Assembly: GCA_017465845.1 (NCBI GenBank)
Contig: JAFTVH010000124.1
Location: forward strand, 1-42,133
DNA length: 42,133 nt
DNA from: Lachnospiraceae bacterium
GTDB taxonomy: Bacteria; Bacillota; Clostridia; Lachnospirales; Lachnospiraceae
Direction: 5' to 3'
Under the pieces are notes generated by a model. That model was not told the origin of the DNA and did not search any database. It saw nothing but the letters and a program-made list of their open reading frames with translations. The position numbers and the translations under genes are program-made. Shown here one piece after another: positions 1 through 42,133 of the stretch; position 1 is the stretch's first letter; every line of letters begins with the position of its first letter.

Positions 1-611
1 AAACTGTCATCCTGAACCATTCCTGCGTATCCGTATAAAAGCACTGCCGGAACAGCTATCATCAGCAGACGCGCAACAAGACGCTTCCCGGTTGTTACCT
101 TCACACTTTTCGCAATCTTCATGCGGCTCTCCAGCACCAGCAGAATCACAAATCCAAGCAGCACCAGCACTGTATCTTTCTCCGGTGTATAATCGAAATT
201 ATCTGCCACACTGGCCGCCGTAGACAATGAAAAAATATCCCAGGGCATAATCGGTGCCGACCTGAATTTCAACACGTAATAATTCACCAGACCGACCACC
301 ATAAAGAACCCGCTCTGAACCATTAGTGCAGCCCGAATCCGCCCGAACAGCCCCGCAAGCATCACTGCCATCAGCTCATAAAACACAATATTCAGAACCT
401 GCACCTTCGGTTTCATATTAACAATCGGATTATGCGTATACAAATCAAACAGATAAAAAGTAATAACCGGACACACCACCAGTGCCACCCTGGCCCTGGC
501 AACCGCCACCTTCTCCTTATCCGCCAAAAAACCTCTTATCTTCAACCAAATCCATGCAAGCGCCCCCACGCCTACTCGATTATGCAACCCTTTCTTCGTA
601 CTTATACTCAT
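1..611 (-). CDS. LTA synthase-like membrane protein, N-terminal part (cut by window edge)
   Basis: Reading leftwards from an ATG at 609-611, an open frame of about 203 codons runs off the window start. The product has five hydrophobic segments (around residues 35-50, 65-85, 90-115, 145-160 and 175-195). Between the third and fourth is a PIMPWDIFSLSTAASVADN stretch typical of lipoteichoic-acid-synthase-like phosphoglycerol transferases of Lachnospiraceae. In that family five membrane helices precede an extracellular sulfatase-fold catalytic domain, which would lie outside the window. An in-frame ATG at 623 is possible, but its AAAGG motif abuts the codon, whereas that motif is about 11 bases before 611. 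Family call moderate; the catalytic half cannot be checked. Confidence 0.72.
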   Translation of the reverse strand, partial: MSISTKKGLHNRVGVGALAWIWLKIRGFLADKEKVAVARARVALVVCPVITFYLFDLYTHNPIVNMKPKVQVLNIVFYELMAVMLAGLFGRIRAALMVQSGFFMVVGLVNYYVLKFRSAPIMPWDIFSLSTAASVADNFDYTPEKDTVLVLLGFVILLVLESRMKIAKSVKVTTGKRLVARLLMIAVPAVLLYGYAGMVQDDS

Positions 612-764
612 CTCATGATCCATCCTTTCAACACACAACATTTTATTACAAAGTACACCAAATAACAATTTCCTTTTTGCACACATTTTACATAATCAGG
701 CCCCGATTTTTACTTATTTCTTACAAACCCATCGGAGCGGGCCTTACCCGTCCCGGGCAGCCCG

Positions 765-1181
765 TCACTTTATTTCGTACTTCCCCACTTCTTTCAGGCG
801 CACCATTGCCCTGGCTAACGATGCTCTGGATACATGGTACTCCTGTATGCTCTGGTTCTGTCTCATCTGTTCCTTTGCCCTATCGTAAGCCTCTTGGGCC
901 CGGACAGCATCGATATCCTCCGGCCTCTCCGCCGTATCCACCAATACTGTTACACGGTTGTTGGCAATGTGGGCAAAGCCGATTCCCACCACCACTTTCT
1001 GCCATTCCTCCTGTTCATCCACTTTAAAGCGAAGTTCCCCCTCCTTCGTAGCCACCACCATATTTTCATGATGGGACATAATGGCCTGTTCTCCGTCAAG
1101 GGCAGGCACAATGACGATACCGCATTTTCCGTCGTAAAACACTTTATTACTGGCAATAATCTTAAGGCTGAACGTATTCAT
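765..1181 (-). CDS. atpC: F1F0 ATP synthase epsilon subunit
   Basis: This 138-residue protein is the epsilon subunit of F1, part of the central stalk with gamma and in many bacteria an inhibitor of ATP hydrolysis. The N-terminal beta-sandwich is visible (VPALDGEQAIMSHHENMV, the equivalent of the family's LPGxxGxxGILPxHAP region), followed by the two-helix C-terminal domain starting near residue 88 (RPEDIDAVRAQEAYDRAKEQ). Length is normal. The gene is last in the operon, four bases after the atpD stop, with GGGAG near the atpD stop as ribosome site. A GC-rich stretch at 735-765 follows the stop, but no clear hairpin with a U-run is seen. Confidence 0.95.
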   Translation of the reverse strand: MNTFSLKIIASNKVFYDGKCGIVIVPALDGEQAIMSHHENMVVATKEGELRFKVDEQEEWQKVVVGIGFAHIANNRVTVLVDTAERPEDIDAVRAQEAYDRAKEQMRQNQSIQEYHVSRASLARAMVRLKEVGKYEIK

Positions 1182-1185
1182 AGAC

Positions 1186-3515
<2,330 letters not shown>

Positions 3516-3532
3516 GGATGCTCCCCTTCCCT

Positions 3533-5266
3533 TTACTGATACTGTTCTCTGAATTCTTCGGCTGCTTTCACAATCTTTGCCGCCATTTCTTCTTCCAGTG
3601 TCTTTTTCGTCTCTATCTGTTTCCCGATTTCCGGATGCACGCTGTCTATATATTCCAGCATCTTCATCTGGAAATCCTTTACCCGTTTTACGGGTATATC
3701 AATCATTACTCCGGCATTTGCCACGCATAATGTAATGACCTGCTCATGCAGAGATAACGGTCTGCATAAAGGCTGCTTCAACAGTTCCATCAGTACTTTA
3801 CCGTGAGCCAGCTGCTGTCTGGTAGTATTATCCAAGTCCGAAGCAAACTGGGTGAACACTTCCATTTCCCTAAACTGTGCCAGATCGATACGGATACTTC
3901 CTGCCGCTTTCTTCATGGCTTTCGTCTGAGCCGCACCACCTACACGCGACACGGACAGCCCCACATTAACCGCCGGGCGCATCCCCTCGAAGAACAGGTT
4001 GCTTTCCAGGAAAATCTGACCGTCTGTAATGGAAATAACGTTAGTCGGTATATAGGCCGACACATCACCTGCCTGAGTTTCTATGATAGGCAGTGCCGTT
4101 ATAGAACCGCCGCCCTTCTCTGTGCTCAGTCTGGCAGAACGTTCAAGCAGCCTGGAATGCAGGTAAAATACATCTCCCGGAAATGCCTCACGGCCCGGTG
4201 ATCGTTCCAGAAGCAGGGACAGGGCACGATAAGCCACTGCATGCTTGGAAAGATCATCATAAACAATCAGTACATCCTTTCCCTGATACATAAAGTATTC
4301 TGCCAGGGCTGTGCCGGAATAAGGCGCAATATACTGAAGCGGTGCGGGGTCGCCGGCTGTAGCTGATACGATGATGGTATAATCCATTGCATCGTTCTTT
4401 TTCAGAATATTCACCAGTTTGGCTATAGTGGAAGCCTTCTGCCCGATAGCTACATAGATGCAGACAACATCTTTTCCTTTCTGATTCAAAATGGTATCCA
4501 CGGCGATAGAAGTCTTACCGGTCTGTCTGTCACCGATGATCAGTTCACGCTGCCCACGTCCAATGGGGAACATGGAATCAATGGCAAGAATCCCTGTTTC
4601 CAGAGGTACACCTACGGATTTACGGTCTACGATTGAAGGGGCAGCCTCCTCAATGGGACGGTAACCTTCTTCTTTGATAGGACCTTGTCCGTCAATTGGG
4701 GCCCCCAATGCATCAACGATCCTTCCTTTATAGCCCTCTCCTACCGGAATACCTGCTCTCTTACCGGTCCGTACCACTCTGCTTCCTTCCCGGATTTCAT
4801 TCTCTCTACCAAAAAGGATACATCCGATGGCATCTCTTCTGATATCCTGTACCATGCCCTTGACACCACTGTCAAAAAGCACAATCTCACCGTACATGGC
4901 ATGATCGATTCCTTCCACATTGGCAATGCCGTCACCAACCCAGATGACAGAACCCACTTCCTTATCCTGGGCCTCAAGCTCGAATGCTTCTATTTCACTC
5001 CGCAAAATATCGATAATGCCTTCCGTACCCCCACCTTGGGCACTATTTGCCTTGGAAAGCCGTTCTTTCAACTGGCGGATACGTCCCTGAGTGCTCCAGT
5101 CCACCACATCATTTCCCACCTGCAGTTTGAACCCGCTGCCGAGAGAGGGATCTTCTGTCATCGTCAGTTCAAATTGATCACTGCCATACTTTTCCGCAAT
5201 GTAAGAACGGATTCCTGCAATCTGCGATTCATCCGGTGGGGTCACAAAAGTAAGCTTTACATCCAT
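3533..5266 (-). CDS. atpA: ATP synthase alpha subunit with an N-terminal delta-subunit C-domain fusion
   Basis: The 577-residue product is about 75 residues longer than a normal alpha subunit. Residues 1-72 do not match alpha. They match the C-terminal half of the delta (OSCP) subunit: [19 protein letters not shown], then a short beta-strand stretch with [20 protein letters not shown] and [10 protein letters not shown], which parallels the E. coli delta end ([26 protein letters not shown]). A short Ser/Gly linker (about 73-82) leads into a normal alpha N-terminal helix ([14 protein letters not shown]), the [15 protein letters not shown] strand, the P-loop GDRQTGKTS at 245-253 and the arginine-finger region VSRVGGAAQ. 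No separate delta gene sits between atpF and this gene; the atpF stop is three bases upstream. GGAGAG precedes the ATG by seven bases. A GTG directly before it could also start. Confidence 0.93.
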
Positions 5267-5269
5267 CAC

Positions 5270-5758
5270 TTATCTCTCCGATCCGCCTGTTTTTGCAAGA
5301 AATTGATTATAGAGTGCTTCGTCTTCCTTCTCGCCGGCTTTGGAAGCTACCAGCTTGGCTGCAGCAGCCACAACCAGATCTGCGATCTGATACTGTGCCT
5401 GTTCCATACGCTTTTCCTGCTCCCTGTCGGCAAGTGTCCTGGCATCAGCCAGAATCTTATCAGCCTCTGTTTTTGCCTCGGTTACCCTACGCTGATATTC
5501 TTCCTCAGCTTTCCCTCTGGCCTCCTTCAGAGTTTGATTTCTTTGCTCTTCGATGCCGTTCATGGCTGCCTTGACCTGTTCCTCTAGCTGTCTTGCTTTC
5601 TCCTCAGCCGCCCGGGCCTCTGCATATTGCTTATCGATCTCCTCCTGTCTGGCCGCCAGTATTTTATTCACAGGCTTTAACAGGAACTTCTTTACGATCA
5701 CCAAAATAATCAATATATTAATGATTGTCCATAACAAATTCAAATCAATTCTTAACAT
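5270..5758 (-). CDS. atpF: F1F0 ATP synthase b subunit (peripheral stalk)
   Basis: This 162-residue protein has one N-terminal membrane helix (residues about 7-26, LLWTIINILIILVIVKKF), the family-typical LLKPVNKIL segment, then a long highly charged helix rich in Glu, Lys, Arg and Ala ending near residue 140. This is the b-type stator that dimerises and reaches up to F1. Only one b gene is present, so a homodimer is expected. Its C-terminus (ALYNQFLAKTGGSER) looks like an ordinary b end and carries no delta domain, in contrast to the mycobacterial b-delta fusion. GGAGGG lies nine bases before the ATG. The stop almost abuts the delta-alpha fusion gene. Confidence 0.94.
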   Translation of the reverse strand: MLRIDLNLLWTIINILIILVIVKKFLLKPVNKILAARQEEIDKQYAEARAAEEKARQLEEQVKAAMNGIEEQRNQTLKEARGKAEEEYQRRVTEAKTEADKILADARTLADREQEKRMEQAQYQIADLVVAAAAKLVASKAGEKEDEALYNQFLAKTGGSER

Positions 5759-5773
5759 AAGCCCATCCCTCCT

Positions 5774-5995
5774 TTATTTCAGGAAGAAGATGATCAATAC
5801 TGCAATAACAAAACCATAGATGGCTGTTGCCTCTGCCAGCGCTCCACCCAAAAGCAATATTTTGGTAATCTTACCTTCTGCTTCCGGCTGTCTTGCCACT
5901 GCTTCGGTTGCCTTACTGGTGGCAATTCCGATACCGACTCCTGCTCCTACACATGCCAATGCTGCAATACCTGCTCCAATTGCTACTACGCTCAT
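5774..5995 (-). CDS. atpE: F0 ATP synthase c subunit (rotor ring)
   Basis: A 73-residue hairpin of two membrane helices joined by the conserved polar loop ARQPEAEGK. The ion-binding carboxylate is the Glu in [10 protein letters not shown] of helix 2. The helix-1 Gln (GVGQG in Ilyobacter) and the Ser after the helix-2 Glu, which mark Na+ rings, are Ile and Ala here, so proton coupling looks more likely; this is inference from motif comparison. The frame is open upstream to a TTG at 6031, but GGAGG six bases before the ATG at 5995 and the family length decide the start. Lies between atpB and atpF. Confidence 0.95.
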
Positions 5996-6056
5996 AAAAT
6001 CCTCCGTTTCTGCCGCTGATGCGGCCTGCAAAGTTTATCAAGATCCGTTTCACTGT

Positions 6057-6746
6057 TTACTCAATCGCTTCTTTCACAAACAGTGATGTCAAAAATACAA
6101 ATACATACGCCTGAATCAGCCCATCAAATACATCAAAGTAAAAGCTGAACGGAATTGGCACTACCACAGGTATCAGCAGTTTGATCAATTCCATAATAAC
6201 ATAGGCTCCCAGTACATTACCGAACAATCGCATGCAAAGAGATAGCGGTTTAATAAATACTTCCAGAATATTGATCGGTGTCACGATGGCAATGGGCTGC
6301 GTAAAGCTTTTGAGCCACCCCTTCACACCTTTTTTGTGTATTCCTGCATATTCTATGAGAATAATACTCATAATTGCCAGCGCCGCTGTCACATTCATAT
6401 CTTTGGTGGGCGGTTTCATACCAAACAGACCTATGACATTAGAGATTCCAATATAAATCAGCACGCTGATCAGATACGGAACATATCGTTTTCCCTCTTC
6501 TCCTACCATGCCTGACACGAATTTATCGAGCCAGGTAACAATGCTTTCCGCCACAAGCTGACGCTTGCTTTCCGGATGCACCTTCAGGTTTCCGGTAAGA
6601 ATAACCGATACCAGCAGGATAAATGCCATAATCACCCAGGTAATCACAACTGATTCCGCAATCTCCAGATCTCCCAGACCGGTATGAATGGTAAAAGCAG
6701 TCTCACAGTTCAGCTCTTCCAGGAGGCTTTCTGCCAGTTCATCCAT
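6057..6746 (-). CDS. atpB: F0 ATP synthase a subunit
   Basis: Membrane stator subunit that holds the two ion half-channels; 229 residues with five or six hydrophobic segments. The essential arginine is in SLCMRLFGNVLGAY, and the last helices carry DVFDGLIQAYVFVFLTSLF, the other half-channel motif. It is the first gene of the atp operon; no atpI or atpZ-like gene precedes it. Two starts are plausible. The ATG at 6746 has AAGGAAG seven bases upstream and fits homolog N-termini. An in-frame ATG at 6776 also has a purine-rich GGAAGGA upstream and would add ten residues. Confidence 0.94.
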   Translation of the reverse strand: MDELAESLLEELNCETAFTIHTGLGDLEIAESVVITWVIMAFILLVSVILTGNLKVHPESKRQLVAESIVTWLDKFVSGMVGEEGKRYVPYLISVLIYIGISNVIGLFGMKPPTKDMNVTAALAIMSIILIEYAGIHKKGVKGWLKSFTQPIAIVTPINILEVFIKPLSLCMRLFGNVLGAYVIMELIKLLIPVVVPIPFSFYFDVFDGLIQAYVFVFLTSLFVKEAIE

Positions 6747-6807
6747 ATTTCCACTTCCTTTCTTTTCAGGAACCATTCAGGTTCCTTCCTTCTTTATATG
6801 TAAAAAC

Positions 6808-6867
6808 AATTAAGGCAAAGCCGCCTCTGGGTATACTATGTCCCATAATGGCGTCTTTGCCTTAATT
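6808..6867. repeat. 13-bp perfect inverted repeat in the atp / C26 divergent region
   Basis: AATTAAGGCAAAG at 6808-6820 is exactly repeated in inverse at 6855-6867. The spacer holds further pairing (CGCC 6822-6825 with GGCG 6850-6853, GGG with CCC), giving one 60-base stem-loop. On the minus strand it is followed by GTTTTTA, so it could act as a terminator or attenuator ahead of atpB. It also lies upstream of the plus-strand gene at 6994. Function not known. No convincing promoter pair was found in 6868-6993, although a TAAAAT box at 6894-6899 is a candidate -10. Confidence 0.6.
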
Positions 6868-6993
6868 TGTTTGTATTTTACTATCTTTTATGGTAAAATG
6901 AAAGATGCAAATTGCCGATTTTAAATGGTTCAATTTACAGAAACTATGGCATATATTAATAAGAATAATTCGATGTTAAGAAGGCGTTAAAAC

Positions 6994-7746
6994 ATGAAAA
7001 TTGCAATAGTCGGACGAAAAAAGGACACTTTCCGCTACGAAAAATACTTTTCAGCCATACCTGCACATACTTTTACAACCCTTTCCCTTGGGGAATTGGA
7101 TGGCTGTGATGCTGTGATTTTGCCGGGCGGCGGCGATATTACTCCGGCTTTTTTCGGCGAACTCAACAAAGGTTCCAATGATATTGATACCGAACTGGAT
7201 ATTCTTCAGATTCAGACGGTAGATTTCTGCATCCGCTACCAGCTTCCTTTGCTGGGCATCTGTAAAGGGATGCAGGTAATCAACGTTGCTTTGGGGGGTA
7301 CCCTTATTCAAGACCTTCCAAGTGCCGATATGCACAAGCATATTGGCCGGGATCAGCACCATATCACCACGATTGCTCCCGGTTCTTTTCTTTATGAATT
7401 GTATGGCAAAGAAATGGTTGTAAACAGTGCTCATCACCAGGGCGTTGGAAAATTAGGCCGACAGCTTATCCCTATTCAGTGGTGTCCTAATGACCATTGT
7501 GTGGAAGCTATCGTTCATGAGACGCTGCCTATCATCGGAGTTCAGTGGCATCCCGAACGTCTTGGTAATGCTTATCTTCCGCCGGACGAAGTGCCTGTTC
7601 AACAGGTGGTTCTTCAGCCCGAAGCGGGTTCCCATTCCCTTGATGCATCCCGCCTGAATACAGCATCCCTGCGTCAGGATTCTGAATCTCTGCGCTCTTA
7701 TTTTGTCTCTTTAATAAAGACTTCCTTCGTAAAGGCTTCTTCATAG
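6994..7746 (+). CDS. Gamma-glutamyl-gamma-aminobutyrate hydrolase-like (peptidase C26) protein
   Basis: A class I glutamine-amidotransferase fold of 250 residues. The nucleophile elbow GICKGMQ places Cys90, and GVQWHPE supplies His186 and Glu188 to complete the triad. LPGGGDITPAFFGE near residue 44 is the family's N-terminal signature. PuuD-type members hydrolyse gamma-glutamyl amides; the real substrate here is unknown. The last 72 codons overlap, on the opposite strand, the end of the DUF2974 gene. About 40 residues separate the catalytic Glu from a helix (SESLRSYFVSLI) resembling the usual family end. The insert falls in the antisense overlap. Confidence 0.85.
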   Translation: MKIAIVGRKKDTFRYEKYFSAIPAHTFTTLSLGELDGCDAVILPGGGDITPAFFGELNKGSNDIDTELDILQIQTVDFCIRYQLPLLGICKGMQVINVALGGTLIQDLPSADMHKHIGRDQHHITTIAPGSFLYELYGKEMVVNSAHHQGVGKLGRQLIPIQWCPNDHCVEAIVHETLPIIGVQWHPERLGNAYLPPDEVPVQQVVLQPEAGSHSLDASRLNTASLRQDSESLRSYFVSLIKTSFVKASS

Positions 7747-8878
7747 GCCTTTTCTTTGCTTTCAGCTTCTTTTTAGGCTTATCTCTCCACTCCCGGCGGA
7801 TGCGTTCTCCCATGATATCAAACAGAGATCTGACGATAGCCTTGAGCATTTCCATGGTCTTATCGTCTACTTCTTTCAAAGCTTCCCGAATACCTGTCAG
7901 GCTCTTCCTCCAATTGGATGCAAAGGTAATCAAGTCTTCCGCCTGAGAAGCAGAGATCACCTGATAAAAGGTATCTACGAATGTCCGAAGCTGTTTTTCA
8001 TCCAGGGACAGTATCCATTCATTTATGGCTTCATCCATGAACCGCCTGCTCTCATAGATATCTCCGGCATCCACAAACTGCCCGTCCTTTACCACCCAGG
8101 TGAACGGATTGTGCTGCGCCAGACCGAAGGTCTTGCTTTCTATTGTCTTGTAATGGATATCTTTTTCAAAAAGCATCCCCACCACAGAAGAATGCGGCAT
8201 AATTTTTACTACTCTTTCAGCAATTTCTTCATATTTACAGCCGGTCAGGACTTCCGGTCGAAAACCGGGACCATCCATGCTGTAGATTTTCCGAATCCGC
8301 TTCTTGACTGTGGGTAGACATTTCATGGCAGCATAAACTGCCAGATTGCCCCCCTTGGAATGTCCTCCCAGATAAAGCGGGTTCCTCAATTTTCCTGCAA
8401 CCATATTCAGGTATTTCACGCTGTAAGCCTGCCCCGGAACCAGATCCAAGAAAGCCATGTTGAAATCCTCTTTCCAGCCTATGATGGTCTCATCTGTGCC
8501 TCTATAAGCAATATACAGAGAACCATCCTCCAACAGAAAAGTCACCGCAGAAAACTGTGTTTCCCATTCCTTTTCAATGATGTTGATATAGCAATTTAAA
8601 CGCAGTTTTGCATACCTCCTGCTGTGCAGCACAGCCTCGAACAAAGCCCGATTGGATTTCTCATAACGCTCATCTGCATACAGTTTTTCATAATCTGCAT
8701 GTATACTGATGTCCTTAAGTGTCACAGACGCCTTGTTTTCCCGGATGCCTGGCACCAGTCCGTCAAATTTCAAATAGGCTAGCTGACACAAAACAAGACT
8801 GTCTACATCATTCATAGGAAATTCTTCCCATGTCAAGTCTCCGTATTCTTTTACATAATCAATAATCGTTCCTGCCAT
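7532..8878 (-). CDS. DUF2974 (Mbeg1-like) alpha/beta hydrolase
   Basis: A 448-residue protein. The nucleophile elbow GGHSKGGNLAVYAA near residue 190 and YIAYRGTDETIIGWKEDF upstream of it are the hallmarks of the lipase-like DUF2974 family common in Firmicutes. SMDGPGF near residue 218 is also typical. Substrate unknown. After about residue 360 the protein turns into a very basic Lys/Arg/Pro tail and then a low-complexity end. Residues 378-448 are read antisense to the C26-like gene. AGGAG lies seven bases before the ATG. It is divergent from degV across 8879-9140. The hydrolase call is good; the true end of the tail is less certain only because of the overlap. Confidence 0.83.
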   Translation of the reverse strand: MAGTIIDYVKEYGDLTWEEFPMNDVDSLVLCQLAYLKFDGLVPGIRENKASVTLKDISIHADYEKLYADERYEKSNRALFEAVLHSRRYAKLRLNCYINIIEKEWETQFSAVTFLLEDGSLYIAYRGTDETIIGWKEDFNMAFLDLVPGQAYSVKYLNMVAGKLRNPLYLGGHSKGGNLAVYAAMKCLPTVKKRIRKIYSMDGPGFRPEVLTGCKYEEIAERVVKIMPHSSVVGMLFEKDIHYKTIESKTFGLAQHNPFTWVVKDGQFVDAGDIYESRRFMDEAINEWILSLDEKQLRTFVDTFYQVISASQAEDLITFASNWRKSLTGIREALKEVDDKTMEMLKAIVRSLFDIMGERIRREWRDKPKKKLKAKKRPMKKPLRRKSLLKRQNKSAEIQNPDAGMLYSGGMHQGNGNPLRAEEPPVEQALRPAEDKHYQDVRDATELR

Positions 8879-8978
8879 CTATCTGCTCCTGCCCTAATAT
8901 CGCACCATACCTTTTATAGGTTAATCTTACCACAAGCGCCTCTTTTATTACATTAACAAATAATTAATATTTATTAAT

Positions 8979-9026
8979 TTTACATTATGTAAATTGATTG
9001 CTTTTCTTTCTTTTTGGAGATATAAT
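8979..9026 (+). promoter_or_regulatory. degV promoter with adjacent palindrome
   Basis: TTGCTT at 8998-9003 and TATAAT at 9021-9026 are separated by 17 bases, a good vegetative promoter about 115 bases before the degV start. Just upstream, TTTACAT-T-ATGTAAA at 8979-8993 is a perfect palindrome with a one-base centre and could be a regulator site. The regulator is unknown. Confidence 0.6.
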
Positions 9027-9140
9027 ATATGTATTATCAGACTATATATTCCGTATATAACTTTATTGTTCAGGCATTTTCAAAAATTCAGATAAATCAG
9101 GCCGCGCAAACTATGTCCGGCATATTGTAAGGAGGAACAC

Positions 9141-9992
9141 ATGGCAACAATTCGCATTGTAGCAGATTCCAGCTGTGATCTGTCAGCGGAATTAAAAGAA
9201 AGAAATCAGATTGCTACCATTCCACTCTGCATTATTATGGAGGAGGAAACCTACTTTGACGGAGAAAGCATTACACCTGACCAGATTTATCTCTGGTCCG
9301 ATGTCAACAAGCTCACCCCCAAAACCGCCGCAGTACCTTACGACAAGGCTGTGGAAGTATTGGAGCCATTCATGAAGGATGGCGATGAAATCATATACAT
9401 CGGTCTTTCTGAGCAGATGAGCACTACCTGTAACATTATTCGGCTGATTGCCAGTGATTACAATTATGATAAGCTTCACGTCATCGATTCCATGAGCCTG
9501 TCCACAGGCATCGGGGTTCAACTTTTATATGCCGCTCAATTGGTAAGGGAAGGGAAATCCGTTTCTGAGATTATAGAACTGGTGGAAAACAGGCGCAGTA
9601 AGGTACGTGCCAGCTTTGTAGTAGAGACACTGACCTATCTTGCCAGAGGCGGACGCTGCAAACCTGTCACCGCACTTTTGGGCAATACGCTGAAGCTGAA
9701 GCCTCAGATTGTAGTAGAACGGGGAGCCATGGGCGTCTCCCGCAAATACCGGGGCAAACAATCTTCTGTTATCTTGAAATATGTCAGGGATCTTGAGGAC
9801 TCTCTGCTGCATGCAGACCCCACCTGCGTATTTATTACGCACTCGGGATGCGAGGATGAACTATTGGAAGAAGTTCAGGCTTATCTGAAAAGTTTGAATC
9901 ACTTTGAAAATATTTATACCACCAGGGCAGGGGGCTCAATTTCCTGCCACTGTGGGCCCGGAACCTTGGGGGTTTTGTTCTACGCGGATTAA
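9141..9992 (+). CDS. DegV family fatty-acid-binding protein
   Basis: A 283-residue DegV-fold protein. The N-terminus has RIVADSSCDLS, the family's DSxxDL ligand-binding motif, and the middle has HVIDSMSLSTGIGVQ, the second conserved Ser/Thr-rich motif that grips the fatty-acid head group. LARGGRCKPVTALLGNTLKLKP is the expected second-domain signature. In characterised Firmicutes these proteins (FakB) present fatty acids to a FakA kinase; no fakA lies in the window, so that role is inferred. AAGGAGG sits before the ATG. The gene stands alone and converges on the yqeY-like gene. Confidence 0.92.
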   Translation: MATIRIVADSSCDLSAELKERNQIATIPLCIIMEEETYFDGESITPDQIYLWSDVNKLTPKTAAVPYDKAVEVLEPFMKDGDEIIYIGLSEQMSTTCNIIRLIASDYNYDKLHVIDSMSLSTGIGVQLLYAAQLVREGKSVSEIIELVENRRSKVRASFVVETLTYLARGGRCKPVTALLGNTLKLKPQIVVERGAMGVSRKYRGKQSSVILKYVRDLEDSLLHADPTCVFITHSGCEDELLEEVQAYLKSLNHFENIYTTRAGGSISCHCGPGTLGVLFYAD

Positions 9993-10013
9993 CGCAAACT
10001 TTGACTAAGAGCT

Positions 10014-10070
10014 ATCCGCCAAATGCAAAACTCAGCGCTGCGCGCTTCAAACATGCTGCATTTGGCGGAT
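10014..10070. repeat. 14-bp inverted repeat between convergent degV and yqeY
   Basis: ATCCGCCAAATGCA at 10014-10027 is repeated exactly in inverse at 10057-10070. Inside, AGCGC-TGC-GCGCT forms a second small stem. The element fills most of the 84 bases between two convergent stops and probably folds in both transcripts, so a bidirectional terminator is possible despite the absence of a U-run. Its inner sequence resembles a motif I recall from intergenic elements in other Lachnospiraceae; that recollection is unverified. Confidence 0.65.
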
Positions 10071-10076
10071 GAAAGC

Positions 10077-10514
10077 TTACTGGCACAGCTGGGCTACTAC
10101 CTCATTGATTACTTTTCCATCGGCTTTTCCTTTTAAGGCTGCCATGACTGCTTTCATGATCTGGCCTTTGTTTTTGGTGGCTACAACGTCCGCGAATTCT
10201 TTTTCGATGTAGGCTTTTACTTCTTCAGCAGACATGAGCTTGGGAGCGTATTCGGCAATTACCTCGTAATTGGCCTGGTATTCGGCTTTGAGTTCTGTTC
10301 TTTCTGCAGGGCAGGTGTCGATCTGCTCTTTGGCGGTTTTCAGTTCCTTTAAGATTACCTTGTCTACCAGGGCTGCGGGTACGTCATCTCTGCATCCCTC
10401 ATCGATTGCAGCTTTCTTTACTGCTGCCACCAGATTGGAGATGGATGCCTTTCTGGCCTTATCTCCCGATTTCATTGCTGCTACCATGTCTTTTCTTAAC
10501 TGTTCTAATTCCAT
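10077..10514 (-). CDS. GatB/YqeY domain protein
   Basis: A 145-residue protein of the YqeY family, related to the C-terminal helical domain of the GatB amidotransferase subunit. The family pattern is clear: an N-terminal helix with LRKDMVAAMKSGDKARKASI, a middle with ELKTAKEQ, and a C-terminal KNKGQIMKAVMAALKGKADGK. The molecular role is unresolved for stand-alone YqeY proteins; tRNA binding has been suggested. The frame is open to 10538, but GGAGG eight bases before the ATG at 10514 and the usual start ELEQLRKDM decide the start. Confidence 0.92.
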   Translation of the reverse strand: MELEQLRKDMVAAMKSGDKARKASISNLVAAVKKAAIDEGCRDDVPAALVDKVILKELKTAKEQIDTCPAERTELKAEYQANYEVIAEYAPKLMSAEEVKAYIEKEFADVVATKNKGQIMKAVMAALKGKADGKVINEVVAQLCQ

Positions 10515-10568
10515 TTCTTTATCCTCCATTTTATTCATTTCTAATAATTCATTTCTTATGCAGGAATC

Positions 10569-11453
10569 TCAAGCCTGTTGCTTTGTCCATTCCTTTTCAC
10601 GTACGAATGCTCCTGCATTACGTGCCAGACCGAACCGCTTTACAAACCAATCGCACTTGCACAGAAAAAGATAATAAATATTCAGTCCGCAGCCATTTAA
10701 GGTTTCAAAGTTGCCCTGCCCCTTGGAAATGATAATATCGGCTTCGTTTATCGCAGCCAGCGTCTCTGCATTTATGCAGTTTAGCTGAGTCCCTGCAACA
10801 TCTGAACCGTTTTCCAGAACCCAGATAATCTCTGTGAGTCCGGTCTCTTCGGCATCCGTCATTGTCACATCATTTAAGACTTCCTGACCGCGCACGATGA
10901 CGGCGATATCCAGTTCAGGATACTGTTCCTTAAGGCACTCAATCGCAAGCTTATCCAATACCACTTCTCCGCAATTGTCCACCAGATAGACAAGTGTGGA
11001 AGCAGTTTTAAGCTCCCGTAAAAGCAATTTGTAAACACGTTCCTCCACCATATCAGCCTCCGCGGACTGAATCATCTTCTCCAAGATCTTAGTATCTACC
11101 TCATGCATTGCTCCAAAGTCGATATAGTTCCCGATTCTGGCAAAGGTCAAAGCATAGCGAAGCGGGTCTTTACTTGTGTGAATGATTTCTCTGATCTGAT
11201 GCTCTTTTTCAAGCATCATCTGATTAAAACGATGCTTGATTTCTGCAAAATCTTCTGTGTCTCCGAAGTATTCCCGATATTTTCGGCGCATCTGTGCTAC
11301 AAGGTAAGGCGCTGATGCTTCCTCATCACTTTCTGCAATAATACGGAGCACTTCTTTCATATAGCGCGATTTGATGTCCTCTTCTGCAAACTGCCTGATT
11401 CTCTCCTCCTGTCTTTCCACAAGACAACGGATACAGGAAGCACTAATCTTCAT
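10569..11453 (-). CDS. DUF89 / ARMT1-like damage-control phosphatase
   Basis: A 294-residue protein. The N-terminal helical part has CIRCLVERQ with two cysteines, and the catalytic part has VYLVDNCGEVVLDKL, the Asp-Asn metal-binding motif of DUF89, followed by DVTMTDAEETGL and IISKGQGNFETL. Members are metal-dependent phosphatases acting on damaged or surplus phosphometabolites; the substrate here is unknown. GGAGG lies five bases before the ATG at 11453. A TTG at 11465 is in frame but has no spacing for that ribosome site. It follows the cyclophilin gene by 42 bases on the same strand. Confidence 0.9.
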   Translation of the reverse strand: MKISASCIRCLVERQEERIRQFAEEDIKSRYMKEVLRIIAESDEEASAPYLVAQMRRKYREYFGDTEDFAEIKHRFNQMMLEKEHQIREIIHTSKDPLRYALTFARIGNYIDFGAMHEVDTKILEKMIQSAEADMVEERVYKLLLRELKTASTLVYLVDNCGEVVLDKLAIECLKEQYPELDIAVIVRGQEVLNDVTMTDAEETGLTEIIWVLENGSDVAGTQLNCINAETLAAINEADIIISKGQGNFETLNGCGLNIYYLFLCKCDWFVKRFGLARNAGAFVREKEWTKQQA

Positions 11454-11495
11454 GTTGTCCTCCAATCTCCACTCACATAATACTTGTCAGTCTAA

Positions 11496-12122
11496 TCAGT
11501 CAATTACAACAATACTCTCGATGACCGGTCGATTCTCCTGCGGTACAATACCATTCGCATCCTGACCGGTAGTGTTCTCACAGATATCATCCACAATATC
11601 CATCCCGTCGGTCACGTGGCCGAAAGCTGCATAATCTCCATCCAGCCCGGTATAATCCTGATGCACGATAAAGAACTGGGAGCTTGCACTGTCCTTTGCC
11701 TGGGAACGAGCCATGGAAATGGTTCCTCTGGTATGGGAAATGGAATTCTCCACACCGTTACCGGAAAATTCGCCTTTGATCTTCTCATCAGAACCACCGG
11801 TACCATCACCTTTCGGATCACCGCCCTGCATCATAAATCCTTCGATGATACGATGGAAAGTCAATCCATCATAAAAGCCCTCTTTGGCCAAATTAACAAA
11901 ATTAGTCACGGTAATAGGCGCCACATCTGCATCCAGTTCTACCGAAATCGTTCCCTTGTCTTTGATATTGATTTCTACGTGGTGCTTGCCGGTCAGAAGT
12001 TCCTCTTTGGTTTCTGTGTTCTTTTGTGCATCTTCACCGGCACAGCCTGCCAACATCATGACACACATTATTCCGGCCAGCAGTATGCTGACGAATCTCT
12101 TGATGCTTTTTCTGTTGCTCAT
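11496..12122 (-). CDS. Lipoprotein cyclophilin-type peptidyl-prolyl isomerase
   Basis: A 208-residue protein with a type II signal peptide: basic start, hydrophobic stretch and MLAGC lipobox with Cys27 as the predicted lipid anchor. The cyclophilin domain follows: NFVNLAKEGFYDGLTFHRII, GFMMQGGDPKGDGTGG, RGTISMARS and SSQFFIVHQD, with the catalytic Arg in FHRI. It probably assists folding of secreted proteins outside the membrane. The frame is open to 12179, but AAGGAAAG before the ATG at 12122 and the signal peptide set the start. No partner genes are evident. Confidence 0.93.
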   Translation of the reverse strand: MSNRKSIKRFVSILLAGIMCVMMLAGCAGEDAQKNTETKEELLTGKHHVEINIKDKGTISVELDADVAPITVTNFVNLAKEGFYDGLTFHRIIEGFMMQGGDPKGDGTGGSDEKIKGEFSGNGVENSISHTRGTISMARSQAKDSASSQFFIVHQDYTGLDGDYAAFGHVTDGMDIVDDICENTTGQDANGIVPQENRPVIESIVVID

Positions 12123-12401
12123 TATATCTTTCCTTTCTGCCTTCTCCTTTAGCCCTTTTATCCTTATCGACCTTTGCATTTACCGGGCGACGCTTTTATG
12201 TTAACTCATTTATTGCTGAATGTCAATATGCAGTTACAGCTTGAATATCTGAACGGGTTACTATTGATACTGTTCACAGGCATTTTTGACATATACGCGT
12301 TTTTTGCGTTGTTATGGCCAAAATCTAGTCATCCAACACCAAAATAAGGGCTTTTCTGGTGTGCTTTGGACATATGCAAGATGCTCATCCTATGTAATCT
12401 C

Positions 12402-12430
12402 TTGACACCCGTACTTTTTCGTGCTATTGT
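12402..12430 (+). promoter_or_regulatory. Promoter of the MFS gene
   Basis: TTGACA at 12402-12407 and TATTGT at 12425-12430 with exactly 17 bases between them, about 50 bases upstream of the start at 12486. The rest of 12123-12485 shows no gene; a weak ACACCA/TGGTGT inverted repeat lies near 12336-12362. Confidence 0.7.
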
Positions 12431-12485
12431 ATTTTTGTTCCATTTTATATTATTATAATAGAATTTTATTTCAAAGGAGAATAAA

Positions 12486-13658
12486 ATGAAAACCAGAAAA
12501 AGTACGCTTATTTTTATCATCTGTTACCTTTCCTATACATCCATCTACATCGCCCGACTGAATCTTTCCATGGCTAGTCCGGGCTTAATCGATGCGCAGA
12601 TCCTGGACACTGCCCAAGTCGGTATGATGGGCAGCATTTTCTCTATCGTCTATTCCATTGGCCGTCTGCTGAACGGGCAGCTGAGCGACCGCCTCTCTCC
12701 CTGGATCATGATTTCTATCGGTCTGATTCTTGCCGGAATCAGCAATATCTTCATCGGCTTTTTTCCGCCATTTGCCGGTATTTTGCTGCTTTGGGGCACC
12801 AATGCTTTTGCACAGTCCATGCTATGGAGCTCCATCCTGTGCACTATCGCAGAGCTTTATGATGAAGAGACTGCCAGAAAAAAGACCTCCTATATGGTTA
12901 CATCCGTTGCAGTCGGAAATATTGCCGGTATCATTATCAATACTTTTATCATCAACCGGTTCGGACTTGCCTTCGCTTTCATCATCCCGGGCGGACTTAC
13001 CTTATTGTTCAGTACTCTGGTCCTGCTCACCATGCGGAAAAAGAAAACCACGCAGGCTGCCGTCAGAAACCATATTTCCATGACCCGGTTATTACAAAAC
13101 AAAAGCATACAGCTGTCTCTCACGCCGGCCATCCTTCACGGCACCATGAAAGACAATATCAGCTTGTGGATGACAGTCTATTTTGTGGATCGGTTCAATA
13201 TCAATCTGAATCAATCTGCTTATTTCGTGCTTCTGATTCCCACGATGGGCTTTATCGGCAGAATGCTTTATCCTGCGTGTTATAAGCTCTGCAAAGGAGA
13301 TGAGCATAAAGTCTCCTTTTATGCCTTTCTCTTATGTGCGGATGCAGCACTGATACTGGGCTTCGGAACCAATTCGCCGCTTTTTGCCGCTGTCTGCCTG
13401 AGCCTGATATATACTGCTGTATCGATCATCAACACGTCCTTCCTTTCCATTTATCCGATTCGCTTCGTACATACAGGCAATGTAGCCTCCGTCAGCGGTA
13501 TCATGGATTTTGCCACCTATTTCGGTGCAGGAGTCAGCTCCCTTTTTTACGGATTTATCATAGAAAAAGCGGGCTACTCTCCTATGTATTTTTCATGGGC
13601 AGCGTTTTCCTTAATTTCCATCTTTTTCCTTAGAGTACTTTTTTCGGAAAAGCGGTAA
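12486..13658 (+). CDS. MFS transporter, OPA-like
   Basis: A 390-residue, twelve-helix major facilitator protein. The loop between helices 2 and 3 reads YSIGRLLNGQLSDRLSPW, and helix 4 has WGTNAFAQSMLWSS. Both recall the organophosphate:phosphate antiporter branch (GlpT, UhpT, UhpC), so an organophosphate or related anion is the best guess; the substrate is not fixed by sequence. AAAGGAG precedes the start. It has its own promoter. The next gene is 113 bases downstream and may or may not be co-transcribed. Confidence 0.85.
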   Translation: MKTRKSTLIFIICYLSYTSIYIARLNLSMASPGLIDAQILDTAQVGMMGSIFSIVYSIGRLLNGQLSDRLSPWIMISIGLILAGISNIFIGFFPPFAGILLLWGTNAFAQSMLWSSILCTIAELYDEETARKKTSYMVTSVAVGNIAGIIINTFIINRFGLAFAFIIPGGLTLLFSTLVLLTMRKKKTTQAAVRNHISMTRLLQNKSIQLSLTPAILHGTMKDNISLWMTVYFVDRFNINLNQSAYFVLLIPTMGFIGRMLYPACYKLCKGDEHKVSFYAFLLCADAALILGFGTNSPLFAAVCLSLIYTAVSIINTSFLSIYPIRFVHTGNVASVSGIMDFATYFGAGVSSLFYGFIIEKAGYSPMYFSWAAFSLISIFFLRVLFSEKR

Positions 13659-13771
13659 AAAAATGTAATAAAAAGCTACCATTTCCGGGAATTTTATATT
13701 ATAATAGGAATAAGGCCCTGTGTGTGGAAGGCACAGGACATAATCTTCCCAAGAGAAAGGAATCATGATAT

Positions 13772-14962
13772 ATGGAAAGAAAAGTAGGAACAATATCCAG
13801 AGGAATCCGTTGTCCGATCATCCGTGAAGGAGATGCTCTGGCCGATATCGTAGTGAATAGTGTACTGGAAGCTGCTGAAAGTGAAGGCTTTACCCTTCGT
13901 GACCGCGATGTTGTCGCATGTACTGAATCTATCGTTGCCCGCGCACAGGGTAACTATGCCAATATTTCTGCTATCGCAGAAGATGTTAAGACTAAGCTTG
14001 GCGGTGAGACCATCGGTGTCATCTTCCCTATCCTGTCCCGTAACCGTTTTGCCATCTGCTTAAGAGGTATTGCTATGGGAGCCAAGAAGGTCGTTCTCAT
14101 GCTCTCCTATCCCAGTGATGAAGTAGGTAACGAGCTGGTAAGTCTGGACAAATTGGACGAAGCTGGCATCAATCCTTATTCCGACATCCTCACCCTGGAA
14201 AAATACCGCGAGCTGTTTGGTGAGAATAAGCATCCCTTTACCGGAGTAGATTATGTAGATTATTACAGCGGACTGATCAATGAGATGGGCGCTGAGGTAG
14301 AAGTTATCTTCGCAAACAACCCTAAAGCCATCCTCTCTTATACCAAGAATGTTCTGACCTGTGATATCCACACCCGTCAGCGTACAAAACGTATCCTGTT
14401 AGCTAACGGCGCAGAGCGTGTCTGCGGACTGGACGACATCCTTACTACTTCTGTAAACGGTAACGGCTTTAATGAAAGATATGGTCTGCTTGGCTCCAAC
14501 AAATCCACTGAGAACACTGTAAAGCTGTTCCCAAGAGACTGCCAGCCTCTTGTAGATGAGATCCAGGCTAAGCTTCTTGAGAAGACAGGAAAGCATATCG
14601 AAGTTATGATATACGGTGATGGTGCATTCCGCGATCCCGTTGGAAAGATCTGGGAGCTGGCTGACCCTGTGGTATCTCCTGCTTATACTCCGGGTCTGGA
14701 AGGTACTCCTAATGAGCTGAAGCTGAAATATCTTGCTGACAATGATTTTGCTGATCTGTCCGGTGAAGCATTGAAGAAAGCTATCGAAGAGAAGATTAAG
14801 GACAAGGACGATAATCTGGTTGGCAACATGGCAAGCCAGGGAACTACCCCCAGACGTCTGACTGACCTGATCGGTTCCCTTTGCGACCTGACCTCCGGTT
14901 CCGGCGATAAGGGTACTCCTGTTATTCTGGTACAGGGTTACTTTGATAACTATACCAACTAA
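13772..14962 (+). CDS. Coenzyme F420-0:L-glutamate ligase-like (CofE-fold) protein
   Basis: A 396-residue protein. Its first two thirds resemble the CofE domain: GDALADIVVNSV, VVACTESIVARAQGNY (CofE-type xxESIVARAQG), FPILSRNRFA and a later NGNGFNERYGLLGSNKST. The C-terminal third (GDGAFRDPVGKIWELADPVV onwards) is an extension without a label I recognise. CofE adds glutamates to coenzyme F420, yet Clostridia of this kind do not make F420 and no F420 gene is nearby, so the reaction must be considered unknown. A TATAAT box at 13700-13705 and a 5'-leader hairpin CCTGTG/CACAGG (about 13716-13737) precede it. Synonymous codon use looks like that of a well-expressed gene. Confidence 0.78.
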   Translation: MERKVGTISRGIRCPIIREGDALADIVVNSVLEAAESEGFTLRDRDVVACTESIVARAQGNYANISAIAEDVKTKLGGETIGVIFPILSRNRFAICLRGIAMGAKKVVLMLSYPSDEVGNELVSLDKLDEAGINPYSDILTLEKYRELFGENKHPFTGVDYVDYYSGLINEMGAEVEVIFANNPKAILSYTKNVLTCDIHTRQRTKRILLANGAERVCGLDDILTTSVNGNGFNERYGLLGSNKSTENTVKLFPRDCQPLVDEIQAKLLEKTGKHIEVMIYGDGAFRDPVGKIWELADPVVSPAYTPGLEGTPNELKLKYLADNDFADLSGEALKKAIEEKIKDKDDNLVGNMASQGTTPRRLTDLIGSLCDLTSGSGDKGTPVILVQGYFDNYTN

Positions 14963-15005
14963 AACCGCGCGAAAGTCTGTGCTGTCAGTTACATCTGAAA
15001 CAGAT

Positions 15006-15056
15006 AAAATCCAGGGGCAAATCTCTATTATGATGATTTGACTCCCTGGATTTTTT
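15006..15056. terminator. Terminator after the CofE-like gene
   Basis: AAAATCCAGGG at 15006-15016 pairs with CCCTGGATTTT at 15044-15054, followed by more T residues on the plus strand. It separates convergent genes and may serve both. Confidence 0.85.
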
Positions 15057-15111
15057 ATTTTGTCTTGGCTTTCTTCTCCATCCTCAATATAGGCTGCTTT
15101 TACCGTTCCTC

Positions 15112-16020
15112 TTACTTTCTTTGAGAAACATAAATTCCCGCTGCTATCAGTATAAAAGCTATCATATACTGTATCCTGAATATATCCTCTCCAAGCAACA
15201 CCGCTCCGCAGATACTTGCAAATACCGGCTCTGCAAATTTGATAATAAACAACCTGGACAATTCTCCGTTCTTCACAATGGTAAACCAGATACAGTATCC
15301 AAAGATGGATGCCAGACAAATATACACCATTATCACAGACGAGCTGTTGATTGCAAATGTCATCCGGCCGCCCAGAGCTTTTCCGACCGACAGCAGCACA
15401 ATTCCCCCGAACAGCTGAGAACATCCCGTTGCCGTAATCGGTTCCACCTTCTGAAATACTTTCTTACTGATCACATTAGAAAATACCGTACAGAAGGAAG
15501 CTGCAATAATCAGTGCATCTCCTATCTGAAATGCAACTCCCTCTGACGAAATATTGATTGCAATGATTCCCACGAAGCCCAGAATTACACCTGCCAGTTT
15601 TTTCACAGTCAGCCTGTCATCTTTGAAAAACAACGCAGAAAAGCACACATAAAAGAGTGTTCCTACTTGTTTTAAGATAGCAGTTTTAGAACTGTCTGTC
15701 AGCTGCAGTCCTGCATATGTAAAGCTGTAATGCAGGATAATCGCAAACAGCCCGGACAGAAGAATCGGCAGGATGGATTGTTTTACCGGCCGAAAACTCT
15801 CCTTATTCCGGAACAAACTGTACAGGCAGATAATGCCGCCACAGATAGTAAAACGCACACCTGCAAAAAACAATATGTCCCCCGTTGTTACGATTCCGTA
15901 TGCCTGATAGCCAAGCTTAACAGCCGGAAAAAGCGATCCCCATAAAAACATTACCAGAAGCGCCGGACAGATCATTGCTCGCTTATTCATTTTACCACTG
16001 CTCGCCGTTTCCTTACTCAT
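15112..16020 (-). CDS. EamA (DMT) family transporter
   Basis: A 302-residue protein with ten predicted membrane helices in two EamA repeats. FLWGSLFPAVKLG in the first helix and RLFIIKFAEPVFASICGAVLLGE in the second repeat are typical of drug/metabolite transporters. It is the last gene of the catabolic cassette and overlaps or abuts the stop of the quinone-reductase-like gene. The ATG at 16020 has GAGG six bases upstream; a GTG at 16032 overlaps the preceding stop and is a second option. It may move the cassette's substrate or product; direction cannot be read from sequence. Confidence 0.85.
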   Translation of the reverse strand: MSKETASSGKMNKRAMICPALLVMFLWGSLFPAVKLGYQAYGIVTTGDILFFAGVRFTICGGIICLYSLFRNKESFRPVKQSILPILLSGLFAIILHYSFTYAGLQLTDSSKTAILKQVGTLFYVCFSALFFKDDRLTVKKLAGVILGFVGIIAINISSEGVAFQIGDALIIAASFCTVFSNVISKKVFQKVEPITATGCSQLFGGIVLLSVGKALGGRMTFAINSSSVIMVYICLASIFGYCIWFTIVKNGELSRLFIIKFAEPVFASICGAVLLGEDIFRIQYMIAFILIAAGIYVSQRK

Positions 16021-16028
16021 CACTTTCC

Positions 16029-17027
16029 TCACTCATCACTGCCCTCACATATCGTTAAAACCACTTTCCCTACATTCTCTCCTCTTTCCAGAACTCCATG
16101 GGCATCTGCTGCCTGCTCAATAGGGAATACTTTATAAATGGATGGCTTGATTGCCCCATTCTCAATCTTCGGCCAGACATTCTTTACAAGCTCGGACAGA
16201 ATGTATGCTTTAAACTCAGGTGTCCTGTTACGCAGCATACTCCCCACAAGGTGCAGACCCTTAGTAAGAAGAGGACGCAGCATTACCGTTGTTTCAATAC
16301 CTGCTAATGTGGAAATTACGATCCAGTAACCGCCCCGTGCCATATATGGAAGGCTCTTTCCCAGAGTTTCACCGCTGAGACAATCCATAGACACATTCAC
16401 CGGATGCCCGGCTTTTTCTTCCTGTTCCAGAATAGCTGCTACGTCCTGCGTCGTAGAATTGATAATCAGATCTGCGCCAAGCGTTTTGATCTTCTCTGCT
16501 ATTTCATCAGAGAGAACAGAGGTAATTACTCTTGCACCGAAAGCCTTTGCCATGGGAATGGCTACAGACGCAAGGCCGCTTGCTCCTGCCGGAATAAATG
16601 CAGTCTGCCCGGCTTCAAGATGCCCTTCTATAAACAGATTCAGATAGGAGGTCGCATATGCCTCCGGAAGCGAAGCTGCCTCCACCATAGAAAGCCCTTT
16701 GGGCACGGGCATCAGCATATCATACTTTACTGTCACATACTGAGCATATCCGCCACCGCCCAGTAATGCACATACTTTATCGCCAATCTTCCACTCGCTT
16801 TTTAACGCAGCAGCGCTGCCAACTTCTATGATCTCACCGGCAATCTCTAACCCCATCCATTCAGGGCAGCCCGCAGGAGAAGGATATTTTCCCTGTCTCT
16901 GCAAAAGATCGGCACGATTCAGCGCTGCTGCATGAATCTTCACCAGCACCTCTTCCGGTTTTATCTGAGGATTGGCTACCTCTGACCATACTAAATTTTT
17001 ATTGTCGTCTACCAACATCGCCTTCAT
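16029..17027 (-). CDS. MDR-family NAD(P)H:quinone oxidoreductase-like protein (PIG3 type)
   Basis: A 332-residue medium-chain reductase. The N-terminus (MKAMLVDDNKNLVWSEV, AALNRADLLQRQGKYPSPAG, MGLEIAGEI) is that of the TIGR02824/PIG3 group. The cofactor site is AGASGLASVAIPMAKAFGAR, a Rossmann segment. No zinc-ligand cysteine cluster is present. Enzymes of this group reduce quinones or alpha,beta-unsaturated carbonyls with NADPH. In this cassette that could reduce an enone made by the dehydratase-like protein (inference). It starts one base after the stop of the amidohydrolase gene. Confidence 0.88.
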   Translation of the reverse strand: MKAMLVDDNKNLVWSEVANPQIKPEEVLVKIHAAALNRADLLQRQGKYPSPAGCPEWMGLEIAGEIIEVGSAAALKSEWKIGDKVCALLGGGGYAQYVTVKYDMLMPVPKGLSMVEAASLPEAYATSYLNLFIEGHLEAGQTAFIPAGASGLASVAIPMAKAFGARVITSVLSDEIAEKIKTLGADLIINSTTQDVAAILEQEEKAGHPVNVSMDCLSGETLGKSLPYMARGGYWIVISTLAGIETTVMLRPLLTKGLHLVGSMLRNRTPEFKAYILSELVKNVWPKIENGAIKPSIYKVFPIEQAADAHGVLERGENVGKVVLTICEGSDE

Positions 17028-17028
17028 A

Positions 17029-18141
17029 TTAATCTGTTCCTTCCCTTCTGTAAACTACCTGACCGTCAGATATGGTCAACACACACAGATATCCTTCCGT
17101 GCCATTTACATTATTACCTGCCTGGTCTGTCAGGTTATAGCATTCCTTTGCATAATCAAATACAGCTATATCTGCACATCTGCCGGCCTTCAAATATCCC
17201 CACTCCTTATCTTTACCCAGCGCTTTTGCCGGATTTGAAGTCACTGCCCTGAAAATGTCCTCTTCCTTCATTCCAAGTCTGCGCATGATGCTCATGCACA
17301 TCGTCATACCATAAATGCCGCCTCTTATATACGCACTGCATCGGGTAATATCAGTACTTATGACATCCGGCAGAGCACCTGCTTCTATAGCTGCTTTCAG
17401 GATTCCAAAATCGGTATGTACATATCCGGCCATTCCTGCATCAATGATGACTCCACGCTCCTTCGCCTGTTCCAATGCCCTGAAATCATCATCTGCTACA
17501 TTATTCATACCGCCATGGTATGCGTGAGAAAAAATATCCCCTTTCCCAAGCGTTTCCAACACTTGACTCATCGGTACCGGAGAGTTGCTGGAATGTACCA
17601 TAACGATCAGATTTCTCGCATGAGCGTAATCACATATCTCCTTCAGTGGAGTAATATCCCTAACCTCAGACACATAGATATCAAAGTAAACCTTAACACC
17701 TACAGCCCTGTCTCCAAACAGAGAAAGCAACGCTTCTGCCTTTTCCAGTTCCGCATGATTATTCTTGATGGACATACTGACGAAGGCAAGTGCCTTCACC
17801 AGAAAAGTATCCATCAGTGCTTTGCCGCCCTTAGTCGCGCCTGCATCTGCCGCTGCCGTCACACCGAAAGGCAAACAGCTCATTTCCGCATGGATTCCAT
17901 ACTGATCAGAGGAAATCCCCAGCATATGGGTATGGATATCTACCAATCCCGCCGTAACGATTTTACCCCTGGCGTCATAGCAGAATTCCGGATGTGCTGC
18001 TTTCTCGGCAATCTCTGCACTCTCCCATGCAGTTCCCGTTTCTTTCATGGCTTGTATGATGCCATTATCCACAAAAATATCGCCCTGATGAAAATTTTCT
18101 CCATCCCAGATTCTGGCATTCGTTATCTTTATCCTTCCCAT
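17029..18141 (-). CDS. Amidohydrolase / deacetylase family metalloenzyme
   Basis: A 370-residue TIM-barrel amidohydrolase. The first metal motif is VDIHTHMLG after the N-terminal beta-sandwich. Further candidates are the Lys in VGVKVYFD (possibly carbamylated), VHSSN, FSHAYHGG and DVISTDIT. The C-terminus returns to the sandwich (GRCADIAVFDY). It resembles the uncharacterised amidohydrolase/deacetylase group near dihydroorotase and D-aminoacylase. It would cleave an amide, lactone or cyclic bond in the cassette's pathway; the substrate is unknown. The Gfo/Idh gene ends directly before its start. Confidence 0.87.
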   Translation of the reverse strand: MGRIKITNARIWDGENFHQGDIFVDNGIIQAMKETGTAWESAEIAEKAAHPEFCYDARGKIVTAGLVDIHTHMLGISSDQYGIHAEMSCLPFGVTAAADAGATKGGKALMDTFLVKALAFVSMSIKNNHAELEKAEALLSLFGDRAVGVKVYFDIYVSEVRDITPLKEICDYAHARNLIVMVHSSNSPVPMSQVLETLGKGDIFSHAYHGGMNNVADDDFRALEQAKERGVIIDAGMAGYVHTDFGILKAAIEAGALPDVISTDITRCSAYIRGGIYGMTMCMSIMRRLGMKEEDIFRAVTSNPAKALGKDKEWGYLKAGRCADIAVFDYAKECYNLTDQAGNNVNGTEGYLCVLTISDGQVVYRREGTD

Positions 18142-19128
18142 TTATCTGTCACCTCCTGTGATTTCATACAGAACCTTCTGTACAAGATAATCATGCTCAT
18201 AGGTAAACGGATTTTCCTTTGTTCCCATAATATAATCATAAAAATCCTGCATCATTTCATCATAGCGGCAGTTCTTCGGCACATCGGATATCGCAACTGT
18301 TTCCTTCATATCCTCATAAGGATTGGTAGAAATTTTCGTATCCGCATAGGTCATGGTCAAAGTGTTTTCTAAAGGAACAATATTGATGGTTCCTTTACTC
18401 CCTGATACCATAAGCTGCCTTCTTCCCCAGCCATTTACCTCCACAGAGGATACGTAAATCCTTGCCAGAGCCTTTTCATACTCCAGTACCGCCAGATTAT
18501 TATCTGCAAAGTCCACGCCGTCCAGTCCGGTATGCTTTAAAAAGGATGTGATCTTCTGCGGTTCTCCCAGCATATAGACGATCAGGTCCACCAGATGGCT
18601 GCCCAGAATATACATGATGCCGCCTTTAAAATTGGTCAGCCACTTCTTATATTCCGCACTGTGGAAGGTACTCATCTCCGCATTCACAGAGTAAATCTCT
18701 CCCAGGTCACCGTTCTTTACTGCCTTAAAACACTTCTTCACCGCGGGATTGTAACGATACATGTAGCCAAGCTGGACCACCAGATTCTTCTCCTTTGCCA
18801 TATCCAGCAGTTCTTTGTACTCTTTCAGGCTGCCGCCGGCCGGCTTATCCATATGAATATGTTTTCCTGCTTCCACACACATCTTCGCATATTTCGTCAG
18901 ATCCCATACATCGCTCTCCACCAGGATAGCATCTGACTTTTCTATGATTTCCTGAACGCTCATCCGATTCAGGCCTTCATAGGCTTTTAAGTAACCGCGC
19001 TTTTTCACCCATTCTTCATTTTCTTCCGCATAGCCCACTACTTCAAAAAGTTCAGGAAACTTGCGCACTGCAAGCATTTTGCTTTCTCCGTGATTGTGGC
19101 CGATACCGATTTGTCCGATTTTAATCAT
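18142..19128 (-). CDS. Gfo/Idh/MocA family oxidoreductase
   Basis: A 328-residue NAD(P)-dependent dehydrogenase. The N-terminal Rossmann start is KIGQIGIGHNHGE. HIHMDKPAGGSLKEYKEL near residue 92 contains the DKP (EKP) motif whose Lys is catalytic in the family. The C-terminal sheet domain has GGIMYILGSHLVDLIVYMLG, where His and Asp usually contact the sugar. Members oxidise hydroxyl groups of sugars and cyclitols. Its ATG overlaps the stop of the MDR gene by four bases (ATGA), so the two are translationally coupled and probably act in one route. Confidence 0.9.
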   Translation of the reverse strand: MIKIGQIGIGHNHGESKMLAVRKFPELFEVVGYAEENEEWVKKRGYLKAYEGLNRMSVQEIIEKSDAILVESDVWDLTKYAKMCVEAGKHIHMDKPAGGSLKEYKELLDMAKEKNLVVQLGYMYRYNPAVKKCFKAVKNGDLGEIYSVNAEMSTFHSAEYKKWLTNFKGGIMYILGSHLVDLIVYMLGEPQKITSFLKHTGLDGVDFADNNLAVLEYEKALARIYVSSVEVNGWGRRQLMVSGSKGTINIVPLENTLTMTYADTKISTNPYEDMKETVAISDVPKNCRYDEMMQDFYDYIMGTKENPFTYEHDYLVQKVLYEITGGDR

Positions 19129-20129
19129 TTCCTGTCTCTCCAGTCAAACACTGTTCCCATAGGAAACAATTTATCATTTGCAAGCTGTTCATATATTTCC
19201 GGTGCACATTCCGGTGATACTACTCTGGAAACAATAGGTGTTACTGCCACACGCTTTGCAGCGATCATATCCAGAATCGCATTACAGTCATCATGATGAG
19301 TCCAGTGGTGAGGATAGGATTCCTGCTTCGGGCGCACAAAATTATGGGCTCCGATCAGCTTTACACCCGGGCGGTGAACCATCTGATAATAGTCCACAGA
19401 ACTGTCAGATACGCGGGTACAGCCAAGCAGGGAAATCCTGCCCATCCAGGATGCACATTCCAGCGCCTGATTCATCGCTGCCGATACCCCTGTCACTTCC
19501 ACGCATGCATTGACGCCCTTTCCTTTTGTAACTGCTTTGACTTTACTTACAAACTTAGGATCTGACGGATCAAAGGCATAATCTGCACCAAGCTCCAGAG
19601 CAAGTTTTCGCCTCTCTTCATTCAGATCCACCGCGATCACCGGATTTGCTCCGCTTAGTCTGCAGAACTGCACCGCAAAAATTCCGAGCAGTCCCAATCC
19701 CATGACCATAGCAGATTCTCCCAGCTCAATCTCCAGCTTTCGTACACCACCCAGTCCCATAGAGGCAATAATAACAAAGGAAGCTTCCAGCGAATCAATC
19801 TGATCATTTTCCACCTTTGTGATTTCATCTTCTTTGCGAATATTATAGCTGGCATGATTGCCATGATATACCAGCACACGATCTCCCACTCCTACCGTTT
19901 TTACCCGACATCCGATGTCTTCCACATAGCCTACGCCACAGTAGCCTAATGACATTGGAAATTTCTGTGACGTATTATTCATTCCCAGAAGACAGGCACG
20001 CTCTGTACCACCGCTTACCACGGTATATTCCATCCGCACAAGGATTTCATCTTCTGCAACAGCGGGCACCTCACGTTCCCAAAGCTCTGCTTTTCCCGGT
20101 TCTGTAAAAAATATTTGTTTCTTTTTCAT
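19125..20129 (-). CDS. MDR-family alcohol/polyol dehydrogenase-like protein
   Basis: A 334-residue medium-chain dehydrogenase. VVSGGTERACLLG near residue 37 is the signature of the MDR subgroup often paired with Gfo/Idh/MocA proteins. AMVMGLGLLGIFAVQFCRLSG is the nucleotide-binding segment, and LELGADYAFDPSD is typical of the adjacent region. The usual catalytic zinc ligands (Cys, His-Glu pair) are not evident. It probably oxidises a secondary hydroxyl with NAD. It follows the dehydratase-like gene by 11 bases and is coupled to the next gene. Confidence 0.87.
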   Translation of the reverse strand: MKKKQIFFTEPGKAELWEREVPAVAEDEILVRMEYTVVSGGTERACLLGMNNTSQKFPMSLGYCGVGYVEDIGCRVKTVGVGDRVLVYHGNHASYNIRKEDEITKVENDQIDSLEASFVIIASMGLGGVRKLEIELGESAMVMGLGLLGIFAVQFCRLSGANPVIAVDLNEERRKLALELGADYAFDPSDPKFVSKVKAVTKGKGVNACVEVTGVSAAMNQALECASWMGRISLLGCTRVSDSSVDYYQMVHRPGVKLIGAHNFVRPKQESYPHHWTHHDDCNAILDMIAAKRVAVTPIVSRVVSPECAPEIYEQLANDKLFPMGTVFDWRDRK

Positions 20130-20140
20130 AGTTTCTTACC

Positions 20141-20959
20141 TCACATTATCTTTTTCATATTATCAACGATTGCTTTTACCGTTCTTAGGTCAAGCTGTTC
20201 TACCGTGCTTCCTTCTTTAAATCTGTCTACACAAAATATCATATGACCGCCCAGAACAGGATTTATGATTCTGGAAAGACTCCCTGCCTGACCGCCGGCA
20301 TGATAGCTCACAGGTGTTTTTACTTCCTTCTTCAGCATGACCATGGTTTTAAAGCTTTCTGTAAGCTCCTCTTCATTAGTGGCAATGGTCACAATTTTTA
20401 TGACATCGGGATTTCTTTTCTCCATAAATAAAGCAAGCTCTACAACCTGCTGACAATTCATTGGTATTCCCGGGTGACAGGACATCAAAACCTCCGCTCC
20501 ACTGAAATGAACCTTTTCAATCAGTTCACATTGCTTTGAAATGATACCTTCCTCTGTCACGATTTCTTTTGGATTTCCTTTTGTGAAGGAATACTTATCT
20601 TCTCCCAAAAAGCCATTTTTAGATGGACGATGAAAGGTATATCCCTGCATATCGATTCCTGCCGCACCTGCTGCAACTGCCCTCAGGAAGCTGTCCACAC
20701 GTTCTTCCTCGGAAAAACCGGCATCCTCCCAATTACAAGTATTATTATAATTGAGTGCGAGAACCGGAAGCTTTGATGCCTTCATGATAGCTCTCAGCGT
20801 ATCTATATCCGTATTTTCAAGGCACGACATATGAAGATCTATCATCCCCGCACCGTCATATAGACAATTTTTAATTTCCATAATTGCAGCGTCTCTTGTT
20901 TTTTCCCTTATTACACCTGCCAAAACAGGTGCAGATAAATTTGATAATTTCCTATTCAT
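20141..20959 (-). CDS. Type I 3-dehydroquinate dehydratase-like enzyme
   Basis: A 272-residue TIM-barrel protein, first in the cassette. The AroD-type layout is visible: VLAGVIREKTRDAAIMEI, DGAGMIDLHMSCLEN, AGAAGIDMQ, the catalytic His in MSCHPGIP, the Schiff-base Lys in DVIKIVTIAT, and GSLSRIINPVLGG near the end. The Glu/Arg of AroD's ELR motif read Asp/His here, and the FTFRT arginine position reads LNYN, so substrate contacts differ. I infer the same chemistry (imine-assisted dehydration of a beta-hydroxy ketone) on another compound. It is not likely to be the shikimate-pathway AroD. GGAG precedes the ATG. Confidence 0.8.
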   Translation of the reverse strand: MNRKLSNLSAPVLAGVIREKTRDAAIMEIKNCLYDGAGMIDLHMSCLENTDIDTLRAIMKASKLPVLALNYNNTCNWEDAGFSEEERVDSFLRAVAAGAAGIDMQGYTFHRPSKNGFLGEDKYSFTKGNPKEIVTEEGIISKQCELIEKVHFSGAEVLMSCHPGIPMNCQQVVELALFMEKRNPDVIKIVTIATNEEELTESFKTMVMLKKEVKTPVSYHAGGQAGSLSRIINPVLGGHMIFCVDRFKEGSTVEQLDLRTVKAIVDNMKKIM

Positions 20960-20986
20960 TTTGAACTCCTTTCCCTACTTTATGTC

Positions 20987-21015
20987 ACAATAGCATGTAC
21001 CCTTTTTCAAGTAAA
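20987..21015 (-). promoter_or_regulatory. Promoter of the catabolic cassette
   Basis: On the minus strand TTTACT (21010-21015) and TATTGT (20987-20992) are 17 bases apart, placing the transcript start near 20980, just before the gene ending at 20959. Confidence 0.65.
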
Positions 21016-21021
21016 TGGCAC

Positions 21022-21064
21022 ATTTGATATTTTTATCATATTTGATAATAAATATTGTATTTGA
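21022..21064. promoter_or_regulatory. Candidate AraC-type operator: three direct repeats
   Basis: ATTTGATA at 21022-21029 and 21040-21047, and ATTTGA at 21059-21064, spaced 18-19 bases (near two helical turns). They sit directly upstream of the cassette -35 box and before the divergent regulator gene, the usual layout for activation by an AraC-family protein. Confidence 0.55.
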
Positions 21065-21117
21065 GTCCAACAAATGATATGATATTTTAAATTAGTTATT
21101 TTTATATGGGGAAGATT

Positions 21118-21903
21118 ATGAAAACAGATTTTTTAACAGATTTGATCATTACAAAAATACATTGTATATCCACCATGTATAACGCAACCGGTTCCAGAAG
21201 TAAAAGACAGTACCGGCCATACTGTGCTATCCTTATAAAATACAGCGGAGAAACAGAGTATACCAGTTGTAATGAAAAAATTATTTCCAATAAAAACAAT
21301 ATGGTCATACTGCCAAAAGGCAGTGCTTATGAGTGGGTATGCACAAAATCCGGGTACTTCTCCATTATTGAGTTTGACTGTAACAAAACCCTCGATCACA
21401 TATTAAGTTTTTCCATCAGTAACAGCGAAAAAATTCTGAAAATCTTTAAAGACCTGGAATACAAGAGACTTCTTAAAAGTCCCTTGTATGAATTGGAATG
21501 CATCCGCGGAACTTATGATATTATTTTAAAGTTATTGCAAGCCTCACCACGTACTTACCAGCCTGTAAGCAAACAGCAGAAAATCCAGCCTGCTGTTGAT
21601 TACATCGCCCACAATTACTACAAAAACATAACAAATGACGAGCTTGCGGAGCTCACCTCACTGAGTACCGTCTATTTCCGCAAGCTTTTTACAGAAGTAT
21701 ATGATATGCCGCCTATTACCTACGTTCATACTCTCAGAATCAAGAAAGCTCTGGAAATGCTTCAGAGCGATTACGGAAGCATCACTGATATTGCTCAATC
21801 CCTTGGCTACCTGAATATCTACGATTTTTCCAGAACGTTTAAAAAATACACCGGATTATCGCCTAAGAATTATCTGAAGCAGAATAAGGAATCATTGCAC
21901 TGA
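21118..21903 (+). CDS. AraC family transcriptional regulator
   Basis: A 261-residue regulator. The N-terminal half looks like a cupin sensing domain (KYSGETEYTS, VILPKGSAYEW). The C-terminal 100 residues carry two helix-turn-helix units: ITNDELAELTSLSTVYFRKLF and ITDIAQSLGYLNIYDFSRTF, ending in FKKYTGLSPKNYLKQ, the classic AraC signature. GGGGAAG lies before the ATG at 21118; an ATG at 21106 is in frame but has no good site. It is divergent from the six-gene cassette and is its likely regulator. Its last 12 bases overlap the end of the convergent methyltransferase gene. Confidence 0.92.
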   Translation: MKTDFLTDLIITKIHCISTMYNATGSRSKRQYRPYCAILIKYSGETEYTSCNEKIISNKNNMVILPKGSAYEWVCTKSGYFSIIEFDCNKTLDHILSFSISNSEKILKIFKDLEYKRLLKSPLYELECIRGTYDIILKLLQASPRTYQPVSKQQKIQPAVDYIAHNYYKNITNDELAELTSLSTVYFRKLFTEVYDMPPITYVHTLRIKKALEMLQSDYGSITDIAQSLGYLNIYDFSRTFKKYTGLSPKNYLKQNKESLH

Positions 21904-23070
21904 ACAGGGTTTCTCTATCAGGCACACCATTTCCACATGCTTTAAGTCGGTATAAGGGAACATATCCACAGGAACCGCCTTCTTTACCTGATATCCTTTT
22001 TTCTTTAGATACCCAAGATCGCGCACCAGCGTCTCCGGATTGCAGGAGATGTAAACGATCTTCTCCGGCCCTATTTTTACCACGCTGCCAAGGAAAGCTT
22101 CATCGCTTCCTGCCCTTGGCGGGTCCATCAGCACCACGTCCACTTTCGCCTCCTGGGAAGCCATCTCCACCAGGAATTTACCTGCATCGTTCTGATAGAA
22201 CTGGATATTATTCACATTATTGCGCTTGGCATTGATTCTGGCATCCTTCACGGCATCCTGGTTCAGTTCCACACCGATGACTTTGCCTGCCTTGTCGCTG
22301 GCTATCAGCCCGATGGTACCGGTGCCGCAGTAGGCATCCACAACGGTCTCTTTTCCGGTGAGTGCAGCCAGTTCCAGTGCCTTACCATACAGCTTCTGCG
22401 TCTGTACAGGATTTACCTGATAGAAAGATTTAGGCGAGATGCGGAAAGTCTTGCCGCACAATTCGTCTTCGATATAGCCTTTTCCGTAAATTACCTGTTC
22501 CTTATCTCCTAAGATCATGCTGGTATTGCGATTATTAACATTCACCACTATAGTTGTGATTTCCGGATGAAGCTTCAAAAGGGCTTTGACAAAATTGTTC
22601 TTGGAAGGCATGACAGGAGAACCTAACACCAGTACTACCATGATCTGACCGGTAAAATAGCCGGTCCTTATCAGTACGTGACGAAGCAATCCATATCCTG
22701 TATCTTCGTTATAGGGACGTATCTTAAAGGACTTCAAAAGCTCCCTGACGGATACGATAATGGCATCCGATTTCTGATTTTCTATCATGCAGGAATCCAC
22801 CGGAACGATATTGTGGGTTCCTTCTTCGTAAATGCCGGAAATGATGTTGTGACGCCTGTCTTCTCCAAACACCGCATGTACTTTATTACGGTAATACATT
22901 GGATTTTCCATACCGACGATCGGCTCTATTTTGCAAAATGGCTGCATCAGCTCGCCGACCCACTTTTCTTTCAGTGCCAGTTGTTCCTGATAGGGCTTGT
23001 GTATCCATTTACAGCCACCGCACTCTGCAGCTACGCGGCAGGGGCTCTGCACACCGGATTTCTTTTGCAT
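21892..23070 (-). CDS. RNA (uracil-C5)-methyltransferase, RlmD/TrmA family
   Basis: A 392-residue SAM-dependent methyltransferase. Cys11, Cys17, Cys20 and Cys94 match the spacing of the Fe-S cluster ligands of RlmD. The SAM site includes VVDAYCGTGTIGLIASDKAG; VVLMDPPRAG and VYISCNPETLVRDL supply the catalytic Cys. The RNA-binding TRAM domain that usually precedes the cluster is absent: the first cluster cysteine is only ten residues from the start. It is followed by nothing on its strand that looks coupled and starts four bases after the M20 gene. Which uracil is modified (23S rRNA or tRNA) cannot be told. Confidence 0.9.
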   Translation of the reverse strand: MQKKSGVQSPCRVAAECGGCKWIHKPYQEQLALKEKWVGELMQPFCKIEPIVGMENPMYYRNKVHAVFGEDRRHNIISGIYEEGTHNIVPVDSCMIENQKSDAIIVSVRELLKSFKIRPYNEDTGYGLLRHVLIRTGYFTGQIMVVLVLGSPVMPSKNNFVKALLKLHPEITTIVVNVNNRNTSMILGDKEQVIYGKGYIEDELCGKTFRISPKSFYQVNPVQTQKLYGKALELAALTGKETVVDAYCGTGTIGLIASDKAGKVIGVELNQDAVKDARINAKRNNVNNIQFYQNDAGKFLVEMASQEAKVDVVLMDPPRAGSDEAFLGSVVKIGPEKIVYISCNPETLVRDLGYLKKKGYQVKKAVPVDMFPYTDLKHVEMVCLIEKPCSVQ

Positions 23071-23074
23071 GACT

Positions 23075-24535
23075 TTAACACTCCTTCATCAATCTAATAT
23101 AAAATTCCACCGTCTTAAGCAATGTAGCGATAGGCACTCTCTCATTATTACCGTGAATCATGCCTCTCTCTTCCCTGGACAGCTTCATGGCAGAGAAACG
23201 ATAAACCCTGTCTGTGATTCGGCAATAATGTCTGGAATCGCTGCAGGCCATCATCAGATACGGTGATACCACTGCCTGCGGCCAGGTCTTGCGGATAGCA
23301 GTCTTTAACCTGTTCCATTCTTCACAGTTCGTATCGGAGCAAATGGAAGGGTCCATGCCGTCCACGACGCGAATCTGAATACTATCGTTATTAATTACTT
23401 GCTTAATATACTCCCGGGCTGATTCCACGGTATCTCCATCCATCAGGCGCAGATTCATCCCCACGCTTGCTTTGGAAGGCAGGACGTTAAATGCTTTGCT
23501 TCCTTCCATCTGGGTAATGGCACAGGTTGTTCGCATCATAGCATTCAGCTCTCCGCCGGACATTTTACACACCACATCAAACAAGGGTCTGAAGCACCAC
23601 ATATTGGCAAACAATATCTTATACCCAAAGCCGGAACGCCTTCCAAGTACATCGAACATTTCCTTAACCGGCCTTGACAGACGTCCTGGGAAAGGATGCT
23701 TCTCGATTTTTACTACAGCTTCCGACAGCTGCCCCAGCATAGTCCGCATAGGCGGTGTAGAAGCATGTCCGCCGTTTCCTTCCATGACCAGTTCAAAGTC
23801 AGTCATTCCCTTTTCAGCAATTCCAATCAAAGCACACTCATCCGTTACACCCGGGAATACATTCTCTACCACAGCACCGCCTTCGTCCACTACCATGGCA
23901 GGCTTGACGCCACGCTTTTCAAGCCAGGTGACCATATCCGTGCAGGAATCGCCATTGATTTCTTCCTCTCCTGAAAAAGCCAGGTACATATCCTGTTTGG
24001 GGCAAAATCCTTCCGCTAAAAGCTGCTCCGCTGCTTCCAGCACGCCTAAAAGCGTTCCTTTGGTATCCAGTGTTCCGCGTCCCCACATCACACCATCCTC
24101 GATGATTGCATCAAAAGCAGGCTTATCCCAGCCTTCTTCCACTACAGGCACCACATCATAGTGAGCCATAAATACGCTGGGAGATGTATTGCATTCTCCT
24201 TTTAAATGATACATCAGACCGGTCTTCCCGACTTTTTCAAAGGTACAGGCTTTGTGCACCAGCGGAAAACGCTCTTTTAAAAGCGCTTCGAATTTCCGGA
24301 ATTCTTCCCTGTCAATCTTCTCTTCCTCACGATAGGAAACTGTTTTGCAGCGAATCATATCTGCCATATCCGCCACAATTTTTTCTTCGTTCACAACAAT
24401 TTCTTCCGCCTGAATCTCCGGCTCCGGCAACGGACGAAACATCGCTGCCCGCACCAGGATCACTGCCAGAAAGATTACGAGAATGACCAGCGCAGCCACG
24501 ATGAACAGAAATGTACTGTTAGGTGAAAACTCCAT
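23075..24535 (-). CDS. M20 family metallopeptidase with N-terminal membrane anchor (CPS1/PM20D1-like)
   Basis: A 486-residue protein. Residues about 9-30 form one membrane helix, so it is probably anchored. The metal ligands of M20 are all visible: [29 protein letters not shown] with the catalytic Glu pair, VVDEGGAV and, near the end, [11 protein letters not shown]. The dimerisation domain ([10 protein letters not shown]) lies in between. The long form with TM helix resembles carboxypeptidase S / PM20D1 proteins, which cleave or form N-acyl amino acids; the substrate here is unknown. GGAGG precedes the ATG. Confidence 0.9.
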
Positions 24536-24600
24536 ATTGATGCCCTCCTCTGATATGCATTGTTATAAATAAATTACCACAAAATGGGGAGAACTACAAC

Positions 24601-24635
24601 AAAAAAGGAAACCCAATTTACTGGATTTCCTTTTC
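24601..24635 (-). terminator. Terminator after tRNA-Pro
   Basis: On the minus strand AAAGGAAATCCA pairs with TGGGTTTCCTTT and is followed by a T-run. It begins eight bases after the tRNA 3' end. Confidence 0.8.
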
Positions 24636-24642
24636 TTCAGCG

Positions 24643-24717
24643 TCGGAGTGACAAGATTCGAACTTGCGGCCTCCGCCTCCCTAAGACGGCGCTCTAACCA
24701 AACTGAGCCACACCCCG
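24643..24717 (-). tRNA. tRNA-Pro (anticodon AGG)
   Basis: Folds as a full cloverleaf of 75 bases on the minus strand. The acceptor CGGGGTG pairs with CACTCCG (one G-T); the D stem is GCTC/GAGC; the anticodon stem CCGTC/GGCGG carries the loop TTAGGGA (anticodon AGG, reading CCU); the T stem is GCAAG/CTTGT. C1-G72 and A73 are the bacterial proline identity pair. CCA is not encoded. Confidence 0.93.
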
Positions 24718-24890
24718 AAGACATTTATGATTATATCACTTTGTAGAAAAAAAGCAAGTACTTTTTGTAAAATTTTTAAAGTTGTTCAAATTGAGTAAAT
24801 TTTGTATAATTGTTTGAAAATTCCCACAATTCACTCTTATGCATAACCCATCTTCTTTCTGCGTATTCTATTTCGGAAAGGAGGTGCATT

Positions 24891-25043
24891 ATGAAAGATA
24901 ATAAAATAAACACTTACCCAGACGGTCAAAAACCCGCAAACCTGTATGATGACGGCAATATTCCCCAGGTGGATCTGCCGCAGGATATCATACCTGACGA
25001 GGTACCGCGTAAGGACGGGCCTGGCGGAGAAGACGGAAAGTAG
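24891..25043 (+). CDS. Small acidic hypothetical protein (50 residues)
   Basis: A 50-residue protein preceded by a near-perfect AAAGGAGGTG ribosome site six bases before the ATG, which strongly supports translation. The sequence is acidic and rich in Pro, Asp and Gly (IPQVDLPQDIIPDEVPRKDG), without cysteines, a signal peptide or a membrane segment. I do not recognise a family. It faces another tiny gene across a hairpin at 25078-25127. The region 24718-24890 before it is AT-rich. A role in spores would fit such small proteins but is a guess. Confidence 0.7.
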   Translation: MKDNKINTYPDGQKPANLYDDGNIPQVDLPQDIIPDEVPRKDGPGGEDGK

Positions 25044-25077
25044 CATCAAGCTCCTCTTTCCCCATAAAAGCTTCTTC

Positions 25078-25127
25078 AATCGAACAGGAGGAATTTCTCA
25101 ACTCTGAGGAATTCCTGCTGCTCGATT
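25078..25127. terminator. Long hairpin between two convergent small genes
   Basis: 18-base arms (25078-25095 and 25110-25127) pair with two mismatches; the 14-base loop contains CTCA/TGAG, extending the stem. It has no U-run, so termination in both directions is inferred from its position only. Confidence 0.6.
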
Positions 25128-25149
25128 ATACCAGCCATAAACCGCAGTA

Positions 25150-25296
25150 CTATCGCTTTCGGTTAATCGGCTGGATGCCCTCTTTCCGGACATTATGGGT
25201 CTGGTTCTGATTCTCCGGTTTCATCTTTTGAGTAACACTATTGAATTCGTTATGATTCTGCTGCTCCTGCAGCTTTTCCTGAGATTTCTTATCCAT
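25150..25296 (-). CDS. Small basic Gln/Asn-rich hypothetical protein (48 residues)
   Basis: A 48-residue frame on the minus strand: MDKKSQEKLQEQQ start, a middle rich in Gln and Asn (KPENQNQTHN) and a basic end (INRKR). GAGG lies eight bases before the ATG at 25296; an ATG two codons earlier is too close to that site. Composition is like small acid-soluble-type or other spore-core small proteins of Clostridia, but I cannot assign a family. It follows the convergent 50-residue gene and the hairpin, and is divergent from nothing close; the AI-2E permease ends downstream at 25366 on the same strand, so this gene lies after it and could be read from its transcript. Confidence 0.65.
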   Translation of the reverse strand: MDKKSQEKLQEQQNHNEFNSVTQKMKPENQNQTHNVRKEGIQPINRKR

Positions 25297-25365
25297 TTTC
25301 ATCACCTCAGGAATAGTATGAACCATTTAGTATGGACCTATCCCTTCATACATCATTCTTTCAGC

Positions 25366-26670
25366 CTACTTTTTCTTCTGATTTCTCTTATCTACAATGA
25401 TCTTAGAAGAGGTGGCTGACGTATAGTTTCTGTTCAGCTTCTGCTCGACAGCTTTGGAAGATTTCTCGTTTTTATGTTCCACGGGCTTTGGAGTTTCCTC
25501 CGTCTTCTGCTCTGTCTGACAACTGTTTTCTATTATTTTACCTGCATTCCGCGAATTGACACTCTCGCGCAAAAGTGCATATACAGTAGACAAGAGAGGG
25601 ATGAATGTCAGCATTCCGGCAACTCCAAACAGGCTGCCGCCCACACTGACTGCCATCAATACCCAGATAGATGGCAGACCTACGGAATTTCCAACAACCC
25701 TCGGATAAATCAGATTACCTTCCAGCTGCTGCAGCACTAAGAACATAATCAGGAAAACTAGCGCCTGCACAGGATTTTCGATCAAAATCAAAAAGGTTCC
25801 TACCGCACATCCGATAAAGGCTCCCACCACCGGAATCAATGCCGTAAACGCAATCAGCACACCCACCATAACCGCATAGGGCATACGAAACAGCGTCATG
25901 GCAATCACGAATATAGTACCAAGAATCACAGCCTCCAGACACTGACCGGTGATGAATTTACTGAAATTGCGATATAAGACAGCCATGATATGCTCTACCT
26001 TTTGTCCAATACGCTCCGGCAGATAGGCTGCCAGGATTCTTCTGCCCTGATTCTCCAGCTTTTCTTTCTGACTCAAGACATACAGTGCAAAAATCAAGGA
26101 TATTACCAGGTCAGTTACACCACCAATAATACCGGTGGCTACACTAAAAGTGGAAGTCAGAGCGTTTCCCACACCATTTTTCAGGAAGCCCAAAATGCTG
26201 TCCCCTACCTGAGTCCAGTCAATTTTGATTTCGGCCAGCTTTGCCACCTCTCCCTCAAGCTGCGGATATTCAAGACTTAGCTGTTTAAGCCAGATAAGGA
26301 CATTGTCCATAAAATCGGGAATCTTATTGCCCAATACCATGATAGTCTTAGAAAGCTGAGGAATCACAGCAACGAGCACCAAAATAATAATCAGTATGAC
26401 CATCAGCAGCGCCAGCACCATACTGACCGGACGTTTCAGTTTTTGTGCAATCTTCCCCTTCCATACGGCAAACAGTTTCTTCTCCAGGAGATTCATGGGC
26501 AGATTCAGCACAAAAGCAATAACCGCTCCGATTATAAAAGGCCTCAGAATACGAAATCCCAACGTGATCGCCCCAAACAATTCCTTACTGTAAATTAATG
26601 CCAAGATCAGGGCTGCTGCCAGAAACATCAGACCGCATATCTGTTTAATTTTTACCTTGTCAAATCCCAT
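25366..26670 (-). CDS. AI-2E family transporter (UPF0118)
   Basis: A 434-residue membrane protein with about seven or eight helices. The family core is clear: FIIGAVIAFVLNLP, PQLSKTIMVLGNKIP, FSKFITGQCLEAVILGTIF, ALIPVVGAFIGCAVG, LVLQQLEGNLIYPRVVGNSV and GLPSIWVLMAVSVGGSLFG. Members include the AI-2 exporter TqsA and sodium/proton antiporters; the substrate is open. The last 65 residues are a soluble, charged Lys/Glu tail (EQKTEETPKPVEHKNEKSSK) that is not part of the family core. AGGAT precedes the ATG. Confidence 0.9.
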   Translation of the reverse strand: MGFDKVKIKQICGLMFLAAALILALIYSKELFGAITLGFRILRPFIIGAVIAFVLNLPMNLLEKKLFAVWKGKIAQKLKRPVSMVLALLMVILIIILVLVAVIPQLSKTIMVLGNKIPDFMDNVLIWLKQLSLEYPQLEGEVAKLAEIKIDWTQVGDSILGFLKNGVGNALTSTFSVATGIIGGVTDLVISLIFALYVLSQKEKLENQGRRILAAYLPERIGQKVEHIMAVLYRNFSKFITGQCLEAVILGTIFVIAMTLFRMPYAVMVGVLIAFTALIPVVGAFIGCAVGTFLILIENPVQALVFLIMFLVLQQLEGNLIYPRVVGNSVGLPSIWVLMAVSVGGSLFGVAGMLTFIPLLSTVYALLRESVNSRNAGKIIENSCQTEQKTEETPKPVEHKNEKSSKAVEQKLNRNYTSATSSKIIVDKRNQKKK

Positions 26671-26740
26671 AGTCCTATCCTTTCTTTTCCATTCCTGCTT
26701 ATTGCTCTGTTGCAGCCGCTCGTTGGCAAAGATGTAACGT

Positions 26741-27775
26741 CTACAGTTCAGAGATTGCCGCTACCAATGCATCCACATTCTCTTCTGTCGTAGCCCAGCT
26801 GGTACAGAAACGTACTGCGCTGTGAGCCGCATCTACCCTTTCCTGGTAACAGTATCCAAACTGTTTTCCCAGAATCTCCAAATCAGCATCCGGTATAATC
26901 GGGAATATCTGATTGGTACCGCTTTCCACCAGATAAGGATAGCCCTTTTTCTCAAATGCCGCCCTGAGCTTATCTGCCATAGCTATGGCATGGGCTGATA
27001 TCTCTTCATAGAGATGGTCTGTAAAAAGCGTATCAAACTGCAGGCCCAGAAGCCTTCCCTTTGCCAACATTCCGCCCTTTTGCTTGATAAAATATCTGAA
27101 ATCCCCGGCCAGCTCAGAGTTATTGATGACAACTGCCTCTCCAAACAATGCACCGATGTTAGTGCCTCCTATGTAAAAAACATTACACAATGAAGCGATA
27201 TCAGCAAGTGTCATATCATTTTCCTTAGATGCCAGGCCATATCCCAACCGCGCGCCATCCAGGAACAGATACAGACCATATTTGCGGCAGGTCTTGCTCA
27301 AATCTGTTAATTCTTTCTTTGTATAAACAGTACCCAGTTCCGTAGGATTCGATATATATACCATTTTCGGCTGTACCATGTGTTCAAAGCTACTATCGTT
27401 CACATGCGCCAGATAAGCTGCTTCTACCTGTAAAGCAGTAATCTTACCGTCTGAGCTGGGAAGCCCCATCACTTTATGTCCACAGGACTCTACCGCACCC
27501 GTTTCATGTACATTGATATGGCCGCTGACTGCACACAGTACTCCCTGATGAGAGCGCAGTGCCGCGTCAATGACAGTCATATTGGTCTGTGTTCCGCCTA
27601 CCAGAAAATGCACTGCCAGATTCTCATTACCGCAGGCTTTTCTGATTTTCGCAGCAGCCTGAGCACAGTATTCATCCTCTCCGTACCCTACCGTCTGCTC
27701 CATGTTGGTAGCCATCAGGCGCTCCATAATCTTTGGATGAGCGCCTTCGTTATAATCGCATTGAAATAAAATCAT
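26741..27775 (-). CDS. Threonine aldolase / beta-eliminating lyase-like protein, PLP lysine replaced
   Basis: A 344-residue fold-type I PLP protein of the low-specificity threonine aldolase family: DYNEGAHPKIMERL start, HFLVGGTQTN, SGHINVHETGAVE, LYLFLDGARLGYGL with the PLP-ring Asp, then YIGGTNIGALFGEAVV. In this family the Lys that binds PLP sits at the GGTK position; here residue 206 is Asn (AAC, bases 27158-27160). The rest of the active site looks intact. Either the protein has lost normal PLP chemistry or there is a base error. It is followed two bases after the pepD stop, with GAAGGA at the end of pepD as ribosome site, so the two are co-transcribed. Confidence 0.88.
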   Translation of the reverse strand: MILFQCDYNEGAHPKIMERLMATNMEQTVGYGEDEYCAQAAAKIRKACGNENLAVHFLVGGTQTNMTVIDAALRSHQGVLCAVSGHINVHETGAVESCGHKVMGLPSSDGKITALQVEAAYLAHVNDSSFEHMVQPKMVYISNPTELGTVYTKKELTDLSKTCRKYGLYLFLDGARLGYGLASKENDMTLADIASLCNVFYIGGTNIGALFGEAVVINNSELAGDFRYFIKQKGGMLAKGRLLGLQFDTLFTDHLYEEISAHAIAMADKLRAAFEKKGYPYLVESGTNQIFPIIPDADLEILGKQFGYCYQERVDAAHSAVRFCTSWATTEENVDALVAAISEL

Positions 27776-27776
27776 C

Positions 27777-29228
27777 TTAAGCGTCCTTCTCTTCCAGCAA
27801 TTTCACAAGATATTCCCACACTCTGGCGGTAGATGAGATACTCAGCGTCTCCTCAGTGGTATGGATGTCTTTCATATCCGGACCAAAGGAAACACAATCC
27901 AAATCGTCGATCTTACTGCCCAGAAGTCCGCATTCCAGTCCTGCGTGGATAGCCTCTACCTTAGGCTCTTCTCCATACATTCTGCGATACAGATCTATCA
28001 TTTTATCACGCAGCGGAGAATTCACACGATATTTCCAGCCGGGATAATCCCCTGTTACCGTATTGCTTCCTCCTGCCATGGCAGTGATTGCTTCTACTTT
28101 TGCAATCAGTGCATGTTTGGAGCTCTCGATACAGCTTCTGACGGAAAAACTTACACATAATGCGTCTTCTGTAAGCTTCATAACACCAAGATTTAAGGAG
28201 GTCTCTACCAGACCCGGCATATCGGCGCTCATAGCCTGAACACCGCCCGGAAGCGCTATCAGATAAGATGCGAGGAGAGCAGCTTCTTCTCCGGTTACGC
28301 AACTGAACGCACCTTTTCCTTCTTCGCTCACCTGTACCTTCGCACCGGGATCCTTACTTGCAAGCTCCTCCACGATCTTCATACCTTCTGCATCCACGAT
28401 TTCTGCAAATGCTGCACTATCCTTCTCTGCCACCACAATGACAGCCTTAGTTTCTCTTGGAATCGCATTATCAGCCAATCCGCCTTCCAGCTTATGGATT
28501 CCAATGGACATCCTGCGGGTAAGACGATACAGAATCCGTCCCATGAGACAGTTGGAATTGCCTCTCTCTTTATGAATCTCCGCACCGGAATGACCGCCTG
28601 CCAGCCCTTCCATGCTGACCAGATATGCGATTCCTTCCATCTCAACCGGATGCATCGGTACTTTACAATTTACTCTGGCGCCGCCTGCACAGCTTGTCAG
28701 GAAAATTCCCTCTTCCTCGGAATCAATATTCAACATCCTGTTAGCCTTCAGATTGGACAGATCAATAACTCTTGCTCCGTCCATACCCACTTCCTCATCT
28801 ACCGTGATCACCACTTCCAGACGGGGATGCTTCAGAGTCGCAGAATCTAAAAGTGCCAGACCGTAAGCTACTGCAATGCCGTCATCACCGCCCAGGCTGG
28901 TGCCCTCTGCATATATTTTATCTCCGTCAATTGCCAGACGGAGTCCTTCCGTCTTCATATCAATATCGCAGTCCGGCTTCTTCACAGCTACCATATCCAT
29001 GTGTCCCTGGATAATTACGGGGGGCTGATTCTCATAGCCTTCTGTGGCTTCCTTTACGATGATGACATTCTTCATCTCGTCCTGCTCATAATACAGACCT
29101 CTCTCCTTCGCAAAATCCACCAGATAATTGCTGATTTGCGCTACATTCCCCGACCCGTGAGGGATATTACAGATTTCTTCAAAAAAATGAAACACATTCT
29201 TTGGTTCCAGATTTGACAATATGCCCAT
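27777..29228 (-). CDS. pepD: Aminoacyl-histidine dipeptidase
   Basis: A 483-residue cytosolic M20/M25 dipeptidase. Metal and catalytic motifs: IQGHMDMVAV, GTSLGGDDGIAVAYGLA, TVDEEVGMDGA, the inserted lid domain with AGGHSGAEIHKERGN, and near the end HAGLECGLLG and IHTTEE. The length is normal for PepD, which cleaves Xaa-His and other dipeptides with zinc. AAGGAGA lies before the ATG. It is the first gene of a two-gene unit with the threonine-aldolase-like protein. The call is firm. Confidence 0.94.
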   Translation of the reverse strand: MGILSNLEPKNVFHFFEEICNIPHGSGNVAQISNYLVDFAKERGLYYEQDEMKNVIIVKEATEGYENQPPVIIQGHMDMVAVKKPDCDIDMKTEGLRLAIDGDKIYAEGTSLGGDDGIAVAYGLALLDSATLKHPRLEVVITVDEEVGMDGARVIDLSNLKANRMLNIDSEEEGIFLTSCAGGARVNCKVPMHPVEMEGIAYLVSMEGLAGGHSGAEIHKERGNSNCLMGRILYRLTRRMSIGIHKLEGGLADNAIPRETKAVIVVAEKDSAAFAEIVDAEGMKIVEELASKDPGAKVQVSEEGKGAFSCVTGEEAALLASYLIALPGGVQAMSADMPGLVETSLNLGVMKLTEDALCVSFSVRSCIESSKHALIAKVEAITAMAGGSNTVTGDYPGWKYRVNSPLRDKMIDLYRRMYGEEPKVEAIHAGLECGLLGSKIDDLDCVSFGPDMKDIHTTEETLSISSTARVWEYLVKLLEEKDA

Positions 29229-29296
29229 GATTCTTATCTCCTTCTTATATATGGAAACATTGTACCCCTTTTTCTGCTGAATGAAAAGTAATTTGT

Positions 29297-29330
29297 AAAA
29301 AAATCCCGCAAATCTGATAATTTGCGAGAT
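29297..29330 (-). terminator. Terminator after tRNA-Asn
   Basis: On the minus strand ATCTCGCAAAT pairs with ATTTGCGGGAT, followed by a run of seven T. It ends the tRNA-Gly/tRNA-Asn transcript. Confidence 0.85.
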
Positions 29331-29336
29331 CTTCAG

Positions 29337-29408
29337 CTCCCCGAGTAGGGCTCGAACCTACAACAACTCGGTTAACAGCCGAGTGCTCTACCATTGAGCT
29401 ATCGAGGA
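29337..29408 (-). tRNA. tRNA-Asn (anticodon GTT)
   Basis: A complete 72-base cloverleaf: acceptor TCCTCGA/TCGGGGA (one G-T), D stem GCTC/GAGC, anticodon stem CTCGG/CCGAG with the loop CTGTTAA, T stem GTAGG/CCTAC. Discriminator G73. CCA is not encoded. Confidence 0.95.
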
Positions 29409-29481
29409 ATACTTTATTTTAACAAAATATAGTATTATCACCTAAAAACCATTTGTCAATAAGCAAAAATAATTTTCAGGA

Positions 29482-29552
29482 AGCAGATAACGGGAATCGA
29501 ACCCGCCTCTCCAGCTTGGGAAGCTAGCATTCTACCGATGAACTATATCTGC
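29482..29552 (-). tRNA. tRNA-Gly (anticodon CCC)
   Basis: A 71-base cloverleaf: acceptor GCAGATA/TATCTGC, anticodon stem CTAGC/GCTGG with the loop TTCCCAA (anticodon CCC, reading GGG), T arm GCGGG-TTCGATT-CCCGT. The discriminator is T73, the usual bacterial glycine base. CCA is not encoded. It is 73 bases upstream of tRNA-Asn on the same strand. Confidence 0.93.
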
Positions 29553-29620
29553 ACATTATTTCTGACCACAAACAATATTATAGCACGGGGGCAGCTCTCT
29601 GTAAAGACAATTTTTCATTA

Positions 29621-29648
29621 TTGACACAATAAAAACATTGGTTATAAT
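29621..29648 (+). promoter_or_regulatory. Promoter of the Uma2 gene
   Basis: Consensus TTGACA (29621-29626) and TATAAT (29643-29648) with 16 bases between, about 57 bases before the start at 29706. Confidence 0.78.
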
Positions 29649-29705
29649 TAAAGTATAAATTAACAAAATTAATAAACACTATATTTCAATAGAAAGGAGT
29701 AAGCT

Positions 29706-30251
29706 ATGCCATTACCCAAATCCGATACCTATACAACAGACTACATTTATTCACTTCCTGATGGTCAAAGAGCTGAACTAATCGACGGCGTTGTCTATGA
29801 TATGGCACCGCCGAATAGGATTCATCAGAAGCTTATTTCCAAACTTAACTATACGATTGCGGATTATATTGATAAGCATAACGGCTCCTGTGAGGTTTAT
29901 CCAGCCCCATTTGCCGTTTTTCTAAACGAAGATGATAAAACTTACGTCGAGCCCGATATCAGCGTCATATGCGACAAATCCAAGCTCACAGAAGCAGGTT
30001 GCAACGGTGCACCGGATTTTATCATTGAGGTAGCATCTCCAGGCAGTCGCAAATTGGATTATGGCAAAAAGATGATACTATACTCCGATGCCGGTGTACG
30101 TGAATATTGGATTGTTGATCCTTCAAGAGAAAGGACTACCGTATACCGGTTTGATGAGGATGCAGCTCCAATCCTCTTCCCATTTGATCAAGGTATAACT
30201 GTCGGCATCTATGGGGACTTACAGATTAACATTGCCGAATTTCTTGAATAA
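29706..30251 (+). CDS. Uma2 family (DUF820) restriction-endonuclease-like protein
   Basis: A 181-residue PD-(D/E)xK nuclease-fold protein. The active-site elements are visible: VEPDISVIC with the Asp, DFIIEVASPGS with the Glu, then DYGKKMILYSDAGVREYWIVDP, the Lys and Tyr-Trp signature of Uma2. Uma2 proteins are abundant in cyanobacteria and scattered in Firmicutes, usually of unknown function. It stands alone with a consensus promoter and AAAGGAG ribosome site. Bases 30252-30345 hold no gene. Confidence 0.9.
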   Translation: MPLPKSDTYTTDYIYSLPDGQRAELIDGVVYDMAPPNRIHQKLISKLNYTIADYIDKHNGSCEVYPAPFAVFLNEDDKTYVEPDISVICDKSKLTEAGCNGAPDFIIEVASPGSRKLDYGKKMILYSDAGVREYWIVDPSRERTTVYRFDEDAAPILFPFDQGITVGIYGDLQINIAEFLE

Positions 30252-30345
30252 ATAAAAAACTACCCTCCATATCAGCCGGGAGCATATCAAGCACTATACC
30301 GGTAGGCCCCGACCTCCCAGCCCATTTTCACAAATAACAGGCATG

Positions 30346-30380
30346 AAAAAATCCCGGAAACATCAGCATTTCCGGGATTT
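30346..30380 (-). terminator. Terminator of infC-rpmI-rplT
   Basis: AAATCCCGGAAA (30349-30360) pairs with TTTCCGGGATTT (30369-30380); on the minus strand it is followed by a T-run 11 bases after the rplT stop. It could also end the Uma2 transcript. Confidence 0.9.
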
Positions 30381-30390
30381 ATATTTTTGC

Positions 30391-30747
30391 TTAAGCCAGT
30401 TTAGACTTTGCCAGCTCTGCTAATGTAGCAAAACCTGCTGCATCGTTAACAGCCATCTCAGCCAGCATCTTTCTGTTCATCTCAACGCCTGCAAGCTTCA
30501 GACCATACATGAACTTGCTGTAGGACAGACCGTTCAGTCTAGCTGCTGCGTTGATACGAGCGATCCACAGCTGTCTGAACTGACGCTTTCTCTCTTTTCT
30601 TCCTGCATAAGAGCTGGTCAGTGCTCTCATAACAGACTGCTTAGCTACTCTATACTGTTTACTTCTGGCTCCTCTGTAACCTTTAGCCAGTTTCAATACT
30701 CTATTATGCTTCTTCTTGGCATTTAAGCCACCTTTAATTCTTGCCAT
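30391..30747 (-). CDS. rplT: 50S ribosomal protein L20
   Basis: A 118-residue, very basic protein with the invariant start [30 protein letters not shown]-type pattern ([14 protein letters not shown] and KGYRGARS) and the C-terminal [11 protein letters not shown] / [11 protein letters not shown]. It binds 23S rRNA early in 50S assembly and in low-GC Firmicutes represses its own operon through a leader RNA. Last gene of infC-rpmI-rplT, with GGAGG nine bases before the ATG. Confidence 0.98.
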
Positions 30748-30770
30748 GTCTCATATCCTCCTTGTCCGAA

Positions 30771-30968
30771 TTATAAATAAGGTAAAATCTTCTTCATATT
30801 CTTAACATTGGTTGCATCGGTAATTGCAGGTTTTCTAAGATTACGTTTTCTCTTAGTGGACTTCTTGGTTAAGATATGGCTCTTATAAGCTTTGCTTCTC
30901 TTTAATTTACCAGTTCCGGTTACTTTAAAGCGTTTTGCAGCTGCTCTGCTAGTCTTCATTTTGGGCAT
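30771..30968 (-). CDS. rpmI: 50S ribosomal protein L35
   Basis: A 65-residue, Lys/Arg-rich protein starting [20 protein letters not shown], the L35 signature, followed by [20 protein letters not shown]. Standard length. Between infC and rplT as in most bacteria, with AGGAGGAA before the ATG. Confidence 0.97.
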
Positions 30969-31015
30969 AACATATTCCTCCTAAACTTATCCTTAATCTA
31001 TTTTAACTGCACGGG

Positions 31016-31522
31016 TTAGCGTTTCTCAGTTAAAAACATTGTCATACTTCTGCCTTCCACCTTGGGTGCTTTCTCAATCACAGCAACATCTGTGAGAGCC
31101 TGGGCAAAATCATCCAGTATGTGTTTGCTGTTATTCATATGTGCCATCTCGCGTCCACGGAAACGTAAGGTTACCTTTACTCTGTCACCCTTGGTCAGGA
31201 ACTTTCTTGCTGCACTGATCTTGGTGTTCAAGTCATTGGTATCAATATTGGGAGACAGACGAATCTCCTTGATTTCGATGACCTTCTGTTTCTTCTTGGC
31301 TTCTTTCTCTTTTCTGGCCAGTTCATATCTGAACTTACCATAATCCACAATCTTGCACACCGGCGGTTTTGCGGTGGGCGCAATCTTTACCAGATCCAAA
31401 CCGGCCTCGTCTGCCAGCTTCTGCGCTTCTCTTGCGGACATAATCCCCAGCTGTTGACCCTCTTCTCCAATCAGGCGAACCTCTTTGTCCCTGATCTGTT
31501 CGTTAATCATTAATTCGCTAAT
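31016..31522 (-). CDS. infC: Translation initiation factor IF-3 (AUU start)
   Basis: IF-3 keeps ribosomal subunits apart and checks the start codon. The N domain (INEQIRDKEVRLIGEEGQQ), linker (ARKEKEAKKKQKVIEIKEIR) and C domain (RVKVTLRFRGREMAH) are all normal. From the chosen start the protein has 168 residues. The ATT at 31520-31522 has GGAGGTG nine bases before it and reads ISELMINEQ. The next in-frame ATG (31510) would sit 21 bases from that site. An AUU start is the known autoregulatory hallmark of infC. The frame is open further upstream only through the terminator hairpin of the leader. Confidence 0.96.
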   Translation of the reverse strand: MSELMINEQIRDKEVRLIGEEGQQLGIMSAREAQKLADEAGLDLVKIAPTAKPPVCKIVDYGKFRYELARKEKEAKKKQKVIEIKEIRLSPNIDTNDLNTKISAARKFLTKGDRVKVTLRFRGREMAHMNNSKHILDDFAQALTDVAVIEKAPKVEGRSMTMFLTEKR

Positions 31523-31545
31523 GGTCTTGCACCTCCATAAGAAAA

Positions 31546-31575
31546 TAAAAAAGTGGATAGCATAACTATCCACCT
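31546..31575 (-). terminator. Attenuator terminator before infC
   Basis: On the minus strand GTGGATAG pairs with CTATCCAC (31553-31560 with 31566-31573), followed by a run of T. It lies between the leader and the infC ribosome site, so readthrough is needed for expression of the operon. Confidence 0.85.
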
Positions 31576-31704
31576 TGTTCCTTTCGCACATACAGATTAC
31601 GACCGTGTCTGTCTAACTGTTGTAACATCATGAACGCTTACCAGCCCGATTGCCGTAAGGTGAGAGTGGATACTCTGCTTGGTTGTCACGTGTTCTTCAC
31701 ACGC
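31576..31704 (-). ncRNA. infC-rpmI-rplT leader RNA (L20-leader type)
   Basis: The transcript from the promoter at 31711-31739 has about 180 bases before infC and ends in an intrinsic terminator. TATCCAC at 31666-31672 in the leader duplicates the 3' arm of the terminator and can pair with the 5' arm (GTGGATA), giving an antiterminator. It can also fold locally as AGAGT-atcc-ACTCT. This mutually exclusive arrangement matches L20-controlled attenuation known from low-GC Firmicutes; assignment to that exact RNA family is by position and logic. Confidence 0.7.
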
Positions 31705-31710
31705 TTTAAT

Positions 31711-31739
31711 AGGTTACCACATGTGCAGATATTTGTCAA
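31711..31739 (-). promoter_or_regulatory. Promoter of the infC operon
   Basis: On the minus strand TTGACA (31734-31739) and TAACCT (31711-31716) are 17 bases apart. Confidence 0.7.
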
Positions 31740-31750
31740 CTACTTTTTTA

Positions 31751-32071
31751 CTATTTTTCTTTAAAAGTTGCGCAGGCAGTCTCTCTGCAATCACATGCGC
31801 CGCATCCCTTGATATCTACATGGTCTGCCACACACTTATAATTACTGTTGTACATGCATTTTACAGCCTCACAGTCGATACTGATCGTCTTGCTTGGATG
31901 ATTTAAGGAACTCGTAAAAGCATCCTGTCCCTCTCTTTTCTGCGCAAAACTTTCGCAGCATGTCTCTTCAGTATTGCAGGCATGCTTTCCGCCTACCATG
32001 ATATCACCCTTGCTGCAAAGATGCTCCTTGTTATAGGTACAATTTTCCACACCACACTTTAAATCTGCCAT
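31751..32071 (-). CDS. DUF1540 domain protein, two Cys-rich repeats
   Basis: A 106-residue protein made of two DUF1540 units: CGVENCTYNKEHLCSKGDIMV with CNTEETCCESF, and CEAVKCMYNSNYKCVADHVDI with CDCRETACATF. Sixteen or so cysteines in paired patterns suggest metal binding (zinc is the usual guess). DUF1540 proteins are common in spore-forming Firmicutes; the function is unknown. GGAGG lies five bases before the ATG at 32071, which sets the start over an ATG nine codons upstream. It stands directly upstream of the infC promoter. Confidence 0.9.
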   Translation of the reverse strand: MADLKCGVENCTYNKEHLCSKGDIMVGGKHACNTEETCCESFAQKREGQDAFTSSLNHPSKTISIDCEAVKCMYNSNYKCVADHVDIKGCGACDCRETACATFKEK

Positions 32072-32211
32072 ATTTTCCTCCATTTCTGCCAAAGGCACAT
32101 TACCGGTATATGCAGGCCGTCTATGAAAGTCTGCACGAATAGTATTCTCTTTCTTTTGAAAAAATATGTATAAATTTCATTTAATCATTTCCCATTCTGA
32201 AATCAATATGT

Positions 32212-32217
32212 TATAAT
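32212..32217 (+). promoter_or_regulatory. Candidate -10 box of the DUF1846 gene
   Basis: TATAAT lies 91 bases before the start. The -35 region (near 32189-32194) is weak. No gene is seen in 32072-32307. Confidence 0.4.
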
Positions 32218-32307
32218 GTTATTATCTGTTGCAGTTCAACCTAAGCTGTAACCCTTATTCATGGCAGACTATTCTGCCGCTATATTATAAAAGAAGGAAA
32301 ACACAAT

Positions 32308-33768
32308 ATGAAAAAAGGATTTGATAACGAGAAATATCTTAAAATGCAATCCGAGCACATCATGGAGCGCATCGGCCAGTTCGACAACAAGCTTTATCTG
32401 GAATTCGGCGGCAAGCTTTTTGATGACTTTCATGCATCCCGGGTACTGCCCGGCTTCGCAGCGGACAGTAAGCTCCAGATGCTGATGCAGCTGGCGCCTC
32501 AGGCAGAAATTGTCATGGTGGTCAGTGCAGCCGATATTGAAAAAAATAAAGTACGCGGTGATCTTGGAATCACTTACGATAATGACGTCATCCGTTTGAT
32601 TGACGAGTTCCGCTCCAGAGGCCTCTATGTAGGAAGTGTGGTTCTTACTAAATTCACCGGTCAGCACAGCGCTATCCTTTATAAAAAGCGTTTGGAAAAC
32701 ATGGGCATCAAGGTATACAAGCATTATCTGATTCCAGGTTATCCTACCAATATTCCCGTTATTGTCAGCGAGGAGGGATACGGTAAGAACGATTATATCG
32801 AGACCACCAGACCTCTCGTAGTCGTGACTGCTCCAGGCCCCGGCAGCGGTAAGATGAGCACCTGCTTATCCCAGCTGTATCACGAGCACAAACGGGGAAT
32901 CCGTGCAGGATATGCAAAATTCGAGACCTTCCCTATCTGGAACCTGCCGTTAAAGCATCCGGTCAATCTTGCATATGAAGCTGCAACTGCTGATTTGAAT
33001 GATATCAATATGATCGATCCTTTCCACCTGGAAGCATATGGAATCACAACAGTCAACTATAACCGTGATGTGGAGATTTTCCCGGTTCTGAATGCTATTT
33101 TTGAGAAAATCTATGGCAAGAGCCCCTATAAGTCTCCCACCGACATGGGCGTCAATATGGTAGGTAACTGCATCATAGACGATGAAGCCTGCCGCGAGGC
33201 CTCCAGACAGGAAATCATCCGCAGATATTATCAAGCCATCGCCGGTGTGGCCGATGGTACCCGTACCGAAGAAGAAGCCTACAAGATCGAGCTGCTGATG
33301 CGTCAGGAGCAATTGACTGTCAACAACCGCAGTACGGTACTCCCCGCACTGGAGCGTGCCGAAGAGACCGGTGCACCTGCTGTTGCCATGGAACTCCCTG
33401 ATGGTAAGATCATTACCGGTAAGACCGGCGATTTGTTAGGATCCAGCGCTGCTGTCCTGCTCAATGCCTTAAAGGAACTGGCCGGTATCCCCCATGAGAA
33501 GCACATTATTGCGCCTTCTGCCATTGAGCCGATTCAGACCTTGAAGACTCAGTACCTTGGCAGCAAGAACCCAAGGCTCCACACCGATGAAGTACTGATT
33601 GCTTTGTCTGCTACTGCTGCCGCCAACGAAGATGCAACATTGGCGCTGGCTCAGCTGCCTAAACTGAAGGGCTGCCAGGTACACTCCAGCGTCATGCTTT
33701 CTACCGTTGATAAGAAAGTATTCCAGAAACTGGAATGTGATGTAACAAACGAGCCAAAACATGAATAA
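32308..33768 (+). CDS. DUF1846 family protein
   Basis: A 486-residue protein of the conserved DUF1846 family. Its N-terminus (GFDNEKYLKMQSEHIMERI, KLYLEFGGKLFDDFHASRVLPGF) is highly conserved. VVTAPGPGSGKMSTCLSQLYHE is a phosphate-binding-like loop. The C-terminal domain has TDEVLIALSATAAANEDA. Structures of the family exist but I know of no settled function; nucleotide or nucleoside metabolism has been suggested. The length is typical. It stands alone, with a terminator after it. Confidence 0.9.
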   Translation: MKKGFDNEKYLKMQSEHIMERIGQFDNKLYLEFGGKLFDDFHASRVLPGFAADSKLQMLMQLAPQAEIVMVVSAADIEKNKVRGDLGITYDNDVIRLIDEFRSRGLYVGSVVLTKFTGQHSAILYKKRLENMGIKVYKHYLIPGYPTNIPVIVSEEGYGKNDYIETTRPLVVVTAPGPGSGKMSTCLSQLYHEHKRGIRAGYAKFETFPIWNLPLKHPVNLAYEAATADLNDINMIDPFHLEAYGITTVNYNRDVEIFPVLNAIFEKIYGKSPYKSPTDMGVNMVGNCIIDDEACREASRQEIIRRYYQAIAGVADGTRTEEEAYKIELLMRQEQLTVNNRSTVLPALERAEETGAPAVAMELPDGKIITGKTGDLLGSSAAVLLNALKELAGIPHEKHIIAPSAIEPIQTLKTQYLGSKNPRLHTDEVLIALSATAAANEDATLALAQLPKLKGCQVHSSVMLSTVDKKVFQKLECDVTNEPKHE

Positions 33769-33841
33769 ATCCTGACTTGTATTTTAATCAAGCGGATATT
33801 CGCAATCCGTTTCACTACTTGCTTGATTCGTTTAAAATAAC

Positions 33842-33890
33842 AAAAAAGCCGCCGACTTCCAGTTTTTCACTGCAGCCGACGGCTTTTTCA
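33842..33890. terminator. Terminator between DUF1846 gene and thrS
   Basis: AAAAAAGCCG pairs with CGGCTTTTT; inner CCGAC/GCCGAC-type pairing extends the stem. T-runs are present in both directions, so it can serve both convergent genes. A second inverted repeat (AATCAAGC / GCTTGATT, about 33787-33827) lies before it. Confidence 0.85.
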
Positions 33891-33941
33891 TGTTTCTTTT
33901 CAACTACGATTCATTCGCCACTTTTTCATGGCACCGTGATC

Positions 33942-35903
33942 TTACTTCTGCTCTTCCTGCACTTCAATCTTACGTCTTTCCTTGGTACGGATTTCCTTAC
34001 AGATCTGGTCGATGAATTCATCCAGGTTCTTGCTTCCCTCATCACCGGCAAAACGGCTTCTTACGGATACTTTGCCCTCTTCCTCTTCCTTTTGGCCCAC
34101 AACCAGCATATAAGGAACCTTGGCAAGTCTTGCTTCACGGATCTTGAAACCGATCTTCTCGGAACGATGGTCTGTCGTTGCCAGAATGCCATTATCTTTC
34201 AGCTGAGCTTCTACCTTGGAAGCATAGTCAGCATACTTCTCGGAAATAGGAAGAACACGTACCTGTTCCGGACACAGCCAGGTAGGGAACTTACCTTCAT
34301 ACTTTTCAATGAGCCATGCCAATGTTCTCTCATAACATCCCATGGAGGTTCTGTGGATGATATAAGGACGAACCTTATCACCGTTCTGATCGATATAGTA
34401 CATATCGAACTGCTCAGCAAGCACAGCATCCCACTGAATGGTAATCATAGTATCTTCCTTACCGTAAACGTTCTTTGCCTGGATATCTACCTTAGGTCCG
34501 TAGAAAGCTGCTTCTCCTTCTCCCTCATAGAAAGGAATACCCAGTTCATTCAGCACGTCACGGATGTGTCCCTGAGTCTCTTCCCATACAGACTCATCAC
34601 CGATATATTTTTCCTTATTGTTAGGATCCCACTTGGACAGACGGTATGTTACATCCTCACCTACTCCCAGGGTATCCAGGCAATACTTAGCCAGTGCCAG
34701 ACAACCTTTGAACTCTTCCACCATCTGATCAGGTCTTACGATCAGGTGACCTTCGGAGATGGTAAACTGACGCACACGAGTCAAACCATGCATCTCACCG
34801 GAATCCTCATTACGGAACAGTGTAGAAGTCTCACCATAGCGGATAGGCAGATCACGATAAGATTTCTGGCTTGCTTTGTATACATAGTACTGGAACGGAC
34901 AAGTCATAGGACGCAGTGCAAATACTTCTTTATCCTTCTCCTCATCTCCCAACACGAACATACCCTCTTTGTAGTGATCCCAGTGACCGGAAATCTTATA
35001 CAGATCGCTCTTAGCCATCAAAGGAGTCTTGGTACGTACATAACCGCGCTTTTCTTCCTCGTCCTCAATCCAACGCTGCATGGTCTGAATCATCTTGGCA
35101 CCCTTCGGCATCAGCAGAGGCAGACCCTGACCGATAACATCTACTGTGGTAAACAGTTCCATCTCACGGCCAAGCTTGTTATGATCTCTGTTCTTGATAT
35201 TATCCAGATATTCCAGATACTCAGCCAACTCTTCTTTTTTATTGAAAGCAGTACCGTAAATACGCTGCAGCATGGCATTCTCTGATTTGCCTCTCCAGTA
35301 GGCTCCGGAAGAAGAAGTCAGCTTAAAAGCCTTGATTCCCTTTGTACTCATCAGATGAGGGCCTGCACACAGGTCCACAAAATCTCCCTGACGGTAGAAA
35401 GAAATCTCTGCATCTTCCGGCAGGTCTTTGATCAGCTCTACCTTATAAGGCTCTTCTCTCTCCTCCATGAATTTGATTGCTTCTTCTCTGGGAAGCGTAA
35501 ACTTCTCCAACTTATCACCTTTCTTGATGATCTTCTTCATCTCAGCTTCCAGATTATCCAGGTCTTCTCTGGAAAAAGGAGCGTGATCAAAGTCATAGTA
35601 GAAACCATTCTCAATGCTGGGACCGATGGTCAGCTTGGCATCAGGAAACAAATTCTTCACAGCCTCTGCCAACACATGGGAAGCTGTATGGCGGATCGTA
35701 GCCAGACCTTCCTTATCATTGGCGGTTAAAATGCTCAATTCACAGTCCTCTTCTATTACGGTGCGCAGGTCTACCACCTTACCGTTTACCATTCCTGCAC
35801 AGGCAGCTCTTGCCAGCCCTTCGCTGATGTCCAGTGCGATGTCATATACACTTTTACTTTCAGAATACTCCTTAACGGAGCCATCTTTTAATGTGATTTT
35901 CAT
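33942..35903 (-). CDS. thrS: Threonyl-tRNA synthetase
   Basis: A 653-residue class II synthetase. Order of domains: TGS (residues 1-62), editing domain with RHTASHVLAEAV (HxxxH) and the later HLM pattern, catalytic core with motif 2 (RYGETSTLFRNEDSGEMHG), the zinc ligand in LRPMTCPFQYY, and the C-terminal anticodon-binding domain (PEQVRVLPISEKYADYA, DHRSEKIGFKIREA). Full length. Charges tRNA-Thr. A T-box leader upstream indicates control by uncharged tRNA-Thr. AGGAAG precedes the ATG. Confidence 0.97.
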   Translation of the reverse strand: MKITLKDGSVKEYSESKSVYDIALDISEGLARAACAGMVNGKVVDLRTVIEEDCELSILTANDKEGLATIRHTASHVLAEAVKNLFPDAKLTIGPSIENGFYYDFDHAPFSREDLDNLEAEMKKIIKKGDKLEKFTLPREEAIKFMEEREEPYKVELIKDLPEDAEISFYRQGDFVDLCAGPHLMSTKGIKAFKLTSSSGAYWRGKSENAMLQRIYGTAFNKKEELAEYLEYLDNIKNRDHNKLGREMELFTTVDVIGQGLPLLMPKGAKMIQTMQRWIEDEEEKRGYVRTKTPLMAKSDLYKISGHWDHYKEGMFVLGDEEKDKEVFALRPMTCPFQYYVYKASQKSYRDLPIRYGETSTLFRNEDSGEMHGLTRVRQFTISEGHLIVRPDQMVEEFKGCLALAKYCLDTLGVGEDVTYRLSKWDPNNKEKYIGDESVWEETQGHIRDVLNELGIPFYEGEGEAAFYGPKVDIQAKNVYGKEDTMITIQWDAVLAEQFDMYYIDQNGDKVRPYIIHRTSMGCYERTLAWLIEKYEGKFPTWLCPEQVRVLPISEKYADYASKVEAQLKDNGILATTDHRSEKIGFKIREARLAKVPYMLVVGQKEEEEGKVSVRSRFAGDEGSKNLDEFIDQICKEIRTKERRKIEVQEEQK

Positions 35904-35968
35904 AAAGCTTCTTCCTTTCTGTCAATTTTGACAACATACTATTCTCGTTACAGTTAGCCAAACTAAAA

Positions 35969-36248
35969 CAAAAAGTCCCTTGCAATATCAGCTAAATATT
36001 GCAAGGGACGTAAATTCTTACGCGGTTCCACCCTCTTTGTCATCTTCTCTTACAGCTTTTGCTTAGAAAAATGACCACTTCATTACGCAGATAACGGCTG
36101 CTGCCGGGCTGTATTAGAGCCACTCGGAGATGGTCTTCGTCTGCTTTCGGTAAAACCGCTTTCAGCACGGAATCTAATCCGGCGGTTCTCTCTGCTGCCT
36201 TCCGCATCCTACTGTTCTCGTCAACGCTTTGTCTATTGCTCAGAACTT
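35969..36248 (-). ncRNA. T-box leader of thrS
   Basis: On the minus strand the conserved T-box GGGTGGAACCGCG lies at 36021-36033, followed by a terminator: GTCCCTTGCAATAT pairs with ATATTGCAAGGGAC and ends in TTTTTG (35969-36008). Upstream are AGAACAGTAGG and further stem I sequence. The stretch GAAGACCATCTCCGAG contains ACC, a plausible threonine specifier codon. Uncharged tRNA-Thr should favour the antiterminator. Confidence 0.92.
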
Positions 36249-36255
36249 TTCATGA

Positions 36256-36283
36256 ATTATAGTTTAGCGCTTTTTAAGCAAAA
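36256..36283 (-). promoter_or_regulatory. Promoter of thrS T-box transcript
   Basis: TATAAT on the minus strand at 36256-36261; the best -35 is TTTTGC 16 bases upstream. The T-box begins shortly after. Confidence 0.55.
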
Positions 36284-36308
36284 AGTAAAGTACTTTTTTT
36301 CATAATTG

Positions 36309-36354
36309 AAAAACAGTCTGTGAAGCAAGCCTTCTGCCGGAATCTACAGACTGT
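36309..36354 (-). terminator. Terminator of the 36555-37148 gene
   Basis: ACAGTCTGT and ACAGACTGT are inverted arms; on the minus strand a T-run follows. It lies about 200 bases after the gene's stop. Between it and the stop (36355-36554) I see no gene. Confidence 0.7.
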
Positions 36355-36554
36355 CATGTTAAAAGCACGTCCTTCAACCATCTGTCAACCCTAAGTACAG
36401 CCCCTTCGTCTGCCTTCCCGGCATTGCATGTACCTCATTAATCTATCAACTCGGAAGAATCCCCATTCTTAAAAAGTTAATATGCCCGCCTCCTAATGAC
36501 TGATCGCTGATGTAATTGCTTTCTATAATAAATATGTCACAAAATCCCAAATAG

Positions 36555-37148
36555 TTACATTAAAAAATTTGCTATTAAATTTTCTATTTCCTCCGGTTCC
36601 ATATTACTCCTGATTATGTACTGCATATTCTTCAAATTGAAACATGCAATATGTTTATATTCTTCATCATCATTCATTGCACGCAAAAAAACTATTTCTG
36701 TTTTATGAATGGTCTTTGTATAAATATGTTCATAAGAATCAAATATCAAATCTGAAGTTATTTCATCTTTAAATACCTTCTGCGATATGCTTAAAACATT
36801 TTCCATATCATCGCCGGAATAAAAACTTTCCATGACAATCATTGAGCTATTAGAATATATTTCAGCATATTCGAAGCATAAATCTTCCGGTATGATATCC
36901 TGATTCCAAATCGCCTCTCTATATCCTTCGGGAATCTCTTCATAAGATGAATAGCATATGCGCTCACAGACACCTGCATCCAGAACTTCTACACCAGAAG
37001 ATATAACTACAGCAGTTACCGTATCATCCTTTCCGGCCCAACGAAGAAATCCCTCTTTTTCTGCATACACACCGATCATTCCGCCCAAAAGCACAGCTAT
37101 CACCAATGTTATAACAGTATATCTTTTTTCTTTCGTTCCTTTATTCAT
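36555..37148 (-). CDS. Membrane-anchored hypothetical protein
   Basis: A 197-residue protein. Residues about 10-28 form one hydrophobic helix (TVITLVIAVLLGGMIGVYA) after a basic start, so the rest is probably outside the cell. The outer part is acidic, with two cysteines close together (VCERIC) and a C-terminal half (YEHIYTKTIHKTEIVFLRAMN, MEPEEIENLIANFLM) faintly like DUF4367-type extracellular domains; I would not assign it. Its base composition looks more AT-rich than its neighbours. It stands alone between thrS and the DAHP synthase gene. Confidence 0.75.
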   Translation of the reverse strand: MNKGTKEKRYTVITLVIAVLLGGMIGVYAEKEGFLRWAGKDDTVTAVVISSGVEVLDAGVCERICYSSYEEIPEGYREAIWNQDIIPEDLCFEYAEIYSNSSMIVMESFYSGDDMENVLSISQKVFKDEITSDLIFDSYEHIYTKTIHKTEIVFLRAMNDDEEYKHIACFNLKNMQYIIRSNMEPEEIENLIANFLM

Positions 37149-37246
37149 AATACACCATTCCCCTGTTTGCTTCTATCAAAAATTGACTCACGTCCCCTAT
37201 TTTACTTAGGAATTGCATTCTTGTCAATTACCCTTCTTAAATTTAC

Positions 37247-37275
37247 TTGCACCTTCGGACAAGATATACTATAAT
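37247..37275 (+). promoter_or_regulatory. Promoter of the DAHP synthase gene
   Basis: TTGCAC (37247-37252) and TATAAT (37270-37275) are 17 bases apart, 75 bases before the start. Confidence 0.75.
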
Positions 37276-37350
37276 AAAAAAAGAATTTTCTATAGTATTA
37301 ATATTAAATGTACACCGGTAGAACCGGATTAGAAAGGATATGTAAAAAGC

Positions 37351-38379
37351 ATGAGTTTTGAATTTATTAAAAAACTGCCTACCCCGGCGGAAATCAAAGA
37401 GCAATATCCTCTGCCGACCGCTCTGGTGCAGGTGAAAGAAGAACGTGATGCCGAAATCCGCAAGGTCATTACGGGAGAAAGCAATAAATTTCTGGTAATC
37501 ATCGGTCCCTGTTCCGCAGACAACGAAGATTCTGTCTGTGATTACGTGAACAGACTTGCCGGCGTCAATGAAAAAGTAAAGGACAAGCTGATTCTGATTC
37601 CCAGAATCTATACCAATAAGCCCCGTACCACCGGCGAAGGCTACAAGGGCATCGTGCACCAGCCGGACCCTGAAAAGAAGCCAGACTTCCTTGCCGGACT
37701 GATTGCAATGCGTAAGATGCACATCCGCGCCATTGAAGAAACCGGTCTGACTGCTGCTGATGAGATGCTTTATCCTGAGAACTGGCGTTATGTCAGCGAC
37801 ATCCTGTCTTATGTAGCCATTGGTGCCCGTTCTGTAGAGGACCAGCAGCACCGACTGACTGTCAGCGGATTTGATGTACCTGCCGGCATGAAGAATCCTA
37901 CCAGCGGTGATTTTTCTGTTATGCTGAATTCCGTATATGCTGCCCAACATCCTCATTCTTTCATTTATAGAGGTTGGGAAGTGAATACCGACGGTAATGA
38001 ACTGGCACACACAGTCCTGCGTGGGGCTACCAATAAGCACGGTCAGAACGCTCCCAATTATCACTATGAAGATTTAAACCGCCTGATGGAGATGTACAAT
38101 AACATGGATTTGAAGAATCCTGCCTGCATCATTGATGCCAATCATTCTAATTCCAACAAGCAGTTCAAGCAGCAGATTCGTATCACCAAAGAAGTGCTGC
38201 ACAGCCGCAGGCTGAATGCTGATATCCATAAGCTTGTCAAGGGAGTCATGGTAGAAAGTTACATTGAGGAAGGCTGCCAGAAAGTAGGCGGCGGTGTCTA
38301 TGGTAAATCCATCACCGATCCTTGCCTTGGCTGGGAAGATACCGAGCGTCTGATCTTAGACATTGCAGAGTATGTATAA
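37351..38379 (+). CDS. 3-deoxy-7-phosphoheptulonate (DAHP) synthase, class I
   Basis: A 342-residue enzyme of the AroF/AroG/AroH type, first step of aromatic amino acid synthesis (PEP plus erythrose 4-phosphate). Motifs in order: FLVIIGPCSADN, IPRIYTNKPRTTGEGYKG, AADEMLYP, AIGARSVEDQQHR, GMKNPTSGDFS, LRGATNKHGQN and IIDANHSNSNKQ, which carry the PEP, metal and phosphate ligands. The GPCS cysteine and the DANHSN histidine are present. AGAAAGGA precedes the ATG. Which feedback inhibitor it obeys cannot be read. Monocistronic, with its own promoter and terminator. Confidence 0.95.
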   Translation: MSFEFIKKLPTPAEIKEQYPLPTALVQVKEERDAEIRKVITGESNKFLVIIGPCSADNEDSVCDYVNRLAGVNEKVKDKLILIPRIYTNKPRTTGEGYKGIVHQPDPEKKPDFLAGLIAMRKMHIRAIEETGLTAADEMLYPENWRYVSDILSYVAIGARSVEDQQHRLTVSGFDVPAGMKNPTSGDFSVMLNSVYAAQHPHSFIYRGWEVNTDGNELAHTVLRGATNKHGQNAPNYHYEDLNRLMEMYNNMDLKNPACIIDANHSNSNKQFKQQIRITKEVLHSRRLNADIHKLVKGVMVESYIEEGCQKVGGGVYGKSITDPCLGWEDTERLILDIAEYV

Positions 38380-38419
38380 TTTCAATTAAGTCAAGCCTAT
38401 TGTTGGGCTGCTGATAAAT

Positions 38420-38472
38420 AAAAAGGTTCTGCCGCACCTGGATTTTTAATTCCAGTGCAGCAGAACCTTTTT
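38420..38472. terminator. Terminator between DAHP synthase gene and xerD
   Basis: AAAAAGGTTCTGC (38420-38432) pairs with GCAGAACCTTTTT (38460-38472), with an inner CTGGA/TCCAG stem. T-runs on both strands suggest a bidirectional terminator. Confidence 0.9.
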
Positions 38473-38475
38473 CTA

Positions 38476-39360
38476 TTATCCTCTGGGATGCGCTTTCGCA
38501 TATACTTCTCTTAAATGATTTTGTGACAAGGTGGCGTATATCTGGGTAGTGGAAATATCGGAATGTCCCAACATTTCCTGTACACTTCTCAAATCAGCTC
38601 CATTTTCAACCAAATGTGCCGCAAAAGAATGGCGAAGGGTATGGGGCGTAATCTCAGTCTGGATACCTGCCTGTCTGGCGTAACTCTTGATCAGCTTCCA
38701 GAAGCCTTGTCTGCTCATAGGCTGACCGGAGCAGTTGACGAACAATACATCTGTTGCATAGTCCTGAAGAAGAGCATTCCTGCCACCCTGCAGGTATTGA
38801 GCAACCGCTTGTTTAGCCTGATTTCCGTAAGGAATCATCCGCTCCTTGTTCCCATCTCTGCAAACAATATACCCCATTTTCTGATTGACATCGCTAAGTC
38901 TTAAGGAAATCAGCTCCGTTACACGTATACCTGTGGCATAAAGCAGCTCCAGCATAGCTTTGTCCCGCATTCCTTTCGGTGTATCAGAGGTAGGCTGATC
39001 CAGCAAACTGACAGCCTCTTCAACCGTCATAATTTCCGGCAGCTTCTTCTCCACCTTAGGTGCATGAAGTGCTTCCGCTAAATCTGTTTCCACCATCTGC
39101 TCCTTGCACAGGAAATGATAAAAAGCCTTAATAGACGCAATATGTCTGGATACCGTAGCAGCCTTAAACTGCTGTTCCTCCAGCTCCTTTACAAAATCCT
39201 GCAGATCCTCCTCACAAATATCCTCTACGTTCTCAATATTGCGAAGCGCAAGAAAAGAACGCAGCTTATTTAAGTCTCTGCGATAAGACATCTCCGTATT
39301 GTTCGAAGTCTTCTTAATGTTATGTAAATAGATTATAAAAGCGTCAATTGCCTGTTCCAT
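38476..39360 (-). CDS. xerD: Site-specific tyrosine recombinase XerD
   Basis: A 294-residue recombinase. The N-terminal SAM-like domain has the pattern FIIYLHNIKKTSNNTEMSY. The catalytic residues are all present: Arg in ATGIRVTELISL, Lys in DGNKERMIP, His and Arg in PHTLRHSFAAHL, His in LGHSDISTTQIY and the Tyr nucleophile in that same segment. XerD resolves chromosome dimers at dif. It lies after spoIIM and the NUDIX gene, a cluster often kept in Clostridia. 39361-39549 between it and spoIIM holds no gene. Confidence 0.94.
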   Translation of the reverse strand: MEQAIDAFIIYLHNIKKTSNNTEMSYRRDLNKLRSFLALRNIENVEDICEEDLQDFVKELEEQQFKAATVSRHIASIKAFYHFLCKEQMVETDLAEALHAPKVEKKLPEIMTVEEAVSLLDQPTSDTPKGMRDKAMLELLYATGIRVTELISLRLSDVNQKMGYIVCRDGNKERMIPYGNQAKQAVAQYLQGGRNALLQDYATDVLFVNCSGQPMSRQGFWKLIKSYARQAGIQTEITPHTLRHSFAAHLVENGADLRSVQEMLGHSDISTTQIYATLSQNHLREVYAKAHPRG

Positions 39361-39549
39361 GTACTTCTAAGCCTTTCCTCATCCCGGTATCCTGGGGTTT
39401 TAATGCCCGTAGAATCCTATTATAACCACATTTTCAAGGAAAAGCAATGCACAATTTGTCTATTTTTTCCCGGTTTTTACGTGTTTTTGACGAACCATAC
39501 AAAATAGCGGAATTCCTGGTTTTGCAGCCACAAGATGTTGTAATTTTTC

Positions 39550-40149
39550 TCAAAAATTTTTTAAAAGTTTTTTCAGCAAAATCGGATTAACATAACTCTC
39601 CAGCATACATCCTATTATGACAACTATGAAAATGACAACTAATTGAAGTATTTTTATAATAATTTCTCGCCTCCCCATTAAAAATGCTGACTTTTCAAAA
39701 TAGATACCTCTGCACATCTGCTCGCACCATACCAGGAACCAAAGCAATACCGGCACATATAGAATGTATTGCGGAAAAATTCCAGTTCCGGCAAGAATCA
39801 CTCCTTTTATTCCATAACGCATGACTGACGCTGCAAGAAAGCTCCCGGTTGCTGCTCCATACCATACTGTCTGGGCACAGACCACCACCAGCCCAAGATA
39901 GGTAGTTGCAAGAACTGACAGGATTGCAATGTCTTTTAATCTTGTCCCCATCACATGCCAAAACAGCGCTTTGGTATCTATCGTCATATACTTCATGTGG
40001 TAAAGTGCTTCTTCCCCCAGCAGGCCTGTTTTATCTAATAGAATCTCCCTGCCTGTATTTACAAGTACAATTCCCAACAACATTCCCGCCAGAAAAAGGT
40101 ATGGTAACGGGAGTTTTGACTTAAAAAGTTTCTTTCTTCTTATACTCAT
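39550..40149 (-). CDS. spoIIM: Stage II sporulation protein M
   Basis: A 199-residue membrane protein with about five helices (LPYLFLAGMLLGIVLVNTG, DIAILSVLATTYLGLVVV, GIKGVILAGTGIFPQYILYVPVLLW and a final IIIKILQLVVIFIVVIIGCML). SpoIIM, with SpoIID and SpoIIP, drives engulfment of the forespore. The position between NUDIX hydrolase and xerD supports the call. Presence of spoIIM fits a sporulating host. Confidence 0.87.
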   Translation of the reverse strand: MSIRRKKLFKSKLPLPYLFLAGMLLGIVLVNTGREILLDKTGLLGEEALYHMKYMTIDTKALFWHVMGTRLKDIAILSVLATTYLGLVVVCAQTVWYGAATGSFLAASVMRYGIKGVILAGTGIFPQYILYVPVLLWFLVWCEQMCRGIYFEKSAFLMGRREIIIKILQLVVIFIVVIIGCMLESYVNPILLKKLLKNF

Positions 40150-40209
40150 TCTATTTCACCTGCCCGTCTAAATATATGCCGACTTCTGTAAGGATATGTT
40201 CTTCATCTC

Positions 40210-40246
40210 AAAAAAAAGAAGAAGCTGCATCATGCAACTTCCTCTT
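40210..40246 (-). terminator. Terminator after the NUDIX gene
   Basis: On the minus strand GAAGTTGCA pairs with TGCAGCTTC (one mismatch), extended by further A/G-C/T pairs, then a run of eight T. It splits the NUDIX transcript from spoIIM. Confidence 0.75.
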
Positions 40247-40250
40247 TCTC

Positions 40251-40790
40251 TTATTTACCATATTTTCTTGCATATGCCAAAATCGCACCCACCGTCTTGG
40301 AGTCCTGTAGTTTTCCCTCATAAATCATCTCTACCAGTTCCTCCACCGAATACGCTTCCACATTGATAAATTCATCTTCGTCCAAGTGCTGTCTGCTTGG
40401 AATCAGGTTGCGTGCCACATAGATGTCAATCTTCTCGTCGCAGAAGGCAACTGTCGTTCTGATAGACATCAGGAACTCCGGATGCTCACAACGATAACCT
40501 GTCTCTTCTTCCAGTTCTCTGGCCGCTGCCAGATCCGTAGGTTCGTCAGGACCGTTTAATCCACCTGCCGGAATCTCCAATGTCTCGCGTTCCAGGGCAT
40601 TACGATACTGCCTTACCATGAGCAGCTTGCCGTCATCCCTGACTGCTACCATTGCTGCTGCACCGTTGTGCTTGATAAAATCCCAGACGGCCACATTACC
40701 GTTCGGTATCTGCATAGTATCATGATAATAATCTATAATATGACCTTTTGCTACCAATTCTCTTTTGATCCGCTTGAACTCTTCTGCCAT
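40251..40790 (-). CDS. NUDIX hydrolase (ADP-ribose pyrophosphatase type)
   Basis: A 179-residue protein with a perfect Nudix box: G, five residues, E, seven residues, then RELEEETGY (ending near residue 101). LMVRQYRNALERETLEIPAGG just before it is the ADP-ribose pyrophosphatase (NudF/YqkG) pattern. It hydrolyses ADP-ribose and similar compounds. The ATG overlaps the stop of the aminotransferase gene by one base, so the two are coupled. Confidence 0.93.
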   Translation of the reverse strand: MAEEFKRIKRELVAKGHIIDYYHDTMQIPNGNVAVWDFIKHNGAAAMVAVRDDGKLLMVRQYRNALERETLEIPAGGLNGPDEPTDLAAARELEEETGYRCEHPEFLMSIRTTVAFCDEKIDIYVARNLIPSRQHLDEDEFINVEAYSVEELVEMIYEGKLQDSKTVGAILAYARKYGK

Positions 40791-42076
40791 TATTTATTCT
40801 CCAAAAGCTTTTCCACACTAACCAGCTTTACACATAATACAAACAATTCAGTGGCTTGTGCCATTTCCTCCGGTGTGGGGAAAGAAGGAGCGATGCGGAT
40901 ATTGCTATCCTGAGGGTCTACACCATAAGGATAGGTAGCACCTGCATTGGTCAATACCATTCCGGCCTCCTTACATTTGGCAACAATGGCCTTAGCACAG
41001 CCATCCAATGCCTGGAAAGAAATAAAATATCCACCGTTTGGATTGGTCCATGTTCCGATTTCCAGTCCGCCCAGCTCTTTATCCAGAATACTCAGCACAG
41101 TCTGGAACTTAGGACGTAACAAATCGGCATGCTTTCTCATATGAGCCTTCAGTCCGTCAATATTCTTAAAATAACGGGCATGCTGCAGCTGGTTGACTTT
41201 GTTAAAACCAATGGTCTGAATGGTCAATGATTTCTTCATATCAGCCAAGTTCCCCTGAGATGATGCGATTGCTGCAATACCTGCACCGGAAAAGCTTACT
41301 TTAGAGGTTGAACTGAATTCATACACCATATCCGGATTGCCTGCCTTCTCGCACTCACTTAAGATATCCAGAATTTCATCCTGCCTGTCGTCATACAGGT
41401 GATGAATTGCATAAGCATTATCCCAGAAAATACGGAAGTCCTTAGCTGCCGGCTTCAGCGCCGCAAATCTTTTTACTGTTTCCTCAGAATAAGAATATCC
41501 CTGAGGATTGGAATATTTCGGTACACACCAGATACCCTTAATAGTCTCATCTTCTGCTACAAGACGCTCTACCATGTCCATATCCGGTCCCTGCGGCGTC
41601 ATGGGTACTGTGATCATTTCAATGCCAAAGTGCTGAGTAATGGCAAAATGTCTGTCATATCCGGGTGCAGGACAAAGGAATTTCACCTTATCCAGCTTGC
41701 ACCATGGTGTGCTTCCCATAACACCATGGGTCACAGAACGTGACACTGTGTCGTACATAATCTGCAGGCTTGCATTTCCGCATACAATCACATTTTCAGG
41801 TTTTACTCCCATCAAATCAGCCATCAGCTGCTTTGCCTCAGTGATACCGTCCAGACCACCATAATTGCGGACATCCATTCCATCCACAGTCTTCATATCA
41901 CTGCCTGAATTCAGCGTATCCAAAAGTGCCATTCCCATATCCAACTGAGACGCACCGGGCTTTCCTCTAGACATATCCAGCTTCAGGCCTTTTCCTTTGG
42001 CATCTTCATAAGTTGCTTCCAGTTCTGCTTTTAATGACAGTAATTCTTCTTTGCTTAAGTCCTTATATGCTTTCAT
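40790..42076 (-). CDS. Atypical aspartate aminotransferase (PF12897-like)
   Basis: A 428-residue fold-type I PLP enzyme. DMSRGKPGASQLDM near the N-terminus, VCGNASLQIMYDTV, FLCPAPGYDRHFA, IWCVPKYSNPQGYSYS, FWDNAYAIHHLY and the Schiff-base Lys in FSSTSKVSFSGAG follow the pattern of the MocR-like atypical aspartate aminotransferase group, which differs from standard AspC. It likely transfers the amino group between aspartate and 2-oxoglutarate. GGAGG lies five bases before the ATG at 42076, preferred over the ATG at 42088 that overlaps that site. Coupled with the NUDIX gene. 42077-42133 holds only leader sequence. Confidence 0.92.
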   Translation of the reverse strand: MKAYKDLSKEELLSLKAELEATYEDAKGKGLKLDMSRGKPGASQLDMGMALLDTLNSGSDMKTVDGMDVRNYGGLDGITEAKQLMADLMGVKPENVIVCGNASLQIMYDTVSRSVTHGVMGSTPWCKLDKVKFLCPAPGYDRHFAITQHFGIEMITVPMTPQGPDMDMVERLVAEDETIKGIWCVPKYSNPQGYSYSEETVKRFAALKPAAKDFRIFWDNAYAIHHLYDDRQDEILDILSECEKAGNPDMVYEFSSTSKVSFSGAGIAAIASSQGNLADMKKSLTIQTIGFNKVNQLQHARYFKNIDGLKAHMRKHADLLRPKFQTVLSILDKELGGLEIGTWTNPNGGYFISFQALDGCAKAIVAKCKEAGMVLTNAGATYPYGVDPQDSNIRIAPSFPTPEEMAQATELFVLCVKLVSVEKLLENK

Positions 42077-42133
42077 GACTTCCTCCATCTAACGATTTCT
42101 ATCCATTTCATTCCTTTTTGTGGACATCCCAAT

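What the first reader, a model, noticed from the sequence alone, without database searches (positions are those of the whole stretch)
3533..5266. Delta C-terminal domain fused to the N-terminus of ATP synthase alpha, with no delta gene in the operon
Residues 1-72 align with the C-terminal half of the delta/OSCP subunit, not with alpha. A short linker leads into a complete alpha, including its own N-terminal helix. The delta N-terminal six-helix domain, which normally caps the alpha crown, is absent, and the atpF stop is three bases upstream, so no gene was missed. With three alphas per F1 the complex would carry three delta C-domains and no delta N-domain, so the b dimer may attach covalently-linked to alpha rather than through a separate delta. 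b-delta fusions are known in mycobacteria; I do not know of a described delta-alpha fusion, but I could not search.
Basis: partly seen in the sequence, partly recalled or inferred. Interest (0 to 1): 0.85.

Follow-up and report, generated by a model that had tools for sequence, protein, structure and literature searches.

The report
Stalk-anchor domain fused to ATP synthase alpha
In this bacterium the part of ATP synthase that ties the stator stalk to the catalytic head is fused directly to the alpha subunit, giving three anchor points instead of one; an engineered enzyme of the same design carries up to three stalks and makes ATP at about half the usual proton-motive force, so such a low-voltage ATP synthase may have evolved naturally.

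Summary
Confirmed: the minus-strand gene 5266..3533 encodes the delta/OSCP C-terminal domain (residues 2-70, PF00213, E 5.5e-11 on residues 1-80 alone), a short linker and a complete alpha. The operon a-c-b-[deltaC-alpha]-gamma-beta-epsilon has no atpH. The genome does hold a full atpH, in a second, ordinary, Na+-type operon on contig C16.

It is no oddity: 73 of 397 family genomes sampled carry the fusion (lower bound), and I fetched fusions from 19 further families. Two forms recur, full delta-alpha and deltaC-alpha; they interleave on an operon tree (at least 16 switches), two deltaC-alpha genes keep clear remnants of a deleted deltaN, and one genome fuses b-deltaC-alpha. Start codons for a free alpha are not conserved.

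The architecture is in print: Ueno et al. 2025 built deltaDeltaN-alpha in Bacillus PS3 (PDB 9JC1), saw up to three stalks and three a subunits, measured H+/ATP 5.8 versus 3.0, and noted the fusion in Acidaminococcus fermentans. Best reading: a natural multi-stalk candidate.

The parts
6057..6776 (-). atpB, Fo subunit a (239 aa)
   Evidence: open frame; used as tblastn query
5774..6031 (-). atpE, Fo subunit c (ATG probably near 5995; the frame opens at TTG 6031); carboxylate motif LAEATAIYG without the Na+-ligand Gln in helix 1, so H+-type by eye
   Evidence: ion type is inferred, not measured
5270..5758 (-). atpF, Fo subunit b (162 aa), stop TAA directly before the fusion, same frame
   Evidence: PF00430 E 6e-14; frame
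5057..5263 (-). delta/OSCP C-terminal domain, residues 2-70 of the fusion
   Evidence: PF00213 positions 104-172, E 5.5e-11
5024..5056 (-). linker, residues 71-81, between deltaC and alpha's own N-terminal helix
   Evidence: between the matches; this region is one residue longer than in engineered 9JC1 in the alignment
3536..5023 (-). complete alpha subunit (AtpA), residues 82-577
   Evidence: TIGR00962 E 5e-229; PF02874, PF00006, PF00306
2589..3515 (-). atpG, gamma subunit (308 aa)
   Evidence: used as tblastn query
1186..2592 (-). atpD, beta subunit (468 aa)
   Evidence: used as tblastn query
765..1181 (-). atpC, epsilon subunit (138 aa)
   Evidence: used as tblastn query

Best explanation
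[quoted passage not shown] The covalent link replaces the delta N-domain, which normally holds delta on the crown. Shown here: the fusion, the absence of deltaN, its spread, selection on deltaC, and repeated switching between forms with and without deltaN. Inferred: because each of the three alphas offers a b-binding site and no deltaN blocks the threefold axis, more than one b2 stalk, each with its a subunit, can attach; the enzyme then carries more ions per ATP and can make ATP at a low proton-motive force. The full delta-alpha fusion is the likely intermediate: atpH fused in frame to atpA first, and deltaN was then deleted many times.
For: Fusion and domain identity. Spread: 73 of 397 family genomes sampled (46 deltaC-alpha, 26 full delta-alpha, 1 b-deltaC-alpha); 32 of 32 loci fetched as fused from 19 other families proved fused; Pfam finds OSCP in 10 of 10 fusions checked. 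No deltaN in the frames up to 3 kb upstream of the 95 deltaC-alpha and b-deltaC-alpha loci (best E 1). In 28 of 76 genomes the fusion is the only alpha, and in 26 of these 28 no other OSCP match passes the cut-off. Start codons: 48 of 48 separate alphas have an in-frame start at codons -40..-12, but only 114 of 183 fusions (50 of 89 full, 64 of 94 deltaC-alpha), below the 84% (1973 of 2350) of same-sized windows inside alpha. deltaC median dN/dS 0.12 (54 pairs) and 0.09 (8 pairs). Switching: 24 changes, at least 16 (deltaC-alpha label) or 17 (full label) forced by branches of 95% SH-aLRT, on a 117-row alpha+beta+gamma tree; one origin of six deltaC-alpha rows rejected, AU p 0.00065. Two clear remnants of deltaN. 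Geometry: residues 10-185 align to engineered 9JC1 with a single one-residue gap. Engineered precedent: PMC12229609.
Against: No stoichiometry, structure or H+/ATP ratio of any natural member was measured or predicted here. Even in the engineered enzyme only 26% and 8% of cryo-EM particles had two or three stalks. Full delta-alpha fusions keep a deltaN about as conserved as that of separate deltas and under purifying selection (dN/dS 0.15), yet three deltaN cannot all sit on the threefold axis, so fusion alone does not prove multi-stalk use. The alpha-only tree forces fewer switches, 8 or 7, and both trees are quick searches. 13 of 25 deltaC-alpha genes compared with a near full fusion show no likeness to its deltaN of score 20 or more. 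The window's genome has a second alpha and a full delta, so mixed assembly is not excluded there. 23 of the 28 single-alpha genomes also encode an A/V-type ATPase, so the fused enzyme is rarely the only rotary ATPase. The b-deltaC-alpha fusion (L116) fits three b2 stalks badly.
Confidence: 0.57

Rival explanations
1. Single-stalk enzyme: all three alphas carry deltaC, but only one site binds b2 (limited by supply of a and b, or by room in Fo). The fusion merely makes a separate delta, and later deltaN, unnecessary.
For: deltaN is kept and conserved in the full fusions; even the engineered enzyme averaged 1.26 stalks on grids; the window operon has one a and one b gene in the usual order.
Against: In the engineered homologue SDS-PAGE gave 2.2 times the a and 1.8 times the b of wild type, and H+/ATP was 5.8 against 3.0. 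Repeated loss of exactly the domain said to block extra stalks.
Confidence: 0.31
2. The normal one-delta-to-three-alpha ratio is restored: free alpha is made from an internal start or by proteolysis, so that only one alpha per F1 keeps the domain.
For: The window has in-frame GTG/TTG codons near the alpha start; in the wider stretch -40..0, 76 of 94 deltaC-alpha fusions have some start codon; proteolysis cannot be tested from sequence.
Against: At -40..-12 starts are fewer than in same-sized windows of the same genes (114 of 183 against 84%), and 7 of 28 single-alpha genomes have none from -40 to 0. The linker columns are poorly conserved, with no shared cleavage motif visible by eye.
Confidence: 0.07
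3. The fused alpha co-assembles with the ordinary alpha and delta of the second operon (C16), giving hybrid F1.
For: This genome has both operons, and 47 of 76 genomes examined have two or more alphas.
Against: The two alphas of this genome are only about 56% identical; 26 of 28 genomes with a single fused alpha have no other OSCP match over the cut-off.
Confidence: 0.04
4. Assembly error or decaying gene.
For: The window's genome is a fragmented 85% complete assembly.
Against: 173 distinct fused open frames among 184 loci; 64 of the 76 genomes are at least 90% complete; dN/dS near 0.1.
Confidence: 0.01

Closest known systems
Engineered deltaDeltaN-alpha FoF1 of Bacillus PS3 (Ueno et al. 2025, Nat Commun 16:5410, PMC12229609; PDB 9JC1 chain I)
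   Same: deltaC joined to the N-terminus of complete alpha by a short linker, deltaN deleted, no separate delta; collinear with the window protein over residues 10-185 with one one-residue gap.
   Different: Man-made, thermophilic Bacillus, epsilon C-domain also removed. Its stalk number and ion ratio were measured; those of the natural proteins found here were not.
Natural delta-alpha fusion of Acidaminococcus fermentans (and UniProt G4Q3K6, A0A1I2C5T3), noted in the same paper
   Same: delta fused to alpha with deltaN missing; predicted there to be multi-stalk (passage read; Supplementary Fig. 9 not seen).
   Different: Negativicutes; sequences not held here and not compared. In the parts I read the paper mentions neither full delta-alpha nor b-deltaC-alpha.
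Mycobacterial b-delta fusion
   Same: A delta gene fused to a neighbouring stator gene.
   Different: There delta is joined to b (reported for Mycobacterium and Gordonia in PMC5709465, passages; PDB chains 7jg5_d and 9vkp_d named b-delta are weak hits); here deltaC is joined to alpha. Only L116 has b too.
N-ATPase
   Same: An F-type ATPase found beside a main one, without a separate delta.
   Different: N-ATPase order is beta-epsilon-..-a-c-b-alpha-gamma and its b subunit is longer (PMC5709465 and PMC5706428, passages); here the order is a-c-b-alpha-gamma-beta-epsilon, b is 162 aa and c lacks the Na+ ligands by eye.

Membership tests
ATP synthase alpha subunit (AtpA) | Full-length TIGR00962 equivalog match over cut-off | tested here: met
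   761 bits against cut-off 484, profile 5-501 of 503
ATP synthase delta / OSCP (PF00213) | C-terminal domain over the gathering cut-off | tested here: met
   43.3 bits against 22.3 for residues 1-80, profile 104-172
ATP synthase delta / OSCP (PF00213) | N-terminal six-helix domain | tested here: not met
   No match before profile position 104 in the protein; no deltaN in it or in upstream frames with a deltaN profile of my own
deltaDeltaN-alpha FoF1 (Ueno et al. 2025) | deltaC fused in frame to the N-terminus of a complete alpha by a short linker, deltaN missing | tested here: met
deltaDeltaN-alpha FoF1 (Ueno et al. 2025) | No free delta for this enzyme | tested here: inconclusive
   None in the operon; a full atpH exists in another operon of the genome; none over the cut-off in 26 of 28 relatives with a single fused alpha
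deltaDeltaN-alpha FoF1 (Ueno et al. 2025) | More than one peripheral stalk and a subunit per enzyme; H+/ATP about doubled | not testable with these tools
   Needs purified enzyme
N-ATPase | Gene order beta-epsilon-..-a-c-b-alpha-gamma | tested here: not met
   Order; reference order
N-ATPase | Lengthened b replacing delta; Na+ ligands on c (usual, not universal) | tested here: not met
   b 162 aa; c GVGIG...LAEATAIYG, by eye
Mycobacterial b-delta | delta fused to b | tested here: not met
   b and the fusion are separate frames with a TAA between

The most novel reading that the evidence does not exclude
Multi-stalk ATP synthases are a natural, widespread and repeatedly evolved design in fermenting Clostridia: atpH fused to atpA, and the deltaN domain that limits the enzyme to one stalk was then deleted many times in parallel, turning a single-stalk into a multi-stalk machine with two- to threefold more protons per ATP, so that ATP can be made at the low proton-motive force of fermenters. 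One lineage (G068) went on to fuse b as well, fixing the b:alpha ratio at 1:1.
Probability: 0.45. Interest if true: 0.92.

Novelty: new member of a known kind. Interest (0 to 1): 0.74.

Why it matters
The number of ions per ATP sets the lowest voltage at which a cell can make ATP; known natural variation comes from c-ring size (PMC12229609). If common anaerobes carry extra stalks and a subunits, that rule falls and energy budgets of fermentation would have to be redone. The question is testable: named strains are among the loci, Pseudobutyrivibrio ruminis DSM 9787 (full fusion) and Lachnospiraceae NK4A144 and KH1P17 (deltaC-alpha); that the last two are cultured is recalled. A review says that P. 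[quoted passage not shown] Its genome has one separate-delta operon with Na+-type c and one delta-alpha operon with H+-type c (types by eye), so the fused enzyme is probably the H+ one (inference). The full delta-alpha forms pose a puzzle of their own: three deltaN domains for one central seat.

Tried and rejected
Internal start for free alpha: tested, not supported as a conserved device. deltaN hidden upstream or behind a frameshift: no match in upstream frames. deltaN decaying in the full fusions: at equal alpha identity it is on the whole as conserved as in separate deltas (alpha 85-90%: 49.2 against 48.7), though lower in one bin (80-85%: 43.3 against 49.5, 10 pairs) and higher in another (90-95%: 67.4 against 54.1). 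Read-through of the b stop: b and the fusion are in register in 8 of 73 fused loci, the window included, below one third, so no sign of it. N-ATPase: order and b length do not fit. L137 (287 aa frame) looked like b-delta but is a chance overlap of frames. L122 and L133 (a stop inside the match) were fetched as fused but have separate deltas. Rows with frames near 690-710 aa and a stop inside were taken as separate delta and alpha in one frame; four such places were fetched and are separate (L312, L313, L314 and L315).

Limits: match lists were cut by the tool, so counts are lower bounds. The 184 fused loci hold near-duplicates (173 distinct). Some are cut short (L162, L173, L174, L205, L284). 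Trees: 6 rows under 350 aa left out, the rest thinned to 157; one search kept the 124 rows of the H+-side clade and used the 117 with beta and gamma. Both are quick searches (SH-aLRT only, LG+G4), whose starred branches the tool advises to trust less where rows are long. The AU group was chosen after seeing the tree. Changes on a tree cannot tell gain from loss; loss of deltaN is inferred from remnants and from how unlikely regain is. Remnants: of 25 pairs, 12 score 20 or more and 7 of these start in the first 20 residues, but only L152/L149 and L215/L102 are clear to me; L096/L084 and L214/L151 match partly in the overlap with the end of b. The DWS-to-EVG distance is a crude pattern count: deltaC-alpha median 46 (middle half 44-49, range 28-98, 91 of 94 found), window 48, 9JC1 47 when counted to the same residue (one search printed 46, to the residue before). 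Ion types are read by eye; my scripted test for the helix-1 Gln failed and is not used. The A/V-type matches lie just under that family's curated cut-off. Paper searches for a described fusion; of the papers they listed (64 and 65 listed 15 of 58 and 10 of 36, seen as titles and abstract starts) I know only PMC12229609 to report one. In this check I lowered the best explanation from 0.58 to 0.57 because the remnants are fewer than I first wrote.

Full report
WHAT IS THERE. The gene lies on the minus strand, ATG 5266 to stop 3533, 577 aa. Residues 2-70 match the C-terminal 69 positions of the delta/OSCP family (PF00213 104-172 of 172; E 5.5e-11 on residues 1-80 alone), and residues 82-576 are a complete AtpA. 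The operon reads a, c, b, deltaC-alpha, gamma, beta, epsilon. The b stop TAA is followed at once by GTG-ATG, in the same frame as b, with GGAGAG ahead of it. There is no atpH in the operon, but contig C16 holds a second, ordinary operon with a full atpH. C16's c subunit carries the Gln and Glu-Thr-Thr pattern of Na+ binding, while the window's c has LAEATAIYG and no such Gln (ion types by eye).

HOW COMMON. With residues 1-80 as query, 158 of 397 sampled family genomes match. I fetched 74 further listed places with an open frame of 570 aa or more, 6 stand-alone controls and two ordinary operons, and added the window. Of these 83 loci, 46 are deltaC-alpha, 26 full delta-alpha, 1 b-deltaC-alpha and 10 separate (L122 and L133 of the 74 proved separate). 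So 73 of 397 genomes is a lower bound, the list having been cut. Profile A1 over 398 phylum and 391 class genomes found more. I fetched 32 of these from 19 other families; all 32 proved fused, 29 deltaC-alpha and 3 full. Pfam finds OSCP in 10 of 10 checked, divergent ones among them. A scan of named genomes kept the best 80 of 526 relatives; 79 of the 80 are fused, 60 full and 19 deltaC-alpha. They include Agathobacter ruminis, Pseudobutyrivibrio ruminis DSM 9787, P. xylanivorans and Caproiciproducens galactitolivorans. In all there are 184 fused loci, 173 of them distinct.

IS IT THE WORKING FORM? In 28 of 76 genomes the fusion is the only alpha; 26 of these 28 have no other OSCP match over the cut-off, while G363 and G168 have a full delta on another contig. 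Fifteen of the 26 are deltaC-alpha or b-deltaC-alpha genomes at least 90% complete. Against over-reading: 23 of the 28 also encode an A/V-type ATPase, and 47 of the 76 have two or more alphas. deltaC is under purifying selection, median dN/dS 0.12 over 54 pairs of full fusions and 0.09 over 8 pairs of deltaC-alpha; deltaN in full fusions 0.15, alpha 0.08-0.09.

DOES EVERY ALPHA CARRY IT? Counted from the conserved E-V-G near the start of alpha, 48 of 48 separate alphas have an in-frame ATG/GTG/TTG at codons -40 to -12; among fusions only 50 of 89 full and 64 of 94 deltaC-alpha do, against 1973 of 2350 control windows inside alpha. In the wider stretch -40 to 0 the figures are 55 of 89 and 76 of 94. 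Seven of the 28 single-alpha genomes have no start codon from -40 to 0, among them the deltaC-alpha genomes G043 (99% complete) and G260 (98%). An internal start is therefore not a conserved device, though it is not excluded in each genome. Proteolysis cannot be tested from sequence.

EVOLUTION. Full and deltaC-only fusions are interleaved. On a 117-row alpha+beta+gamma tree the two states need 24 changes, of which branches with 95% SH-aLRT force at least 16 (deltaC-alpha label) or 17 (full label); on a 157-row alpha tree these force 8 or 7. Both are quick searches. A single origin for six deltaC-alpha rows, the window among them, is rejected (AU p 0.00065; group chosen after the tree). The window's nearest row is a full fusion, L151, 85% identical. 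Two deltaC-alpha genes keep clear remnants of the lost deltaN: L152 MLQTVDKDAQM against L149 MLQAVEKYAQM, and 20 residues in L215 against L102; two more are weak and the window keeps none. The separate state changes at least 4 times on the wider tree, so fusion arose or was undone several times.

A FURTHER STEP. L116 (G068, 96% complete) encodes b-deltaC-alpha in one 787 aa frame: PF00430 at 18-146, OSCP at 140-258, then alpha. It is the only b over the Pfam cut-off in that genome. Between b and deltaC lies a charged stretch. No second genome of the genus is held.

WHAT IS KNOWN. The sequence search of solved structures gave PDB 9JC1 chain I as best match. It is the engineered deltaDeltaN-alpha of Ueno et al. 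2025 (PMC12229609; I read the abstract, passages, and parts 1, 3 and 4 of 6; the link of entry to paper is my inference from the molecule name). They argue that deltaN sits on the threefold axis and limits the enzyme to one stalk. With deltaN removed and deltaC fused to alpha they found 15, 51, 26 and 8% of particles with 0, 1, 2 and 3 stalks, each stalk with an a subunit, a and b at 2.2 and 1.8 times wild type by SDS-PAGE, and H+/ATP 5.8 against 3.0. They note a natural case in Acidaminococcus fermentans and two UniProt entries. The window protein aligns with 9JC1 over residues 10-185 with one gap of one residue.

HOW IT MOST LIKELY WORKS. deltaC binds the end of b2 as usual, and the covalent link to alpha does the job of deltaN. 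With three such sites and an open axis, one to three stalks can bind, each bringing an a subunit, and ions per turn rise in proportion. The first sentence follows from domain identity, selection and the engineered structure; the rest rests on the engineered homologue alone. The full fusions are the main difficulty: their deltaN is on the whole as conserved as in separate deltas, though at most one of three can take the central seat. Either these enzymes use one deltaN and one stalk, and loss of deltaN is the step to more stalks, or deltaN has another place.

PHYSIOLOGY. P. ruminis DSM 9787 has both a separate-delta operon with Na+-type c and a full delta-alpha operon with H+-type c. [quoted passage not shown] the primary paper was not seen). 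The fused enzyme is probably the H+ one. A low proton-motive force in fermenters would favour more ions per ATP (inference).

VERDICT. The window gene is a new member of a kind first put in print, as far as I found, in 2025. The full delta-alpha and b-deltaC-alpha relatives and the repeated switching of deltaN go beyond what I found in print.

Noticed in passing
G000 contig C16:7918-11486 (loci L001, L143): The same genome has a second, ordinary F-ATPase operon with separate full-length delta and a c subunit with Na+-type ligands by eye (GPGVGQG ... VAETTGLY).
   Followed up: partly
L116:3428-5788 (G068 contig C33): One 787 aa open frame reads b-deltaC-alpha, a triple stator fusion that fixes b:alpha at 1:1; the only b of that genome over the Pfam cut-off.
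   Followed up: partly
L092-L094, L105, L108, L109, L115, L118, L120, L121, L123-L131, L134, L136: A distinct fused operon type: subunit a (where it aligned) only 23-28% identical to the window's, c frames of 117-159 aa with a long N-terminal extension and the motif F[IVM]ET..IYAL; all are deltaC-alpha.
   Followed up: partly
rows with open frames of about 690 aa and a stop inside: In many Bacillota with separate delta and alpha the two genes lie in one frame with few stops between them, so a single stop loss could fuse them.
   Followed up: no
L290 and L318 (family code f157): Sister rows in one family, one with full delta-alpha fusion and one with separate delta: a recent fusion or split.
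   Followed up: no
L078 (G294): A full delta-alpha frame of 758 aa, about 80 aa longer than its relatives; the extra length seems to lie behind alpha's C-terminus.
   Followed up: no
window 5270-5488: The six-frame PF00213 match runs across the b stop codon (profile 31-172, 47.7 bits, against 43.3 for deltaC alone): the helical end of b weakly resembles the deltaN profile, probably coiled-coil likeness.
   Followed up: no
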